The notes below the pieces were generated by a model. It was not told the origin of the DNA and did not search any database. It saw nothing but the letters and a program-made list of their open reading frames with translations. The position numbers and the translations under genes are program-made. This document shows, piece by piece, positions 1-64,000 of a stretch of DNA of 64,000 nt. The first letter of the stretch is position 1. Each line of letters starts with the position of its first letter. Source of the stretch: Geobacter sp. (lineage in GTDB: Bacteria > Desulfobacterota > Desulfuromonadia > Geobacterales > Geobacteraceae). The DNA is taken from the NCBI GenBank assembly GCA_003574885.1, contig PJFC01000003.1:1-64000 (forward strand), written 5' to 3'.

Positions 1-133
1 TCGACAGCCTGGGACTGTTCTCCCTTCAGGAGCAGTACCAACGGCTCCAGCGCGTTTCATGAACCGCCGTGCACGGAACCGTACGCACGGTGGTGTGGGA
101 GGACGGCGGGGGAGACCCCGCCTCCTACCCGAT
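1..133 (+). mobile_element. Group II intron, 3' end (domains V and VI), truncated by window edge
   Basis: Positions 61-94 form a 34-nt domain V: 63-72 pairs with 85-94 with one G-U. Positions 105-111 pair with 116-122 around a GAGA loop, extended by 100-103 with 123-126, which gives domain VI. The 3' end CTACCCGAT, with an unpaired A at 127, is typical of bacterial group II introns. The next bases, TTAGCC, match an integron attC core, so this is probably an IIC-attC intron. The 5' part, including most of the maturase gene, lies outside the window. Confidence 0.85.
3..62 (+). CDS. C-terminal end of the intron-encoded reverse transcriptase/maturase (partial)
   Basis: An open frame enters from the left edge and stops with TGA at 60-62, giving 19 residues that end LQEQYQRLQRVS. 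The stop overlaps the first base of domain V at 61, which is where the intron-encoded protein normally ends in group II introns with the gene in domain IV. The fragment is too short for a family match on its own. The assignment rests on its position just before domain V, and it could be non-coding intron sequence. Confidence 0.5.
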   Translation, partial: DSLGLFSLQEQYQRLQRVS

Positions 134-138
134 TAGCC
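132..138 (+). repeat. Right-end remnant of the attC site interrupted by the intron
   Basis: The bases right after the intron read TTAGCC. With the G lost to the other side of the insertion this restores GTTAGCC, an R'-type core site. Its reverse complement GGCTAAC is exactly the R'' core of the first cassette's attC at 598-604, as expected for one cassette. The left part of the split attC lies outside the window. Confidence 0.6.
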
Positions 139-165
139 AAGAAAAAACTGAGGAGAAAACTACGA

Positions 166-573
166 GTGAGTGATCCTGTTGAGATGCTTGGAAAACTTAT
201 CTTGCTTGCTGTCATCGGAGCATTTCTGGCGCATCAATCATGGTCGCGGAAAGCGCACCAGCGACAGAACGCCGATGTGTGTACAAGATGCGGAAAAGAA
301 CCAATCAATCAATTACCTCCTGAGCTTGGTGGCCAAGGAACGATGTGCGCTGAGTGCCAAAGAGTAACTCAAAGAAACTATAGAGCAGGCTCATTGTCCT
401 TTTACTCTTTGGCCGTTCTCTTCGGACTAATATTCGCTATTAAGGTTGTCCCAGAAATTACAAGCGGAGTGGATCGCACTGCGGCAGAAGTAATCGTGAT
501 ATTTATTTCTGTCATTGGTCTTTGCGCGGGAGCCGGATTTTGCATTCGCTTCTTTGGAAAGAAAGTCGTATGA
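166..573 (+). CDS. Integron cassette protein 1: zinc-ribbon membrane protein, unknown function
   Basis: This is a 135-residue protein starting with GTG at 166, with AGGAG at 151-155 ten bases upstream. An N-terminal hydrophobic stretch (about residues 7-24) is followed by two CxxC pairs (CTRC and CAEC, about residues 39-65) that could bind zinc. Two further membrane segments follow (about 78-96 and 107-128). It is the only gene of the first cassette, between the intron-split core site and the attC at 598. I do not recognise a named family. Cassette genes are usually expressed from an upstream Pc promoter, which is not in the window. Confidence 0.7.
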   Translation: MSDPVEMLGKLILLAVIGAFLAHQSWSRKAHQRQNADVCTRCGKEPINQLPPELGGQGTMCAECQRVTQRNYRAGSLSFYSLAVLFGLIFAIKVVPEITSGVDRTAAEVIVIFISVIGLCAGAGFCIRFFGKKVV

Positions 574-597
574 GGTTGCTGCAACACTTGAAATAAA

Positions 598-661
598 GGC
601 TAACCAGCGGCGACAGCGGTCTCCGCTGACGCTCCGCCGCTGGCGCCTTGAGACGTTGGAC
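598..661 (+). repeat. attC recombination site of cassette 1
   Basis: The site runs from the R'' core GGCTAAC (598-604) to the R' core GTTGGAC (655-661), which fits GTTRRRY. Between them, 604-612 pairs perfectly with 635-643, and an inner AGCGG/CCGCT stem gives the long imperfect hairpin typical of attC. R'' is the exact complement of the cassette's opening core TTAGCC at 133-138. Confidence 0.85.
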
Positions 662-667
662 AATGAA

Positions 668-1204
668 ATGATAAAAATGACTAATAAAAAAAGAAAGATC
701 GCCAAAGCGCTGATCGCTGCATTTGCATTTGCAATATTGATACTTATAACGATATTGGCAATTGTGCCTAAGAAGGACATTATTAATTTCATATTTAAGT
801 TTGAAAGAGATGCAAAAATATCTGCGTCAGGCATCAATATTTTCGTAAACAAAGATAATTTTCTGGTGATATCTGACAAAGATCCAATAATTATTGTCAA
901 TAATGATACTGGGTTTAATTTAACTTTGACCCAACTAGATAAGGACTCCGATTTAAATATTTATAAAAATAATTTCAGACTTCTAGGAAAACAATTTACT
1001 TTAGCTAGATATAACGTTGGAGGTAAGATTGTTGAAGCTATTGAAGTCACTGATAAAGATCCATCAGGAGACAAACTGGAGATAAAAATGTTGTTGAAAC
1101 CAAACCTTAGTCTCTCAATCGAGCTCAACACAGACAATGAAGAAGTAAAAAAAGCGCACATAAAGCATGTGCTGATAAACAATGTGAATTGGGTTGATAA
1201 ATAA
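668..1204 (+). CDS. Integron cassette protein 2: membrane-anchored hypothetical protein
   Basis: The likely start is ATG 668 (or 677), directly after the attC. The reading frame continues upstream, but only through attC sequence. The product of about 178 residues has a lysine-rich N-terminus, one transmembrane helix (about residues 15-36), and a soluble, Asn/Asp/Lys-rich extracytoplasmic part. No family is recognised. The gene is much more AT-rich than the surrounding chromosome, which fits a laterally acquired cassette. No strong ribosome-binding site is visible. Confidence 0.65.
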   Translation: MIKMTNKKRKIAKALIAAFAFAILILITILAIVPKKDIINFIFKFERDAKISASGINIFVNKDNFLVISDKDPIIIVNNDTGFNLTLTQLDKDSDLNIYKNNFRLLGKQFTLARYNVGGKIVEAIEVTDKDPSGDKLEIKMLLKPNLSLSIELNTDNEEVKKAHIKHVLINNVNWVDK

Positions 1205-1207
1205 AAT

Positions 1208-1291
1208 GGCTCACCCGATGGATATCAAACATCGGCGTAGACTCTGACGCGGCAAACTGCGCCGCGCAGGTCACGCCGCGCCCCGTTATGA
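1208..1291 (+). repeat. Probable attC site of cassette 2
   Basis: A strong imperfect hairpin (GGCGT..ACGCC outer stem, ACGCGGC/GCCGCG inner stem, about 1234-1276) ends at the core GTTATGAC (1285-1292). The left core is not clear, so the left boundary is approximate. The right core is the exact complement of GTCATAAC at 1770-1777, the R'' core of the next cassette, so the junction is sound. Confidence 0.65.
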
Positions 1292-1302
1292 CAGGAATTA
1301 AA

Positions 1303-1776
1303 ATGACAATGATGAATTCGATCACAGCTGACGATTTCATATCCTTTCGGGATTTCGACTTGAATTGGCGGTTTACCGACCCAAAACATAACCTCTTACC
1401 GGAAGAAGACCTCTCAGAAATTCACCCTCTCTCAAGAACAATGTCGATACAACTCTACGAACAAACAGAGAAATATCTCGGTAACGCCACCCTGGAGAAG
1501 TCAAAATTCCAAACAATCGAATCTCACGAAATAACTGAGGATCATGAAGAAGTAAGAAAATGGCTGAAAGAGAAAATAATTAATCCCCAAACCCAGGTAG
1601 CGGTCTCATGGGACAAAACAACTTGTGCCGTAACCACTTGGAAAATTTTCTGCAAATATTGGGATGACTTTTGTTATCCAAGCTCTGATGACATCCTGAT
1701 ATGGGCTTCATCAGAAGGTTGGATTCTGAATTACTGCCACCACGAAATTCTTGAATTTGGAGTTCTGAAGTCATAA
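1303..1776 (+). CDS. Integron cassette protein 3: soluble hypothetical protein
   Basis: Start ATG 1303 is chosen because AGGA lies at 1293-1296. An in-frame ATG at 1288 lies inside the attC core and is less likely. The product is about 157 residues, acidic, rich in Trp and aromatic residues, with no signal peptide or membrane segment. The pattern W-x-F near residue 20 followed by a Leu-Pro-x-x-Asp-Leu stretch and an I-x-P-L motif recalls DUF2947-type proteins often seen in integron arrays, but this is a memory-based suggestion. The stop codon overlaps the R'' core of its own attC. Confidence 0.65.
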   Translation: MTMMNSITADDFISFRDFDLNWRFTDPKHNLLPEEDLSEIHPLSRTMSIQLYEQTEKYLGNATLEKSKFQTIESHEITEDHEEVRKWLKEKIINPQTQVAVSWDKTTCAVTTWKIFCKYWDDFCYPSSDDILIWASSEGWILNYCHHEILEFGVLKS

Positions 1777-1831
1777 CCATCGGCACGACCGGGCCTAAAA
1801 ACCCGCCCGGTCAGCCTCAGCACCGTTACCC
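1770..1831 (+). repeat. attC recombination site of cassette 3
   Basis: The R'' core GTCATAAC (1770-1777) is the perfect complement of this cassette's opening core GTTATGAC (1285-1292). A perfect GACCGGGC/GCCCGGTC stem lies in the middle (about 1787-1812). The site closes with GTTACCC at 1825-1831. The length of 62 bp is normal for attC. Confidence 0.85.
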
Positions 1832-1844
1832 AGAGAAAAAGAAG

Positions 1845-2309
1845 ATGATCTGTCCAAAATGCAAAGCTGAATATCGAGAGGGATTTCTCACCTGTGCAGA
1901 CTGTGAGGTTCCTCTGGTCAATGAACTATCTCCACTACAGGAAGTTGATCTTCCCGTAGACCTTGAAAAGTCCGAATTTGAGAAAGTCTTTGAAACCTAC
2001 GACAGCTACGAATTTTTGGATGCATGTAAGGTCTTGAAAGATGCAGGAGTCCCATTCACAGGCGATGAGTGGTACACCGGCGAATTTCGCGCTACAAGAC
2101 GTGCCCAAGCTCCATACGTATGGGCAGTTCTGGTGCCAGCGGAAAGGAAGAATGAAGCACTTCGGCTGCTTGAGGAAAAGAAAGCAGGTGAACCAATCAC
2201 GTTTTCTCAAACAGAAACTGAACCTATGAAGCCGAAAGATGCTTGGATGCTATTGGCAATCATGGCGATCTTTGCTGCTCTCATGGTGATATTGATTTGG
2301 AGAGGGTAG
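1845..2309 (+). CDS. Integron cassette protein 4: zinc-ribbon protein with C-terminal membrane anchor
   Basis: This is a 154-residue protein. The N-terminus carries a CPKC...CADC zinc ribbon (residues 3-21). It is followed by a soluble alpha/beta region (about 45-130) resembling the DUF2007/putative signal-transducing domain that often follows such ribbons, and one C-terminal transmembrane helix (about 132-151) ending in a short Arg-rich tail. The start ATG 1845 follows a purine-rich AGAAAAAGAAG. It lies alone between two attC sites. The function is unknown. Confidence 0.7.
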   Translation: MICPKCKAEYREGFLTCADCEVPLVNELSPLQEVDLPVDLEKSEFEKVFETYDSYEFLDACKVLKDAGVPFTGDEWYTGEFRATRRAQAPYVWAVLVPAERKNEALRLLEEKKAGEPITFSQTETEPMKPKDAWMLLAIMAIFAALMVILIWRG

Positions 2310-2338
2310 TTAACTTGGCGCCTTGAACGTGCAATCAC

Positions 2339-2400
2339 GGCTAACCAAGTGCAGCAGCAGTCTTCGCTACGCTCCGCTGCCATGCTCTCTCACGTTGAAC
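2339..2400 (+). repeat. attC recombination site at the end of the cassette array
   Basis: R''-like GGCTAAC (2339-2345) and R' GTTGAAC (2394-2400, fits GTTRRRY) enclose a GCAGC..GCTGC stem. GGCTAACCA is shared with the first attC. This R'' does not complement cassette 4's opening core GTTACCC, so the junction may record an older rearrangement or a lost gene-less cassette. No further attC is seen downstream. Confidence 0.7.
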
Positions 2401-2519
2401 AATCAAAAGGAAAATAATCCATATGTAGACCTGTCCCTCAATGGTTCTCCTTCTCCGGAATTTTCCGTTACACTATAGACAGCAACATATTACAAAAGTT
2501 TGTATAGTGGTAGAGACCC

Positions 2520-3914
2520 ATGAAGATATTCATACCGACCAACTCATGGATCTGGACATTTTGCGCGAATTGTAAATCCGGACTTGGGGTGTATCTCATT
2601 GCTGCCTTGGCCATCATCTGCGGGAGTTCTCTCGGCATTACCGCTGCCGCTGCCGCCGATGCCGATGCAAAACCAGACTTTGTCCGACAGGATGTCCAGG
2701 AAGGCGGAGAATCCACTGGCGGTGGAGCCATTCAAACACCGCCACTCGCCGGCGAGGCGTACAAAACCGCATTATTCGGCAGGACCATCGAGATTCCGGC
2801 ACGTAACCGCGAAAATGTTTGTTCCCTGACTCTCGGGGGGAATTACTATGCCCCTGAACTGGGTGGCGATTTGGCGGTTCCGATTGCAGCTTTTTATTAT
2901 CGGCACCGCTGGGATAAATGGTGGACCAGGGATATAATTGGCCTGTTCGTCAATGAAATGGATGTCGCCCGAAGCTTCGGCCGTTTCCAGCTGCTCGGCC
3001 ATTTCGAAAATAACACTGTGCCTTTTGCAGATGCCGAGGTTCTAAATGGCAAGGAAGTCAAAGCCAGTTCCGTCATCTGGGGAACCGTCTCCGGATGGCT
3101 GGGCGCCGGAATCCGCCTCCCGGTTGCGCCGTTCGAGGCGGATAACGACCTGCGGGTTCAGCTGTTTTATCACGCCGGTTATTTCTACGATATGCGGACA
3201 AGCGACACCGACGCCAACGTCCGTCTACCGCCAGATACCTTCGTCCATGGTCTTCATCTCCGCATTCGAAAAGACGGGCTGCGCAGAAACATTATGGAAC
3301 TCCCTCATGAAGGTTGGGCATGGGGTAGTGATGTGGAACTTGTCAGGCGCGACAACTGGTCGGATAGCACTTTCGGCAGGCTGGTGTTCACCAGGGATGA
3401 AACCAGGGACTATCTCAAGCTCTCCGGCTACGTAATAGGAGCAATGGGAATTCCGTGGCTTTCCGAACAAAACCGCTTCATCTGGTACCTCCACGGCGGG
3501 GTATCTCCCTGGGGAAAGCTTGACCGGTTCTCCTCATTCCGTGCGGGCGGAGGTCCGTTCCCGAACGAAACCGACGACCTCTACCGGCTTCCCTACCCCG
3601 GCGCACTGTACAACAATTTTCCGGTTTCGGACTATGTGGTCAGCACCATTGAATACCGTCGGGAGCTTTTATTCTTTCTTTACCTGCATCTGCGTGGCAC
3701 CTTCGCCTGGGGCGCCAATCGGCCAGACTATACTACGGATCAGGGTTTGAAACTCAGATTGAATTCAACAGACGGAGAGGCCTTTTCAGCTGGCCTCACC
3801 AGCGGGTTTATCAAAGATTCGCAACTCTACCTGGAATACGCCTATGACTCGAAGCTCCTGCGCAACGGCTCGTCCGGCAGCAGCATTATGCTTCTCTGGT
3901 CAAAGTCGTTCTGA
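2520..3914 (+). CDS. Predicted outer-membrane beta-barrel protein
   Basis: The 464-residue product has a long N-terminal region with a hydrophobic export segment (about residues 21-46) ending in an Ala-rich cleavage zone. The rest alternates short polar/aromatic strands and ends in Lys-Ser-Phe, the C-terminal aromatic that marks barrels assembled by the Bam machinery. A segment near residues 330-400 (RAGGG...YRLPYPGALYNN) resembles Omp85/surface-antigen barrels, but no POTRA repeats are present. It is the first chromosomal gene after the cassette array. An imperfect CACTATA/TATAGTG inverted repeat (2471-2510) lies just upstream. Substrate and role are unknown. Confidence 0.7.
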   Translation: MKIFIPTNSWIWTFCANCKSGLGVYLIAALAIICGSSLGITAAAAADADAKPDFVRQDVQEGGESTGGGAIQTPPLAGEAYKTALFGRTIEIPARNRENVCSLTLGGNYYAPELGGDLAVPIAAFYYRHRWDKWWTRDIIGLFVNEMDVARSFGRFQLLGHFENNTVPFADAEVLNGKEVKASSVIWGTVSGWLGAGIRLPVAPFEADNDLRVQLFYHAGYFYDMRTSDTDANVRLPPDTFVHGLHLRIRKDGLRRNIMELPHEGWAWGSDVELVRRDNWSDSTFGRLVFTRDETRDYLKLSGYVIGAMGIPWLSEQNRFIWYLHGGVSPWGKLDRFSSFRAGGGPFPNETDDLYRLPYPGALYNNFPVSDYVVSTIEYRRELLFFLYLHLRGTFAWGANRPDYTTDQGLKLRLNSTDGEAFSAGLTSGFIKDSQLYLEYAYDSKLLRNGSSGSSIMLLWSKSF

Positions 3915-4056
3915 AGCTGTCCGGTTTGCAGCAGAGGTTGCGTCATCTAAAACTGCGCTGCCATTATATTCGCTCCTTTCAACTTTATAGCGGAAATAAC
4001 ATAGGTGCCAGGCTATTGGTTGGAGTTCTCGGGCACAGCGAGAGAAAGTGTGGATA

Positions 4057-4473
4057 ATGGAGAAAGAGACAATACCCACCCGTTGCTGTCATGAATCGCC
4101 GCCGGGGCAATTGCTCCTTGGCATCCGCCAGTTCAACGGTCAGGAGTGGTTTGAGTGTCATGAGACGTTGGAAATCCTCTGGCTCAAAGAAACAGGAGAG
4201 GTGCGGGATTTGTACCAGGGGATCATCCAGATTGCCATCGCACTGCACCACTGGCGCAACGGCAACTTTGGCGGATCACTCAGCCTCTTGTCAGGCGGCA
4301 GGGGTTATTTGCTCCGTGTGCCGGCGGTCTGCCTGTGGGTGGACGTGGCAGGTTTCATCTCCCAAGTTGACCGGGTGCACGATTTTCTGGAGCGGCTGGG
4401 TAAAGAGAAGATGGGTGAACTGGACCCTGCACTCATCCCGCGTTTGCAGACCGTATCAGTAACACCGCAATAA
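4057..4473 (+). CDS. DUF309 family protein
   Basis: A small soluble protein of 138 residues. It has the family pattern: F-N near the start, the W-F-x-C-H-E-x-L-E motif (about residues 30-38), then LYQGIIQIA and a gene-typical L-x-x-G. The His/Glu pairs make a helical bundle with a possible metal site; its biochemical role is unknown. The start ATG 4057 has GAGAAAG at 4042-4048. A GTG at 4048 is less likely. It lies in the same direction as the flavin reductase gene and may share a transcript. Confidence 0.75.
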   Translation: MEKETIPTRCCHESPPGQLLLGIRQFNGQEWFECHETLEILWLKETGEVRDLYQGIIQIAIALHHWRNGNFGGSLSLLSGGRGYLLRVPAVCLWVDVAGFISQVDRVHDFLERLGKEKMGELDPALIPRLQTVSVTPQ

Positions 4474-4553
4474 AGACGCTTCTGCGGCGCGGGGTGTGGC
4501 GGCGCCTGCTTCTTCCGCTTCTTCTTGATCAAGAAATATCAGGAGGTGCTCTC

Positions 4554-5096
4554 ATGCAAAAGCTGGAGTTGAGCAAAGCCTTTACCCTGATGGAATCGGG
4601 GCCTGTTGTCCTTGTGACAACCCATGACGGGCGGAAAGACAACATCATGACTATCTCCTGGACGATGGTGTTGGATTTCACCCCGGTATTTGCCATCACC
4701 ACGGGTGAATGGAATCACTCGTTCGCGGCGTTGCGGAAGAACAAGGAGTGCGTCATTGCCATTCCAACGGTTGACATGATCGATACGGTGGTCGGTATAG
4801 GGACGTGCTCGGGCGCAGACACGGACAAGTTCGCAAAGTTCAAACTCACGCCGGTACAGGGCAACGTTGTCAAGCCGCCCCTGATCAAGGAGTGCCTCGC
4901 CAACATAGAGTGCAAGGTCATCGACATCGTCAAGAAGCACAACATCGTCGTGCTGGAGGCGGTTGCCGCGTATATCGATACCGCACGCAAAGAGAAGCGC
5001 ACGGTTCACGCTGTCGGCGATGGAACGTTCATTGTTGACGGGCGCAAGATTGACCGGAGGGAAATGATGGCTTCCAAGATTCCATCCGGCGTCTAG
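4554..5096 (+). CDS. Flavin reductase family / flavoredoxin-like FMN-binding protein
   Basis: A 180-residue cytosolic protein. The start ATG 4554 is fixed by a strong AGGAGGT eight bases upstream. The flavin-reductase-like fold is suggested by VVLVTT..G..NIMTISWT (about residues 18-37), the TGEWNHS stretch, and CSGADTDKF (about 84-92), which contact FMN in flavoredoxins. Family members bind FMN and accept electrons from NAD(P)H or reduced partners. No partner enzyme is adjacent, so the substrate is open. Confidence 0.8.
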   Translation: MQKLELSKAFTLMESGPVVLVTTHDGRKDNIMTISWTMVLDFTPVFAITTGEWNHSFAALRKNKECVIAIPTVDMIDTVVGIGTCSGADTDKFAKFKLTPVQGNVVKPPLIKECLANIECKVIDIVKKHNIVVLEAVAAYIDTARKEKRTVHAVGDGTFIVDGRKIDRREMMASKIPSGV

Positions 5097-5216
5097 ACTT
5101 CATTGGCTGGACATGGGGAAGCGTTGGGGGCAGGTCAGACCGATCATCGTCCATGGTAGTATATACGTGACATAACGTCTCACTGCAGTAGTCCCTCAAA
5201 GAGGAGGAGGTTTACC

Positions 5217-5900
5217 ATGAAAATTCTGATTGTTCTCACCTCTCATGATCAGCTTGGCGATACGGGAATGAAGACAGGCTTCTGGCTGGAGGAGTTCGCC
5301 GCGCCCTATTACGTGTTCAGGGATGCCGGTGCGACCGTAACGCTGGCCTCGCCTAAGGGGGGGCAACCGCCCCTTGACCCGAAGAGCGACCTGCCCGACT
5401 TCCATACCGACGCCACCAGGCGCTTCCGTGCCGACGCCTTGGCACAGGCCCAACTCGCTGATACGATGAAGCTCGAAGAAGTGTCGGCTGAGGATTTTGA
5501 CGCACTCTTTTATCCCGGCGGCCATGGCACCATGTGGGACCTTCCCGATAATCCGGCATCAATCGCCCTCATCGAGGCTTTCGTGAAGGCAGGCAAACCG
5601 GTCTCTGCCGTGTGTCACGCACCGGCCGCCTTTGCCAATGTACACGGAAAGGATGGGGAGTATCTGGTTAACGGGAAACGGGTCACCGGTTTTTCCAACA
5701 CCGAGGAAGAAGCCGTGGAACTCACGAAGGTCGTCCCCTTCCTGCTGGAAGACAAACTCAGGCAGATGGGCGGCATCTACAGCAAGGGGGCCGACTGGGC
5801 TCCCTATGTTCAGGTGGACGGCAGTCTGGTAACGGGTCAGAACCCGGCATCCTCCGGGCCCGCCGCGGAAGAGCTCCTGAAGCTGCTGCGCTCTGCATGA
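5217..5900 (+). CDS. DJ-1/PfpI (Hsp31-like) class I glutamine amidotransferase-fold protein
   Basis: The 227-residue product has the nucleophile elbow AVCHAPA with Cys123-His124 and a Glu near residue 25 (GFWLEEFAAP), the Cys-His-Glu set of the Hsp31/YhbO group. FYPGGHGTMWDL (about 98-109) forms the oxyanion side. Relatives act as glyoxalase III, deglycase or chaperone; the sequence does not tell which. AGAGGAGGAGG directly upstream gives strong translation. It is monocistronic: a terminator hairpin follows at 5962-5995. Confidence 0.85.
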   Translation: MKILIVLTSHDQLGDTGMKTGFWLEEFAAPYYVFRDAGATVTLASPKGGQPPLDPKSDLPDFHTDATRRFRADALAQAQLADTMKLEEVSAEDFDALFYPGGHGTMWDLPDNPASIALIEAFVKAGKPVSAVCHAPAAFANVHGKDGEYLVNGKRVTGFSNTEEEAVELTKVVPFLLEDKLRQMGGIYSKGADWAPYVQVDGSLVTGQNPASSGPAAEELLKLLRSA

Positions 5901-5961
5901 TTTCCGGAATCAACGTGACAACTTCCCCACCATTTGCTTGATTACCTCCTGCAAGACAAGA

Positions 5962-5995
5962 AAAGCCCCGGTGGTCACAGGACCAACGGGGCTTT
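5962..5995. terminator. Bidirectional intrinsic terminator
   Basis: AAAGCCCCG (5962-5970) pairs with CGGGGCTTT (5987-5995). It lies between the convergent DJ-1-like gene and the minus-strand secreted protein and can serve both. Confidence 0.8.
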
Positions 5996-6010
5996 CAGAC
6001 AGACCTCTCC

Positions 6011-6793
6011 TCAATTTCTCCCCGGCGGCGGGGGTGCATACCCGCCATCGTCCCACATCCGGTTCCGCGGCGGCAGATGCTTCCTGCAGCTGATGATCCC
6101 CTTGCGGCAGAGGGTTTCTCGCCACTCGTACCGGATATAGATCTTTTCCCACGCCCCGGCCTCCGGCTCGAACTCTACCGTCCGCACGGGAGAATACTCT
6201 TCGCGGCCGTAGCCGGTCCCGGCGCTCTCCTCCGCCCGGTCGGCCGCCTTGGCTCGTTTTTGCACGGACGGTGCGGCCGGCGCAGCAGCACCCGATCTCC
6301 CCTGGTATAGCTCAACCGGTGGCTCATAGCGGCGCACCTCGGGATAGACGGCAACGGCGATCACCCCCATGGCCGACTCATCTTTGAAGGCCGCAGCATA
6401 GGAGTCGGCAGCGGTGGTGAAATAGAATCGGTTGACCCGGTCGTCCCCCGTGCGCCACCCATTGAACTCCCCTTCGCCATAAGGTTCCAGGATATACATC
6501 CGCTCCCTGTTGCCGAGCCACGACTTCTTACCCGAGATGATGTTGCGGCCATCCACGGCGATCACGATGCCGACCCGCCGGTCCAGCCGGTTACGCACGA
6601 CGATGCTGTAGTGGTCCCCTTTCATTGCCTCCGCGTAAACTTTCCGGTTGTTCCCCCTCGACGTTGCCGGATACAGGGGGAGTTCGCGCCCGTTGTCCGT
6701 CCTGATCCTCACATCCACCCCATCGCCGACCGAACCCGCCCAGGCACCGGCGGCAAGCCCCATGAACACCAGCACAAATACCATCGTTCTCAT
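6011..6793 (-). CDS. Secreted hypothetical protein
   Basis: The 260-residue product has a clear signal peptide (about residues 1-19, cleavage after AWA). The mature part begins with a beta-rich domain of about 130 residues (polysaccharide- or adhesin-like, family not recognised). A Pro/Ala/Arg-rich linker (about 165-195) and a basic C-terminal part with two Cys (LCRKGIISCRK) follow. It lies downstream of, and in the same direction as, the sigma/anti-sigma pair with an 87-bp gap. It may be part of that regulon, which is inference from position only. Confidence 0.6.
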   Translation of the reverse strand: MRTMVFVLVFMGLAAGAWAGSVGDGVDVRIRTDNGRELPLYPATSRGNNRKVYAEAMKGDHYSIVVRNRLDRRVGIVIAVDGRNIISGKKSWLGNRERMYILEPYGEGEFNGWRTGDDRVNRFYFTTAADSYAAAFKDESAMGVIAVAVYPEVRRYEPPVELYQGRSGAAAPAAPSVQKRAKAADRAEESAGTGYGREEYSPVRTVEFEPEAGAWEKIYIRYEWRETLCRKGIISCRKHLPPRNRMWDDGGYAPPPPGRN

Positions 6794-6880
6794 ACGTCCC
6801 TCCCTGTCATGCCGTGTAATGACTCTTTGTACGGTTAGACAAAAGAGGGATGAAGAATGTTCCCGAAAAAAATAAAATTT

Positions 6881-7996
6881 TCACCACCTGATACGCAGCT
6901 CGACCATTTCCCCATCCCGTGCGACGGCCGGTGGCTGTCTCAGGATTACCCCAACCCTTTCCAGGCGTGCAACGAGAGCCGGGATTTTACGGCCATCGAT
7001 CCGGGCAAGGAGGAGATAGCCCGTTTCGCCATACGTGCGTCGCACGATCCTGCCACCGGCTCCCGTAAGCGCTGCCTCGATGCGCCCGGCAGCATTGGCT
7101 GGATCGTCAACCCGGAGGGCGATGTCGACCGGAGCTCCCCTCCCCTCTCCCGACGACTCCGTCCAAGGTTTCGGGGATGCTGACGGCGACGCTGACCTTT
7201 CCATGGTCTCAGAGGAAAGTCGATCGCGAGTTCCATCACGTTGCCCCACACCTCCGAACGCCTTCATTTCTTCCCGGGCACCTTTTTGTATCTCCATCAC
7301 TTCGGAATGAGAAGAAGCCCCGTCGTTCATCGTATCCGCGCGTGGCGCCGCTGCCTTGGAACGTTTTGCGGCCGGACCGGATCCGGTCAAAGGTGGCGAA
7401 TACACGGGGGGGGAAGGTGCCGGCGGCGGCGAAAGAGGGGCCGCAGCCGGAGGCGGCGGAGCGTAGCCGCCACTTTCGGCGGCAGGGGGGGTGGCAACGG
7501 CCGGTGCTCCCGGAAAAGCGGGGGATGGTGCAGCAGGTGCCGCAGGGGGGACAGCAGTACGGGGGGAAGCTTGTTGTGCAGGCTGCGGCACCGCGGGAGA
7601 TTGCGAAGCTTCCTCCCGGCTCATGGTCGGGGTATCGCTAAGGGGTACTTGGGGAGCGGTCGTCCGCGCCAGGTAGTAGCCGGTAATGCAGAGAAAGATG
7701 AGAGCGACCGCCTCCAGGGAGAGCTTGACAGAGAGCGGCAGGAATAGCCGTTTCCAGAGAGCGGGCCGGGGTTCAGACGCCGCTTTCACCCGTGCCATGA
7801 TCTTCGCGGTCAGCCAGGGGGGCGGTTCCACCTCGGGAAGGCTTTTCATGTGCGCGATCGTCCGTTCCAGGTCTGCCAGCGCCCCGCGGCAGCTCCTGCA
7901 TGCGGCAAGGTGCGCCTCTATTTCCGACTTCTCCTTGGCGCTGACGGCATTGTCGAGATAGTCGGACAGCCTGCGGCGTATCTCCGTATGCTCCAT
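6881..7996 (-). CDS. Anti-sigma factor with cytoplasmic zinc finger and one transmembrane helix
   Basis: The start ATG at 7996 overlaps the sigma gene stop (TGATG), so the two are translationally coupled. The 371-residue protein has an N-terminal ZAS domain with the HxxxCxxC motif HLAACRSC (about residues 28-35). One transmembrane helix (about 90-108) is followed by a long Pro/Ala-rich periplasmic linker and a C-terminal domain of about 75 residues that resembles DUF4349/zf-HC2-associated sensor domains. It should hold the adjacent ECF sigma factor at the membrane until a signal arrives. The signal is unknown. The Pro-rich stretch is unusually long. Confidence 0.85.
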   Translation of the reverse strand: MEHTEIRRRLSDYLDNAVSAKEKSEIEAHLAACRSCRGALADLERTIAHMKSLPEVEPPPWLTAKIMARVKAASEPRPALWKRLFLPLSVKLSLEAVALIFLCITGYYLARTTAPQVPLSDTPTMSREEASQSPAVPQPAQQASPRTAVPPAAPAAPSPAFPGAPAVATPPAAESGGYAPPPPAAAPLSPPPAPSPPVYSPPLTGSGPAAKRSKAAAPRADTMNDGASSHSEVMEIQKGAREEMKAFGGVGQRDGTRDRLSSETMERSASPSASPKPWTESSGEGRGAPVDIALRVDDPANAAGRIEAALTGAGGRIVRRTYGETGYLLLARIDGRKIPALVARLERVGVILRQPPAVARDGEMVELRIRW

Positions 7997-8577
7997 CACA
8001 GCTCTCCCACTGCCCGTTTCAGGCAGTCCTTCACCATTTCCCTGGCCCGGAACAGACGGGACTTGACCGTCCCTTCCCGAACCTTGAGAATGGTGCATAT
8101 TTCATCGTAGGAAAAATCCTGCAGATCCCTCAGCACGATGGTCTCCCGGAACTCGGCAGCAAGGGACTTGATACACCCCTGCAATTTTTCATGGAGATCC
8201 TTTCGCTCCAACCGTTCCAGGGCAGATGGAGCATGAGAGGGATAGTCATGGACCGGGCAATCATCGCCTGACGAGGGACAATCCAGCGAGAATGGCTCAT
8301 GCATCCGCTTGGTCCGGATCTGCTGGCACCGGTTGCGCGACATGTTGACGACAATACTCGTCAGCCAGGTAGAGAAGCGGGATTCGCCGCGAAAGGCATC
8401 GATCTTCCGGAAGGCCGCAACAAAGACGTCCTGCACCACCTCGCAGGCATCTTCGTAATCTCCCGTGATCCTGAAGGCGACGTTGAGCATCCGCTTCTGG
8501 TACTTGTTCACCAGAGCCTCGAAAGAGGAAATGTCCCCCTTTCGCCAGGATGCGACCAGAGCGGCATCGTCTTCCAT
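7996..8577 (-). CDS. ECF-type RNA polymerase sigma factor (sigma-70 family, RpoE-like)
   Basis: The start ATG 8577 is preceded by AGGTGA at seven bases; longer upstream starts lack a site. The 193-residue protein has sigma region 2 (about residues 10-80, with NVAFRITGDYEDACEVVQDVF and FSTWL) and region 4 (about 130-185, with DFSYDEI and EGTVKSRLFRAR as the -35 binding helix-turn-helix). No sigma 1.1 or 3 region is present, as expected for ECF factors. It is co-transcribed with its anti-sigma gene. Such pairs often autoregulate, but I could not define a promoter. Confidence 0.92.
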   Translation of the reverse strand: MEDDAALVASWRKGDISSFEALVNKYQKRMLNVAFRITGDYEDACEVVQDVFVAAFRKIDAFRGESRFSTWLTSIVVNMSRNRCQQIRTKRMHEPFSLDCPSSGDDCPVHDYPSHAPSALERLERKDLHEKLQGCIKSLAAEFRETIVLRDLQDFSYDEICTILKVREGTVKSRLFRAREMVKDCLKRAVGEL

Positions 8578-8704
8578 GATGGTATCACCTTCATGGCTCA
8601 TCATATGAGACAGTCCCACATCAATTTATGTTCCCTGCTGTTTTCTGGCAATGGCGTGACCGGCAGAGCAATAGTAAAACAATTGCTGTCAACGAACAAC
8701 AAAA

Positions 8705-8731
8705 AGAGGTTAGACGTTACGCCTAACCTCT
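8705..8731 (-). terminator. Intrinsic terminator of the propionate operon
   Basis: On the minus strand AGAGGTTAG pairs with CTAACCTCT and is followed by TTTTGTTG. It lies 120 bases after the stop of the CoA-transferase gene. The rest of 8578-8850 shows no gene. Confidence 0.85.
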
Positions 8732-8850
8732 CAGGACTTCAGTGCCGTTCACCTTCTACCTCCTTTAGTGTGAATCAAGCGATATGAAATGGTACGGACC
8801 GGAGCCCCGCTGACCGACACGAGACTCCGGTTGTTCCAGCCGATTCCCGC

Positions 8851-10446
8851 TTACTCGCAGAGATCGACCTTAATATCCCAGTTCTTGATCTTCATCGTGC
8901 CGTTCTGGGCGAGGTTCAGGTGCATCTTGAAAGCGCGGTCCCATAACTGCGGTTCGTGCCCCACCTTTTTTGCCAGACACTCCTTCTCGGCCATCTCCAG
9001 ATACGCGGTAAGAATCGGCTTGTAGTCAGGATGGGCGCATTTCTCGATAATGCGTCGCGCCCGCTCCTTCGGCGCCACCCCCCGCAGGTCGGCCAACCCC
9101 TGCTCGGTGACGACACAGTCCAGGTCGTGCTCGGTGTGGTCAATATGTGAACAATGCGGTACCACGCAGGAGATACCGGTCGGATCGCTTTTGCTCGGAC
9201 GGGACGACGGGGTGTGCATCATCTTGAGGTAGCCGTTCCGGAGAAAGTCGCCGGAGCCGCCAAGGCCGTTGATCATTCGGGTGCCGCCGACCAGGGTCGA
9301 GTTGGCATGAGCATAGATGTCGATCTCCACCGGCGTATTCATGGCGATGACACCGAGCCGGCGGATCGGCTCCGGGGCGTTGGATATGGAGAGGGGGCGC
9401 AGCACGATCTTGTCGGCATACTTGTCCATATTGTCGAAGAAACGCGGGAAACCTGGCTCTTCCGAGAGGGAGAGCGAACAGGAGGAGGCCATGTCGAGTT
9501 TTCCGGAGTCCAGCAGATCGAGCATCGTATCCTGGAGAACCTCGGTATAGACGGTGAGATTCCGGAACGGGGCCTTTGCCAGACCGCCGATTACCGCGTT
9601 GGCTATGGAACCGACCCCGGACTGAAGCGGCAGCAGGTTCTTCGGCAGACGGCCGGCCTTCACCTCATGGGAGAAGAAATCGATAATATTGTTGGCAATG
9701 GCCTCGGATGTATCGTCCTGCTCGGCAAAAGCCCGCCCCTTGTCACGATGCCTGGACTCGACCACGGCGATGATCTTGCTCGGATCACAGGGAACATGGG
9801 TGCTGCCGATCCGCTCCCCGGCGTGGGTAATGCCGAGAATCTGCCGTTTGGGGGGATGGTTGCAGATCAGCATGTCATGCATACCTTCGAATGATGGCTG
9901 GCCGGTATTGACCTCCACGATGATGCGGTCGCAGATCATGAGTATCTCGGGAATAACCCCGCCGGAAGAGGTCGGCACCAGACCGCCGTCTTCGGTAATG
10001 GCCGAGACTTCGATGATGGCCAGGTCCAGCCTGCCGCTTTCGCTGTCCTTGGTGTAGAAGCCGTAGCCCAGATCCTGGGCGAACAGGGAAAGGTGCTTGT
10101 CACCCATCCGTATGCGCCCTTCGTTGATGCCGGCGGCGATGTTCTTGCCGGTCTGGTACGGCCAGCGGCGGTCGATCATGTCGTTTACCGCCCAGCGGTC
10201 TTCCGTCTCGGCCCCGACTGATGCGCCGATGAACAGGTTGAACTTCAGCTTGCCCTGGAGGTTGTTCTTTTCCACATGTTCGGCCAGTGCGATGGGGACC
10301 GCCTTCGGGTAACCGGCCGGGGTAAAGCCGGACCACCCCAGATTCATGCCGTTCTTGAAGAACGGGATGGTCTCTTCCGGCTTCATGACCTTGCTCAAAA
10401 GTGATGTGCAGCGTACTCGATCCTGTAGTGTTCCGTAGTTTGACAT
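8851..10446 (-). CDS. Acetyl-CoA hydrolase/transferase family, probable succinyl-CoA:acetate/propionate CoA-transferase
   Basis: The 531-residue protein matches the class I CoA-transferase family of Ach1/Cat1 type. The catalytic glutamate is in VYTEVLQD (Glu302), the oxyanion and CoA-binding loop GLGGSGDF follows near residue 405, and SSGGV lies near 161. It moves CoA from succinyl-CoA to acetate or propionate in the cytosol, activating the acid without ATP. As the last gene of the methylcitrate operon it is the natural source of propionyl-CoA, but in Geobacter relatives it also links to the TCA cycle, so both acids are possible substrates. Confidence 0.9.
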   Translation of the reverse strand: MSNYGTLQDRVRCTSLLSKVMKPEETIPFFKNGMNLGWSGFTPAGYPKAVPIALAEHVEKNNLQGKLKFNLFIGASVGAETEDRWAVNDMIDRRWPYQTGKNIAAGINEGRIRMGDKHLSLFAQDLGYGFYTKDSESGRLDLAIIEVSAITEDGGLVPTSSGGVIPEILMICDRIIVEVNTGQPSFEGMHDMLICNHPPKRQILGITHAGERIGSTHVPCDPSKIIAVVESRHRDKGRAFAEQDDTSEAIANNIIDFFSHEVKAGRLPKNLLPLQSGVGSIANAVIGGLAKAPFRNLTVYTEVLQDTMLDLLDSGKLDMASSCSLSLSEEPGFPRFFDNMDKYADKIVLRPLSISNAPEPIRRLGVIAMNTPVEIDIYAHANSTLVGGTRMINGLGGSGDFLRNGYLKMMHTPSSRPSKSDPTGISCVVPHCSHIDHTEHDLDCVVTEQGLADLRGVAPKERARRIIEKCAHPDYKPILTAYLEMAEKECLAKKVGHEPQLWDRAFKMHLNLAQNGTMKIKNWDIKVDLCE

Positions 10447-10503
10447 TTTGCCACTCCTGTTTGATTGTACTGTTTACACACAAAAGAACGAAAAAAATGG
10501 TGG

Positions 10504-11820
10504 CTACTTCCTGCCGCCTTCTGCCGCCCACTTTTCCAGCATGGGGGTCGTCACGGACTTCGGCCGCTCAATGGCATATCCCAGGCCGCGATCCCAGGTG
10601 ATGTTCGCCATGCACCCGAGTGCCCTGCCAACGCCGAAAAGGACGGTATAGAAGTCCCACTCCTTGACGCCGTAGTGCCACTGGATGACACCTGACTGGG
10701 CATCGACATTCGGCCAGGGGTTCTTGGTCTTGCCGTGCTCGGTAAGAACGCCCGGCGCCACTTCGAAAATCATGGCCACCAGCTTGAAGAGCGGATCGTT
10801 CGGAAGATGCTTCTGGCAGAACTCCCGCTGGGATGTGTAGCGGGGGTCGGTCTTGCGCAGAACGGCATGGCCGTAGCCGGGGATAACCTGGCCGGAGTTG
10901 AGGGTATCCCACAGCGCCTTGGTGATGAGCTCTTTGGTCGGCTCCTGGTCCTTGCAGTACTTCTCCTGGAACTTGATGGTCCAGTCGAGGACCTCCTGGT
11001 TGGCGCGGCCGTGCAGGGGGCCGGCCAGGCCGTTGAGCCCTGCGGCATAGGAGTAGTAGGGATCGGAAAGGGCCGAATGCACCAGATGAGTGGTGTGGGC
11101 CGAAACATTGCCGGACTCGTGGTCGGAGTGGAGGATAAAGTACATGCGGGCCACATCCTTGTATTCATCCCCCTGGCCAATCATATGGGCGAAATTGGCC
11201 CCCATGTCGAGCTTCGGATCGATGGCAATCTGCTTGTCGTCACGGTACTTGAGATTGTAGATGAAGGCCGCGAGCACCGGGATCTTGGCTACGATATCGC
11301 AGGCGTCTTCGTACACGTATTCCCAGGACGTTGCCTTGTTGAACTTGCCGGAGTTGTAGACGCCGGCGAACTTTGAGTCCCTCTGCATGGCAGTTATGCC
11401 TACCGAGAGCATCGCCATCGGATGACTGTCACGCGGCATAGTGCGGATGATGTCGAACACGTACCGGGGGACTTCCTGGCGTGTCTTCCATTCGTCCAGC
11501 ACCGCATCCACCTGGGCCTGGGTCGGGACGTCACCGGTCAGGAGGAAATACCAGAACGACTCGACAGTCGGGTAGTCCGAACCGGCAGCCTTGGGGAGAC
11601 AGGCGAAGGTCTCGGGGATGGTCTTCCCCCGGAAACGGATCCCTTCCTGCGGATCGAGGTAGGAAATGTCGGTCACAAGAGACCGGATGTCGCGGGCACC
11701 GCCGATGCACTGGTCAATGGTGACCTCGTCGATTTTCACCTTGCCGTACTCTTTGACGAGCCTGGTGACGCGGGGGCGAAACTCTTCCAGTTTGTGCCTG
11801 AGTGCTTCTTTCAACGCCAT
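10504..11820 (-). CDS. Citrate synthase family (eukaryotic-like type), probable 2-methylcitrate/citrate synthase
   Basis: The 438-residue protein starts at ATG 11820 after AAAGGAGAAG. Active-site blocks are visible: LNGLAGPLHGRANQE (catalytic His), IPGYGHAVLRKTDPR (second His) and NVDAQSGVIQWHYG (catalytic Asp). N-terminal architecture and motif wording are those of mitochondrial-type synthases, as reported for Geobacter citrate synthase. Its place between prpD and the CoA-transferase argues for condensing propionyl-CoA with oxaloacetate (PrpC role). Substrate preference cannot be read from the sequence. Confidence 0.88.
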   Translation of the reverse strand: MALKEALRHKLEEFRPRVTRLVKEYGKVKIDEVTIDQCIGGARDIRSLVTDISYLDPQEGIRFRGKTIPETFACLPKAAGSDYPTVESFWYFLLTGDVPTQAQVDAVLDEWKTRQEVPRYVFDIIRTMPRDSHPMAMLSVGITAMQRDSKFAGVYNSGKFNKATSWEYVYEDACDIVAKIPVLAAFIYNLKYRDDKQIAIDPKLDMGANFAHMIGQGDEYKDVARMYFILHSDHESGNVSAHTTHLVHSALSDPYYSYAAGLNGLAGPLHGRANQEVLDWTIKFQEKYCKDQEPTKELITKALWDTLNSGQVIPGYGHAVLRKTDPRYTSQREFCQKHLPNDPLFKLVAMIFEVAPGVLTEHGKTKNPWPNVDAQSGVIQWHYGVKEWDFYTVLFGVGRALGCMANITWDRGLGYAIERPKSVTTPMLEKWAAEGGRK

Positions 11821-11842
11821 GTTTTCTTCTCCTTTGGGTTGT

Positions 11843-13315
11843 TTATGCCGCTTTGATGACAAACAGCGCCATGAATTCATCGACCGGTATCGCCTCGAGC
11901 CGGTGCCGGTCGGAGCAGAGAGTCATGATCTTCTCCGCCTGCCCCTGTGGAAATCGAGACGCGAGATTTTTCCTGAACTTCTCTTCCAGAAGCGGTATCG
12001 CCGCCGCACGGCGACGACGGTGGCCGATGGGATATTCCACCTCTACCCGTTCGCTCTTTGTTCCGTCCGTAAAGAAGACCTGCACGGCGTTGGCGATGGA
12101 GCGTTTGTCCGGCTCAAGATATTCACGGCTGTAACGCGGTTCCTCCACGACCTCCATCTTTTCCCGCAGGGCATCAATGAGCGGATTGCAGGCAACAGCA
12201 TCCTCGTAATCGCCTGCCGTCAGATTCCCGAAGATAAGGCCGATGGCGGTCATGTACTGAAGGCAGTGGTCGCGGTCCGCCGGGTTATACAGTTTCCCGC
12301 TCTTGCTGATGATACGGATGGCCGATTCCTGGGTATGGATGACTACCTTTTCAATTTCCGAAAGGCGGTCCTTGACCTGGGGGTGCAGAGTCACGGCAGC
12401 CTCGACGGCGGTCTGGGCATGAAATTCCGCCGGGAACGAGACCTTGAAGAGCACGTTTTCCATGACGTAGCTGCCGTAGGGACGCGGGAAGCTGAACGGT
12501 TTCCCCTTGAACACGACATCGTAGAATCCCCAGGTGGGGGCCGACAGGGCACTCGGATACCCCATTTCACCACTCATGGTCATCAGCGCCAGGCGCACCC
12601 CCCGGCTGGTGGCATCACCTGCGGCCCAAGACTTTCGGGAGCCGGTGTTCGGGGCATGGCGGTAGGTCCGCAGGCTCTGGCCATCGATCCATGCCTGGGA
12701 AACCGCATCTACGATCTGCTCACAGGAGCCCCCCAGCAGCCCGGTAACCACTGCCGTCGTTGCGACCTTGACCAGCACCACGTGGTCGAGGCCGACCCGG
12801 TTGAAGCTGTTGTCCAGGGCCATACACCCCTGGATCTCGTGGGCCTTGATCATGGCGGAGAGCACATCCCCCATGGTGAGTGGTGCTTTTCCGTCGGCGA
12901 TATGTTTCCGGCTGAGGTAATCGGCAACCGCCAGGATCCCGCCCAGGTTATCCGATGGGTGCCCCCATTCCGCCGCCAGCCAGGTATCATTGAAATCGAG
13001 CCAGCGGATGATACAGCCGATGTCGAAGGCTGCCTTGACCGGGTCCAGCTCAAACCGGGTGCCGGGGACGCGGGGACCGTTGGGCACCAGGGTACCCGGC
13101 ACGACGGGACCCAGAAGCTTTGCGCACGCGGGAAATCCGAGGGCCAGCATCCCGCATCCGAGGGCGTCCATCAGGCTGTAACGGGCTGTTTCCCGCGCTT
13201 CCGCACTGTCGCAGGTGTACTCTTTGACATACCGGGCAATGGCAACCAGTTCCCGATCCGGCTCAGGACGGATGTTGAGTTCAGCAGATGTTTTCGTGGC
13301 GCTAGTCGTCGTCAT
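11843..13315 (-). CDS. prpD: 2-methylcitrate dehydratase (MmgE/PrpD family)
   Basis: The 490-residue cytosolic enzyme belongs to the Fe-S-independent MmgE/PrpD family. Family blocks include [20 protein letters not shown] (about residues 105-124), which carries putative active-site Asp and His, the helical [11 protein letters not shown] stretch and [10 protein letters not shown]. It dehydrates 2-methylcitrate to 2-methylaconitate/2-methylisocitrate. The start at 13315 lies 14 bases inside the end of prpB, so the two are coupled. Length is normal for PrpD. Confidence 0.92.
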
Positions 13316-14198
13316 GGGACTTCTCCGCAAACAGTTTGTCCAGTTTCCTCTCGTACTCCTGGTAGCCGATAATCTCGTAAAGCTCGCTTCGCGGCTGCAT
13401 TGTTGCCAGTACCGGCTCCTGGCTCCCCGCGCAAAGAATCGTCTCATATACGTTCAGTGCTGCCCTGCTCATGGCACGGAACGCACTCAGGGGGTACAGC
13501 ACCATGCTGACCCGCGCTTCCGCCAGTTGCTCTCTGGTGAAACAGGGTGTCTGGCCGAATTCGGTCATGTTGGCCAAGAGGGGCACACCGACGGCATCGG
13601 CAAACATGCGGTACATTGCCAGATCGGTCATGGCTTCGGCAAAGACACTGTCCGCGCCCGCCTCGACGCAGAGGCAGGCGCGCTCGATCGCGGCACCAAA
13701 CCCCTCTGTCGCCAGGGCGTCTGTCCTGGCCATGATGCTGAAATCCGGGTCAGTCCGGGCGTCCACCGCCGCCTTTATCCGGTCGACCATGGTCTGCCTC
13801 GAAACCAGCACCTTGTTCGGACGATGTCCGCAGCGCTTGGGAGACACCTGGTCCTCGATGTGAACGGCAGCCGCACCCGCCCTGATCATTTCCCTGATGG
13901 TACGACCGACCGAGAATGCCCCTCCCCAACCGGTGTCGATGTCGACCAGCAGGGGAAGTTCGCAGGCGCCGGTGATGCGCCGGACATCCTCCAGCACATC
14001 GCTCAGGCATGTCACTCCGAGGTCGGGAAGGCCGTACGACGCATTCGCCACCCCAGCTCCGGAAAGATAGATCGCCTTGTGTCCCGCTCTCTCCGCCAGC
14101 ATGGCACAGTAGGCATTGATGGTGCCGACAATCTGCAAAGGCTTTTGATCGCTGATTGCCGCGCGGAAACGATATCCCGGTGATTTTCTGTCACACAT
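13302..14198 (-). CDS. prpB: 2-methylisocitrate lyase
   Basis: The 298-residue protein is an isocitrate-lyase/PEP-mutase superfamily TIM barrel. [10 protein letters not shown] (about residues 85-94) gives the Mg-binding Asp. SPKRCGH carries the catalytic Cys, and IMARTDAL and ANMTEFG are further active-site strands. It cleaves 2-methylisocitrate to pyruvate and succinate. The start ATG 14198 follows AAGGGG; an upstream ATG in frame would overlap the regulator gene. It lies four bases after the GntR regulator stop. Confidence 0.93.
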
Positions 14199-14202
14199 CA
14201 GG

Positions 14203-14898
14203 TTACCCCTTCTGCTCCTGTGAGTTTCTTTGCCGTTCTTCAATGCTCAAGCGGGCGGATCTTATATGACGGCGCATCAACAGGTCCGCCAGCTCGGCAT
14301 CCCTTTCTTCAAGCGCCTCGACTATCCTGCGGTGCTCCTTGAGCGCCTGCAGAGGGCGCGGAGTGGAGGTACTGAACTGGTACCGGTACATGCGCATCAG
14401 CTGGTAGAGGCCGCCATCCAGAATACTCAGGACCTTTTTGTTACGGCTCCCCTGGAGAATGCGGTAATGAAAATCAAGTTCCCCTTCCTGCTGATAGTAG
14501 GAAAGCCCCTGGTCCTCGTTGATACTTTGCTCATGTTCATCGAGCAGTTTTTTCAGATCGTCGATCTCTGCATCGGTCATATTCCGTGCGGCAAGGCCGC
14601 ATGCCAGGCCACCCAGAGCTTCGCGCACCTGATAAATATCAACCAGTTCCTCATAGGACAGGGTAACGACCCGCGCGCCATGGTTCGGGGCACGCACCAC
14701 AAGCTGCCGTTCTTCGAGGCGGCTCAATGCCTCCCGCAGAGTGCCACGGCTGATGCCGTATGCTTTGGCCATCTCCGGCTCGGAAATCTTGCTCCCGGCG
14801 GGAATGTCTCCTTTCACAATCCCGGTCTGGATCTGCTCGAATATCCGGTCGGACAACGTCAATGATGATGAATCATTATCAAAAGGGGAACTTGCCAT
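14203..14898 (-). CDS. GntR-family (FadR/FCD subgroup) regulator of the propionate operon
   Basis: The 231-residue protein has an N-terminal winged helix (about residues 15-80: [31 protein letters not shown]) and a C-terminal FCD ligand domain (about 90-215) with the Asp/His metal-type residues of that group. The start ATG 14898 is preferred because a sigma-70 promoter (-10 at 14939-14944) would begin transcription downstream of the alternative ATG at 14940. It is the first gene of the operon it probably controls. The ligand may be a methylcitrate-cycle intermediate (inference). Confidence 0.88.
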
Positions 14899-14902
14899 AA
14901 TA

Positions 14903-14986
14903 TGTCGACACCTTTTTTGTTTTTCTTGATTTTTTGTCATAATACTCCCACACTGACAGGTGTCAACTATAAAGTGTCGACACTTT
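14903..14986 (-). promoter_or_regulatory. Promoter and paired palindromic operators of the propionate operon
   Basis: On the minus strand TTGACA (14966-14961) and TATTAT (14944-14939), 16 bp apart, form a sigma-70 promoter. A perfect palindrome AAAGTGTCGACACTTT (14971-14986) lies directly upstream of -35. A second TGTCGACA core (14903-14910) lies downstream of the expected start, 72 bp away. TGACAGGTGTCA (14954-14965) is a further near-palindrome within the promoter. The layout suggests GntR binding at both sides of the promoter. Confidence 0.65.
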
Positions 14987-15512
14987 TATTTTTAGTAAAA
15001 ATATTTTCCAGCACTAAACATTTACACCGAAAACGGCAGTTGAACGTAGCCCGGAGAAAAGGACATTGCTGAAATATTGTCGCTCAGGTCGAATCGGAGC
15101 GGATGCAGGATGTATCAACAGCCAGACGTAAATTTATAGGCTCGTCGGAGGGGAGACAAAGGAAAGGGACCAGAAAACGAACAGAGGAAACCGCCCGGCC
15201 GACATCACCGTGACGGATGGTGAATATCGAAAAGTATCAGCAGAGACAGGTAATTTGGCACAGGAGGGGTTCGAAAGGAATTCCTCGGGGGGCATTTACC
15301 GGATGTGTCGGAATAGAGGAAGGTTCCATGCTGACCGGTTGGCCCCGGTCAGCATGGGTGTGAACGTTATTTCGGTAGAAGTTTCTTAACCGGGCAACCA
15401 GGTACTTTTCAAGCCACCCACCCTTCTGACGGCGGGTCAGCTCCTGCAATTCGATGGCAGCACGCTGTCGGCTGATTCACTCGTTTACAAGTGCTGGTGG
15501 TCCTGCTCTGAG
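14987..15512. other. Intergenic region with one strong hairpin, no supported gene
   Basis: A perfect 13-bp inverted repeat CCATGCTGACCGG/CCGGTCAGCATGG (15326-15338 and 15345-15357) has a six-base loop but no T-run on either side. A 70-codon minus-strand frame at 15237-15449 spans it and has no ribosome-binding site or family likeness, so it is not called. The first part may hold promoter sequence for the GntR operon. Confidence 0.6.
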
Positions 15513-16394
15513 TTAGAAGTCATAGGTGATGCCGATGGTGGAATAGATATACTGATAGCCGGAACCGACCTGGTTCGCCTCGGCCCGGGCCGCGATCAGC
15601 CAGTGATCGTCGATCCTCCAGGTTACGCGCACGTCTTCGAGAGCTCCGATGTGCGTCGTGTAGCCATCGTATTGGGAGACGGGGCCTGCCCATATCCTTA
15701 ACCTGAGTCTGTCGAAGAATGAGTCGGCGTAACCGAAGAGGAGGGCGTGCTGGTCGAAGTGCTGTGGGCTGTAATACTCCGGGACTCGCTCATTGTTCCT
15801 TATTCCCCGGTACCGGTACTGGGCATGGAAATTGTCAGTAAAACTGTAGACGGCCCTCCCGACGTAAAGGTCGCGGCTGTTGTCGTCGGACGACCAGCGG
15901 TGCCAGTACCCGCCGGTGATGGTGAAGTTCTTCACCAGTTCCCAGTCAAGTGAGCCACCGGCGGACCAGTAGTCTATGCGCGCATCATAGGCCTTCACCG
16001 AGTCGATGGTACCATGGTCGATGCTCTCCTCAAGGCGGAATGGTCCAACAGTCTGGGATGAGCCGAAGGAAAGGGGAGTCTTGAACTCACCGTTCCAGGC
16101 AAGAAGTTTCAGCTGCCCCGTAAAGTCGACGTTGTCCAGCTTCTTGTATCCCTCCACCAACCCACCCGCAAAAATTCTGCTCCCCCCCGATTCATCGATG
16201 ATGGTCTGGGTAGCACCGACACCAACCTTCGTCGTCTTGTCCTTCCCGTGGAAAACCTGGTCCAACTCGAGGCTGTGGGTGCCGTCGTTGTCGTTGAAGA
16301 TTTCCGATCTGACCTCCACATCATGTTGCTGCCATGCATACGCACAGGTGGGGATGATCAGCATCAGTACCGTCAATAGTTCGATCGGTCTCAT
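15513..16394 (-). CDS. Outer-membrane beta-barrel protein coupled to the glycosyltransferase
   Basis: The start ATG 16394 overlaps the glycosyltransferase stop (TAATG), implying translational coupling. The 293-residue product has a signal peptide (about residues 1-20, cleavage near AYA), then alternating aromatic strands and a C-terminal Tyr-Asp-Phe, the signature of a Bam-assembled barrel. Its size fits a 12-16 strand pore. Next to a processive glycosyltransferase, an exopolysaccharide export or PgaA/BcsC-like pore role is plausible, but the TPR domain of those proteins is absent. Confidence 0.7.
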   Translation of the reverse strand: MRPIELLTVLMLIIPTCAYAWQQHDVEVRSEIFNDNDGTHSLELDQVFHGKDKTTKVGVGATQTIIDESGGSRIFAGGLVEGYKKLDNVDFTGQLKLLAWNGEFKTPLSFGSSQTVGPFRLEESIDHGTIDSVKAYDARIDYWSAGGSLDWELVKNFTITGGYWHRWSSDDNSRDLYVGRAVYSFTDNFHAQYRYRGIRNNERVPEYYSPQHFDQHALLFGYADSFFDRLRLRIWAGPVSQYDGYTTHIGALEDVRVTWRIDDHWLIAARAEANQVGSGYQYIYSTIGITYDF

Positions 16395-17713
16395 TATTTG
16401 GTCCCCCATTTTTTGGCCATGTTCAGAATTTCACTCAGGTACCCCGTAACTGTCGCCGGAGCCATGATTGCCTGATAGCCGAGCAGGTAGACAAAAAACC
16501 CGAAGGGATTCATCCTCACCTTCAGTCCATGCTCCGAGAATATCCTTTTCTGCTGCCAGTAGAAGAGTCCGTTGGCAATAAGGGCAAGGGGGAGGAGGAG
16601 CACCGTCATCATGCCGACGATGAGGTAGTTCTTGAAAAAGACCGCGGCGATCAGTCCCGGCAGGAAGAAGAGCAGGTAGGCGCTATCGACCAGCGGAAAG
16701 AAGAGATTGTACCAGATGAAGGGCGAGTTCATCCTGACCTTGACCAGGGTCGAGGGGTAGGACTTGAACGCCTCGATGAGGCCGCGCGACCAGCGCTTTC
16801 TCTGCCGGAAGAACTGTCGGTACGTCTCCGGGACCATGGTGAAGCAGAAGGCGTTTTCGGCATAGCCGACCCTGTATCCCAGGTCGCGCAGGCCCCAGGT
16901 GAGGACGATGTCTTCTCCGATTTTCGGGGGCCAGCCATTGAGTCGTTTTACGGCTGCGGTGCGATAGATGGAGAAAGCCCCCTGGGCCACGAGGGTTCCC
17001 TGGTACAGGGACTGCACCCGCTTGATGACGGCAATGCCATGAAAATAGTCCCATTCCTGGAGCTTGGTCATCATGTTTTCCCGGGAATTGCGGACCAGGA
17101 CGTTTCCCGCCACGGCGGCCGTCTGTTTCGGACCGAGCACGATGTTCCTGGCCAGGTTTTCGATTGCTTTCTCGTAGAGGTAGGAATCCGCATCGATAGT
17201 GATGACGAACTCGGTCGTCACCGTTGCCAGTCCCGTAGAGAGGGCGGCGGCCTTGCACTTGTTTTCCTGATGACGGATCAGTTCGAAGGTCTTGCCCGTT
17301 GTCGGGTACTGCTGGATGAACTCCATGACCTTCTCGGCGGTCCGATCCGTCGAACCGTCATCAATGACCACTACCCGCACTTGTGCCGGGTACTGCTGGA
17401 GCCAGACGGACATGAGTGTATCGAAGATCTTGTCCTCTTCGTTGTAGGCAGCAATGAGCAATGTCAGCGGCGGAGCGACGAACGGCTTCTCGACGTACCT
17501 GGGCCGTCGGTCAAGGAGCAGGGAAAAGATCATGAAGGACATCGCCCATCCCGGTATGATGGCGAGTCCCAGCACGATCAATGCCGGCAGAGGATGGTAC
17601 ATCCGGGCAGACAGGCCTACATACCAAGGGATCGCGAGGTAGATGGAGGTGAGCGTCCAGAGGCACGACAGGATGAGTGCCAGGGTGAATTTTACCCGTA
17701 CATAGACATACAT
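16394..17713 (-). CDS. Membrane family-2 glycosyltransferase (PgaC/BcsA-like polysaccharide synthase)
   Basis: The 439-residue protein has two N-terminal membrane helices (about residues 8-28 and 40-66), a cytosolic GT-A domain and about three C-terminal helices (about 325-440). Motifs of processive beta-glycosyltransferases are present in order: IAAYNEE, VIDDGSTD, the DxD equivalent TIDADS, IGEDIVLTW, and QRKRWSRG (QxxRW). It should polymerise a sugar nucleotide and extrude the chain. Poly-GlcNAc synthase is the closest pattern, but the sugar cannot be read. No PgaB-like deacetylase is nearby. Confidence 0.85.
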   Translation of the reverse strand: MYVYVRVKFTLALILSCLWTLTSIYLAIPWYVGLSARMYHPLPALIVLGLAIIPGWAMSFMIFSLLLDRRPRYVEKPFVAPPLTLLIAAYNEEDKIFDTLMSVWLQQYPAQVRVVVIDDGSTDRTAEKVMEFIQQYPTTGKTFELIRHQENKCKAAALSTGLATVTTEFVITIDADSYLYEKAIENLARNIVLGPKQTAAVAGNVLVRNSRENMMTKLQEWDYFHGIAVIKRVQSLYQGTLVAQGAFSIYRTAAVKRLNGWPPKIGEDIVLTWGLRDLGYRVGYAENAFCFTMVPETYRQFFRQRKRWSRGLIEAFKSYPSTLVKVRMNSPFIWYNLFFPLVDSAYLLFFLPGLIAAVFFKNYLIVGMMTVLLLPLALIANGLFYWQQKRIFSEHGLKVRMNPFGFFVYLLGYQAIMAPATVTGYLSEILNMAKKWGTK

Positions 17714-18240
17714 GTTAGCTCCTGCTGTATCATTTGCTGGTTTATGCCCGCGACGCCATAAAGGCGAGGAGTGCGTTTCCCTTGACGACCTTCATAGCTG
17801 ATCCCGTCATAGGAGAGGAGTAAAGGTGTAACCGTATTCGGCTCGTATCAAGTCAAGATATTACAGAGAAATTAATTAACATACTCATCGTTATCCGGAT
17901 TTTAATACTGGTTACACTAATTACCACTAACTTGCTGCAAAAACAATAGTTTTAATGATATTTACAATATGCGGTATGTCTTGGAAATATAAAAGAGCGT
18001 TTCCAGTTTTTGCAGCAACAATCACGCCATAGTAATTCTATTAAGGTCATGACTAGAACACCAATAGACTGCAAATTCTTATCCGCCAGACCAGAAGCGG
18101 CATCAGGCAAAAACAATTATAAAAAGCCAATTGAAGCAGATTTGTATTCCCTTGGAAGAGTAGTAATCTTAACTCCACAGGGAGCGGTCGAGTCCCACAC
18201 CTGGGACCGTGACAACCACCCACACAAGGAGGAGACCGTC
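17714..18240. other. AT-rich intergenic region with a long-distance inverted repeat
   Basis: TTGCTGCAAAAAC (17932-17944) is perfectly inverted as GTTTTTGCAGCAA (18006-18018), 61 bases apart. A second small hairpin GTCCCA/TGGGAC (18194-18209) lies before the ferredoxin gene. The stretch is much more AT-rich than its neighbours. No open frame with a ribosome-binding site precedes 18241. Confidence 0.55.
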
Positions 18241-18462
18241 ATGAAAAAGGCACCATTGGTTGACAAGGAAGTATGCATAAGTTGCGGGCTCTGCGTTGGC
18301 AATGTTCCCGACGTATTCCGCTTCGATGACGACAATAAGGCTGAATGCTTCGACCCCGACGGCGCGCCCGAGGATGAAATCCAGAGCGGGGCCGTCGATG
18401 CCTGCCCGGTATCGTGCATCAGCTGGAGCACCGATCCCGAATATCTGAGAAACTTTTGCTGA
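18241..18462 (+). CDS. Ferredoxin, single [4Fe-4S] cluster type
   Basis: The 73-residue protein starts at ATG 18241 after AAGGAGGAG. CISCGLC (about residues 12-18) plus the distant CPVSC (about 56-60) supply the cluster ligands, as in small bacterial ferredoxins of the Fer4_15/Fer4_19 kind. It is strongly acidic, as expected for an electron carrier. The upstream frame is open but has no start signal. It precedes transketolase by 66 bp; no functional link to it is obvious. Confidence 0.85.
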   Translation: MKKAPLVDKEVCISCGLCVGNVPDVFRFDDDNKAECFDPDGAPEDEIQSGAVDACPVSCISWSTDPEYLRNFC

Positions 18463-18528
18463 CATGAGCAAGAGTTGCCCGTGTCGGGGGGAATTCCCGA
18501 GAGTCCGTGCAACAAAAGGAGAATCACC

Positions 18529-20601
18529 GTGAAGGAACTATTTCCGTCCGCACTGGACGGGCTTTGCATTAACACCATCCGTTTCCTTGCGGTTGACGCA
18601 ATACAGAAAGCCAACAGCGGCCATCCGGGGATGCCGATGGGGGCGTCCCCCATGGCTTACGTCCTCTGGACCCATTTTCTCCGGCACAACCCGGCAAACC
18701 CCGACTGGTTCAACCGTGACCGCTTCGTCCTCTCGGCCGGACACGGCTCCATGCTCCTCTATGCCCTGCTCCACCTCACCGGCTACGATCTCCCCCTCGC
18801 GGAAATAGAACGGTTCCGTCAATGGGGTAGCAAGACCCCCGGCCACCCGGAACGAGGGATCACCCCAGGGGTAGAAACAACCACCGGTCCACTTGGCCAG
18901 GGATTCGGCAATGCTGTCGGTATGGCTATCACCGAGGCATGGCTTGCCGCCCGCTACAACCGCCCCGGCAACACGGTGATCGACCACTTCACATACTGCA
19001 TCGCCGGTGACGGCGACTTGATGGAAGGGGTCGCCGCGGAGGCAGCCTCCCTGGCTGGCCATCTGGGCCTCGGCAAGTTAATCTGCCTCTACGACGATAA
19101 CAGGATAACCCTGGCAGCCGCCACCGATCTCGCTTTCACCGAAGACCGCGCAGGGCGTTTTGCGGCGTACGGCTGGCACGTGCAGACGGTCGACGACGGC
19201 AACGACCTGATAGCAATCCACGCCGCCCTGGATGCCGCACGTACGGAAACAGCCCGTCCCTCCCTCATACTCGTCCGGACCCACATCGGCTACGGCTCGC
19301 CCCACAAGCAGGACACCTTCGATGCACATGGCTCGCCCCTGGGCACGGAGGAGGTGCGGCTCACCAAGGAGCACCTTGGCTGGCCGGCGGAGCCGCTGTT
19401 TAACCTACCGGAGGAAGCTCTCCGCCATTTCCGGGAGGCGGTTGAACGGGGACGGATGGCTGAGGCATCATGGCACGAGAGGCTTTCCGCCTACGACGGG
19501 GAATTTCCCGAACCGGCCGCGGAGCTTCGCAAGGTGATGGCGGGAGAGCTTCCCGCAGGGTGGGAGGAATCGATCCCCTGCTTCCCCCCTGACCAGAAGG
19601 GAATCGCGACCCGTGTTGCCGCAGGGAAAGTAATGAACGCAATCGCCCCACGTCTCCCGCAGCTCATAGGCGGCTCGGCGGACCTTGACCCATCGACCCA
19701 CACGGCCCTGGCCGGACTGGGGGATTTCCAGAACCCGGCCCTGGTCCCTGTCGACTGGCAGGGTGCAATCGGTGACACCTGGGGCTATGGCGGGCGCAAC
19801 ATCCATTTCGGCGTGCGGGAGCACGGAATGGGAGCGATCATGAACGGCATTGCCGCCCACGGTGGTGCCATTCCCTTTGGCGCCACCTTTCTCACCTTCT
19901 CTGACTATATGCGCCCTTCCCTTCGCCTGGCGGCTCTCATGGGTCTCCACGTCATCCAGATCTTCACCCACGACAGCATCGCACTCGGCGAAGACGGCCC
20001 CACCCACCAGCCGGTTGAACAGCTCGCCGCGCTCCGGGCGATCCCGAACCTGGTCGTTATCCGTCCGGGCGACGCCAACGAAGCGGCTGTCGCCTGGCAG
20101 GCGGCCCTGAAAATGAGTAACCGTCCGGTGGCCCTGGTCCTCTCCCGGCAGAACCTCCCCACCCTCGATCGGCAGAACTTAGCCCCTGCCGAGGGGCTGT
20201 TGAGGGGGGGGTACGTTCTCGCCGACACAGCCGGTGAGCCTCTCGACATCATTCTCATCGCCACCGGTTCAGAGCTCTCTTTGGCGGTAGCAGCCAGGGA
20301 ACAGCTCGCCGCTGAGAACATCCGCGCCCGTGTCGTCTCCCTGCCGAGCTGGGAGCTCTTCGACGAACAGCCCAGGGAATACCGCGACGGGGTCCTCCCT
20401 CCCCGAATAGCCAGGCGACTGGCCATAGAGGCGGGCTCTCCACAGGGGTGGCACCGCTACGTTGGAACGGAGGGGGATGTGATCGGGGTAGAGCGCTTCG
20501 GCACCTCGGCCCCGGGCGAAGTTGTGCTGCGCGAATACGGTTTTACCGTGGAAAACGTCTGCGAGCGGGCTCTGAAACTGATAAGGGATGGGAAGGCGTG
20601 A
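18529..20601 (+). CDS. tkt: Transketolase
   Basis: The start is GTG 18529, with AAAGGAG eight bases upstream. The 690-residue protein shows [10 protein letters not shown] (about residues 26-35), the thiamine diphosphate motif GDGDLMEG with Asn partner DDNRIT about 30 residues later, a central pyrimidine-binding domain (SADLDPS...[11 protein letters not shown]) with the catalytic His/Glu, and a C-terminal domain. It interconverts sugar phosphates in the non-oxidative pentose phosphate pathway. Length is normal for bacterial transketolases (about 660-690). Confidence 0.95.
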
Positions 20602-20685
20602 CGCAACAATGACTTCTTCAGGAGCGGTTTCGCCCTTTCCTGGGAGAGCAGATAGCAGGGTAACGCATGGTCCGGCATGGCCGTC

Positions 20686-20979
20686 TCACACGATCCGTGT
20701 CATTTTGTTGACGGTTTTTCCTTCAAGAAGGCTATCGACAGCGCTGACGTAGGCTTTGTAATGATCGGTGGTTGTGTGCTTCTCCAGACTGGCTGAACTC
20801 TCCCAGTTCTCGTAAAAAACGAAGACGGCGGGATCACCATTGTCCTGATGCAGGCGGTATTCAATGCACCCCCGTTCTCTCCTGGTCGGTTCAATGAGCT
20901 TCAGCAGTTCCGTTTTGACTGCTTCAAGGGAATCTTTCCTGGCTACGAGCTTTGCCACTACCGTAATCGTTGACATCAT
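20686..20979 (-). CDS. Antibiotic biosynthesis monooxygenase (ABM) domain protein, YgiN-like
   Basis: A 97-residue ferredoxin-fold dimer protein (start ATG 20979 or 20976, after AAGAAGGG). Family marks: VVAKLVARKD at the N-terminus, ERGCIEYRLHQD (about residues 35-46), FVFYENWES (about 52-60) and HTTTDHYKAY. Relatives are quinol monooxygenases or catabolic small oxygenases without cofactor. In an anaerobe the role may be quinone redox protection (inference). It is convergent with transketolase. Confidence 0.82.
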   Translation of the reverse strand: MMSTITVVAKLVARKDSLEAVKTELLKLIEPTRRERGCIEYRLHQDNGDPAVFVFYENWESSASLEKHTTTDHYKAYVSAVDSLLEGKTVNKMTRIV

Positions 20980-21062
20980 CGGCCCTTCTTTCTGCGCGCA
21001 CGCGCGCTCATTCTTGAGGCACTTCTGGATTCAGCCAATAGTACGACAATCCAATATCCTGC

Positions 21063-22556
21063 CTACCGTCCCGAAGGCTGAGGTTGTACCCACACCGACA
21101 CCTTCCCCCCCGGGCACCTGAACTCCCCCCACCCATCGCCATTGGTCACGACAGGAGTCCCTACATGGCCGGTGATGTCGATGTAGGTGGCGTTCCGTTG
21201 CCCTACCTCCATCCATTTCCAGCCATCTTCGCCATTGCTCATCAACACTGCCATGCCCCCTGGATGTTCCCCATCACCCAGACGAGTCCACCCGATGGTA
21301 TTCGGGTGAGTGAAGTAGTCGTACTGGGGGCCGTAGGCAAAATGCCGGCGTGCATGGAGGAACTTGTCGATCAGGAAGCGGTGCGACGGCATGGTTATGT
21401 GGTACATGTTCCCGTCCCGTCCCCTGTCATCATACTCGGCACCGTAGTAATCCGGAAAGAACAGGCACGGGTAGCCGTCTTTACGGAGAAGGGTAATGGC
21501 GTACGCAAGCGGTTTGAACCAGGGTTCTATGCACGATTCCAGTGCCTGGAGAGGCTGGGAATCATGGTTATCAACGAACGTGACGGCATGGGTAGGGCGC
21601 TCTTTCACCAGCGTGTTGTCCAGAATGAACCTCAAGTCATAACTGCGACCAAGTTTCCCCGCCGCGTAGAAATTGAAGTGCAACGGGACATCGAACACCG
21701 TCAGGCGCCCCCCGACTTCATTGATGTACCAGTGCAGGGCGGGAAGGCTGTTTGCCCAGTACTCACCTACCATGAACAGTTCTTTGCCGGCATGCTTTTC
21801 GAGAGCATCGTGCCATTCGGGGAAAAACCAGGCTGCAATATGCTTGATGGCATCGAGCCGGAATCCGTCGACCCCCGTGGTATCCAGATACCATTTCCCC
21901 CAGCGGATCAGCTCATCCCTGACCTCCTTGCTCTGGCAATCAAGATCACACCCCATCAGGAAGGCAAAGTTGCCAAATTCAAGTGAGACCTCGTCGTCGA
22001 ACTGCTTCCCTTCAAACAGGTATACGGTGTCGTAATCAGTCGGGTTGTCAGCCTCGTAATCAACGGCATCAAAGTGACACCAGTGCAGCTCAAAATCCGA
22101 GTACTTCCCCTTTCTCCCCGGAAAGGTGAAGTGGGTCCAGGATTTGATATCCCGCAGCGGTCCCTTGGGATTGATGCGATCCCCCTTGGCATAGGGAGTT
22201 GCACGACTCGGTTCCGCCTTGTCCGCTCCCATGCGATGATTGAGAACGGCGTCGGCGTACACCTGCACCCCCGCCTTTTTCAGTGCTGCAACTGCGTCAA
22301 TATAGTGCTGTTTCGTTCCATATTTTGTTCGTATGGATCCCTTCTGATCGAACTCTCCCAGATCGTAGAGATCATACACCCCGTACCCCACATCGGCACC
22401 GCCTCCGATCCCCTTGTAAGCGGGAGGAAGCCAGAGAGACGTGATGCCGGCTTCGGCAATTTCCGTTGCGTTGAATGCAGCAAAATTCCACAGGGTGCCG
22501 TCTGAAGGAATGTACCAGTGGAAATACTGCATCATGACGCCGTTAAGGTCAGACAT
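21063..22556 (-). CDS. Cytoplasmic alpha-amylase (GH13)
   Basis: The 497-residue protein has no signal peptide, so it acts inside the cell on maltodextrin or glycogen. GH13 regions are clear: VQVYADAVLNHR (region I), GVDGFRLDAIKH with the nucleophile Asp (region II), FMVGEYW with the acid Glu (region III) and AVTFVDNHDSQP with the stabilising Asp (region IV). The N-terminus NGVMMQYFHWYIP is that of the AmyS/GH13_5 group. Length fits. No other glycogen gene is adjacent. Confidence 0.9.
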   Translation of the reverse strand: MSDLNGVMMQYFHWYIPSDGTLWNFAAFNATEIAEAGITSLWLPPAYKGIGGGADVGYGVYDLYDLGEFDQKGSIRTKYGTKQHYIDAVAALKKAGVQVYADAVLNHRMGADKAEPSRATPYAKGDRINPKGPLRDIKSWTHFTFPGRKGKYSDFELHWCHFDAVDYEADNPTDYDTVYLFEGKQFDDEVSLEFGNFAFLMGCDLDCQSKEVRDELIRWGKWYLDTTGVDGFRLDAIKHIAAWFFPEWHDALEKHAGKELFMVGEYWANSLPALHWYINEVGGRLTVFDVPLHFNFYAAGKLGRSYDLRFILDNTLVKERPTHAVTFVDNHDSQPLQALESCIEPWFKPLAYAITLLRKDGYPCLFFPDYYGAEYDDRGRDGNMYHITMPSHRFLIDKFLHARRHFAYGPQYDYFTHPNTIGWTRLGDGEHPGGMAVLMSNGEDGWKWMEVGQRNATYIDITGHVGTPVVTNGDGWGEFRCPGGKVSVWVQPQPSGR

Positions 22557-22908
22557 TATTCTCTCCTTGTCAGTTCATACAAACGGTTCAATTTGTGACG
22601 ACAACTGGATTATGTCAGGGAAGATAATCTTGTATCAGCATGCCTGCAGGTGATTAATACGGTAACACGGGGGGAGGAAAACACAACCGGACGCTTGCAA
22701 TAATACAATCCCGACTCAGTGGCCATGTCAGTAAGCCATTAGTCTATGGTATATACGGCAACTATATGAGGAACCAGGAAAAGATGGAGAGAGATTTTTC
22801 AACTACACGGGAAGGGTCTTCTTTTTCCCGGAGACGGTAATCAGGGGGCACATTTGTTGTGCATCACCTTCATATGATAATCCGGGGCGGCGTCGGGAGA
22901 TATTTTTG
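22557..22908. other. Intergenic region without a visible gene
   Basis: 352 bases between the alpha-amylase start and the end of draT. No coding frame with a plausible start, no clear terminator with T-run and no recognised promoter motif was found. Confidence 0.5.
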
Positions 22909-23706
22909 TCAGACCGTGCACATTATCCGGCGAACTCTGTACTCGCCGCCTATCACCAGGTACTCACCTTCCCCCTTCAGAATACTGTTGGGAAGGAGGC
23001 CGTTGAAGAAAAAAATCTTCGCCAATGGCGCCCTGATCTCCCATACCGTATCGCCGAACTCCCAGGCACGTTCCTCGTCAGAGGTAAAAGAGATCAGGTT
23101 GTTCAGGCGGACGATTTGCTCCCGGTTCCCTGCCTCTTCCAGGAGTTCGTAATCGTCGGCGTCGTTGGTGCCGCGGAAGAGGGTGATGTGGCGGTCGTCG
23201 GGATGACGCCTGGCCAGTTCGAACTGGCAGTATTCATAGAGCAGATCGAGTTGTGAGTTGATGGCGTTGGTCCGGGCAGACCCTTTCATGCGGTCAGTGG
23301 CAAAGACCATGTACTCCTCACCGTGGATACCCGGGATGGACACTTTGTGAAAAGTAGGGGGGAGCCCGATGCGGCTCTCCACCCAACCCTTGAGCACTGC
23401 TCCTTCGATAGAGTTGGAGTCCATCATCCAGCCGCGAAGAAAGCGGAGGTAACTGTTCCGGATACTCCTTTTTGCCGTATCCGTGGACTGGTTTTCCCAT
23501 TGATGGAGCTGGAACTTGACCGACATGTAATCGTTGAAGACAAGAGCCCTTTCCTCGGCCGAGGAAAGGGCATTGAGTTTCCTGAACAGGAATCGATTGG
23601 CCTCCCGCACCCCCTGGATCTCCAGCGACTGGGGATTGTCATTGAAATGACGCGAGGCGATGACCCAGGGAGGAAGATTACAGAGATTGAAGGACGGACT
23701 TTGCAT
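22909..23706 (-). CDS. draT: NAD(+)-dinitrogen-reductase ADP-D-ribosyltransferase
   Basis: The 265-residue protein carries the DraT pattern NLPPWVIASRHFN near the N-terminus, LEIQGVREANRFLF, a DYMSVKFQLHQW block, YLRFLRGWMMDSN.IEGAVLKGWVESR and HITLFRGTNDADDYE. DraT transfers ADP-ribose from NAD to the surface arginine of NifH (Arg99 here), switching nitrogenase off when fixed nitrogen or low energy is sensed. The start ATG 23706 is the first Met before the conserved block; the frame continues upstream through the neighbouring gene in another frame. Its partner draG lies at 36312. Confidence 0.92.
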   Translation of the reverse strand: MQSPSFNLCNLPPWVIASRHFNDNPQSLEIQGVREANRFLFRKLNALSSAEERALVFNDYMSVKFQLHQWENQSTDTAKRSIRNSYLRFLRGWMMDSNSIEGAVLKGWVESRIGLPPTFHKVSIPGIHGEEYMVFATDRMKGSARTNAINSQLDLLYEYCQFELARRHPDDRHITLFRGTNDADDYELLEEAGNREQIVRLNNLISFTSDEERAWEFGDTVWEIRAPLAKIFFFNGLLPNSILKGEGEYLVIGGEYRVRRIMCTV

Positions 23707-23773
23707 GGACCATACCCCGTTGTATGAAGCAATTACCGCTGATCGGGGATGGAGCCTCTCCTCCCCTGACTTT

Positions 23774-24103
23774 TCAGAATATTTTTGACAGTTCCGCCAG
23801 CATGGGCTTGATCGGCCCGTCCGCAACAAACGTGTCAAACCCCAGCCGTTCCATTTCCATCTGCGGCCCCTGGCCGATCTGGGCACAGACGATGGCACGG
23901 CAGCCGTGCAGCGCATCTGCGATCGCCCGGAGCACATGCGCCCGCAGGGGATGGTCCTGATCATAGGAGCAGTAACGCTGGACCACTTTTTCGTCAACAA
24001 GCTTCACGCCATCGGCAGTCACATCATAGATGAGGAACCGCTCCGCATGGCCGAAATGCTGGTTGATCGTGAGGCCGTCCTTGGAAGCAACTGCAATCAA
24101 CAT
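23774..24103 (-). CDS. NifX/NafY-type dinitrogenase iron-molybdenum cofactor-binding protein
   Basis: A 109-residue single-domain protein of the NifX/NifB-C-terminal family: MLIAVASKDG..INQHFGHAERFLIYDV at the start, RYCSYDQ near residue 43, and IADALHGCRAIVCAQIG. It resembles the C-terminal NifX-like domain found fused to many NifB proteins, and NifB in this cluster lacks that domain. It probably carries NifB-co or a later FeMo-co precursor. It sits between a nif ferredoxin and draT. Start ATG 24103 has AGAGGG five bases upstream. Confidence 0.85.
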   Translation of the reverse strand: MLIAVASKDGLTINQHFGHAERFLIYDVTADGVKLVDEKVVQRYCSYDQDHPLRAHVLRAIADALHGCRAIVCAQIGQGPQMEMERLGFDTFVADGPIKPMLAELSKIF

Positions 24104-24324
24104 AATCCCTCTTTAAAGGACGAAGATTTCCGGAACCTGGCTTCGTCTTGCTTCAGAGTCCGTTGTGCGACGTGGCGCTGTTTATGCCCGATGTTTGGGT
24201 ACCACGTCTCCGCCGTCCTCCTCGCAAAGCCTTGCCAGAACCCGAAACTTTTCGCCCATAGGTATGGCAGCACTATGATGCACAAGAGTTCTCTCCACAG
24301 CTGTTTAAACCACAACCGGTTCAA
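24097..24324 (-). CDS. Possible small nif-cluster protein, 75 aa, doubtful
   Basis: This frame fills the otherwise empty space between the ferredoxin and the NifX-like gene. It overlaps the former by 20 bases and the latter by 7 (ATGTTGA), an arrangement that would allow coupling. The product is basic, with a Trp/Leu-rich N-terminal half and a Lys/Arg-rich tail. I do not recognise it, and its start has no clear ribosome-binding site. It may be non-coding. Confidence 0.3.
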   Translation of the reverse strand: MNRLWFKQLWRELLCIIVLPYLWAKSFGFWQGFARRTAETWYPNIGHKQRHVAQRTLKQDEARFRKSSSFKEGLC

Positions 24325-24568
24325 AGGTGAAACATTTTTTGGAACATGTCCTGCCGCATGCCTGGCAGCCGATGCAGTTGCCGGGGTTCTCCACTTTCAT
24401 GAACATTTTTGCCGAATCATCCTCATCCAGCTCCTCGAACGCCAGCACGTCATGGACGCAGACCTTGAAGCAGCGGCCGCAGCCGATGCAGGTTTCCTCA
24501 TCGATCGCCACGATGAACTGGGGAGTGTACTCGGTCTTGTCTCTTCTCAATCCGGTAATGTAAGCCAT
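24305..24568 (-). CDS. Nif-specific ferredoxin III, 2[4Fe-4S] type
   Basis: An 87-residue protein with start ATG 24568. Two cluster motifs are present: CIGCGRCFKVC (about residues 26-36) and CIGCQACGRTCSKKC (about 65-79), with an acidic insert between them. The N-terminus MAYITG..RDKTEYTPQFIVAID is the pattern of FdxB/ferredoxin III encoded in nif clusters, which supplies electrons for nitrogenase or FeMo-co assembly. It lies 91 bases after nifX. Confidence 0.88.
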   Translation of the reverse strand: MAYITGLRRDKTEYTPQFIVAIDEETCIGCGRCFKVCVHDVLAFEELDEDDSAKMFMKVENPGNCIGCQACGRTCSKKCFTFEPVVV

Positions 24569-24659
24569 GGTTCTATCCTCCGTTTGTTGGTAACTGGTGA
24601 CCGGAGACCGGGTACCAGCGAAAGGCTTGTCACCAGTCCCCGGTCCCGCGTCCCTGTTA

Positions 24660-25046
24660 TTATTCTTCGTCAAACGCCGGGGTGGTGCCCTTATGCATCG
24701 CCTTCCTCAGCCACGGCGGCGGATTACCCTTCAGCACTTCCTGCAGCTTGCCGACAATCTCGGCCACCGGTACCTCGGTGTTGGTCTTCATCGGGTGGAT
24801 TTTCTGTGCCACCAGCTTTGCCGCCGCAGGCCCGCCGATAGCCATGGTATAGACGATGGCGCAGCCGCCGAGGATATGCGCCCGGGCGGCGATCTTGTCC
24901 TCCTCGTCCTGGCCATGAGCTCCCACCTTGAGCACCTCCTGGAAGCTCGCCTCATCCGGCCCGATCTCCCAGATGTAAAACTCCGTCGACATGCCGAAGT
25001 GCTGGTCGATCATCTCGCCGGTCTTGCTGGTAAATGCAATTCTCAT
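24660..25046 (-). CDS. nifX: FeMo-cofactor carrier protein NifX
   Basis: The 128-residue protein begins MRIAFTSKTGEMIDQHFG and has GCAIVYTMAIGGPAAAKLVAQKIHP and the tail VGKLQEVLKGNPPPWLRKAM, the standard NifX signature. It binds NifB-co or the VK-cluster and passes it to and from NifEN. The start at 25046 follows AAAGGTGG. It lies 40 bases downstream of nifEN, matching its role in the same assembly step. Confidence 0.92.
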   Translation of the reverse strand: MRIAFTSKTGEMIDQHFGMSTEFYIWEIGPDEASFQEVLKVGAHGQDEEDKIAARAHILGGCAIVYTMAIGGPAAAKLVAQKIHPMKTNTEVPVAEIVGKLQEVLKGNPPPWLRKAMHKGTTPAFDEE

Positions 25047-25086
25047 GATCTCATCCACCTTTCTCGCAACGTAAGAAAGCAATAAA

Positions 25087-27843
25087 TCAGTTGTGCGCCA
25101 GTTTCTGCGCTTCCTTCGCATTGGCCTGGAAAATTGTGGCCAGTTCGAAAACCAGGTTCATGGTCCCCTGGTATCCCACCCACATCTTCTGGTGGGCGCC
25201 GAGGCGGTCGAACACCGGCAGGCCGGTCCGCAGGTGCGCTTTGATCCCCAGCTTCGCCGCCGCCTGCCTTCCATTGGAATTCGCCACCAGCAGGTCGGCG
25301 CCCTGTGCGACACCCTCCAGGTCCTCCAGGTCGCCGACGAAGAGGTTATCCACCGGCAGCTGGTCCAGCCCCCGGGTCCGGGTGGCGGCAATGGCGGCCT
25401 GGATATGGCAGCCGAGGCCGGCGAGGAAGGTGGTCATCCCCTTCAGGTGATCGGCCTCCAGGGCCAGAGCGACCTTCTTCAGGCCGAACTGGTAGTGACA
25501 GTCGACCATGGCATCCATAAGGCGGCTCCGCCAGCGGCGGAAGCGTTCCGGTACCGGCCTGCCGGAGATGGCGGCAAGGACCGTCATCAGCAGGTCGCAC
25601 TCGGTCAGGCCGGTGATGGAGGTAAAACCGTAGGCCGGAATGGCGAATTTCTTCTGCATCTCCCCCGCCGCCTCGGCCAAGGAATCGCCGAAGTAGAGGG
25701 TCGCCACGCTTCGCCCGGCAAGGCGAATCCGTTCCACCGACACGCCCCCCACGGAGAGGGCCGAAACGGTTTCGTCGATATGCCCGTCCAAGGCGTTGGA
25801 TATGTCCGGAATCACCAGCGGATCGAGCCCGAAGGCCTCGCAGCTCTCCTTGATCTCCTCCACTTCGGCCGGAGTCAGCTGGCAGCCGGGGATAATAGTG
25901 ACCTGGTTGGCGATGGTCACTCCCCCCTCGGGAATGGTCGAAACGATCGCCGTCACCGCCGCCGCGTATCCTTCCTGCATGGAGCCGCAGTAGTCGGGGG
26001 TCGATGCCCAGATTACCGGCACACCGTCGTGCTCCGGATGCTCCTGGCGGAACTGGACGATGGCGCTCCGCACGTCGTCCCCCATGGTCTCGGTGAGTCC
26101 CGAGGTCATGACGCCGACCACCCGGGGCGTGAATTTTTCCATGACCCGACCAAGCCCCTTCTTCAGGTTCTCCCAGCCACCGAAGATGGCGGTATCCTCG
26201 CTCATGCTCGTGGAGTTAAGCGCAATGGACTCCTTGAAGTGCCGGGAAAGCTGCAGCCGGATAAAGGTGGAACATCCCTGGGCACCATGGAGCAATCCGA
26301 GCATCTGATCGATTCCCAGGTAGGCCAGGGTGGCCCCCAGGGCCGGAGAGTTCTTCTGCGGGTTCACCGTGGCGTTTTTGACCGGCACCTTGACCCGGGA
26401 GACCTTTGCATCCTCCGTATCGAGCCGCGCCGCCAGCCCTGCCGTCCGAAGGATATCCGCTTCCCGCGCATCCTCGCTCTTTTCCCAAGGCGCCTTGCCG
26501 TTGAGCACTGGCCAGATGGGGTTGTTCACCGTCAAGTCCAGCTGTTTCGCAAAGGTGACCATCCCTTCGTACCCGGCGTAGGGGTGGGAACGGCCATGGT
26601 TGATGTCGAGAAACGGTGTCTTGGTCTTCAGCGCCAGGAATTTCGTCTTGCCGCCGGCCACGATCAGGTCCGGCATCTTGTCGTACATGACCGACAGGAG
26701 CCCGGCGGTGCTGGTATCCTCGATGATCCGGGCATCCTGGTGCATCAGCGCCTTCATCCGGTAGAAGTCTTCCAGGGTCGAATTCTGGGTGCCGGCTGCA
26801 AGGATCTCTACCCCCAGCTCGGCCAGGGCGTTAACCATGGACCAGGTCTTGACCCCGCCGGTGAAGAGTACCGCGCGCTTTCCGGCCAGCCGCGCCTTGT
26901 AGGGGGCAAGCCGTTCCCGGCAGCGGGGCTCTTCTTCTTCCAGCAGCTTCTCAACCCGATCCTGCATCACCCGCTTTTCCAGCCCCCCGACGATATCGTC
27001 CAGCTCCCGGGCGATATCCCGCAGCGCCTTGGCGGTGTCGGTCATGCCGTAGAACGACCCCTCAAGATAGGGCATGCCATAGGTCTTCTGCATCTTCTTG
27101 GCAAGATTGGTGAGGCTCTTGGAGCAGATGATCACGTTCAGCTTGGCCCGGTGGGCGTAACGCAGATCCTCGAACCTGGCGTCACCGCTGAAGCAGGAGA
27201 GGATGCGGATCCCGAGCTTGTCGAAGAGCGGCAACATCCCCCACAGGTCACCGGCGATGTTGTACTCGCCGATCAGGTTGATATCGTAATCGGTGGTGAA
27301 TGCCGGTTCGGCAGTGCCGATGACGTGCTTGAACAGCACTTCGCCTGCCAGCCGGTTGCCGATGTTCTTGTCGCCGATGAAGCCGGGGGTGTTGACCGGG
27401 ATCACCGGGATGGATACCTTCTGCGCCGCCACCTTGCAGACCGCTTCGATGTCGTCGCCGGTCATGGCGGTCACGCAGGTTGCGTAAACGAAAATTGCCT
27501 TCGCCTCGGGATAGCGTCCCGCCAGCTCCTGAATCGCCTTGTAGAGCTTCTTTTCGCCGCCGAAGATCACGTCGTTCTGGAGCATTTCGGTTGTAAAGCC
27601 TCGGCGGTAAAGCTGGGAATCGCTGGAGCGGGCACCCCGGTTGTCCCAGGAGTTGCCGGCGCAGGCAATGGGGCCGTGCACCAGGTGGATGACATCGGTA
27701 ATCGGCATCAGCACCACGCGGGCGCCGTCATAGGCACAGGAGCGCTCGGTCCCTTCTCCCGGCTCCGATTTCTTGCAGAATTTGGGGGCACCGGCGTCGT
27801 GGGTTTCACAATCGGTTGTATCGTACCAGTCGGGCTTCGCCAT
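25087..27843 (-). CDS. nifEN: Fused FeMo-cofactor scaffold protein NifE-NifN
   Basis: A 918-residue protein joins NifE (about residues 1-465) to NifN (about 490-918). The NifE half has CAYDGARVVLMPITD, HGPIACAGNSW and YATCVTAMTGDD; the NifN half has LHGAQGCSTF and VGVMTSGLTETMGDD. These Cys positions hold the P-cluster-like [4Fe-4S] sites. NifEN is the scaffold where NifB-co matures to FeMo-co with Mo and homocitrate. In most diazotrophs nifE and nifN are separate; here the frame is continuous with no stop. Fused forms are known in Geobacter. Start ATG 27843 is four residues inside the open frame. Confidence 0.95.
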   Translation of the reverse strand: MAKPDWYDTTDCETHDAGAPKFCKKSEPGEGTERSCAYDGARVVLMPITDVIHLVHGPIACAGNSWDNRGARSSDSQLYRRGFTTEMLQNDVIFGGEKKLYKAIQELAGRYPEAKAIFVYATCVTAMTGDDIEAVCKVAAQKVSIPVIPVNTPGFIGDKNIGNRLAGEVLFKHVIGTAEPAFTTDYDINLIGEYNIAGDLWGMLPLFDKLGIRILSCFSGDARFEDLRYAHRAKLNVIICSKSLTNLAKKMQKTYGMPYLEGSFYGMTDTAKALRDIARELDDIVGGLEKRVMQDRVEKLLEEEEPRCRERLAPYKARLAGKRAVLFTGGVKTWSMVNALAELGVEILAAGTQNSTLEDFYRMKALMHQDARIIEDTSTAGLLSVMYDKMPDLIVAGGKTKFLALKTKTPFLDINHGRSHPYAGYEGMVTFAKQLDLTVNNPIWPVLNGKAPWEKSEDAREADILRTAGLAARLDTEDAKVSRVKVPVKNATVNPQKNSPALGATLAYLGIDQMLGLLHGAQGCSTFIRLQLSRHFKESIALNSTSMSEDTAIFGGWENLKKGLGRVMEKFTPRVVGVMTSGLTETMGDDVRSAIVQFRQEHPEHDGVPVIWASTPDYCGSMQEGYAAAVTAIVSTIPEGGVTIANQVTIIPGCQLTPAEVEEIKESCEAFGLDPLVIPDISNALDGHIDETVSALSVGGVSVERIRLAGRSVATLYFGDSLAEAAGEMQKKFAIPAYGFTSITGLTECDLLMTVLAAISGRPVPERFRRWRSRLMDAMVDCHYQFGLKKVALALEADHLKGMTTFLAGLGCHIQAAIAATRTRGLDQLPVDNLFVGDLEDLEGVAQGADLLVANSNGRQAAAKLGIKAHLRTGLPVFDRLGAHQKMWVGYQGTMNLVFELATIFQANAKEAQKLAHN

Positions 27844-27874
27844 GGGGCACCTCAATTCGGTTCAGGGAAAAAGT

Positions 27875-27909
27875 GGATTACATGGGACATCGCTGCCGCC
27901 ATGTAATCC
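27875..27909 (-). other. Stem-loop between nifK and nifEN
   Basis: GGATTACATGG (27875-27885) pairs perfectly over 11 bp with CCATGTAATCC (27899-27909). On the transcript strand it is followed by ACTTTTTCCC, so it is a weak terminator or an mRNA processing/stability hairpin separating the structural and scaffold genes. Confidence 0.6.
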
Positions 27910-28000
27910 CATTAGAAGGAGGTCCAACTTTTCTGCAGCATGGGGAGCGACCCAGACTACACCTTGAAAAAAGTTTCCGCGGGGCAGGGCCGCACGGAGA

Positions 28001-29470
28001 TCAGCGCATCATCTCGAAGAATCGGTCTTCACAAGTCTCATCCGTAATATCGATGAACTTGTTGCAGATGGTCGAGAGCATGTTGGTCACTCCCTGGTAG
28101 CCGACCAGCGGAACACGGTGCAGATTGACCCGATCGAAGATCGGAAACCCGAAGCGGAAAAGCGGAATCTTGGCGTCGCGGGCCGCGAACTTGCCGTGTG
28201 TCTCGCCGATCATGGCGTCCACAGGATCGGTCATGATGAGGCTCCGCAGGTGCCAGAGGTCTTTGTTCATGTAGATTTTGCCTTCCTTGCCGTACATGGA
28301 GGCATCGAGCAGGGCCTGGATCTCCTTCTCCAGCTTCTTGGTCCCCTTGGAGCAGAGGATGTGATAGGGGACTGCCCCCATCTCCAGGAGGAAGGAAACG
28401 TAACCCAGGAGGTAGTCAGGGTCACCGTAGACAGCAAACTTCTTGCCGTGGATGTACTGGTGGGCGTCGGTCATAAGGTCAAGGGCCCGGCCCCGCTCGG
28501 CCTTGAGCGACTCGGGAACCGGCTTGCCAAAGAGCTCGGAGATCTTCATCAGGAATGCGTCGGTCTTGGTGATCCCGAACGGGGTCGGCATTGCCACATG
28601 CTTGCCGGCATAGTTATCCTTGATCCAGGTGAAGGTCTTGGCCGTTGCATAGGGGCCCAGGGTAATGGTCGCCTTGCCGTTGATGGAATCAGCCGCGTCG
28701 TCCAGCTTGGTGCCGCCGGGATAGATCCGGTAATGACCGTCCAGAGGGGAATCGAATGTTTCGGAAATATCGGCCAGCAAGGTATAGGGGATGCCGAACT
28801 CTTTCAGTATCCGCTTGTACTCGCGGTAGTTGCCGGTGTTGGCGTCAAAACCGGCGATCAGGTTCAATTTACCGGTGCAACGCCCTTCCACCGCTTTCCC
28901 TTCCGTCAGGGTCTGCAGGATGGAGAGGAGCATGGCATCGTAGCCGTGGATGTGGGAACCGTTGAAGCTCGGCGTGTTGGCGTAAGGAAGCGGAAAATCC
29001 TGTGGCACGCACCCCTTGTTCTTGGCATTTTTGATGAAAGCGGTCAGGTCGTCGCCGATGATCTCCGGCATGCAGGAGGTGAAGATCGGCATCATCTTCG
29101 GCTTGTAGAGCGCATAGGCGTTTTCCAGAGCCTCGTGCAGGTTGTTCTGGCCACCGAACACCGCGCCGTCCTCGGTCATGGAGTCGGAGACTGCCGGTGC
29201 CGGTTCACGGAAATGACGGTTCATGGTGGAACGGTAGTAGGAGGCACACCCCTGCGAGCCGTGGACGAAAGGGAGACTCCCTTCGAAGCCATGGGCGGCC
29301 AGCTCGGCGCCCAGCGGCTGACAGGCATGGGCCGGGTTGATGACCAGTGAGGTCCGGGCAAAGTTCTTGTCCTTGTATTCTTCGGTGTTGATCCAGGCCG
29401 CAACCCGCTCGACCTCCTCCACGGGGGTCTCGGTTACGGGCTTCACTGCTAATCCAAGATTGTTTGCCAT
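28001..29470 (-). CDS. nifK: Nitrogenase molybdenum-iron protein beta chain
   Basis: The 489-residue protein holds P-cluster cysteines at Cys50 (INPAHACQP), Cys75 (GSQGCASYYRS) and Cys133 (TSCMPEIIGDD). It lacks the roughly 20-50 residue N-terminal extension of Azotobacter NifK and belongs to the shorter form. With NifD it makes the alpha2beta2 dinitrogenase. Start ATG 29470 has AAAGGAG at a good distance. A palindromic repeat element (29538-29655) separates it from nifD. Confidence 0.97.
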   Translation of the reverse strand: MANNLGLAVKPVTETPVEEVERVAAWINTEEYKDKNFARTSLVINPAHACQPLGAELAAHGFEGSLPFVHGSQGCASYYRSTMNRHFREPAPAVSDSMTEDGAVFGGQNNLHEALENAYALYKPKMMPIFTSCMPEIIGDDLTAFIKNAKNKGCVPQDFPLPYANTPSFNGSHIHGYDAMLLSILQTLTEGKAVEGRCTGKLNLIAGFDANTGNYREYKRILKEFGIPYTLLADISETFDSPLDGHYRIYPGGTKLDDAADSINGKATITLGPYATAKTFTWIKDNYAGKHVAMPTPFGITKTDAFLMKISELFGKPVPESLKAERGRALDLMTDAHQYIHGKKFAVYGDPDYLLGYVSFLLEMGAVPYHILCSKGTKKLEKEIQALLDASMYGKEGKIYMNKDLWHLRSLIMTDPVDAMIGETHGKFAARDAKIPLFRFGFPIFDRVNLHRVPLVGYQGVTNMLSTICNKFIDITDETCEDRFFEMMR

Positions 29471-29537
29471 GATATAACTCCTTTGGTGAGAGACTCATCC
29501 GTCACACCACCATTATTTTCTTTTTGCATTTACCTAA

Positions 29538-29655
29538 GGGCGTCTGATTTTGAGGTCAGGTCGGTGGCTTCCGAGGAAGAGCGCGGAGGCGTAGCGGGGC
29601 TACGCCGCACAAGCGATGACGAAGGAAACGCCGAGATGGCCCAAAAGCGGGCGTC
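29538..29655. repeat. Palindromic intergenic repeat, copy A (between nifD and nifK)
   Basis: It is about 118 bp. It shares with copy B (31156-31298) the blocks GATTTTGA.GTCAGGTCGG, GCGGAGGCGTAGC, GCTACGCCGCAC, AGCGATGA, GCCGAGATGG and CAAAAGCG, in the same order and orientation. The centre GGCGTAGC/GCTACGCC is a perfect hairpin, and the ends (GGGCGTCTG..GCGGGCGTC) are related to each other. It looks like a dispersed, MITE- or REP-like element. Confidence 0.75.
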
Positions 29656-29661
29656 GCCTAC

Positions 29662-31101
29662 CTAAAACGGTGCCTTGACCAGAGACCAGGTGGGGCTATT
29701 GATCGCCATGTCCACATCCCTTGCAAACGTCGGAAATCCCTTGTAGCCATGATACGGCCCGGAGTAATCCCAGCTGTGCATCTGCCGGAACGGGATCCCC
29801 ATCTTCTGGAACAGGTACTTCTCCTTGATACCGCTGCCGATCAGGTCAGGCTTCAGGGTGTCGGCAAACTGTTCGAATTCGTACTCGGTGATGTCATCGT
29901 AAATGACGGTAGCCTCCGGCATTTCCGGGGAGGTCCGCTCATAATCATCGCCGTGGGCAAACTCGTAGCCTGAGCCAACCACTGCCATCCCCAGGTCCTC
30001 GTAAGCGTTGACCGTGTGCCGGGGGCGCAGACCGCCGACGTAGAGCATGACCTTCTTCCCCTCAAGGCGCGGCTTGTACTCGTCGATAACCGCCTGCATG
30101 AGCGGATCGTACTTGGCGATGACCGCCTCCACTTTCTCCTTGATTGAGTCGTCGAACAGTTCGGCCAGCTTGCGCAGACTGTTCCTGATCTTGGTCGGGC
30201 CGAAGAAGTTGAGCTCGATCCAGGGGATGCCGTACTTCTCTTCCATCACCTTGCACATGTAGTTCATGGAGCGGTAGCAATGGATGACGTTGAGTTTTAC
30301 CTGATGGGTGGCGGCGATTTTCTCCATCTCGCCATCCCCGGTCCAGACAGACTTGACGTTGAAGCCGCACTCTTCCAGCAGCGGTTTCGTCGACCAGGCG
30401 TCGCCGCCGATGTTGTACTCACCGATCAGTGCGATGTCATACGGCCCGATCGGTTCGGGGAACTCGCGGGTCTCGATGATATAGTCACGAATCGTATCGT
30501 TACTGATGTGATGGCCGAGCGACTGGGAAACGCCGCGAAAACCCTCGCAGTTGCAGGGGATGATCGGGATGTCGAGCTCCTTGGCAGAGGCCTTGGCCAC
30601 CGAGTTGATGTCGTCGCCGATCAGACCAACCGGGCATTCGGAGAGGACCGAGATCCCCTTGGCGAGCGGGAAGAGCTCCTTGGCTTCCTGGAGCAGCGTT
30701 TTGAGCTTCTTGTCGCCGCCGTAGACGATATCCTTTTCCTGGAAGTCGGAAGTGAACTGCATGGCGAACTGATCCACCCCGTTGATCCCTGACATCAGGT
30801 TACGCCGGGTCCCCCAGGAGTAATAGCCGCAGCCGACCGGCCCGTGGGAAACATGCACCATGTCGCGGATCGGACCCCAGACGACCCCTTTGGCGCCGGC
30901 ATAGGCGCAACCGCGGGCACTCATCACGCCGGGGATGGTCTTACGGTTGGACTTGACGCAGGCCCCTTCGCCTTCATTGGGAGCCAAGTGGGGAACCCGC
31001 TTCTTCTTGGCCTTGTCCGGATAGATTTCAAGGGCCTTGTCGATCATCTCCTGGGTCGATTCCTTGGTAATGCCTTCTACTTTCTTTATTGGATGTGACA
31101 T
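29662..31101 (-). CDS. nifD: Nitrogenase molybdenum-iron protein alpha chain
   Basis: The 479-residue protein has P-cluster cysteines Cys65 ([10 protein letters not shown]), Cys91 ([10 protein letters not shown]) and Cys156 ([11 protein letters not shown]). The FeMo-co ligands are Cys275 ([10 protein letters not shown]) and His442 ([14 protein letters not shown]), falling at the same numbers as in Azotobacter. Start ATG 31101 is used because AGGAG lies six bases upstream; ATG 31107 is too close. Intergenic repeats lie on both sides of the gene. Confidence 0.97.
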
Positions 31102-31155
31102 ATACATCTCCTGTCGAGGGTACACGCCGTACGCCCCTTGCGTTTGTTTTCTCAT

Positions 31156-31298
31156 GGACGAACGATTTTGATGTCAGGTCGGGTTCAGGCAAGGATTTCG
31201 GCGGAGGCGTAGCACCCAAACTTCGGGCATAAACAGCGCTACGCCGCACAGCGATGATCCGTAGCCTGGAGCCGAGATGGCGCAAAAGCGTTTGGACA
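31156..31298. repeat. Palindromic intergenic repeat, copy B (between nifH and nifD)
   Basis: It is about 143 bp, homologous to copy A at 29538-29655. It keeps the outer blocks and the GGCGTAGC/GCTACGCC stem but carries a longer loop, in which CCCAAACTTCGGG forms an extra small hairpin. It lies in the 3' UTR of nifH, directly before the nifD leader. Confidence 0.75.
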
Positions 31299-32375
<1,077 letters not shown>

Positions 32376-32415
32376 GCCTTGATACGTGTTAGTTGTCTTG
32401 TTTGTTCTTTCATCT

Positions 32416-32431
32416 AGCACAGGTCGTGCCA
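32416..32431 (-). promoter_or_regulatory. Sigma-54 (RpoN) promoter of nifH
   Basis: The minus strand reads TGGCACGACCTGTGCT, which fits TGGCACG-N4-TTGCW with GG and GC ten bases apart. Transcription is expected to start near 32405. Confidence 0.85.
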
Positions 32432-32550
32432 AACACCTATAGAGTATATTTTACCTGTTATTCAAGCATGTTACCGTAGCTCAAAGTCTATCTTGTATAC
32501 GATTTACCTGGTCGATGGTGCCAGGGAGCAGACAGGGATGCGTAAAATCT

Positions 32551-32572
32551 GAGCAGTACACGCTGACTGCTC
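32551..32572 (-). terminator. Intrinsic terminator after the nifB-nifV operon
   Basis: GAGCAGT pairs with ACTGCTC around an eight-base loop, followed on the minus strand by AGATTTT. It lies 12 bases after the stop of the 96-residue gene and before the nifH promoter. Confidence 0.75.
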
Positions 32573-32583
32573 CGCGTAACTGC

Positions 32584-32874
32584 CTACGGTCGCAGGTGAT
32601 CCTGTGCCGAACCGACCAGGTAGCTGAAAACGTCTCCACGGGTGGCGACGAAACCGGGCATGACGTTCAACAGATCTTCCAGCAGATGCAGCACATGGCC
32701 GTCGTCTGTGCCGAGTTCATCCATTGCCGCGTTCATGACCGGCAGGATCTCGTAGAGATCATCACGGTTGAAAGGGGCCGGATCAGGCAGTCCGGAGAAC
32801 TTTGGCTCATCGCGACGGTTTGTGTCACGCGGGTACTTGAACTTAAGGTCAGAAGCCTTGACAATAACACCCAT
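32584..32874 (-). CDS. Small nif-operon protein, 96 aa, unknown function
   Basis: The start ATG 32874 follows GGGAGG. The 96-residue acidic soluble protein begins GVIVKASDLKFKYPRDTNR and continues with FSGLPDPAPFNRDD, LYEILPVMNAAMDELGTDDG and LHLLEDLLNVMPGFVATRGDVFSYL. No Cys, membrane or signal segment is present. It is the last gene of the nifB-GNAT-nifV-HTH operon, 13 bases after the preceding gene. I do not recognise a named family. Its place suggests a role in nitrogenase assembly or control. Confidence 0.75.
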   Translation of the reverse strand: MGVIVKASDLKFKYPRDTNRRDEPKFSGLPDPAPFNRDDLYEILPVMNAAMDELGTDDGHVLHLLEDLLNVMPGFVATRGDVFSYLVGSAQDHLRP

Positions 32875-32887
32875 TGCAACCTCCCGG

Positions 32888-33118
32888 TCAGTGAGCACCG
32901 CAGCCGTCACAGCCGCCGCCACAACCCGGTTTGAGGATATCCGATGGTTTGGGCTGCCCGCACAGCTTTAAGGCTGATTGATCGACATGCCAGCCGTCAT
33001 CATCATGTCTGCCGGGCAACTCGTTTCTTTTCAGCATCATCAGCACCCGCGTCTCGGTGGTGGCCAGGAGACGGGCCGCTTCAGCAATAGGTACATACGC
33101 CTTTCCCTCTGTACACAT
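32888..33118 (-). CDS. Small HTH (MerR/excisionase-like) protein with Cys-rich tail, nif operon
   Basis: The 76-residue product begins with a helix-turn-helix of the DNA-binding excisionase/MerR kind (YVPIAEAARLLATTETRVLMMLKRNELPG, about residues 8-36, split here by description) and a wing with GWHVD. The C-terminal tail GCGGGCDGCGAH contains three closely spaced Cys that could bind a metal or Fe-S cluster. It lies three bases after nifV and 13 before the 96-residue gene. A regulator or metal-sensing role for the cluster is possible but unproven. Confidence 0.75.
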   Translation of the reverse strand: MCTEGKAYVPIAEAARLLATTETRVLMMLKRNELPGRHDDDGWHVDQSALKLCGQPKPSDILKPGCGGGCDGCGAH

Positions 33119-33121
33119 GAG

Positions 33122-34267
33122 TCAAGCCTCCCTGAGCAGTTCGACACCGTCGAGGTAGATCTTCATCAATTCGCGATCCTTCAGATCGCGTTTGTGGCGA
33201 AGGGCTTCATGCCGTACCACCGGCAGTAACAAGGTTGCATCATCGCGGGAAAGGATGATCCCCAGTTTAAGATAACGTTCAATCACCCCGCTGGCGCCGG
33301 AATGCTTGCCGACCACAATCTGGCGTGTCAGCCCCACCTCGGCGGGATCGAAGCCCTCGTAGTTGTGGGGGTCTTTCAGCACGCCGTCGGCGTGCAGGCC
33401 GGATTCATGGGCAAAGACCCGCTCGCCGACCACCGCCTTCCAGGTCGGAAGGACCCGGCATGATGCCTTGGCCACCATCAGCGACAGTTCCCGGAAGCGG
33501 TGGGTCTCGATGCCGGTTTCAATACCACAGGAATGCTTGAGCCCCATGACCACTTCCTCAAGGGCAGCGTTGCCGGCCCGTTCCCCCAGGCCGTTGACGG
33601 TGGTATTCACAAAACGGGCGCCGGCCCGGATGCCGGCAATGGCATTGGCAGTGGCCATCCCCAAATCGTTGTGGGTATGGACCTCGATTTCAACTTCCGG
33701 TACAGCTGCCCGGAGCCGGGCAATTATGTCGTAGATGCTGAAGGGGTTCATAATCCCGAGGGTGTCGCAGAAACGGAAGCGGTCACCGCCCAGCTCACGC
33801 GTGATCTGCAGGAGCTCCACCAGGAAGCCGGGGTCGGCCCGGCTGGCGTCCTCCCCTCCTACCGAGACGTACAGGCCGTGCTCCTTGGCAAAACCAAGCG
33901 CCACCTTAAGCTGTTCCTTCACTGCCGCCCGGTCCTTCTTCAGCTTGCGGAAGATCATCTGGTCCGAGACCGACAGCGAAATATCCACCGCACTGACGCC
34001 ACACTCCATACTGGCGCGTATCTCGGAGACCAGTGCGCGATTCCAAGTCAGGAGGCGGGCCGACATCCCCAGCTCCACCAGCGCACGGATGCTGTCACGC
34101 TCCTCCTCACCCATGGCCGGGATGCCGCACTCGATCTCCTGCACGCCGATGGCATCCAGCAAGCGGGCAATGGCCAGTTTTTCACGCAGGGAAAAGACCA
34201 CCCCGGCGGTCTGTTCGCCGTCCCGCAGGGTGGTGTCGTCTATAATGATGGTGTTTGTAGTGGTCAT
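33122..34267 (-). CDS. nifV: Homocitrate synthase NifV
   Basis: The 381-residue protein is a DRE-TIM metallolyase: DDTTLRDGEQ at the N-terminus, RFCDTLGIMNPF, EVHTHNDLGMATAN (HxH metal ligands) and NTTVNGLGERAGNA. The C-terminal part with VFAHESGLHADG is typical of NifV. It condenses acetyl-CoA and 2-oxoglutarate to homocitrate, the organic ligand of FeMo-co. It lies 15 bases after the GNAT gene in the nifB operon. Confidence 0.95.
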   Translation of the reverse strand: MTTTNTIIIDDTTLRDGEQTAGVVFSLREKLAIARLLDAIGVQEIECGIPAMGEEERDSIRALVELGMSARLLTWNRALVSEIRASMECGVSAVDISLSVSDQMIFRKLKKDRAAVKEQLKVALGFAKEHGLYVSVGGEDASRADPGFLVELLQITRELGGDRFRFCDTLGIMNPFSIYDIIARLRAAVPEVEIEVHTHNDLGMATANAIAGIRAGARFVNTTVNGLGERAGNAALEEVVMGLKHSCGIETGIETHRFRELSLMVAKASCRVLPTWKAVVGERVFAHESGLHADGVLKDPHNYEGFDPAEVGLTRQIVVGKHSGASGVIERYLKLGIILSRDDATLLLPVVRHEALRHKRDLKDRELMKIYLDGVELLREA

Positions 34268-34282
34268 GGCTGATTCCTTTGC

Positions 34283-35083
34283 CTACCCAATGCTCCCCAG
34301 TGAAGCCAATCCGAAGATATGTTCCGGGTGGTACTCCGGCGGCTGACCGGCATACATCAGTTCCACCTCGCCGACTGCCTTAAACCCGTGGGTTACCAGC
34401 TGCCGTTCCGCAATCCGGTTGGAGGCCGGCACGTCCAGCACCAACCTTCCTCCTGTTGCCAGCGCCTTCACCAGCAAGCCCTCCGCGGTCTCACCGTTCA
34501 GGGCGCCAAAAGGACCGATCTGGTGGCCGTTGCCCAGGCGCTGCAGCATCAAAAAGCCTTGCTCTCCGCCGATGACGCTGCCGCCTGCGGCGGCATAGGC
34601 AAGCAGTTCCTTGCGGGTATCGCCCCAGCCCAGGGAGTCGATCTCCTGCCAGACGGAACCGGTCTCTGGCCTCGGCGCGGCCTGTTCTGCAGCGCTGCCG
34701 GAATATTCCCAGCGCCGGATCCGGTCGCAGCTCCTGAACCCGAAGCGCTCGTAAATCGGCCGTCCAGCCGGGGAAGCGGTCAGCCAGACGGTGGTGACAC
34801 CGCTCAGTTCCAGTTTCTCCGTGGCCTGCCTGAACAGAGCAGTGCCGATACCGCGCCCCCGATTCGTTTCTCCTACCAGCAGGTTGCCGATCCAGCCGGA
34901 ACGGTCGTGTCGGACCGCCGTCACAAAGCCGACCGGACCGCCTTCCCCATGGCAGGCCAGACAGGCTTCCGGCGTGCATTCCAGCAGAAAAGCCAGTTCA
35001 CGGCGATGGCTGATCCACCCCTCCTCCTGCGCCAGGGCTAAAAATGGATCGATATCCCCGGGAGTAAAACGGGTAATCTGCAT
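34283..35083 (-). CDS. GNAT-family N-acetyltransferase within the nif operon
   Basis: Start ATG 35083 (the frame is open further upstream, but AAAGG precedes this Met). In the 266-residue protein the N-terminal half has the GNAT acetyl-CoA loop NRGRGIGTALFRQA (about residues 73-86) and YERFGFRS. The C-terminal half (about 140-266) is a second GNAT-like domain, seen in the YitH/HolE kind (DUF4466/Acetyltransf_18-like). The target is unknown. Being inside nifB-nifV, it may serve cofactor synthesis or modify a small molecule; this is inference. Confidence 0.8.
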   Translation of the reverse strand: MQITRFTPGDIDPFLALAQEEGWISHRRELAFLLECTPEACLACHGEGGPVGFVTAVRHDRSGWIGNLLVGETNRGRGIGTALFRQATEKLELSGVTTVWLTASPAGRPIYERFGFRSCDRIRRWEYSGSAAEQAAPRPETGSVWQEIDSLGWGDTRKELLAYAAAGGSVIGGEQGFLMLQRLGNGHQIGPFGALNGETAEGLLVKALATGGRLVLDVPASNRIAERQLVTHGFKAVGEVELMYAGQPPEYHPEHIFGLASLGSIG

Positions 35084-35132
35084 GGTAATGCCTTTCAAAG
35101 GGTGACTCTCAAATGGTCCTACGGCAAAATAC

Positions 35133-35954
35133 TTACAACAGGCCGATTGCGTCTGCCCGGCACTGCTTGCAATGCCGCATCTGCCCGATGATCCGCTCAT
35201 TGGCATCCCTGACCTGGGAAAGATACGCATCGGAGGGTGCCGGGACATGGGCCATTTCCGCCTGGGGGATCAGCGGCATCACGTTCATCACGAAGACCCC
35301 CATCCCCTTGATTCGTTCGGCGATCAGCGGAATCTCGGCATCGTTGACACCGGGGATCAGTACCGTATTCACCTTCACTACCATCCCCAATTTACAGGCG
35401 CGCTGCACTCCTTCATACTGGCTTGCCAGCAATATCTCGGCAGCTGCCTCGCCGGTGTAGCGTATCCCGTTGTAGGTAATATGACGGTAAATTCGTGAAG
35501 CTGTGGCTACCTGTACCGCGTTAATAGTGACCGTCAGGCTGTGCAGACCAAGAGACACAAGCAGGTCAAGCGATTCAGGCAACAGCAGGCCATTGGTGCT
35601 CAGGCACTTCATGAGATCAGGAAACTCCTTCCCTACCAGCCTGAAGGTCTCAAAGGTCGCATGGTTGGCCAGCGGGTCGCCAGGGCCGGCAATACCCACC
35701 ACCCGCATGGTCGGACCCAGCAGGGGCGATGCCATCACTTCCCGTACCTTGTCAAGTGCCTCCTGGGGATTCATCAGCCTGCTGGTCACGCCGGGACGGG
35801 ATTCGTTGGCGCAGTCATGTTTGCGGGTACAGTAGCCGCACTTGATATTGCAGACCGGAGCCACCGCCAAATGCATCCGGCCGGTCTTGTGCTGCCCGCC
35901 GCCAAAACAGGGATGCCCCTGTACCTTCTCCATCTGTTCGCAGATTTTTGCCAT
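35133..35954 (-). CDS. nifB: FeMo-cofactor core synthase NifB (radical SAM), short form
   Basis: The 273-residue radical SAM enzyme has the cluster motif CNIKCGYC (Cys35, 39, 42), an N-terminal HPCF motif (His14, Cys16), GIAGPGDPLAN and the C-terminal CKQCRADAIG (Cys262, 265). It makes the carbide-containing NifB-co core. The NifX-like C-terminal domain of many NifB proteins is missing, and a free-standing domain of that type is encoded at 23774-24103. It is the first gene of its operon, with AAAGGAG before ATG 35954 and a terminator and sigma-54 promoter upstream. Confidence 0.96.
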   Translation of the reverse strand: MAKICEQMEKVQGHPCFGGGQHKTGRMHLAVAPVCNIKCGYCTRKHDCANESRPGVTSRLMNPQEALDKVREVMASPLLGPTMRVVGIAGPGDPLANHATFETFRLVGKEFPDLMKCLSTNGLLLPESLDLLVSLGLHSLTVTINAVQVATASRIYRHITYNGIRYTGEAAAEILLASQYEGVQRACKLGMVVKVNTVLIPGVNDAEIPLIAERIKGMGVFVMNVMPLIPQAEMAHVPAPSDAYLSQVRDANERIIGQMRHCKQCRADAIGLL

Positions 35955-35973
35955 GGCTCACTCCTTTCAAACG

Positions 35974-36013
35974 AAAAACGGCGCCGCGGGGGATGAGCCC
36001 CGCAGGCGCCGTT
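35974..36013 (-). terminator. Leader terminator (attenuator) of the nifB operon
   Basis: AACGGCGCC pairs with GGCGCCGTTTTT, with an inner GCGGGG/CCCCGC stem. The promoter start is only about 10 nt before the hairpin and the nifB start codon 20 nt after it, so the hairpin makes up most of the 68-nt leader. Any antiterminator must act on the hairpin itself or the few bases before it. The stem base AGGCAACGGCGCC is shared with the nifH leader. Confidence 0.78.
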
Positions 36014-36033
36014 GCCTGTGTCACCTATGACTA

Positions 36034-36049
36034 GGCATAGAATGTGCCA
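36034..36049 (-). promoter_or_regulatory. Sigma-54 (RpoN) promoter of nifB
   Basis: The minus strand reads TGGCACATTCTATGCC, with GG and GC ten bases apart, and predicts a start near 36023. Positions 36050-36311 toward draG show no gene and should hold the enhancer sites. Confidence 0.82.
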
Positions 36050-36311
36050 TTTTTTGTTTTTGAGTAATTTAAGTAAGTTACGCGCCAGCGCAGGCCCACA
36101 TTGCCTAAATTATCAGCACATCTACACGATCCGGTGCACCCGCAACGAGGAAACGATGGCAGATATTTTCGACTCATATCGGTTGCACTAATTTTAAGCG
36201 AAGGCCAGCGCCACACCCTGCGCAGTACAACGACATTACCTGTTCGAACGGTCACCGGCTGAAAGTTGTCGCCTCGCGTCTGCGGGAACGCTCCTTGCTT
36301 GTCAACGGTTC

Positions 36312-37211
36312 ATGCCCCCCCATCTTGACACAGAGGAATTGAGACAGCGTGCACGGGCCGCCTTTGTAGGCATGGCGATCGGTGATGCGCTGGGCGCCAC
36401 GGTTGAGTTCATGACCGCTTCGGAGATAGCCGCCAAATATGGCGTTTTCAGAGAGATCATCGGCGGTGGCTGGTTGCGCCTGAAACCGGGACAGGTCACT
36501 GATGACACCGAGATGGCGCTCTGTATTGCCCGTGCGGTGGTGAAAACCGGGGGATGGTCGCGGGAGGCTATTGCCCGTGAGTTTGCTGCCTGGCTCAAGT
36601 CGCGCCCGGTAGATTGCGGCGACACTTGCCGAAGAGGGATCCGTTCATTCATGCTGCACGGCACCCTGGACGCCCCCTATAACGAGTGGGACGGTGGCAA
36701 CGGCGCGGTGATGCGCATGCTGCCGCCGGCCCTGCTCTCGTTTCCCGATGGTGGGCTTCTCAAAAAATATGCCCTTGAGCAGGCCAGGTTGACCCATAAC
36801 CAGGTGCAGTCCGATGCCGCTTGTCTCTGTATAGGCAGCATGCTGCACCTGATCCTGCAGGGCGCTTCCAAAAACCGTCTCAGGAAAGAGGTCGACGCTC
36901 TCGTGGCAGGCCATCAGCAGTTCGGTTTTGATCCCTATCGCAAGCTGGCCACCGCGTACGTTGCCGACACACTGGCAACGGTATTCCACTATTTTTTCCG
37001 GGGACGTGATTTTGAGGAATGCCTGGTGGGTACCGTCAATCAGGGGGGGGATGCCGATACGACCGGCGCCATTTGCGGTATGCTGGCGGGGAGCTACTAC
37101 GGTATCGACGGGATTCCGAAGCGATGGCTGAAGAAGCTGGATCGCCAGCTGTTGTCCGAACTGGAACAGCTGGCGGTCCATCTGGTGGATGCCAGTCCCG
37201 ACGGAAGTTAA
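36312..37211 (+). CDS. draG: ADP-ribosyl-[dinitrogen reductase] glycohydrolase
   Basis: The 299-residue protein is a dinuclear Mn/Mg ADP-ribosylglycohydrolase. FVGMAIGDALGA is near residues 18-29, the metal motif TDDTEMA lies at 63-69 and NQGGDADTTGA near 240-250. It removes ADP-ribose from NifH Arg99 and restores activity, reversing DraT. It is divergent from the nifB operon, with no strong ribosome-binding site at ATG 36312. DraT is encoded 13 kb away at the other end of the cluster. Confidence 0.93.
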   Translation: MPPHLDTEELRQRARAAFVGMAIGDALGATVEFMTASEIAAKYGVFREIIGGGWLRLKPGQVTDDTEMALCIARAVVKTGGWSREAIAREFAAWLKSRPVDCGDTCRRGIRSFMLHGTLDAPYNEWDGGNGAVMRMLPPALLSFPDGGLLKKYALEQARLTHNQVQSDAACLCIGSMLHLILQGASKNRLRKEVDALVAGHQQFGFDPYRKLATAYVADTLATVFHYFFRGRDFEECLVGTVNQGGDADTTGAICGMLAGSYYGIDGIPKRWLKKLDRQLLSELEQLAVHLVDASPDGS

Positions 37212-37236
37212 GGACGCTGGATCCAGGTGCTCGTCC

Positions 37237-37266
37237 GTTCATCCTGTCTCACAAGTCAGGATGAAC
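37237..37266. terminator. Hairpin between convergent draG and kup
   Basis: GTTCATCCTG (37237-37246) pairs perfectly with CAGGATGAAC (37257-37266). It lies 26 bases after the draG stop, without a T-run, so it is a probable but not canonical shared terminator. Confidence 0.5.
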
Positions 37267-37361
37267 GTCAGCCCTTTGCACTGCTCCTCAAAGGGTCAGA
37301 CACTGATTCCTTGGGCATTATCCCTCTCTGCTGCATTGGCGGAAATCGGCCCGTGAAGCAC

Positions 37362-39182
37362 TCACATTTCCACCCTGGTCACCACCCCCTGCAACTTGCC
37401 GGCCGGGAGCTTGTAAAACTGGACGAAGTTGGGGGTCTGTCGCTTGATGGTTGCAAAGAGTTTCCATACGGGATTGTCCGTAAGTATTTCTTCTATTCCG
37501 TAGAATATGACCTTTTCCGATATCCCGAGTCCATGGAGGAGTTCTTCAAGCACTACCCGCTCCATATAGCCGGCCCGGATCTCTACGGCGTCAAGCCCTG
37601 TCCCCAGTTTCTTGATCAGCTTCGTTTTAATCCCGAAGGGATCGTCGGTCCGAATAAGCGACACAAAGACATTCCGTTCGTAAATGATGTTGCTCCTGAT
37701 GATCGAGTGGAACACATAGGGTGGAACCACCGGGGTTTCCCGGGTGAAGAACAGCCCGGTACCGGGTATGTTGTGTCCCTTGGCATAAATCTGCTCGTAG
37801 GAGACGAGAAAGGTTTCCAGGTCAAGGGGGCGCAGCGCCTGGTAGAGGGCCCGCTGCCCCTTGGTCCAGACAAGGATGGTGACGAAGGGGAACAGTGCAA
37901 GGATGATGGACCAGTAGCCGCCGTGGGGAAGCTTGCTGAGGCAAGCACTGAAGAAAAGCAGGTCCACTGCGGTGACCAGTGCCGCGACCAGTGCTTTCCA
38001 GCGGACCGTCGTTCGGGAAAATATCATGATCATCATGATGCCGGTGATTACCATGGATCCCGTAACTGCCAGGCCATAGGCAGCAGCCAGGTTCTCCGAC
38101 CGCTGGAATACCACCATTATAATAACTACCGCCACCATCAAGAGCCAGTTGACTGAGCCGATGTAAATCTGGGACTTCATGTGACTGGAGGTATAGTCAA
38201 CCCTAAGCAGCGGCAGGATACGTGTGGTGATGCCTTGGTAGACAATGGAGAAGACGCCACTGATCATAGCCTGGGAGGCAATGATGGTAGCCATTATGGT
38301 CAGCAGCAGGAACGGAATGTAAAGTACCGGCGCCTGGCCCTGTACCATGCCGAAGAGATAGTTTTTGGCATCGGGATGGGAAAGGATGAAGGCCCCCTGC
38401 CCCAGATAGTTCAGGTACAGAGCCCAGAAGACAATGGACCATGCCCGCACAATGGGCTTGCGCCCCAGGTGCCCCATGTCGGCATAGAGGGCCTCGCCTC
38501 CCGTAGCGCAGAGAATCACCTCCGACAGGACGATGAAACCGGACAGGCCGTTATGAAGGAGAAACTGCACCGCATAGTGGGGGCTTACCGCCTGCAGCAC
38601 TGAGGGGTAAGAGGCGATCGACACCACACCCGAGAGCGCCAATGCTGAGAACCAGATGAGCATGACCGGCCCGAAAGCTCCGGCCACCTTGTCAGTGCCC
38701 CTGAACTGGACCAAAAACAATCCGACGGCGGTGCTGGCGGCGATAAGCACCAGGTACCCATGGGGCAATCCGGCCAGCCCAGGGATCAACACCATCCCTT
38801 CCACGGCGGAAAGAATAGAGATGGCCGGGGTTATGACGCCGTCACCCATCAGCAGACAGACCCCCACGTAGGTGAGAAACACCACGAAGGTCAACTGTCG
38901 CCCTGGCTTTATGAGCTTGGACAGGATTTCCTTGAGCACGATAGCGCCACCCTCGCCCTTGCGTCCCAGACGCATGGCAAGCCAGGCGTACTCGGTTGTC
39001 ACCAGGATGGTCATGGTCCAGAAGACCAGCGAAAGAATACCGAAAACATGATCCTCGGTGGGCCGGGTAAGAGCAAATACAACCGTCAAAGTATATATAG
39101 GGCTTGTGCCGATATCGCCAAAGACCAACCCCATGGACTTGACGATGCCGCCCCAGAAAGATCCTGCTTCATTCTGTTTCAT
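37362..39182 (-). CDS. kup: Low-affinity potassium transporter Kup
   Basis: The 606-residue inner-membrane protein has about 12 transmembrane helices (residues 10-440) and a cytosolic C-terminal domain (about 450-606). The family opening GLVFGDIGTSPIYTL and the stretch GEGGAIVLKE, GDGVITPAISILSAVEG are clear. It takes up K+ with H+. The start ATG 39182 follows GGGAGG. Its 5' leader carries a c-di-AMP-type riboswitch with a terminator, so it should be turned off when c-di-AMP (a signal of sufficient K+) is high. Confidence 0.95.
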   Translation of the reverse strand: MKQNEAGSFWGGIVKSMGLVFGDIGTSPIYTLTVVFALTRPTEDHVFGILSLVFWTMTILVTTEYAWLAMRLGRKGEGGAIVLKEILSKLIKPGRQLTFVVFLTYVGVCLLMGDGVITPAISILSAVEGMVLIPGLAGLPHGYLVLIAASTAVGLFLVQFRGTDKVAGAFGPVMLIWFSALALSGVVSIASYPSVLQAVSPHYAVQFLLHNGLSGFIVLSEVILCATGGEALYADMGHLGRKPIVRAWSIVFWALYLNYLGQGAFILSHPDAKNYLFGMVQGQAPVLYIPFLLLTIMATIIASQAMISGVFSIVYQGITTRILPLLRVDYTSSHMKSQIYIGSVNWLLMVAVVIIMVVFQRSENLAAAYGLAVTGSMVITGIMMIMIFSRTTVRWKALVAALVTAVDLLFFSACLSKLPHGGYWSIILALFPFVTILVWTKGQRALYQALRPLDLETFLVSYEQIYAKGHNIPGTGLFFTRETPVVPPYVFHSIIRSNIIYERNVFVSLIRTDDPFGIKTKLIKKLGTGLDAVEIRAGYMERVVLEELLHGLGISEKVIFYGIEEILTDNPVWKLFATIKRQTPNFVQFYKLPAGKLQGVVTRVEM

Positions 39183-39221
39183 GGTGTGCCTCCCGCACGG
39201 TAGGGTGGAGAGCAGAGCGCG

Positions 39222-39256
39222 CAAAAAAAAACCGCCGGCAAACGCCGACGGTTTTT
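39222..39256 (-). terminator. Expression-platform terminator of the kup riboswitch
   Basis: On the minus strand AACCGTCGGCG pairs with CGCCGGCGGTT around a short loop and is followed by a run of nine T. It lies between the aptamer and kup, and the preceding GCGCGGTTCC could pair alternatively. Confidence 0.9.
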
Positions 39257-39261
39257 GGAAC

Positions 39262-39405
39262 CGCGCTCGTGCCCTTCCAGATGCCTACGAGGTTAGCTGA
39301 CGGGCTTGAGGCTGAAAGTCCTCATCCGGAACAAACCGGATTCGCCCCTGTAAACTGGGTCCCCCGCATCCGTTCTCTAACGGATCTCGGCTGCTTGCTG
39401 CAGAT
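39262..39405 (-). promoter_or_regulatory. c-di-AMP riboswitch (ydaO-yuaA type)
   Basis: The minus strand holds the conserved blocks of this class in order: GCCGAGATCCG, GGGGGACCCA, GGGGCGAATCC, CAGCTAACCTCGTAGGC and GGGCACGAG. A terminator follows at once and then the potassium transporter gene. Potassium uptake genes are classic targets of this riboswitch. Confidence 0.88.
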
Positions 39406-39528
39406 TACTCTTTCTATTTCTCCTGTCAAGTAAGTCGATGTGAATGCTTAATGATCAACGTACGACGGCATACACAGTTTAGTAACTCGGGCTTTAAAAT
39501 ACAATTCATCGAGCCCCGAAAATTGAAA

Positions 39529-39558
39529 AACCCGGCAGTCTTAGGGACAGTACCGGGT
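39529..39558 (-). terminator. Terminator of tRNA-Gly
   Basis: On the minus strand ACCCGG pairs with CCGGGT and TTTTCAATTTT follows, about 50 bases after the tRNA 3' end. A second inverted repeat, AGTTTCA/TGAAACT, lies between them. Confidence 0.65.
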
Positions 39559-39606
39559 ACAGTTTCAATGTTTCAGCTGTAATAAACTGAAACTATGTAG
39601 TTTTTT

Positions 39607-39681
39607 TGGAGCGGGAAACGGGATTCGAACCCGCGACTTCGACCTTGGCAAGGTCGCACTCTACCACTGAGTTATTCCCGC
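39607..39681 (-). tRNA. tRNA-Gly (anticodon GCC)
   Basis: A complete cloverleaf on the minus strand: acceptor GCGGGAA/TTCCCGC, the anticodon stem-loop GACCTTGCCAAGGTC with GCC, T-arm GCGGGTTCGAATCCCGT, and an encoded CCA tail. Confidence 0.97.
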
Positions 39682-39823
39682 TCAACGAGCTTTTTTTTAT
39701 AACAAAACAGCTCTCAGGAGTCAACACTTTTTTTGCCAGCCAATAGAAAAAACCTCGCCACCCAAGTTTCAGGACAAGGGATACGTGCATCCCTCTCCTC
39801 AAAGGAAATACAGGTTTTACCAC

Positions 39824-39852
39824 AAAAAAAGGTCGGAACACTTCCCGGCCTT
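39824..39852 (-). terminator. Terminator of the lipoprotein gene
   Basis: AAGGCCGG pairs with CCGACCTT and is followed by TTTTTTT on the minus strand, 23 bases after the stop codon. Confidence 0.85.
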
Positions 39853-39874
39853 CTTTCGTCATAGCTGATTAGCA

Positions 39875-40885
39875 CTAGAGTGAATTCCCACCACTGTCCT
39901 TATAGGTAACAGTTACGACAAAATTGGATAGGGACAACGTAAGCGGGACACTCGGATAAGTCGAAGCACTGACGACTGAACCGACCCGGAAGCCAGGAAT
40001 ACCAGACGTTATGCCATTATATGTCAGCTGTATTATTGGCGTGTTTGCGACCGTAGTAAATCCTGCAGCACTTATAATACCTATTGAGATCGTATTGGCC
40101 GGGTCAGAGACTCCAGGACCCGCAGTAAGGAGAGAACCGGCATCTGCCAACAGCTGATTCAAACTGGTGGCACTCGTGTAGGTAGCTCCTGCGTCATTCA
40201 CAAATTTCAAATTCAAGGAGTCCAGTTTCGCTATTGCACTGTCAAGGGCGATGAACACGTCGGCACTTGCCGGCTGGGGAATGAACTTTACAATCGTGCT
40301 CCCATTGGCACCCGCAAAGGAAGCGGTAATACTGACGGAAGCGTGCGCCGTTGACCTGGCCACAGCCGTTGCGACATTCCCCGAAGCAGGGGTAACATTA
40401 CTGATGGTCGTTCCGCTGGGTGCCGTGAACGTGACGGCAGTCCCGTCGGGAACCGCAGGAGAGATGGTTGCCGTCAAATTGACAAGGTCACTATTATTGT
40501 TCAGTGCAATATTCTTCGACGCAGTCAGCGATATGGTATAAGTGCTGAGAGTAAAACTTGCGGTAATAGTGTGGTAGGCGGTGACATTGCTAAACGTGTA
40601 AGTGGGCACCGCCCCAACCGAAACCCCATCGACCATAACGTCCTGGATAGTAAATCCATTTGCTGGCGTAATGGTGTATATCTGACTGGAACCACTCGTC
40701 AGAGTTGTCGTACCGGCCGGATCTATACTGCCACCGGTACCTGCTGACGCTGCAATGGTGAACGTGGTCACAGGAGGCGGAGTCGTCCCTCCCCCACTGC
40801 TGCTTCCGCCTCCCCCACCGCACCCTGCAAGACTGATAACCACACCTAACGCCAGCAACCGGAAGAAGTTCCGTAGTCTTCTCAT
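39875..40885 (-). CDS. Lipoprotein with Gly/Ser linker and repeat (InlB-B/Ig-like) domains
   Basis: The 336-residue product has a lipoprotein signal peptide with lipobox SLAGC (Cys22), then a Gly/Ser/Pro-rich linker (23-45). A bacterial repeat domain follows (ITPANGFTIQDVMVDGVSVG, about residues 75-95, and YHTITASF), then a Big-like Ig domain (about 115-200) and a C-terminal beta-rich part of about 130 residues with a cohesin-like look (not certain). It is anchored to the inner face of the outer membrane or the cell surface. Monocistronic, with its own terminator. GGAGG precedes ATG 40885. Confidence 0.75.
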   Translation of the reverse strand: MRRLRNFFRLLALGVVISLAGCGGGGGSSSGGGTTPPPVTTFTIAASAGTGGSIDPAGTTTLTSGSSQIYTITPANGFTIQDVMVDGVSVGAVPTYTFSNVTAYHTITASFTLSTYTISLTASKNIALNNNSDLVNLTATISPAVPDGTAVTFTAPSGTTISNVTPASGNVATAVARSTAHASVSITASFAGANGSTIVKFIPQPASADVFIALDSAIAKLDSLNLKFVNDAGATYTSATSLNQLLADAGSLLTAGPGVSDPANTISIGIISAAGFTTVANTPIIQLTYNGITSGIPGFRVGSVVSASTYPSVPLTLSLSNFVVTVTYKDSGGNSL

Positions 40886-40979
40886 ATCGATATCCTCCAC
40901 TCTTTTTATTACAGTTTTGCAAGTTTAGAATTATTCCATACCGAAGGTAAAGATAAATTTTACATGGCGGATGAATGAA

Positions 40980-41011
40980 GACCCGGCCTGGCATTGCAGC
41001 CGGACCGGGTC
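40980..41011 (-). terminator. Hairpin after the SARP-type regulator gene
   Basis: GACCCGG pairs with CCGGGTC, with inner CCGG/GGCC pairing, about 47 bases after the stop codon. The T-run is poor (TCTTCATT), so termination may be weak. Confidence 0.5.
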
Positions 41012-41057
41012 CAAAAGGAGTGAGATCACTTATCCATGCATGGAACAAAGAAAGTTG

Positions 41058-41723
41058 TCATAGCTGCTGTGGCATCATCGAACGCTTGAGCGCAAGAAGC
41101 GCATCCATGGCATCTGAATTCTGTTCCTGCTGGTACACCTTTTCAAGGGAGGAAAGAACCGATGCATAAAGAAGATGCAATTCGTTCCGAGCCGCGGAGA
41201 TGAAAGGGTTGAAGGGTTCTTCGGTGAGAAAATCACCCGTGTACAGATCCTGGGCAGCCTCAAGGAAGTCACGGGCGGATTTGTAGTCTCCCCGTGCCTG
41301 GAACTTAATGCCATTGGTTGCATTGTAACGAAACAGGCTCGCATCGAGAGAGATGGCATTGATGTCGATCCGCACCGCCTCCCCCTGAGTAATAACGGGA
41401 TTGATGGTTTGGGGGCCACTGAAGGACTTCCTGAGACGACTGACGGTGGTCTTGAAGTTGTTTGCGCCGGCCTTGACATCACATCCCGGCCAGAGGACTT
41501 CGATAAGCTTGTCACGGTGGACCCATTGATCGTAGGTCACCAGCAGATAGCAGAACAGGAGGCGCGCCTTCTGACTTTCCCAGATAATGGTTATAGGAGC
41601 GCCCTTGTAATAGATGGACAACCCGCCGAAAGCACGTACATCGAGCTTTGCAGATTCACTTGCCTTGCTGTCGCTTTTAGCTCTTCTCACGCTAGTCCCG
41701 TCTGGTCCACTGTTCGTTGACAA
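41058..41723 (-). CDS. SARP-like regulator: winged-helix plus BTAD domain
   Basis: The 221-residue protein has a winged-helix DNA-binding domain (about residues 28-115, with WESQKARLLFCYLLV, HRDKLIEVLWPG and NFKTTVSRLRK), then a bacterial transcriptional activation domain (about 120-215: ARDFLEAAQDLYTGDFL and the helical tail). The large ATPase and TPR parts common in MalT/AfsR-type relatives are absent, so it is a minimal activator. It lies upstream of the lipoprotein gene in the same direction, 172 bp apart. Targets are unknown; the lipoprotein is one candidate. Confidence 0.8.
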   Translation of the reverse strand: MSTNSGPDGTSVRRAKSDSKASESAKLDVRAFGGLSIYYKGAPITIIWESQKARLLFCYLLVTYDQWVHRDKLIEVLWPGCDVKAGANNFKTTVSRLRKSFSGPQTINPVITQGEAVRIDINAISLDASLFRYNATNGIKFQARGDYKSARDFLEAAQDLYTGDFLTEEPFNPFISAARNELHLLYASVLSSLEKVYQQEQNSDAMDALLALKRSMMPQQL

Positions 41724-41800
41724 CCGTCTCTGTATACTACAATTGCGGATTCAGTTAAAGCTAAATCAACCTATACATCCAACGATATCGGCACGACAAA

Positions 41801-41834
41801 GGCAACGGAAGAGTTTTTTTGCTCTCCCGTTGCC
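41801..41834. terminator. Bidirectional terminator between the regulator's upstream region and ctpA
   Basis: GGCAACGG.AGAG (41801-41813) pairs with CTCT.CCGTTGCC (41822-41834). On the minus strand TTTGTCG follows. It lies 39 bases after the ctpA stop. Confidence 0.7.
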
Positions 41835-41872
41835 GTACCGGTCCTCACACTGAATGAGTTGCATCGAACCTG

Positions 41873-43207
41873 CTACGGTTTGCTGACCTTCTTGAATATC
41901 TCCCATCCCTTCAGGAGATCCAGGGCGCGAAGAACCTGGTAATCACCTTTAATCTGCTCATCCGTCTTATAAGCGGGAAGCTTACCCTCTTCCTTCTTCA
42001 CGGCGGGGGCTTCTTTCCCGTCAGCAGTTTCAAAATGGTTTTCCAGATCCTTCTCGCGCAGGTGTGCCCCTTCCTTCTTTTCGGTTGAAGGAAGTTCCAT
42101 CCGCTCCACCGTGATATCAGGGGTGATCCCCTTGGCCTGGATAGAGCGGCCACTGGGAGTGTAGTAGCGGGCAGTGGTAAGACGCAGCCCAGAATTATCG
42201 GAAAGCGGGATAATGGTCTGTACCGAACCCTTGCCGAAGCTCTGAGTTCCCATGATAACCGCCCGTTTGTGATCCTGGAGGGCACCTGCCACGATTTCGG
42301 AAGCACTGGCGCTGCCGCTGTTGATGAGGACCACTATCGGGTAGGACGGCTCCTTTTCCCCCTTCCGGGAGGTGAACCGCATCTTGGATTCCTTCTCGCG
42401 CCCCTCGGTATAAACGATCAACTGCCCTTCATCGACAAAGTGCTCTGCAACCCGTACCGCCTGATCGAGAAGCCCGCCGGGATCGTTGCGTAGGTCGAGA
42501 ACCAGGCCGCGGAGTTTTCCGCCGTTTTCCTGCCCCAGGGTTTCAAGGGCTTTGGACAGATCGTCATCGGTCTTTTCCTGGAACTGGGCGATCCGGACAT
42601 AGGCAAAACCGTCGTCCAACGTCTTGAATTTGACACTCTTCACCTGGATGACATCACGGACCAGCGGAAACTCCTTCGGTTTGTCCAGACCTTCGCGGAA
42701 GATGGTCAGAACTACCTTGCTCCCCTTGGGACCGCGCATACGTTTGACCGCATCCATGATGGTCAAGTCCTTGGTAAACTTGTCATCAATCTTCAAAATC
42801 TGGTCACCCGCCTTGATCCCGGCCTTGAAGGCGGGAGTGTCCTCAATCGGCGAAATAACAGTCAGGAGACCGTCCTTGATGGTTATCTCGATCCCCAACC
42901 CGCCAAAGGAACCCTTGGTCTCAATCTTCATCTCCTTGTACATCTCGGGTGGCATAAAGGAGCTATGGGGATCGAGAGATGTGAGCATACCGTTGATCGC
43001 ACCGTAGATGAGTTTTTTCGTGTCCACCTCTTCTACGTAACTCTTCTTGACGATTGCAAGCACGTCAGTAAAGAGCTCAATGGACTCGTAATCGTTCCCC
43101 CCCTGCGCCGCACACCTGCGCTGGGCACCCGTACCGACAAATACCGCCAGCAACGTTACTGCGGCAACCAGCAGGGCTAGCTTTTTCCCTTTGTTGCGAA
43201 CTGACAT
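41873..43207 (-). CDS. ctpA: Carboxyl-terminal (S41 family) processing protease
   Basis: The start ATG 43207 has GGGAGG four bases away; ATG 43210 and 43249 are alternatives. The 444-residue protein has a signal peptide (about 1-28), an N-terminal helical part, a PDZ domain (about 85-165, with GGLGIEITIKDGLLTV) and the S41 protease domain with the catalytic Ser in INSGSASASEI and Lys in GTQSFGKGSVQ. A charged C-terminal tail is present. It trims periplasmic proteins or peptidoglycan enzymes. It is encoded next to the EnvC-like and FtsEX genes, which supports a cell-wall role. Confidence 0.93.
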   Translation of the reverse strand: MSVRNKGKKLALLVAAVTLLAVFVGTGAQRRCAAQGGNDYESIELFTDVLAIVKKSYVEEVDTKKLIYGAINGMLTSLDPHSSFMPPEMYKEMKIETKGSFGGLGIEITIKDGLLTVISPIEDTPAFKAGIKAGDQILKIDDKFTKDLTIMDAVKRMRGPKGSKVVLTIFREGLDKPKEFPLVRDVIQVKSVKFKTLDDGFAYVRIAQFQEKTDDDLSKALETLGQENGGKLRGLVLDLRNDPGGLLDQAVRVAEHFVDEGQLIVYTEGREKESKMRFTSRKGEKEPSYPIVVLINSGSASASEIVAGALQDHKRAVIMGTQSFGKGSVQTIIPLSDNSGLRLTTARYYTPSGRSIQAKGITPDITVERMELPSTEKKEGAHLREKDLENHFETADGKEAPAVKKEEGKLPAYKTDEQIKGDYQVLRALDLLKGWEIFKKVSKP

Positions 43208-43311
43208 CATGCCTCCCAATAGTCGTGTAATACCTGGCGTAATTCCCATCCGGAAACTACGGATGTGAAACTATCAGTTTTCGATGCGAAAAAGAACCTC
43301 TTCCGGGAAAA

Positions 43312-44493
43312 CTAGCGTATCCAGGGGGTCGGGTCGATAGGCTTACCCTGGTAACGAATTTCGAAATAGAGCATTGAGCCCTGAGAGGAATCCACGTCAC
43401 CCACGCTGGCCAGAACCTCGTTCCGCGTGACATTCGTACCCACTCTTTTCATGATTCGGGATGTATGGGCATAGAGGCTGAAGAAGCCACCACCGTGGTC
43501 GACGATCACCATGTTGCCATACCCCTTGAAATAGTCGGCAAAAATGACCTGACCGTCAAACACCGCATGGATGTCGGTCCCCACCGGTGCAGCGATTGAT
43601 ATACCGTTGCTGACCGTATAGGAATTGAATTCGGGATGTTTGTGCCTGCCATACCGTCCGACGATATCACCCCGGACCGGCATGCTGAGCCGCCCCTTCT
43701 GGGCACCGAATCCCTTGTCCGGAATGAGCGGGAGGGGCGGTCCGCCGCCGATTCCCTTATTGTCACTTTTTGCAGTATAGCTTTTTCTGCTGCGCGCTTC
43801 AAGCCTTTCCACCATTGATTGGAGTCGCCGGGCATTGGCCTGCAGTTCCTTTATCGACGTCTGGTAGGACTTCTTATCTTCCCGAACCTTGGTGAGATAG
43901 GCGGCCTTTTTCAGCTTTTCCACTTCGATCTCTTGCTTTTTTACCTCAATGGACGCCTTGATTTTCTCCTTCCGGGCGGCATCACCTTCGAGACGTACCT
44001 TGAGAATTCTCAGTTGTTCGATTTTCTGGTTATAGTCGGCAAACAACTTCTTGTCACGCTCAAGAACCGCCCGCATGTAGCGCTGCCCCTCGACCATCTG
44101 GGGCAGTGATTCCGCACCGAAAAAAATCCGGGCGCTGCCCATCTCACCAGTTTTGTAAAGTGCAACCAGACGACTGCGGATCTGGTCACGTTTGCGTTCC
44201 GCTTCCACCCTGGACACCTCTATCTCGCGTTGGGTCCGGCCAAGAACAGTCTCAACATCCTTAAGGTCACGTCCAAGGGCGACAAGATTGTTTTCCTTGT
44301 CGTGCAAATTTTTTTCTATTTGGGTCAATTCGGTGCTGACCTGAGTTTCCACCTTGCTGGTCTTCTTCAGGAGAAGCTTCTTTTCTTTGATCTGCTTTGC
44401 AACACCCTTCAACTCGTCACGGACATCGGCATGGAGCGGACCTGAACCGAACAGGCAGGCAAGTATGATAAGAAAAACGACGTTTCGGATCAT
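43312..44493 (-). CDS. EnvC-like murein hydrolase activator (coiled coil plus degenerate LytM/M23)
   Basis: The 393-residue periplasmic protein has a signal peptide (about 1-22), a long coiled coil (about 25-240) and a C-terminal LytM domain (about 275-390). In the LytM active site the HxGxD motif reads SNGIS, so both the His and Asp zinc ligands are lost, while HGGGFFSLYAH remains. That matches EnvC, which activates amidases instead of cutting wall itself. The gene starts two bases after ftsX, as expected for an FtsEX-controlled activator. Confidence 0.88.
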   Translation of the reverse strand: MIRNVVFLIILACLFGSGPLHADVRDELKGVAKQIKEKKLLLKKTSKVETQVSTELTQIEKNLHDKENNLVALGRDLKDVETVLGRTQREIEVSRVEAERKRDQIRSRLVALYKTGEMGSARIFFGAESLPQMVEGQRYMRAVLERDKKLFADYNQKIEQLRILKVRLEGDAARKEKIKASIEVKKQEIEVEKLKKAAYLTKVREDKKSYQTSIKELQANARRLQSMVERLEARSRKSYTAKSDNKGIGGGPPLPLIPDKGFGAQKGRLSMPVRGDIVGRYGRHKHPEFNSYTVSNGISIAAPVGTDIHAVFDGQVIFADYFKGYGNMVIVDHGGGFFSLYAHTSRIMKRVGTNVTRNEVLASVGDVDSSQGSMLYFEIRYQGKPIDPTPWIR

Positions 44494-44495
44494 AG

Positions 44496-45440
44496 TCAGA
44501 CGCTGACGAAACGTTTAAGAGAAGTGATACTACCGATGAACCCGAGCAGTACCCCACTGACGAATAAACCCGCAATATGAACCGGCGGCAGAAAAGCAAG
44601 CCCGGAGGCAGCAGGGTTGAAAGAGAGGAAATTACCGGCATTGTGGAGAAAAGCGTAATAACACCCCGTAAGGATAACCAGTGCCAATCCGGCACCGGCC
44701 GCGCCTTGCAGGATACCTTCGATGAGGAACGGCGCCTTGATGAAGAACCGGGTCGCACCCACAAGTCCGAGAATCTCCAGTTCCTCTTTGCGGGAATAGA
44801 TGGTCAGCTTGATGGTATTGGAGACGATGAACACTACGGCAAGAAACAGGAAACTCCCAAGGAGAAGCCCGGCCATCCGCATGAAATTCATAAAGGTCGT
44901 GTAGCGCTGCACCCATTCTTCCCCGTACTGCACCTCGGTTATGCCGGGAACCTTTTTGAGCCGGGCAACATAAGCTGAAATGGCATCGCTGTTCCGACTG
45001 GCGCTTTTCAGGCTGATCTCAACCGAAGAAGGGAGAACATCGGTGGTGATTCCATCCAGAAGGAGTTCCTGACCTTTGAGACGTTCACGGAAGCGGTTGA
45101 ACGCTTCCTCCTTGCTGACATAAGTTACACGGTCAGTACCCGGAATAGCCTGAACAAGAGATTTCAGGGAGGCAAGTTCCGGAGGCGAGAGCTCCTGCTC
45201 AAAATAGGCCGTCACCTGTACCCGTTTGCTCCAGTCGTTCGACACCCCTTCCAGGTTGACAAAAACGAGCATGAACAGGGAAATGATGAGAATTGCCAGA
45301 GTAATCGTTCCGATGGTTACCAGATTAACGAAGATGTTCTGACGGATATTGAGGAGCGCCCTGTTGACAAAGAATGTAAACCTGCCGACAACCCCTTCAT
45401 TTGCAAGTTTGGGCCGTTTAACCGGTTTATTGAGCGACAT
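44496..45440 (-). CDS. ftsX: Cell-division ABC transporter permease FtsX
   Basis: The 314-residue inner-membrane protein has one N-terminal helix (about residues 38-60), a periplasmic domain (about 65-185) with VQVTAYFEQELSP and VTYVSKEEAF, and three C-terminal helices (about 190-310). With FtsE it forms a mechanotransmitting complex at the septum that activates EnvC-type factors through the periplasmic domain. The start overlaps the ftsE end by 14 bases. Confidence 0.93.
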   Translation of the reverse strand: MSLNKPVKRPKLANEGVVGRFTFFVNRALLNIRQNIFVNLVTIGTITLAILIISLFMLVFVNLEGVSNDWSKRVQVTAYFEQELSPPELASLKSLVQAIPGTDRVTYVSKEEAFNRFRERLKGQELLLDGITTDVLPSSVEISLKSASRNSDAISAYVARLKKVPGITEVQYGEEWVQRYTTFMNFMRMAGLLLGSFLFLAVVFIVSNTIKLTIYSRKEELEILGLVGATRFFIKAPFLIEGILQGAAGAGLALVILTGCYYAFLHNAGNFLSFNPAASGLAFLPPVHIAGLFVSGVLLGFIGSITSLKRFVSV

Positions 45441-46098
45441 CGGGCCCCTCCACGATCTTTCCTTTATCGAGAGAGACTATCCGTTTGTGGGAGTTCTCTA
45501 TCAGTCGCTTGTCGTGGGTTGCTACGACCACCGTGGTTCCCCGGATATTGGCGTCTTTGAATATATTCAGGATAAGGTCCTTGTTTTCCTCGTCCAGGTT
45601 GCCGGTCGGTTCGTCCGCCAGCAGTATCTTCGGATCGTTCACCAGGGCACGCGCCAAAGCTACCCGCTGCTGCTCGCCACCGGATAACCTCAAAGGAGTA
45701 GCATTGATTTTGTGCTCAAGCCCCATCTGCTTAAGGATATGGTACACCTTCTTATTGATGTCCTGCTTCCCCCAGCCGAGTACTTCAAGGGTTATGGCAA
45801 CATTTTCCAGTACCGTGCGGTTGGGAAGAAGCTTGAAATCCTGGAAAACAACTCCGATGGAGCGCCTCAGATAAGGGATCTGGGAACGCGTCATGCGGGT
45901 CACGTTCTGACCGTCAATCACCACCTGGCCACGGGTGGGGATTAGTGCCGCGTAGAGGAGCCGCAAAAGCGTCGACTTCCCGGCACCCGACGGGCCGGTG
46001 AGAAATATGAATTCTCCTCGTGGAACGCGAAGGTTTATGCCGTGGAGAGCGGTAACTTCCTTCTGATAGGACAAGAACACATTATGCAGTTGAATCAT
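45427..46098 (-). CDS. ftsE: Cell-division ATP-binding protein FtsE
   Basis: The 223-residue ABC ATPase has Walker A GPSGAGKST (about residues 36-44), Q-loop VFQDFKLLPNRTV, signature LSGGEQQRVALARAL, Walker B ILLADEPTGNLDE and the H-loop VVVATHDK. The wording is that of FtsE. It is the first gene of the block ftsE-ftsX-envC-like, with ctpA 105 bases further on. Confidence 0.95.
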   Translation of the reverse strand: MIQLHNVFLSYQKEVTALHGINLRVPRGEFIFLTGPSGAGKSTLLRLLYAALIPTRGQVVIDGQNVTRMTRSQIPYLRRSIGVVFQDFKLLPNRTVLENVAITLEVLGWGKQDINKKVYHILKQMGLEHKINATPLRLSGGEQQRVALARALVNDPKILLADEPTGNLDEENKDLILNIFKDANIRGTTVVVATHDKRLIENSHKRIVSLDKGKIVEGPDVAQ

Positions 46099-46169
46099 TA
46101 ATCATCCTTTGAGCGTTTCGAAGAACTTCATGGCACGGTACACGTCGAAGACTGTATCACCATGCCCTG

Positions 46170-46574
46170 CTACCACTCATTGTACGGAACACCGTTGGTA
46201 CCGACCAGATTGGAACCGCTGTGTACATCATAAATGGAGCCCTTGACCTCGCTTCCGTCGGACGGAGCAGGGGGTGCAACCGTAACCCAGGTATCGCTTT
46301 TCCTGGTGAACGGATCCATCGGCAGTGAGCGGAAATATTTCTTGTCCACGAGGTCCTGAAGCGTATCAGGGTATTTCCCCTGGTCGGCATTGAACTGCTC
46401 GATGGTATTGCGAAAGTTGAAGAGGGCTTCACTGAGTACCGCTTCCCGCGCCTTGATCACCCCCACCTGGTAATTGGGAACGGCAATGGCTGCCAGTATG
46501 CCGATTATGGTTATGACAATCATCAGCTCGATGAGCGTGAAGCCTTTCTGTTGTTTCAGTAACCTTATCGTCAT
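46170..46574 (-). CDS. Type II secretion-like major pseudopilin (GspG/OxpG-like)
   Basis: The 134-residue protein has the prepilin site KGFTLIELMIV (cut after Gly, residue 11) and the hydrophobic N-terminal helix. The globular part with GKYPDTLQDLVDKKYFRSLPMDPF is the GspG pattern. After processing by a prepilin peptidase it would build the pseudopilus. It is the last gene of the secretion operon, three bases after the second pseudopilin gene. Confidence 0.9.
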   Translation of the reverse strand: MTIRLLKQQKGFTLIELMIVITIIGILAAIAVPNYQVGVIKAREAVLSEALFNFRNTIEQFNADQGKYPDTLQDLVDKKYFRSLPMDPFTRKSDTWVTVAPPAPSDGSEVKGSIYDVHSGSNLVGTNGVPYNEW

Positions 46575-46577
46575 TTT

Positions 46578-47072
46578 TTACCAATCCTTGTATTTTGACC
46601 CGTCGATTGCCGTTTCTTCACTGAGAGAATAGATATCGTACACATCCTCCCCCCCCCAGCTGGTAGAATCAGGCTCATCAGTGTAGGAACGGAGTCCCCA
46701 CTTCGGCTCCTCGCCTGCTTTGGTGGGATTGAACGGGTCAACTGGAATCCTGCGGAGAAACTTCTTCTTGTAATTAATCGCCCCGCCGAAATCGTACCCC
46801 TCCACCATCTGTTGCAAGGTCTCAGGATACCCGGACTTGTTCATGGAAGCGACGATCTTTTTTTCGTCCACCGCCTTGTCATAGGTCTTTTTAAAATCGT
46901 CCAGGGCGGTTCTCACGGTGCGCAGCTCGCGCCGCAACTCCAGCTCCTTCAACCTTTTTGCGGTCATCTGTGCCGACGGCAGAACGATAGCAGCCAGTAT
47001 GGCAAGAATAGTAACGGTCACCACCAGTTCGATGAGGCTCAGGCCCCGGCTGTTCAGTCCTGGTATCTTCAT
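46578..47072 (-). CDS. Second pseudopilin of the secretion operon
   Basis: The 164-residue protein has SRGLSLIELVVTVTILAILAAI, a prepilin motif with Leu at +2 in place of Phe at +1 and the conserved Glu. The globular part keeps YPETLQQMVEGYDFGG and FLRRIPVDPFNP, a GspG-like fold related to the neighbouring pseudopilin. The two probably arose by duplication. It lies 12 bases after the secretin gene. Confidence 0.88.
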   Translation of the reverse strand: MKIPGLNSRGLSLIELVVTVTILAILAAIVLPSAQMTAKRLKELELRRELRTVRTALDDFKKTYDKAVDEKKIVASMNKSGYPETLQQMVEGYDFGGAINYKKKFLRRIPVDPFNPTKAGEEPKWGLRSYTDEPDSTSWGGEDVYDIYSLSEETAIDGSKYKDW

Positions 47073-47084
47073 GGTAGCGCTAGG

Positions 47085-49526
47085 CTATTGTACCTCAACG
47101 GCGGTATTATAGGGGAGGGTTTCGACTGATTTCCCGCCGGCGGCCACAAAATTGGCGTTTATGAAGCCCAGGCTCGCCGGCCCCTGGTTTTTTGCCTTGA
47201 AGATGGCGGTGGCAATGGTTCCCGCACCGGAAACACCCGGTACATCACCCACCCTGCCGAGGGTTACGTTCACCTGACCATTCTTCGCGTCCGGGATGTA
47301 TTTGAAGATCGTCGGCTTCCCGTCACTCTTCATGAACGGTCCTTCCTCGATGCCGACGAAGTCGACGAAAAGCGGATCGTATACCAGGGTGAACGGCGCA
47401 TTGTAGAGATCCTTCGCATCGGACACCTTTATCTCGGCCCTGAACTGGTTGTTAACCTTGACTGTTGGCGGAGCCAGGAGGTTCAGCATGACCCGTTCTG
47501 GTGGCGCAGGGGCGGGAACCGGCAGAACCGGAGGCGGCTCGGTCGTCTTCTGTGCTGCAGCAGGTGCCGGCTGCGTGGTGCTTCCCGGTAGGGGAAGAGT
47601 TGCCGCACCACTCGCCTTCTGTGGCTCAACAGGCTGCGCCGCGCCAGGCATTGGTGCTTCCGGTTCGGTATCCTGGAAGGACTTATAGAGCTTGCCCGCA
47701 ACAGGTTCATCTTCTCTGCCGGACCAGAATGAGGAAACATCCGCATCCGGAATGGTTATCCCCCGCACAAGACGGGGGGTTATGGCCAGTACCAGTTCCG
47801 TTTTGTCATTTGTATTGTCAGTGCTGCCCAGTAGCGAGCCGAGAATCGGGATATCGCCCAGGAGCCAGATCTTCTTCTTGCTGGTGCTCTTGTTATCCTG
47901 GATGAGGCCGCCGATAATGCTGGTCTCCCCGTCCTTGAGGTTCAGCACCGTATCCAGGTTGCGGGTTCCGATGGTGACGACGGTGGTAAGTGATGTATTA
48001 TCTCCGACTTTATCGCGGGAGAGAATGGAACTGACCTCCAGACTCAGCTTGATGGTGACGTCGTTGTTCAACTGGATGGTCGGCTCGGCGTTCAGTTTCA
48101 CCCCCACGTCCACGTACTGGACGTTGACAGAGACACCGCCACCGGTAGGTGACGAGGTAGTGGTTATCGGAACCCGCGTGCCGACGTTGAACTTGGCCTT
48201 CTCCCGGTTCTTGACCCGAAGCTTGGGATTGGCCAGGGACTCGCCGTTGGCAAGTGTTTTGCCAAAATTGAACGTGGCATTCGGAACGGTAATGTAGCCG
48301 CCGAAGCTGCGCCAGGAGAAGATACTGAGCAAATTGTTTGCCGTCGATTGTGCCGTTGGTGCTGTCGTAGAGCCAGTTGGAATGATGGTTGTGGTGGTTG
48401 CCGGTGTAAATGTATCAGAAAGCCAGTTTGTCTTATCCGGCGCAAGGGTATTGAGACTGACATTGTACTTGCTCAACGCCAGGCCGAAACTGTCGGCCTT
48501 GTTCTTGGCAATCTCCACAACCTCGACTTCCAGCACCACCTCCGCATCGGGAACGTCGTTGGCCTCGATGATCTTCCGAGCCACCTCGATCACGTCGGCG
48601 GAATCACGGAGGACCAGGGCGTTCATTTCCTCGTTCACATAGATCTTCTTGACCTGAAGCATGGTGCGGAGCAGGTTGACCGCCTTTTTCGCCTCAAGCT
48701 TGTTGAGGTAGAACGTCTGCACCATCAGCTCTTCATACTGCTTTGCCTTATCCGGCGTGCGGGGATAGATAATAATGCTGCTTTCATTAAGGACCTTCTT
48801 GCTCAGTTTGTTGATGCTCAGGAGGATATCGAGGGTCTGGTTGAATGTGGCGTTTTCCAGAAAGACACTGACATTCTGGTCCTTGACCCCTTCGTCGAAG
48901 ACGAAATTGATCCCAGAAAGCTGGGACAGGATGGTAAAGACCTCTTTGATCTTGGCATCCTTGAACTTGAGAGTAATCGGCTTGTTGGACTTGAGGTTGA
49001 GCTCGAAGCCGTCCATCCTGGGACGGCGAGCCTTAAGCAAACGCTCAACGCCATCCCGCGCTTCCTTGTTGCCGGGATCGAGATCGGCCGCCTTCTGGTA
49101 GGAACGGAGGGCCTCGCGGGACTTGTGCCCCCTTTCGAAATCTTCGCCTTCCTTGTAAAAGAGATGGGAACTGCGCAGCTTCAGGACCTGGTCGGCCTGC
49201 TGGCGGGCAATTTCAAGGGAGGGATCGAGGGTAAAAGCGGTCTGGTATTCGCGAAGGGCCTCATCATAATTCCCCTCCGCCAGAAATGCATCGCCACTCT
49301 TCTGATGTTTCTTCGCAGCCTCAACACCGGCCTTCAGAAAACGGACCCGGTACTCCGCAACGGACGGATTCTCCGTGGCAGCTTCGGCATACTTGAGCAC
49401 CGCCTCATCAAGTTTGCCCTGCTGCTCCAGATCTTCCCCCATGTTGAAGGCGGAACGACCGGCGGCGCATCCACCCACCAGTAACATCAGGCAGCACATT
49501 AGAAATATTTTTCGTAACATTTGCAT
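47085..49526 (-). CDS. Outer-membrane secretin with N-terminal TPR and C-terminal cohesin domain
   Basis: The start ATG 49526 is chosen because AAGGAG touches the upstream ATG 49535. The 813-residue lipoprotein has lipobox VGGC (about residue 20), TPR repeats (about 25-160), a secretin N-domain region (about 165-330, with VFTILSQLSGINFVFDEG), and the secretin pore domain (about 400-590, with RVPITTTSS and GETSIIGGLIQ). A Pro/Ala-rich linker follows, then a cohesin domain (about 680-813, with LVYDPLFVDFVG). Secretins form the outer-membrane exit of T2SS/T4P. The added cohesin suggests surface docking. The usual pilotin is not seen. Confidence 0.88.
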   Translation of the reverse strand: MQMLRKIFLMCCLMLLVGGCAAGRSAFNMGEDLEQQGKLDEAVLKYAEAATENPSVAEYRVRFLKAGVEAAKKHQKSGDAFLAEGNYDEALREYQTAFTLDPSLEIARQQADQVLKLRSSHLFYKEGEDFERGHKSREALRSYQKAADLDPGNKEARDGVERLLKARRPRMDGFELNLKSNKPITLKFKDAKIKEVFTILSQLSGINFVFDEGVKDQNVSVFLENATFNQTLDILLSINKLSKKVLNESSIIIYPRTPDKAKQYEELMVQTFYLNKLEAKKAVNLLRTMLQVKKIYVNEEMNALVLRDSADVIEVARKIIEANDVPDAEVVLEVEVVEIAKNKADSFGLALSKYNVSLNTLAPDKTNWLSDTFTPATTTTIIPTGSTTAPTAQSTANNLLSIFSWRSFGGYITVPNATFNFGKTLANGESLANPKLRVKNREKAKFNVGTRVPITTTSSPTGGGVSVNVQYVDVGVKLNAEPTIQLNNDVTIKLSLEVSSILSRDKVGDNTSLTTVVTIGTRNLDTVLNLKDGETSIIGGLIQDNKSTSKKKIWLLGDIPILGSLLGSTDNTNDKTELVLAITPRLVRGITIPDADVSSFWSGREDEPVAGKLYKSFQDTEPEAPMPGAAQPVEPQKASGAATLPLPGSTTQPAPAAAQKTTEPPPVLPVPAPAPPERVMLNLLAPPTVKVNNQFRAEIKVSDAKDLYNAPFTLVYDPLFVDFVGIEEGPFMKSDGKPTIFKYIPDAKNGQVNVTLGRVGDVPGVSGAGTIATAIFKAKNQGPASLGFINANFVAAGGKSVETLPYNTAVEVQ

Positions 49527-49579
49527 GCGAAGCATCTCCTTGATTCCGGGCCGGGACTGAATTCAACGGGCCGGCAAAC

Positions 49580-50194
49580 TTAGCTGCGCGGAGCACTGAG
49601 CGCCCGGTTTTCCGTGAGGGGAATGACGATCTCGCCACCATCCCCCTGTACCTGGATTGTCAGTGCCTCGTCGGTGATGCTGGTTACCTCGTATCTGCCT
49701 GCCAGTTTATCACCCTTTTTGACGAGGAAAATATCCTTGTCCTTGGAGAGGAAAATTATTTTGAGAGCACCTTTTTTCAAAAAACCGAGGAACGTGAAAC
49801 GCGCCATATCCTGCTGCAGGGGTGTTGGCTGCTCAATGGCTTGGGCAGGCGTAGCAGGCTGGGGTGGAAGAGGTGGAGGCGGTGGCGGAAGAGGAATCGC
49901 CATGGGGCGGGATGACTGCCCCCCGGGAAGTTTGGCTTCCTCATGAAATAGAGGCTTGAAGATGTTGCGCCTGAAACCGGCAAATGGGGGCTGTTCACGG
50001 TCCAGCAGATCCAGATGGAGCTTGGTATCGTCCGGCTGCTGGGCAGTACCGGGCCGCTTGACCTCAGCCCGCGAACCTTGCGTGTAGGTTAGTTTGGCGA
50101 CCGTCTTCTGTCGTGGCATCCGGTAATAACTGGCAACCAGTGCCACGACGAATATGCCGAGCAGGACGGCCAGGGCCAATTTTTGCCGGTTCAT
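49580..50194 (-). CDS. PilP/GspC-like inner-membrane assembly protein
   Basis: The 204-residue protein has one N-terminal helix (about residues 6-24), a Pro-rich linker with a run of prolines (about 103-112) and a C-terminal HR/PilP-like beta domain (about 130-195, with FTFLGFLKKGALKIIFLS and VKKGDKLAGRYEV). It should link the inner-membrane platform to the secretin N-domains. The start overlaps the preceding gene by four bases (ATGA). Confidence 0.8.
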   Translation of the reverse strand: MNRQKLALAVLLGIFVVALVASYYRMPRQKTVAKLTYTQGSRAEVKRPGTAQQPDDTKLHLDLLDREQPPFAGFRRNIFKPLFHEEAKLPGGQSSRPMAIPLPPPPPPLPPQPATPAQAIEQPTPLQQDMARFTFLGFLKKGALKIIFLSKDKDIFLVKKGDKLAGRYEVTSITDEALTIQVQGDGGEIVIPLTENRALSAPRS

Positions 50195-50736
50195 GCCCCC
50201 TCCGTCTTGAAATACGCCGTAAGTTCGATCTTCATGTCAATAGCTTCTTCGGTCGTTTTGGTGCTGGACAATTTGATATTGTCCAGAATAAGTATCTCTT
50301 TGGTGCGCATCAGGTCGGCAATGAAGCTCTTGACCGCGGCGTACTTTCCTGAGGCACTGAAACTGATCGAGAAGGCAAGCAGATTGTCCTGTTTGACCGG
50401 TACCGGTCGGTAACTGACGGCACCGACCTTCAGGGAACTGCTGGAAGCCATGTCAAAAAGAGTTCCGATCAAGCGGGCGAAATCCTTTTTGGGTGTTATC
50501 CGTCCACGCCACGTGGCAATGTCGCCGGTCCCCTGACGGTAAATTCCCGCTACATCACGGACCCCGCCGCCGGCCCGCCGCTTTTCCGTCCATTGCTGGC
50601 GAAGGTTTTGCAGCCTCGGTTGCTGGGAGTATGCGCTGTAGAAAAACAGGCCGCAATTAAGAATGACCAGCAAGAGGACCACTGCTAGCGATTTCGGCCT
50701 TGATTTAACGATGTCCCAGAGTAGTTTACCGTTCAT
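50191..50736 (-). CDS. PilO-like inner-membrane alignment protein
   Basis: The start ATG 50736 overlaps the PilN-like stop by ATGA. The 181-residue bitopic protein has one helix (about residues 19-37), a coiled coil (about 45-65) and a ferredoxin-like periplasmic domain (about 90-180). With the PilN- and PilP-like partners it makes the periplasmic alignment subcomplex. Confidence 0.8.
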   Translation of the reverse strand: MNGKLLWDIVKSRPKSLAVVLLLVILNCGLFFYSAYSQQPRLQNLRQQWTEKRRAGGGVRDVAGIYRQGTGDIATWRGRITPKKDFARLIGTLFDMASSSSLKVGAVSYRPVPVKQDNLLAFSISFSASGKYAAVKSFIADLMRTKEILILDNIKLSSTKTTEEAIDMKIELTAYFKTEGA

Positions 50737-51263
50737 TTTCCCGGCACCTTGCACGTAATGGAGAACGTGATGCCCTTCTGTGTATCGGATACCTTGTTCT
50801 CGGCCTGACTCACCAGAAACACATCGGTAAAAAATCGCGATCCTTCCAGTTGTTCCACAAACGTGCGAAGTCCCTTAAAATTGAGAGCAACACCGGAGAT
50901 CTCAAGAGCGTTCCCTTTGGTATCGGGGGTAAGCGAGGAAATGGACACGCCATCGGGCACTACCCCCTCAAGCTGATCGAGAAGTCCGAGCCAGTTATAG
51001 GATTTTCGGTCGATTATGGCATTAGCCGCACTGATCTTGCTCAGGAGAGACTGATACTCCTGGGGGGAAACATTCTTTAACTCCCCGGAGGCCTTGCCTG
51101 TCAAGCCGGCAGTCAGTCGCCCGATCTCAGAGGATGCAGTGGTAAAGGTAATGATGTTCGAAGCGAGCATCACTCCCAGCAGTATGACGGCCGCTGCCAC
51201 ACCCAGGTTGATACGGCGTTCATTAATATAGTACCTTGTCGCGAGATTAATGTCGAAACGCAT
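50733..51263 (-). CDS. PilN-like inner-membrane protein
   Basis: The 176-residue protein begins MRFDINLATRYYINERR, the cytoplasmic INL motif by which PilN binds PilM. One helix (about residues 22-42), a coiled coil and a periplasmic ferredoxin-like fold (about 95-175, with VSISSLTPDTKGNALEISG) follow. It is coupled to the PilM-like gene (start and stop overlap at 51263). Confidence 0.85.
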   Translation of the reverse strand: MRFDINLATRYYINERRINLGVAAAVILLGVMLASNIITFTTASSEIGRLTAGLTGKASGELKNVSPQEYQSLLSKISAANAIIDRKSYNWLGLLDQLEGVVPDGVSISSLTPDTKGNALEISGVALNFKGLRTFVEQLEGSRFFTDVFLVSQAENKVSDTQKGITFSITCKVPGK

Positions 51264-52189
51264 CAGAGGTTCCTTGTCGCGGCACCGATGGCTGCGTTCA
51301 GCAGGTGCATTGTGGCGTTATCACTAATCATTCCGGATCGAAGGGTCATGAAGCGCCCGGCATCGAGAATCAGCGGGTCACGGCCAGTGGCCTCACCAAC
51401 CACTGCGGCAAGCTCCTCCGCATTATTCGGACCACATAGGCAATATACCTCATCGATGACATCACCAGTGTGCTTTTCCTGGAAGACAAGGAAGGAACTG
51501 TTGATTTCCCGGAATAGGCGGGTAGTATCCCGACTCCCCTCCGGCAGTTCCTTGGACCGGTAAAAGACCAGATTCCCCCCGGAAAAAACCAGGATGCTGA
51601 ACATTCCACCATAGGCCGCAACGAAGGCAACGTTTTCAACGAGTTCAAGCCGGGAAGCAAATAGCCGGTAAAGATTGAATGTCGTGAAGTCGATGCGGTT
51701 CGGCTCAAGCCCGGCTTCACTCAGCAGGTCTTCGTACTGGGTGATTACCTGCCGGGCGATAAGTGAAATCAGCGTTGAAATCTCACCGGTTTCCTTTTCC
51801 TGGATAATCTGGTAGTCAAGATGCATTTCATTGACGTTGAAAGGAAAATTCTTCTTCAATTTCCAGCGGATGATATCCGCCCCCTCATCCTTGTTCTTGA
51901 ACCTCGTCTCCAGGTCGAGAAGGACAACCCGGCCTGCAGCATCGGGAATCGACACGGCCACTTTCCTGGCACCGGTCAGCAGTTGCAGGTAATTTTCCCG
52001 GATTGTCGCAACAAAGGCCCCCTGGTTCAGAACATTCGGCTCACGGTAGGAAAGCTTCACGGTATCGGGAGCGAAGGCAGCGACGCGAAACTCGTCGAGC
52101 TGTGGTTGACTCCGCTTGCCGCTGACCAGCACAAACCTGGCCCCCTCCTGGCAAAGCTCCAAACCGACGGCTTTACGGGCAAAAAGCAT
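51263..52189 (-). CDS. PilM/GspL-like actin-fold cytoplasmic protein
   Basis: The 308-residue protein starts AVGLELCQEGARFV in the manner of PilM (actin-like phosphate loop). It has KVAVSIPDAAGRVVLLDLE and WKLKKNFPFNVNEMHLDYQII in the central part and AYGGMFSILVFSGGNLVF as the second actin motif. PilM polymerises or rings under the inner membrane and binds the PilN INL motif. It lies two bases after the gspE-like gene. Confidence 0.83.
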   Translation of the reverse strand: MLFARKAVGLELCQEGARFVLVSGKRSQPQLDEFRVAAFAPDTVKLSYREPNVLNQGAFVATIRENYLQLLTGARKVAVSIPDAAGRVVLLDLETRFKNKDEGADIIRWKLKKNFPFNVNEMHLDYQIIQEKETGEISTLISLIARQVITQYEDLLSEAGLEPNRIDFTTFNLYRLFASRLELVENVAFVAAYGGMFSILVFSGGNLVFYRSKELPEGSRDTTRLFREINSSFLVFQEKHTGDVIDEVYCLCGPNNAEELAAVVGEATGRDPLILDAGRFMTLRSGMISDNATMHLLNAAIGAATRNL

Positions 52190-52191
52190 GA

Positions 52192-53913
52192 TTACTCCAC
52201 AAAGGTGACGCGGTTTATTTCCCGCAGACTAGTCTCACCAGCCAGAACCTTTTCAACCGCCGACTCCCGCAGAAAGATTGTACCTGCTTCGCTGGCAGCC
52301 CGCTTGAGCTGGGCGTTCGGTGCTTTGTCGATAATAAGTTCACGGATTTCGTCGTTGAGGTCCAATAGTTCAACGATGGCCGCACGGCCGCGATAGCCGG
52401 TATTATTGCATTCGTCGCACCCCTTAGCATCATAGAAAGTCACATCACGGCACTGGTCGGGATCTATCCCGGATTCCCTCAGAGCCTCGTCCGAAATGGA
52501 AACCGGAGACTTGCATTTAGCGCAGAGTTTTCGCACAAGTCGCTGAGCCATGACGCAGTTGAGGCAGGAGACGAAATTGTAGGGATCAATCCCCATGTGG
52601 GTGAAACGCCCCAGGACATCAAAAGCATTATTGGCATGGACCGTGGTGAAAACCAGGTGACCGGTAAGGGCCGACTGAACCGCGATCTGCGCCGTCTCCG
52701 GGTCTCGTATCTCGCCAACCATTATTTTGTCCGGATCATGCCGCAGAATGGAGCGGAGACCCCGGGCGAAGGTAAGACCTTTTTTCTCGTTCACCGGAAT
52801 CTGGACAATACCGCGCAGGAGGTATTCGACCGGGTCTTCGATGGTGATGATCTTTTCCTCCCCCGTGTGAATTTCCGTCAAGGCAGCGTAGAGGGAGGTC
52901 GTCTTCCCTGAACCGGTCGGGCCCGTGACGAGTACCATGCCGTAAGGTTCACGGATCATCTTGCGAAGGCGTTTGATCTCCCTTGGTGCCATTCCGAGGG
53001 TTTCAAGGGTAAGCCCCTTCAGGTCGGTGGCAATGCTCTCCTTGTCAAGGATACGGATGACCGCATCCTCGCCAAAGGCGCTTGGCATGATGGAAACCCG
53101 GAAGTCGATGGACTTGCCATTGATCCTCACCTTGAAACGACCATCCTGGGGTATGCGCCGTTCTGAGATATCTAGCTCGCTCATGACCTTCAGACGGGAA
53201 ATTATAGGTCCCTGGAAGTGGGTATCTATGGGGTCGGTTGCCTTGTAGAGGACGCCGTCAATACGGTATTTGATGATGACGCCCTCTTGGGCAGTCTCGA
53301 TATGAATATCGCTCGCCCGTCTGTTAAGAGCGTCAAGAACGGTGGAATTGACCAACTTTATGATGGGACTGGTGTCGGCGGATACCTTTTCCACCGACAG
53401 GACCTCTTCACCCTTGTCGGTTTCCGTTACCAGCTGCAGCATGAAATCCTCGGATACCTCTTTGAGGACCCTGCTCGTCCCTTCGCCCCGCTTCAGCACA
53501 TGCTCGATCGACGATTCCGTTGCCAGTTTCATGACGAGAGGCTGGTTAAGAAACAACTCAAGTTCGTCAAGCGTCACAACATCAGTCGGGTCGGAAATTG
53601 CCACTACAAGAGCGTTGTCTTGCAATTCTATGGGTACGAACTTGTAACGATAGATACTGTCGGGGGTGATTGAGTTCAAGAGGGTATCATCAATTTTGAC
53701 ACCCTCAAGATCAACGTACTCCATGCCGAACTGCTCAGCCAGCGCCCGTGCAACAGCCTCATCAGTAGCAAGACCGTCCTGAATGCAGATTTCGCCAAAA
53801 CGAGCACCGCTGTTTTTCTGGCGATCGGCAGCATACATCTGCTGATCAGAGGTCAAATCCCCCCTCTCCACCAGGATGTCGCCGATTCGTTTCTGTTTGA
53901 AAAATTCGCCCAT
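52192..53913 (-). CDS. GspE/PilB-type secretion assembly ATPase
   Basis: The 573-residue hexameric ATPase has an N-terminal MshEN/GspE-N domain (about residues 1-150) and the motor domain. Walker A is GPTGSGKTT, Asp box and Walker B are in ITIEDPVEY and IMVGEIRDPETA, and the His box is in TTVHANNAF. A C-terminal tetracysteine zinc motif CAKC...CDEC is present. It powers pseudopilus assembly. It is downstream of the platform gene gspF/pilC-like, in the order F-E-M-N-O-P-secretin-pseudopilins. Confidence 0.93.
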   Translation of the reverse strand: MGEFFKQKRIGDILVERGDLTSDQQMYAADRQKNSGARFGEICIQDGLATDEAVARALAEQFGMEYVDLEGVKIDDTLLNSITPDSIYRYKFVPIELQDNALVVAISDPTDVVTLDELELFLNQPLVMKLATESSIEHVLKRGEGTSRVLKEVSEDFMLQLVTETDKGEEVLSVEKVSADTSPIIKLVNSTVLDALNRRASDIHIETAQEGVIIKYRIDGVLYKATDPIDTHFQGPIISRLKVMSELDISERRIPQDGRFKVRINGKSIDFRVSIMPSAFGEDAVIRILDKESIATDLKGLTLETLGMAPREIKRLRKMIREPYGMVLVTGPTGSGKTTSLYAALTEIHTGEEKIITIEDPVEYLLRGIVQIPVNEKKGLTFARGLRSILRHDPDKIMVGEIRDPETAQIAVQSALTGHLVFTTVHANNAFDVLGRFTHMGIDPYNFVSCLNCVMAQRLVRKLCAKCKSPVSISDEALRESGIDPDQCRDVTFYDAKGCDECNNTGYRGRAAIVELLDLNDEIRELIIDKAPNAQLKRAASEAGTIFLRESAVEKVLAGETSLREINRVTFVE

Positions 53914-53927
53914 GGACTGGTCCGTTA

Positions 53928-55133
53928 TCAGACTGCAGTGCCGATTTTGAAAATCGGCAGGTAAAGGGTGATGATGATAACACCGATGATGAGGCCAGTA
54001 ACAACAAGTATGGCAGGTTCAATGGCAGTGGTAAGAATATGGAGCTGCCGATCGATTTCCTCCTCGAAGTAATCGGATATGTCAGCAAGCATCTCCTCCA
54101 GTGCCCCCGTTGTCTCGCCGACTCCAAGCATCCTGAGAGCGAGGGGGGGCATCAGTTTCACGCCCTCCAGAGCCTTCACCAGCGTGGTTCCTTCCTCGAC
54201 CCTGGCGACAGCCTGAAGAAGCTTGCGTTCAAGCACCTTGTTATTCAACGTTCCGACTGCCATCTTGAGAGCTTCTACGATCGGGATACCACTTCCGAGG
54301 ATCGTGCCCAGAGTACGGGTAAAACCAGCCACGGCATACTGGGTCGCCAGGGGACCAATAAAGGGGATACGCAACAACAACCGGTCGACTGTGTACCTCC
54401 CGGCGGTGGTCCGTAGCCAGCGACGCACCAGAGCACCCGTAACTACCGCAATGATGAGCACCACGGGCGAATAGGTCCTCAACAGAACAGTGAACCCGAT
54501 AAGAATGCGGGTCGGCAGGGGAAGCTGCGATCCGACATCCGAAAATATCTGGCTGAAAACGGGGACAACGTATAGCAATAATACGGTAACAACAACCGTT
54601 GCAAGGGTGAGCAAAATTGAAGGATAGATGAGCGCGGAAACGATTTTCTTCCTGAACCCCTCCATTCTCTTCAAAAATGCGATAAAGCGCCGAATAGTCT
54701 GGGGAAGGTCGCCGGTTCGTTCGCCGGCACGCAGTGAAGCGACGTACAGATGGGAAAACGCTCGCGGGTGTTTTTCAAACGCATCGGACAGTGCCGCGCC
54801 ACCTTTAATGTCTTCCCTGACCTCCTGCAGGATCTCCGGCAGCTTCCCTTTGCCACCATGTTCAAGAACGACATCAAGTGCCTGTATAATCGGCATACCC
54901 GATTTGATAAGGACAAGCAACTCCTGGTTGAAAGAGATGAGTTCACGGTTATCAACTTTTTTTCGGGCGGCCCCCTTGTCCCACAAAAACTGTAAAGATT
55001 TTTTTTTCAGCTCAAAAACAAAAAACCCCTGATCTTCAAGGCTCTGCCGCAAGGATTCCCTATTGGTAGCCTCAAATTCCTTGACAATGATTCTGCCGTC
55101 GCTAGAACCAAGCTTGCAGATATAGATAGCCAT
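53928..55133 (-). CDS. GspF/PilC-type inner-membrane platform protein
   Basis: The 401-residue protein has two cytoplasmic six-helix T2SSF domains (about residues 65-190 and 270-395) with the marks SGMPIIQALDVV, SHLYVASLRAGERTGDLP and GVGETTGALEEMLADIS. Three transmembrane helices (about 165-190, 215-235, 370-395) are visible. It couples the ATPase to pseudopilin insertion. It is the first gene of the secretion operon, directly after the terminator of the cytochrome operon, so its promoter lies in the AT-rich 55134-55175. Confidence 0.92.
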   Translation of the reverse strand: MAIYICKLGSSDGRIIVKEFEATNRESLRQSLEDQGFFVFELKKKSLQFLWDKGAARKKVDNRELISFNQELLVLIKSGMPIIQALDVVLEHGGKGKLPEILQEVREDIKGGAALSDAFEKHPRAFSHLYVASLRAGERTGDLPQTIRRFIAFLKRMEGFRKKIVSALIYPSILLTLATVVVTVLLLYVVPVFSQIFSDVGSQLPLPTRILIGFTVLLRTYSPVVLIIAVVTGALVRRWLRTTAGRYTVDRLLLRIPFIGPLATQYAVAGFTRTLGTILGSGIPIVEALKMAVGTLNNKVLERKLLQAVARVEEGTTLVKALEGVKLMPPLALRMLGVGETTGALEEMLADISDYFEEEIDRQLHILTTAIEPAILVVTGLIIGVIIITLYLPIFKIGTAV

Positions 55134-55174
55134 AAGTACTCTATTTTATCACAATAATGATAAAAGTTAAATAC

Positions 55175-55206
55175 AAAAACCACAGGTTTGCACCCGTGGT
55201 TTTTTA
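55175..55206 (-). terminator. Intrinsic terminator of the cytochrome operon
   Basis: AAACCACGGG pairs with CCTGTGGTTT around a short loop, with T-runs on both sides. It lies about 38 bases after the last cytochrome gene. Confidence 0.88.
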
Positions 55207-55243
55207 ATCAACTGACTTAAAACATTAGACTATTGGTGACGAA

Positions 55244-55666
55244 CTATTTGTCGTGACAGGAAAAACAGAGATTTTCACGTGACGCTCTTAAATGGTATTT
55301 ATTCTGAACCGGGTCGTCACTCTTGACATGCATGTTATGACAGGTAATGGCACAGGCTATTGTCCCGTCGGCATCAAGTCTTAATCCATCGCGATTCAGA
55401 GTCGGCTTCTTGCCGGCGCCATGACCAAAATCTATTCCGTGGCATTGCTGGCACATGGCGTTGTAGTCCGACTTGAACTTTTTCTTGTTCCAAGAGAAGG
55501 TGAACCAGCTTTCAAGGTCCGCCTTAGAGGCCACATGACAGACAGAGCAATCCGCATCTGCACCATGTGGGGATATCTTGACTTCTAAAGGAGATAACCC
55601 TTCATTCGCAAACCCTGCACCGGATAGCGTGACTATGATGAAGCCGGCAATGAGGATTCGTTTCAT
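55244..55666 (-). CDS. Tri-/tetraheme c-type cytochrome, secreted
   Basis: The 140-residue protein starts at ATG 55666 (GGGAGAG upstream), with a signal peptide (about 1-21). Haem sites: CSVCH, CQQCH, CFSCH and the unusual CAITCH (CX3CH). So three standard haems and one possible non-standard haem can be attached in the periplasm. It is small and His-rich, like periplasmic electron carriers of Geobacter. Last gene of the operon, 23 bases after the octaheme gene. Confidence 0.88.
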   Translation of the reverse strand: MKRILIAGFIIVTLSGAGFANEGLSPLEVKISPHGADADCSVCHVASKADLESWFTFSWNKKKFKSDYNAMCQQCHGIDFGHGAGKKPTLNRDGLRLDADGTIACAITCHNMHVKSDDPVQNKYHLRASRENLCFSCHDK

Positions 55667-55689
55667 AGATCTCTCCCGGATAGTCATAC

Positions 55690-56766
55690 TCAGTAGCTCT
55701 TCGGGTTGTGGTCAACACCGTGGCACGTGAGATAGCACTCGCCACGAAAGGAGTTGGTCCCTTTTTCCGTAAACTTAAGAAAACCGGACGAACTGGCCGA
55801 AACAATGTCACGGTTGAAACGCAACAGGTATTTATTCTCGGTACTGCCATGGGAATTATGACAGGTGTAGCAGGATGTGCCATTATTCATTCCCACTGTC
55901 ACCTTCCCCTTGATGTGCAGCGAATGGAGGCGAAAGCTCTCGTCACCCAGAATGCTCGTGCGGTTGTGGCAATGGTAACAGAGGGCATAGGCGGTTACAC
56001 TCTCCGGTTCCCTGTCCCTGGTGGAGTAATTCTCTACCAGTAGGTACTGGTTTTCCGAACCGTGGGGCCCCTTGGGAGAAGAGGGTGTCTCGCTGCGATG
56101 ACACTCCCGGCAGCTTATGATCGAAACATCAGAGGGATCTATCTTCTTCTCACGATAAGGCTTGAGAAGACTTATTACTGAAAGGTTTTTCCCCTCCCCT
56201 TCCACGGGGTGGAAGGAAGGGTTGTTAACGGAGAATTCGGCCCTCTTGTTGGTTGCCCGACCCGGCAGATTGAGACTGTCGCCATGGCATCGGTAACAGA
56301 GTTCATACTCGTTGGTAATTTCGGTGATACTGTTTCCAACCCTCTTGCCCTTCAGGCCGGCAAAGACGTTGCCCGTCGTTACCAGATGGGGATTGTGGCA
56401 ATCCACACAGTCGGCATGACGGGGCGCATTGGGGTCCTGCTCAGGCAGCACTTCATTGGCCTTGTGCACACCACGGACGTCAAAGGTCGGATGGCGATAT
56501 CTCTTCTTGAACTCACTCTCCACGTCACGCAAGGGAGCACTTGATTTTACGAATTCCGACCTCGTCTTGGTCTTGCCGTGGCAACTGATACAGCCATCAG
56601 ATCCCCCACCAAAATTGAAATCGAACCCAACATGACAGGAGCCGCAACCATAGGGGAGGCTGTTTCGGTCAATATGGGGCCTGATATTCTGGCCGGCGGC
56701 CAGTAGCGGAACAGCCGACCCCAGGATGAACATGAAGATTATTAAGGGCAGTTTTACCATACGCAT
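55690..56766 (-). CDS. Multiheme c-type cytochrome (seven CXXCH plus one CX3CH)
   Basis: The 358-residue protein has a signal peptide (about 1-24) and haem motifs CGSCH, CISCH, CVDCH, CYRCH, CRECH, CYHCH, CYTCH and a final CYLTCH (CX3CH). The spacing and the CHNPH and CHNSHG contexts are those of NrfA/doubled-CXXCH-like Geobacter cytochromes. It is exported and probably part of a periplasmic or outer-surface electron conduit. Starts at 56766 or 56760; AAGGA lies upstream. Confidence 0.9.
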   Translation of the reverse strand: MRMVKLPLIIFMFILGSAVPLLAAGQNIRPHIDRNSLPYGCGSCHVGFDFNFGGGSDGCISCHGKTKTRSEFVKSSAPLRDVESEFKKRYRHPTFDVRGVHKANEVLPEQDPNAPRHADCVDCHNPHLVTTGNVFAGLKGKRVGNSITEITNEYELCYRCHGDSLNLPGRATNKRAEFSVNNPSFHPVEGEGKNLSVISLLKPYREKKIDPSDVSIISCRECHRSETPSSPKGPHGSENQYLLVENYSTRDREPESVTAYALCYHCHNRTSILGDESFRLHSLHIKGKVTVGMNNGTSCYTCHNSHGSTENKYLLRFNRDIVSASSSGFLKFTEKGTNSFRGECYLTCHGVDHNPKSY

Positions 56767-56786
56767 GGGTTCCTTGAAGAATATGA

Positions 56787-57635
56787 CTAGGGCCATGGCC
56801 AGGCCGTCGAATAGGTACTGTACTTGGTTATGTTATGACATGTCTTACAAACATCGTCGTGGTCGGTAGTTGCATTACCCGTTGCGCCACGAACCCAAAA
56901 CGGTGCAATTTTTCTCTCCTGCCAATAACCGGCTGGGTATGTAGTTTCGGCCGTCTGGTTCTGATGGGGATCGTGACAGGACGTACACTGCATCCAATTC
57001 TTGCCCTGCATCTTCTGGAGCTTTACATAAGGGTCATTTTCCGGCGGCAACTGATACCCCTGGGTGCTTTTAAGAGAGTCAGCCTGAATTTGGCCAAGCA
57101 CCGCTCCATCATACACGAACGACACCGGATGGTGCCCCTTTTTCACCTTATTGGCATCAAAAGCGGCAACACCCGTTATTTTCTCTTTTCCAGCCGGAAA
57201 CGCGATCGGGCTGTTGCCAAGGATATTCCCCAGCACGTTCAATTCAGCGGTAATGCCATCATGGCAACTGAGACAAAGGCGGGATGAGCCGTTCGGTTCA
57301 CCGTAACTGGAGGGCACACCTGCCCGTCGGATGATGAGAGTGCCAGACGTGTATATGCCGAAAATAGAGGTGGTGTCCTTGCGGTTCCAGAGTGCTCCCT
57401 GGGGCGACGAGTTGTGGGGGGTGTGGCAGAAGATGCAGATTTGAGTATCTCTTCCCAGAGCATCACCGGGCGATGCGGCGTACGTAACGTTGGCAGCATT
57501 TCGGGAAGAGAGGTTATGCTTATTACTGTTAAGGCCGTTATTATCACCTAATTTCGGCCCTGCAGCGACCACCGAACCGTCACCCGCAGCTGAAACAAGC
57601 AAAAGCAGTGCGAGTATCAAAGGTTTACATCTCAT
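56787..57635 (-). CDS. Tetraheme c-type cytochrome, secreted
   Basis: The 282-residue protein has a signal peptide (about 1-25) and four CXXCH sites: CIFCH (about residue 68), CLSCH (about 122), CTSCH (about 219) and CKTCH (about 265). Contexts CHTPHN and CHDPHQ fit the doubled-CXXCH family. The start overlaps the NHL-protein stop by four bases (ATGA), so expression is coupled. Confidence 0.9.
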   Translation of the reverse strand: MRCKPLILALLLLVSAAGDGSVVAAGPKLGDNNGLNSNKHNLSSRNAANVTYAASPGDALGRDTQICIFCHTPHNSSPQGALWNRKDTTSIFGIYTSGTLIIRRAGVPSSYGEPNGSSRLCLSCHDGITAELNVLGNILGNSPIAFPAGKEKITGVAAFDANKVKKGHHPVSFVYDGAVLGQIQADSLKSTQGYQLPPENDPYVKLQKMQGKNWMQCTSCHDPHQNQTAETTYPAGYWQERKIAPFWVRGATGNATTDHDDVCKTCHNITKYSTYSTAWPWP

Positions 57636-58672
57636 CGCGTACCACCTTCTGTCATGTACTGGAATATCTGAATCCGGTGATTGTAGGTATCAGCTACAAA
57701 GATGCGGTCTTTGCCATCGATAAAAATACCGCTGGGCAGGGAAAACTCGCCGGGGCCTGCACCATTCTTCCCTACAAAAAGGAGAAGTTTCCCGTCACGG
57801 TCAAAGATCTGGAAATTTCCGTGGCTTGCATCGACAATATAAACGTGGTCTTCGCTATCAACGGCAACCCCTTTGGGCCTCGCGAAAGAACCAGGCGCAT
57901 CCCCTATTTGACCGATGCTTTTTTTGTAGGTGCCGGCATGGTCAAAAACCTTGACCTTGAAGTTCATGGAATCGGTCACATAAACGTCGTCATTTCGGCC
58001 AATTGCAACATTAGAAGGAAGATTGAGCGGCTCCGGTGAATCTGCTTGGGGAAACTCGCGGACAAATTTATCGTGAACATTGAAAACTTTCAATTTATGT
58101 GCCAACACGTCAACGACAAATTTCTCTCCGCGACTGTTGATGGCAATCCCCGCCGGACGCTGGAATTGCGCTGCCAACTCGTGCAGGAACTCGCCGTTTT
58201 GGTCATACTTGAAGACCTTGGCACTACCCGCATCGGAAATATAGACATTCCCTTCCCGGTCGATTGCTATACCCGCCGGGCGAATAAGAGGCTCATTGCC
58301 AGCCTGGGTAAGATAGCTAACGGTTCGTTTCGCCAGGTCATAGCGGTGAACCACACCTGCAGCAATATCGGTTACATAAATGACGGAATTACCGTTACTG
58401 GCAACACCGTATGGAGACTCAAGTTCTATTTTCGTCTGCCCCTCACCGGTGACAAACTCCATAAAGCGCGCAAGATTCCCTTTTCCCGGCAACACATCGT
58501 CAGGACCCTTCAGGTCGCGCAGAAACGTGATACGGGGTGGGTTGGGAGGCGGTGGCCACACGGCATTAATCGCGGAATTTCGCCAGGGAAGAGGTTCACC
58601 TGTAGCACAGGCAGACAGGAGAAAACAACTGCAACATACTATCAATTTCAGCAGCAGATACCCACTCTTCAT
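57632..58672 (-). CDS. NHL-repeat lipoprotein
   Basis: The start ATG 58672 overlaps the upstream stop (ATGA). The 346-residue lipoprotein has lipobox LLSAC (about residue 22), then a six-bladed beta-propeller of NHL repeats (about 70-340) with recurring GIAIDREGNVYISDAG-like units. Propellers of this kind are often encoded with multiheme cytochromes in Geobacter and may dock cytochromes or anchor an outer-membrane conduit; this is a family observation, not shown here. No barrel protein is in the operon. Confidence 0.88.
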   Translation of the reverse strand: MKSGYLLLKLIVCCSCFLLSACATGEPLPWRNSAINAVWPPPPNPPRITFLRDLKGPDDVLPGKGNLARFMEFVTGEGQTKIELESPYGVASNGNSVIYVTDIAAGVVHRYDLAKRTVSYLTQAGNEPLIRPAGIAIDREGNVYISDAGSAKVFKYDQNGEFLHELAAQFQRPAGIAINSRGEKFVVDVLAHKLKVFNVHDKFVREFPQADSPEPLNLPSNVAIGRNDDVYVTDSMNFKVKVFDHAGTYKKSIGQIGDAPGSFARPKGVAVDSEDHVYIVDASHGNFQIFDRDGKLLLFVGKNGAGPGEFSLPSGIFIDGKDRIFVADTYNHRIQIFQYMTEGGTR

Positions 58673-58854
58673 GCGTGCACCATGCTCACGACCCAGAGGA
58701 CATAGAAAAGAACAACCCCACCTCCCCACAAGAGGGAAATTCGGTCACGAAAAACACCTGGCGACGGGAAAGCCTTGACAATGAAGCCGACAGTGGCCAG
58801 AACCCAACCCCAGAAGCCGATGACGCAGAATAGTGCCCATGTGCCGTTAATCAT
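58669..58854 (-). CDS. Small membrane protein, 61 aa
   Basis: The start ATG 58854 overlaps the glycosyltransferase stop (ATGA), and its own stop overlaps the NHL gene start (ATGA). Two hydrophobic segments (about residues 4-25 and 38-58) make it a hairpin in the inner membrane. It has no motif I recognise. The double overlap is strong evidence that it is translated, perhaps to partner the glycosyltransferase. Confidence 0.75.
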   Translation of the reverse strand: MINGTWALFCVIGFWGWVLATVGFIVKAFPSPGVFRDRISLLWGGGVVLFYVLWVVSMVHA

Positions 58855-59585
58855 GATCTCATCCCTGTTGGCAGGAACTTTCCAATAAGGGATCCCAGCT
58901 TGAGTTTCCAGACCATGAGAACCGCTTCCCGTACGATCTTTTTTGACATTTTGGACGAACCGGCATGCCTGTCGATGAATATAATGGGCACTTCCCCAAC
59001 TCGATATCCCTTTTCCACACAACGGTAATTCATCTCTATCTGGAAGGAATAGCCGTCGGATTTGATCTGGGAGAGATCTATCGCTTCAAGCACCCTGCGG
59101 TTGAAGCATTTGAAGCCGCTCGTGCAGTCGGAAATCTTTAGTCCGGTAATCGCGCGGGTATAGACACTTGCAAAATAGCTGAGCATGAGCCGCCTGAGTG
59201 GCCAGTTTACGACACTTACACCGTTGAGGTAACGGGAACCAATCACAAGGTCACAGGTTCCCATCCGGGCAAAAAAGAGCGGCAATACCGCCGGATCATG
59301 GGAGAAGTCCGCATCCATCTCGATAATGTAGTCCGCTCCCTTATCAAGGGCAAGCCGGAAACCTTCCCGATATGCTGAGCCAAGGCCCAGCTTGCCGGCA
59401 CGGTGGAGAACATGGACACGGTCGGAAGAAGCGGCGAGACCGTCTACGACCGCACCTGTCCCGTCGGGCGAATTGTCATCGACGACCAGAACGTGGATAC
59501 AGGCATCCTGAGCCAGCACCTCACCAACCAGTCGTTCAATATTTTCCCGTTCGTTATAGGTCGGGATGACGACGAAAGCCTTCAC
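58851..59585 (-). CDS. Polyprenol-phosphate mannosyltransferase-like glycosyltransferase (GT2, DPM1 type)
   Basis: The 244-residue protein has VVIPTYNERENIERLV at the N-terminus, VVDDNSPDGTG, YIIEMDADFSHDP (DxD) and the C-terminal VPIIFIDRHAGSSKMS, the dolichol-phosphate mannose synthase pattern. It lacks the C-terminal membrane helices of larger members. It would load a sugar on undecaprenyl phosphate for surface glycans or protein glycosylation. It lies five bases after the PPIase stop and is coupled to a small membrane protein. Confidence 0.9.
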   Translation of the reverse strand: MKAFVVIPTYNERENIERLVGEVLAQDACIHVLVVDDNSPDGTGAVVDGLAASSDRVHVLHRAGKLGLGSAYREGFRLALDKGADYIIEMDADFSHDPAVLPLFFARMGTCDLVIGSRYLNGVSVVNWPLRRLMLSYFASVYTRAITGLKISDCTSGFKCFNRRVLEAIDLSQIKSDGYSFQIEMNYRCVEKGYRVGEVPIIFIDRHAGSSKMSKKIVREAVLMVWKLKLGSLIGKFLPTGMRS

Positions 59586-59590
59586 CAGTG

Positions 59591-60550
59591 CTAACCCTTA
59601 CCTGGATAAACAATCTTTGCCTTCGACCTCAGGCCGCCCATCCACTCGTCAAACAGTCTTTTCTTTTCCTTCTCGACCAATTGTGTCCGTATTTTATCCT
59701 TCACCTCTTCGTAGGGGAGCTGTCGAGGGGCTTTTTTGTCAGTAAGTTTGATGATGTGATATCCATACATCGATTCGACTATTCCACTTACTTCGCCGAC
59801 CTTGAGCTTTTTCACCGCCTCCTCAAACTCCTGCACCATCCTTCCAAGGTGGAAATAGCCGGTGTCCCCACCCTTAATCCTGGACATATCATCGGAATTG
59901 TCATACGCAAGCTGACCAAAATCAGCCCCTTCCTTGACTTTTTTCATCAATGACTCGGCGCGCTCCTTAAGTTTTGCACGTTCCTCCGTATTTGAGGAAG
60001 GATCAACTTTTACCAGAATGGTGCTTGCCCGGTATTCCTCCGGTTTCATATATCTGTTTTTGTTAGTTTCGTAGTACTCCGCGATGGTTGCTTCGGTTAT
60101 CCTGACCTTGTCGTCAACCTCCTGTTTACGAATTTTTTCCGATAACAGGTCTCGTGCTATGAATCGTTTCAGCAACTTCTCGGTAAACCCTGCTTTCTCG
60201 ATCGCCTTGTTAAACTCTTTCCGGCTGCTGTAGTTTTCTATAACTCGCTTGTAACTCTCGTCCACGGCTTCACTATCCAGCTTCACTCCCCTGGCAAGCC
60301 CGTCCTGGTACTGAAGTTCCTTCTCAACCAGCGTTGCCAAGGCCTTTGATTGAATATTTTTGATTTTTTCAGCCGACATCCCGCCGTGATAACTTGCCTC
60401 CATGGGAACAAGTTTCTGTACCTCCTGATTCAACTCCGCAGCAATCAAATTCTCACCATTAACGGTGACGACAACACTGTTAACATCGCCGGCGAACGCA
60501 ACGCCGTAACAGAAACAGATGAAGCAAAGCAGCAGCACAGTCAGACGCAT
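59591..60550 (-). CDS. Periplasmic SurA/PpiC-like parvulin peptidyl-prolyl isomerase
   Basis: The 319-residue protein has a signal peptide (about 1-20), a SurA-N helical domain (about 25-150, with LATLVEKELQYQDGL) and a parvulin domain (about 170-270, with ASTILVKVDPS, DFGQLAYDNSDD and GGDTGYFHLGRM). It folds exported proteins, perhaps the cytochromes and lipoprotein of the same operon. It is the first gene of the operon. Confidence 0.92.
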   Translation of the reverse strand: MRLTVLLLCFICFCYGVAFAGDVNSVVVTVNGENLIAAELNQEVQKLVPMEASYHGGMSAEKIKNIQSKALATLVEKELQYQDGLARGVKLDSEAVDESYKRVIENYSSRKEFNKAIEKAGFTEKLLKRFIARDLLSEKIRKQEVDDKVRITEATIAEYYETNKNRYMKPEEYRASTILVKVDPSSNTEERAKLKERAESLMKKVKEGADFGQLAYDNSDDMSRIKGGDTGYFHLGRMVQEFEEAVKKLKVGEVSGIVESMYGYHIIKLTDKKAPRQLPYEEVKDKIRTQLVEKEKKRLFDEWMGGLRSKAKIVYPGKG

Positions 60551-60663
60551 AACATCCCCTTAGATACGTATTTCAGCAAAGATAAACGATTTCTGTCCGC
60601 TTAGTCAAGGGAAAGGGACTGCCTGACAAGGCTGGACGGATACGTACCGAATGCCAATAAAAA

Positions 60664-60690
60664 AAGGGCCATGAAAAAATCATGGCCCTT
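60664..60690 (-). terminator. Intrinsic terminator of the tRNA cluster
   Basis: AAGGGCCATGA pairs with TCATGGCCCTT, followed by TTTTTTATTGG on the minus strand. It begins eight bases after the last tRNA. Confidence 0.92.
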
Positions 60691-60697
60691 CAGGTAC

Positions 60698-60774
<77 letters not shown>

Positions 60775-60816
60775 AGTTACATCAAATTGTAGTGGTTTAA
60801 AAAAACCGGAAATGCA

Positions 60817-60892
60817 TGGTGGGCGAAACAGGGATCGAACCTGTGACATCCAGCTTGTAAGGCTGGCGCTCTCCCAGCTGAGCTATTCGCCC
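60817..60892 (-). tRNA. tRNA-Val (anticodon TAC)
   Basis: A complete cloverleaf on the minus strand: acceptor GGGCGAA/TTCGCCC, anticodon loop CCTTACAAG with TAC, T-arm ACAGGTTCGATCCCTGT, and an encoded CCA. It lies between the two tRNA-Asp genes. Confidence 0.97.
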
Positions 60893-60899
60893 TGAAAAA

Positions 60900-60976
<77 letters not shown>

Positions 60977-61097
60977 GAAATATATCGTCCAGTAGTGACT
61001 CTGCATACTTCTGCTCAAGGTTCCCGAGCAAAATAGAATGTGATTTATAGCAGAGCAGAACCGGAAGTGTCAAGAATTATTTCCTCACCATCAGCAA

Positions 61098-63503
61098 TCA
61101 GTGTGCCGTCACCGCATCATCATTCCGTGATTCACCATCCATGACAAGCGGCAAGGGTAAAACGTCAATTACGGCCAGGAGCGCCAGCTCCAGAACCTGA
61201 TCCATATGCTCGACCGGGCGAACAGTGATTCCTTCCGTAATTTCCGGAGGAATTTCAGAAAGATCTTTCTCGTTGTCAATAGGGATAAGAACCATTTTGA
61301 TCCCGCCACGTTTCGCTGCAAGAATTTTCTCTTTCAGTCCCCCTATGGGGAGAACCCGCCCTCTCAGGGTTATCTCACCAGTCATGGCTATGTCGCGGCG
61401 TACCGCCTTGCCGGTCAGTGCCGATGTAAGTGCCGTAGCCATGGTAATGCCGGCTGACGGACCGTCTTTAGGGATAGCCCCTTCAGGAACGTGAATATGG
61501 ATGTCGACATTTTGGTAAAACTCCCGCTCAAGCCCTAACAGCTCGGCCCGCGACCGGACATAGGTCATGGCCGCCTGAGCCGACTCCTGCATGACGTCGC
61601 CCAGTTTCCCGGTAATGGTCAGCTTCCCCTTCCCCGGCACCACAGCCACCTCTATGGCAAGCAGTTCTCCGCCAACTTCGGTCCACGCCAAGCCGGTGAC
61701 AAGCCCCACCGCGTCATGTTCTTCAGCAATACCATGCCTGAACCGGGGCACCCCAAGATAATCACGCACCTGCTTTGGCTGCACGTTGAATTTACATCGG
61801 GACCCCTTGACCATGCTATGGGCTATTTTACGACAAATGGAGGCAAGTTCCCGTTCCAGGTTGCGCACTCCGGCCTCGCGAGTGTAATAGCGGATGACCT
61901 CAAGTATAGCCCGATCAGTAACGGCAACAGCTCCAGGCTGGAGTCCATTTGCCGCAAACTGCTTCTGTAACAGATGCCGGCGTGCAATCTGCAATTTCTC
62001 GTTTTCCGTATAGCCCTCAATCCTGATAACTTCCAGTCGATCCAGAAGCGGACGGGGAACAGTATGGAGGGAATTCGCCGTAGTGATAAACATGACGCGG
62101 GACAAATCGTACTCAACTTCAAGAAAATGATCGGTGAACATGGCATTCTGTTCGGGGTCGAGCACTTCCAGCAACGCAGATGCCGGATCTCCACGAAAAT
62201 CGGAGCTCATTTTATCAATCTCATCCAGGAGAAATACGGGATTGTTACTGCCCGTTTTCTTGAGATTCTGAATGATTTTGCCGGGCATTGCTCCAACATA
62301 GGTGCGACGATGCCCTCTGATCTCGGCCTCATCCCGAACCCCACCAAGGGACATCTTGACGAAATCACGCCCGGTAGCCGCGGCAATCGAGCGAGCAAGG
62401 GATGTTTTTCCGACACCCGGAGGTCCGACCAGACAGATAATCGGCCCCTTTATCTTCTTGACAAGGGAGGTCACCGACAGATATTCAAGGATGCGCTCCT
62501 TGACTTTCTCCAGACCGCAATGGTCTGCGTCGAGGACCTTTTCAGCCAGCTCGATATCATTTTTTTCGTCAACACAGGTTCCCCATGGGAGCGATAACAG
62601 CCAGTCCACATAGTTTCTCACGACTGCAGCCTCGGCAGACATAGGGGACATAAGCCTGAGTTTCTTCAGTTCCGCCTGCGCCTTCTTCCGTGCCTCGCTG
62701 GAGAGATTCAGCTTCTCAATCTTCTTCTCCAGTTCGCTGATTTCCTGCTTGAACTCGTCCTTGGCCCCCAACTCTTTCTGAATGGCGCGCATCTGCTCAT
62801 TCAGATAGTACTCGCGCTGGGATTTCTCCATCTGTTTCTTGACCCGTGTACGAATTTTTTTCTCGATCTGAAGGATCTCGATTTCCGATTCCATGAGCGC
62901 AAGAAGCTTTTCCAACCGCCGTGCGACGTTTCGCATGGCGAGAAGTTCCTGCTTATCGACAATCTTGAGATTGAGATGGGCAACGAGACTATCCGCCAGC
63001 TGCCCCGGGTCGCTGTTGCCGATCAGGGTTCCCACAATCTCGGTCGGCAGCGACTTGGCAAGTTTGGCGTAGTTCTCGAAGGTTGTCGTCACACTTCGTA
63101 CGAGTGCCTCTACTTCCGATTTAGGGCTTCTTTTCTCCGCAACCTCTTCAACGTCAACGATAAAATAGTCTGCAGACGTCTCATAGGAAACAATGCTCCC
63201 CCGCCGCTTCCCCTCAACCAGAACCTTTACGGTTCCGTCAGGCAGTCTGAGCAACTGAAGTATCTGGCAGATGGTTCCGGACGTGTAGATGTCATCAGCA
63301 GTGGGCTCTTCCGTCCGGGCATTCTTCTGGGTTGCCAGGAAAATCAGCTTGCTGTCGTCCATGGCCGCCTGCAGGGCCTGGATAGATTTTTCCCTGCCAA
63401 CAAAGAGGGGAATCACCATTGAGGGAAAGACAACAATATCTCTTAATGGCAAGAGAGGGAATCTTGCGGGATTCCCTCTCTTGCTGATGCTCATCGATTT
63501 CAT
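61098..63503 (-). CDS. lon: ATP-dependent protease Lon
   Basis: The 801-residue protein starts at ATG 63503 with AGGA six bases upstream (ATG 63518 overlaps the clpX stop). It has the LON substrate domain (about 15-205, with [15 protein letters not shown]), a coiled region (about 210-310), the AAA+ domain with Walker [10 protein letters not shown] and FLLDEIDKM, and the protease domain with catalytic Ser in KDGPSAGIT and Lys in IGGLKEKIL. It degrades damaged and regulatory proteins in the cytosol. The order clpX-lon is standard in this and many other groups. Confidence 0.97.
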
Positions 63504-63517
63504 GTTAAGTCCTGTCA

Positions 63518-64000
63518 TCAGGCGGATTCCGCCACGTTTTCATAGACAATAATCGGCTTTTCCTTGTTGTAGATGACATCATCGTTGATGACAACCTCTT
63601 TCACCATGGTCTGGGAAGGGATGTCGTACATGATGTCAAGCATGGCATTTTCAAGGATGGAACGCAGTCCGCGCGCACCCGTCTTCCGCTTCAGGGCTTC
63701 CCGGGCAATGGCGACCAGTGATCCGTCAGTGAACTTGAGCTTTACGTGCTCCATCTCGAAAAGCTTCTGGTACTGTTTCACCAGGGCATTTTTCGGCTCC
63801 TTAAGAATCTGTACCATGGCGTCTTCACCCAACTCACTCAAGGTGGCAAGAACAGGCAGACGACCGATGAATTCCGGGATAAAACCATACCTGAGCAAAT
63901 CTTCCGGAGTCGCTTCCGCCAACAGTTCACCGGCCCGCTTCTCGATCTTTTTCTTCACATCAGCGCCAAAGCCAAGGGTCTTAACTCCGATCCGCTGTTG
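63518..64000 (-). CDS. clpX: ATP-dependent Clp protease ATP-binding subunit ClpX (3' part)
   Basis: The frame stays open to the window edge, giving the last 160 residues of the protein. [33 protein letters not shown] (with the sensor-2-type region after it), [17 protein letters not shown] and [16 protein letters not shown] are the C-terminal ClpX blocks. The N-terminal zinc finger and Walker motifs lie outside. It unfolds substrates for ClpP. Its stop precedes the lon start by 14 bases. Confidence 0.95.

Follow-up and report, generated by a model that had tools for sequence, protein, structure and literature searches.

A group IIC intron sublineage that very probably inserts into the top strand of integron attC sites in Geobacter and related bacteria

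Group IIC-attC introns have been invoked in a model of gene cassette formation. They insert at the R'' box on the attC bottom strand, cutting at TTGT/T, and lie opposite to the cassettes; the canonical members also retain terminator targeting (PMC7923331). The published IIC-attC introns are described as bottom-strand insertions, antisense to the cassettes (PMC9229058). An antisense insertion of S.ma.I2 separates the cassettes from Pc and provides an outward promoter (PMC8876359). A same-orientation case in Enterobacter cloacae is cited in PMC7923331, and a plasmid intron of Shewanella algae KC-Na-R1 has been published as cassette-sense in a class 1 integron (PMC9229058). The S. algae intron is found here in sense orientation in the aadA1 attC at AAGCGT/TAGATGC, which agrees with that report. 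No lineage of sense-strand attC introns was found in the literature searched, which lacked some key older papers.

The window analysed here is a stretch of 64,000 nucleotides from Geobacter sp. Its first 133 nucleotides are the 3' part of a group IIC intron and comprise the end of the maturase ORF and domains V and VI (Table 1). Position 1 is the start of contig G000:C10, and the intron is cut at this edge. The Rfam group II intron model RF00029 matches positions 62-133 of the + strand with 42.3 bits (gathering score 40; E = 5.9e-5 with the whole window searched). Positions 58-133 fold into two clean hairpins (-49.5 kcal/mol, z = -6.6); none of 200 shuffles equals this. Match and fold bear out the preliminary description, which had placed domains V-VI of a group II intron at 61-133. 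Only the C-terminal 20 residues of the maturase are present in the window, and their frame and position match those of the complete relatives L102 and L103, whose intron-encoded proteins (IEPs) end in LQRVS. Comparison with about 70 other copies fixes the last intron base at 133 (...CCTACCCGAT, a CCCGAT end). The exon had been read as TTAGCC directly after the intron. It is indeed the remainder of an attC core, but only one T is exonic.

The 5' exon is off the contig and is expected to supply GT. The restored R' core GT+TAGCC is then an exact complement (7/7) of the R'' core GGCTAAC at 598-604, as had been proposed, and GGCTAAC opens a strong hairpin which closes with GTTGGAC at 661. There is a second copy of the intron in the genome, 131 nt long, at the start of another contig (G000:C3:1-131; RF00029 score 46.9 bits). 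Its core, GT+TGGAC, differs from that of the window copy and is again complementary at 7/7 positions to the R'' of the next cassette, GTCCAAC. Two distinct cores are each matched in full, so chance is unlikely. The window holds an array of four cassettes with successive attC sites between 134 and 2400; ordinary chromosomal genes follow downstream of about 2400. The claim that the intron sits in an attC core and heads a cassette segment thus stands. The ORF of the first cassette has weak Pfam matches, all below threshold. A finder based on strict attC boxes missed most sites in the source genome, and looser scans and reading by eye were used instead; the MAFFT alignment of the attC sites was too poor for a covariance model.

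Table 1. Features of the intron 3' end and the cassette array in the window.
Feature	Position	Strand	Basis
Intron-encoded reverse transcriptase/maturase ORF, 3' end (..LFSLQEQYQRLQRVS)	1-62	+	stop TGA at 60-62
Domain V, hairpin with 2-nt bulge	63-94	+	RF00029 match, fold, column counts
Domain VI, loop GGGGGAGACCCC as in most clade members	96-131	+	fold, alignment of 72 copies
3' exon TAGCC, rest of attC R' box (GT/TAGCC)	134-138	+	junction from other copies
First cassette body	134-597	+	sense ORF 166-573, 135 aa, GTG start, GAGGAG upstream
First cassette attC, R'' GGCTAAC, R' GTTGGAC, R' box reads ACGT/T	598-661	+	self-complementarity with intron 3' exon, hairpin
Second cassette ORF, 175 aa, sense	677-1204	+	
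Probable attC of second cassette, R' CCCCGT/TATGA	1207-1291	+	read from sequence
Third cassette ORF, DUF2947-like	about 1288-1776		
Third cassette attC	1771-1831	+	
Fourth cassette ORF	1845-2309		
Fourth cassette attC, last in segment	2339-2400	+	read from sequence

The intI gene is located on contig C16, and the array segment is on a separate contig, C10. Three contig ends (G000:C13:1, G000:C14:1 and the end of G000:C16) begin with the same GTTCAACT-type head, which runs into short repeats rich in TA. What looks like a similar small gene comes next at C14 and C16, with intI beyond it at C16. These ends may be the heads of three separate cassette arrays. Elsewhere in the window there is a c-di-AMP (ydaO/yuaA) riboswitch at 39267-39402 on the minus strand (84 bits). 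There are also two tRNA genes of identical sequence on the minus strand (60701-60774 and 60903-60976), either side of a third tRNA.

The cassette ORFs of the window and C3 segments are on the intron strand, which places the intron at the R' box of the top strand. Orientation was called from unannotated ORFs and attC boxes. Like the canonical class, the intron is inserted in an attC site, but it occupies the top strand, R' and the sense orientation in place of the bottom strand, R'' and the antisense orientation.

The intron family is present in 61 of the 147 related genomes searched. Nineteen copies from about 16 genomes of the order, both copies of the source genome included, form one clade (FastTree on the last 133 nt; support 0.989). 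The window copy appears to belong to it, judged by its last 133 nt and 3' exon, as the contig starts there. All 18 readable 3' exons in the clade start with TA or TG, against 10 of 48 in other IIC copies (Fisher p = 2e-9). Nine 5' exons are readable: seven are attC hairpins and two, in L163 and L178, are intrinsic terminators. The attC site is thus a preference of the clade, two of nine members being at terminators. In each of the seven attC-type 5' exons an upstream sense ORF ends 52-66 nt before the junction. The ORF which starts within about 110 nt past the intron is sense in 17 of 18 clade copies; L114 has the one 3' exon with an antisense first ORF. No attC was seen among the 5' exons compared outside the clade. 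An exact search for the clade signature found none in viral contigs, and the signature is nearly absent from other sampled parts of the phylum. The sublineage is so far known only from the bacterial order of the source genome.

Canonical IIC-attC maturases are found in the same order (L206, L207, L208, L209, L217 and L221), with 54-55% identity to that of the IMP-4 integron intron. The 3' ORFs of these copies are antisense in five of six and unclear in one; both plasmid controls (L192 and L193) are likewise antisense. The ratio of sense to antisense is 17/1 in the clade versus 0/7 among callable canonical copies (p = 2e-5).

Various clade copies are incomplete or interrupted. L101, L104, L105, L106 and L107 keep only the terminal 126-235 nt at the 3' side of the intron; the 3' junction is of the normal attC type, and the sequence that abuts the 5' junction is unrelated and consists, in L105, of a repeated palindrome. 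The intron L112 (3862-4524) measures 663 nt and has lost the maturase ORF, while its two attC junctions are intact; it is possible that this is an ORF-less intron mobilised in trans. The maturase gene is apparently interrupted by a REP-type transposase ORF in L164 (genome G014) and by a repeated palindromic sequence in L165 (genome G028). The maturase of the G062 intron, L102, lacks about 32 residues of the maturase domain compared with L103, and this copy may be non-functional.

The window fragment could itself be a dead remnant, 5'-truncated or damaged in domain V, that persists as a passenger of the array. This possibility has some weight, although it is less likely than not, and it is compatible with the preferred reading of where the intron came from. 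Several clade members are 5'-truncated some 126-235 nt from the 3' end, and no 5' half of the intron was seen elsewhere in the readable assembly. A search of the genome with the sequences of two relatives found one short relic only, at G000:C16:87267-87294. The relic (L115) is an intron 5' end (GTGCGCCCGGCAGGGCGCGTGGCGGGTATGTGGGATGAATG) which abuts an intrinsic terminator, and the remaining intron is absent. However, nine contigs of less than 3 kb are all N and were outside this search; they may contain the 5' half, and an early reading of its absence as truncation was set aside. Both copies in the genome are broken by a contig start at a nearly equal point, as expected of a collapsed repeat. 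In domain V, position 72 is C in the window copy and T in 71 of the 72 aligned copies. This C converts a U-G pair beside the bulge to C-G and keeps the fold, and the idea that it is damage was dropped; it might nevertheless affect intron activity.

Clade IEPs are class C maturases, with a match to the GsI-IIC reverse transcriptase at 8e-137 and to TIGR04416 at 399 bits. In an IQ-TREE phylogeny of 32 maturases the four clade members group together (100/100). They are sister to terminator-type introns (joint group 95/90), and a 98/98 branch divides the clade and the terminator IIC maturases from canonical L192 and L193. Several branches lie between the clade maturases and that of the S. algae intron. 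Some plasmid rows are long-branched, and interpretation is confined to the well-supported marked forks. The IEPs of the relatives thus nest in the terminator IIC introns and not in the IIC-attC lineage; that of the window copy is mostly off the contig. The label "IIC-attC type" in the preliminary description does not hold: the intron occupies R' on the top strand in sense orientation, and the maturases of its relatives fall among those of terminator-inserting IIC introns. Since these maturases are apart from the canonical ones, targeting of the attC top strand seems to have an origin of its own, separate from that of the canonical class.

Nine relatives have a hairpin upstream of the insertion and a short IBS1; this flank of the window copy is off the contig. 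EBS1 was placed in a conserved GGGC...GCCC hairpin of domain I by aligning the 5' regions of 26 introns. It reads ACG(U) in all nine clade members with a readable 5' end, and the 5' exon ends in CGT in 9/9. The insertion site of these relatives is therefore CGT/T and not the canonical IBS1/IBS3 of TTGT/T; the 5' exon of the window copy is off the contig. When EBS1 is set against the final four bases of the 5' exon in all 26 introns, Watson-Crick pairs form at 80 of 104 positions, against a mean of 44 and a maximum of 61 when the pairing is permuted (0 of 20000 reach 80). EBS1 is fixed at ACG in the attC clade only. On the top strand of the attC sites of the source genome, C precedes the R' GTT in 13 of 15, while on the bottom strand the equivalent base is present before R'' in 0 of 14; both counts come partly from reading by eye. 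CGT thus has a match on most top strands and on no bottom strand, which points to base pairing as what sets the strand. Most simply, the strand would be selected by EBS1-IBS1 pairing, with the attC hairpin substituting for a terminator hairpin.

The attC insertions might be incidental to a general terminator-inserting IIC intron, given that attC hairpins resemble terminators. Two clade members (L163 and L178) are located after intrinsic terminators, and canonical IIC-attC introns retain terminator targeting too. This account is improbable nonetheless: of the readable exons, all 18 on the 3' side and seven of the nine on the 5' side fit attC, there is no attC among the compared 5' exons outside the clade, and EBS1 is fixed at ACG in this clade alone. 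Least credible is an ordinary IIC-attC intron of the S.ma.I2 type, with a sense look that comes from misreading the array direction of a near-palindromic attC; the R'' and R' boxes do mirror each other, so that core complementarity alone gives no direction, and GT/T insertion is common to both kinds of intron, but in the large majority of copies the cassette ORFs either side of the intron share its strand, and the gene before it stops 52-66 nt short of the junction; canonical relatives of the same order have the opposite orientation by the identical test, and the two sets of maturases are separate lineages.

Positions 1-133 of the window are thus very probably, as far as can be judged from sequence, the 3' terminus of a retro-intron whose IIC sublineage reverse-splices into the attC top strand at R'. 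The sublineage resembles the class C-attC introns such as S.ma.I2 in being group IIC, in its attC target, in the GT/T cut in a conserved box and in the upstream hairpin. It differs in its strand (top, not bottom), box (R', not R''), site (CGT/T, not TTGT/T), orientation (sense, not antisense) and separate maturase branch. Its nearest kin in maturase and RNA are the terminator-inserting IIC introns of Geobacteraceae and relatives, which share recognition by hairpin and EBS1/IBS1; the clade is itself occasionally found at terminators. Unlike the clade, those introns have a variable EBS1 matching a T-rich IBS1, and 5' exons which are intrinsic terminators. The S. algae intron is sense and at the R' position, as in the present lineage; however, it and the E. 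cloacae case are isolated and occur in resistance integrons, and the maturase of the S. algae intron shares 46% identity and has another place in the tree.

The lineage was probably derived from terminator-targeting IIC introns. Recognition would proceed as in those ancestors, by the hairpin and then IBS1, with an invariant EBS1 that matches GT and the one base preceding the R' box. Insertion at CGT/TRRRY, directly past the attC hairpin, would give a cassette-sense intron. By analogy with endonuclease-free IIC introns, the intron RNA may enter single-stranded or replicating DNA, and the sense intron could splice out of cassette transcripts. The split R' would block IntI recombination at the occupied attC. 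The clade is somewhat more likely than otherwise to be a second, convergent attC-specialised IIC lineage, on the strand which IntI leaves unrecombined, with three EBS1 nucleotides setting the strand and silent splicing from cassette transcripts. A separate lineage on the other attC strand in the same bacteria would mean that attC targeting arose more than once, with strand choice following from a simple rule of base pairing. A further prediction of sense insertion is that downstream cassettes may be expressed after splicing, unlike those behind an antisense S.ma.I2.
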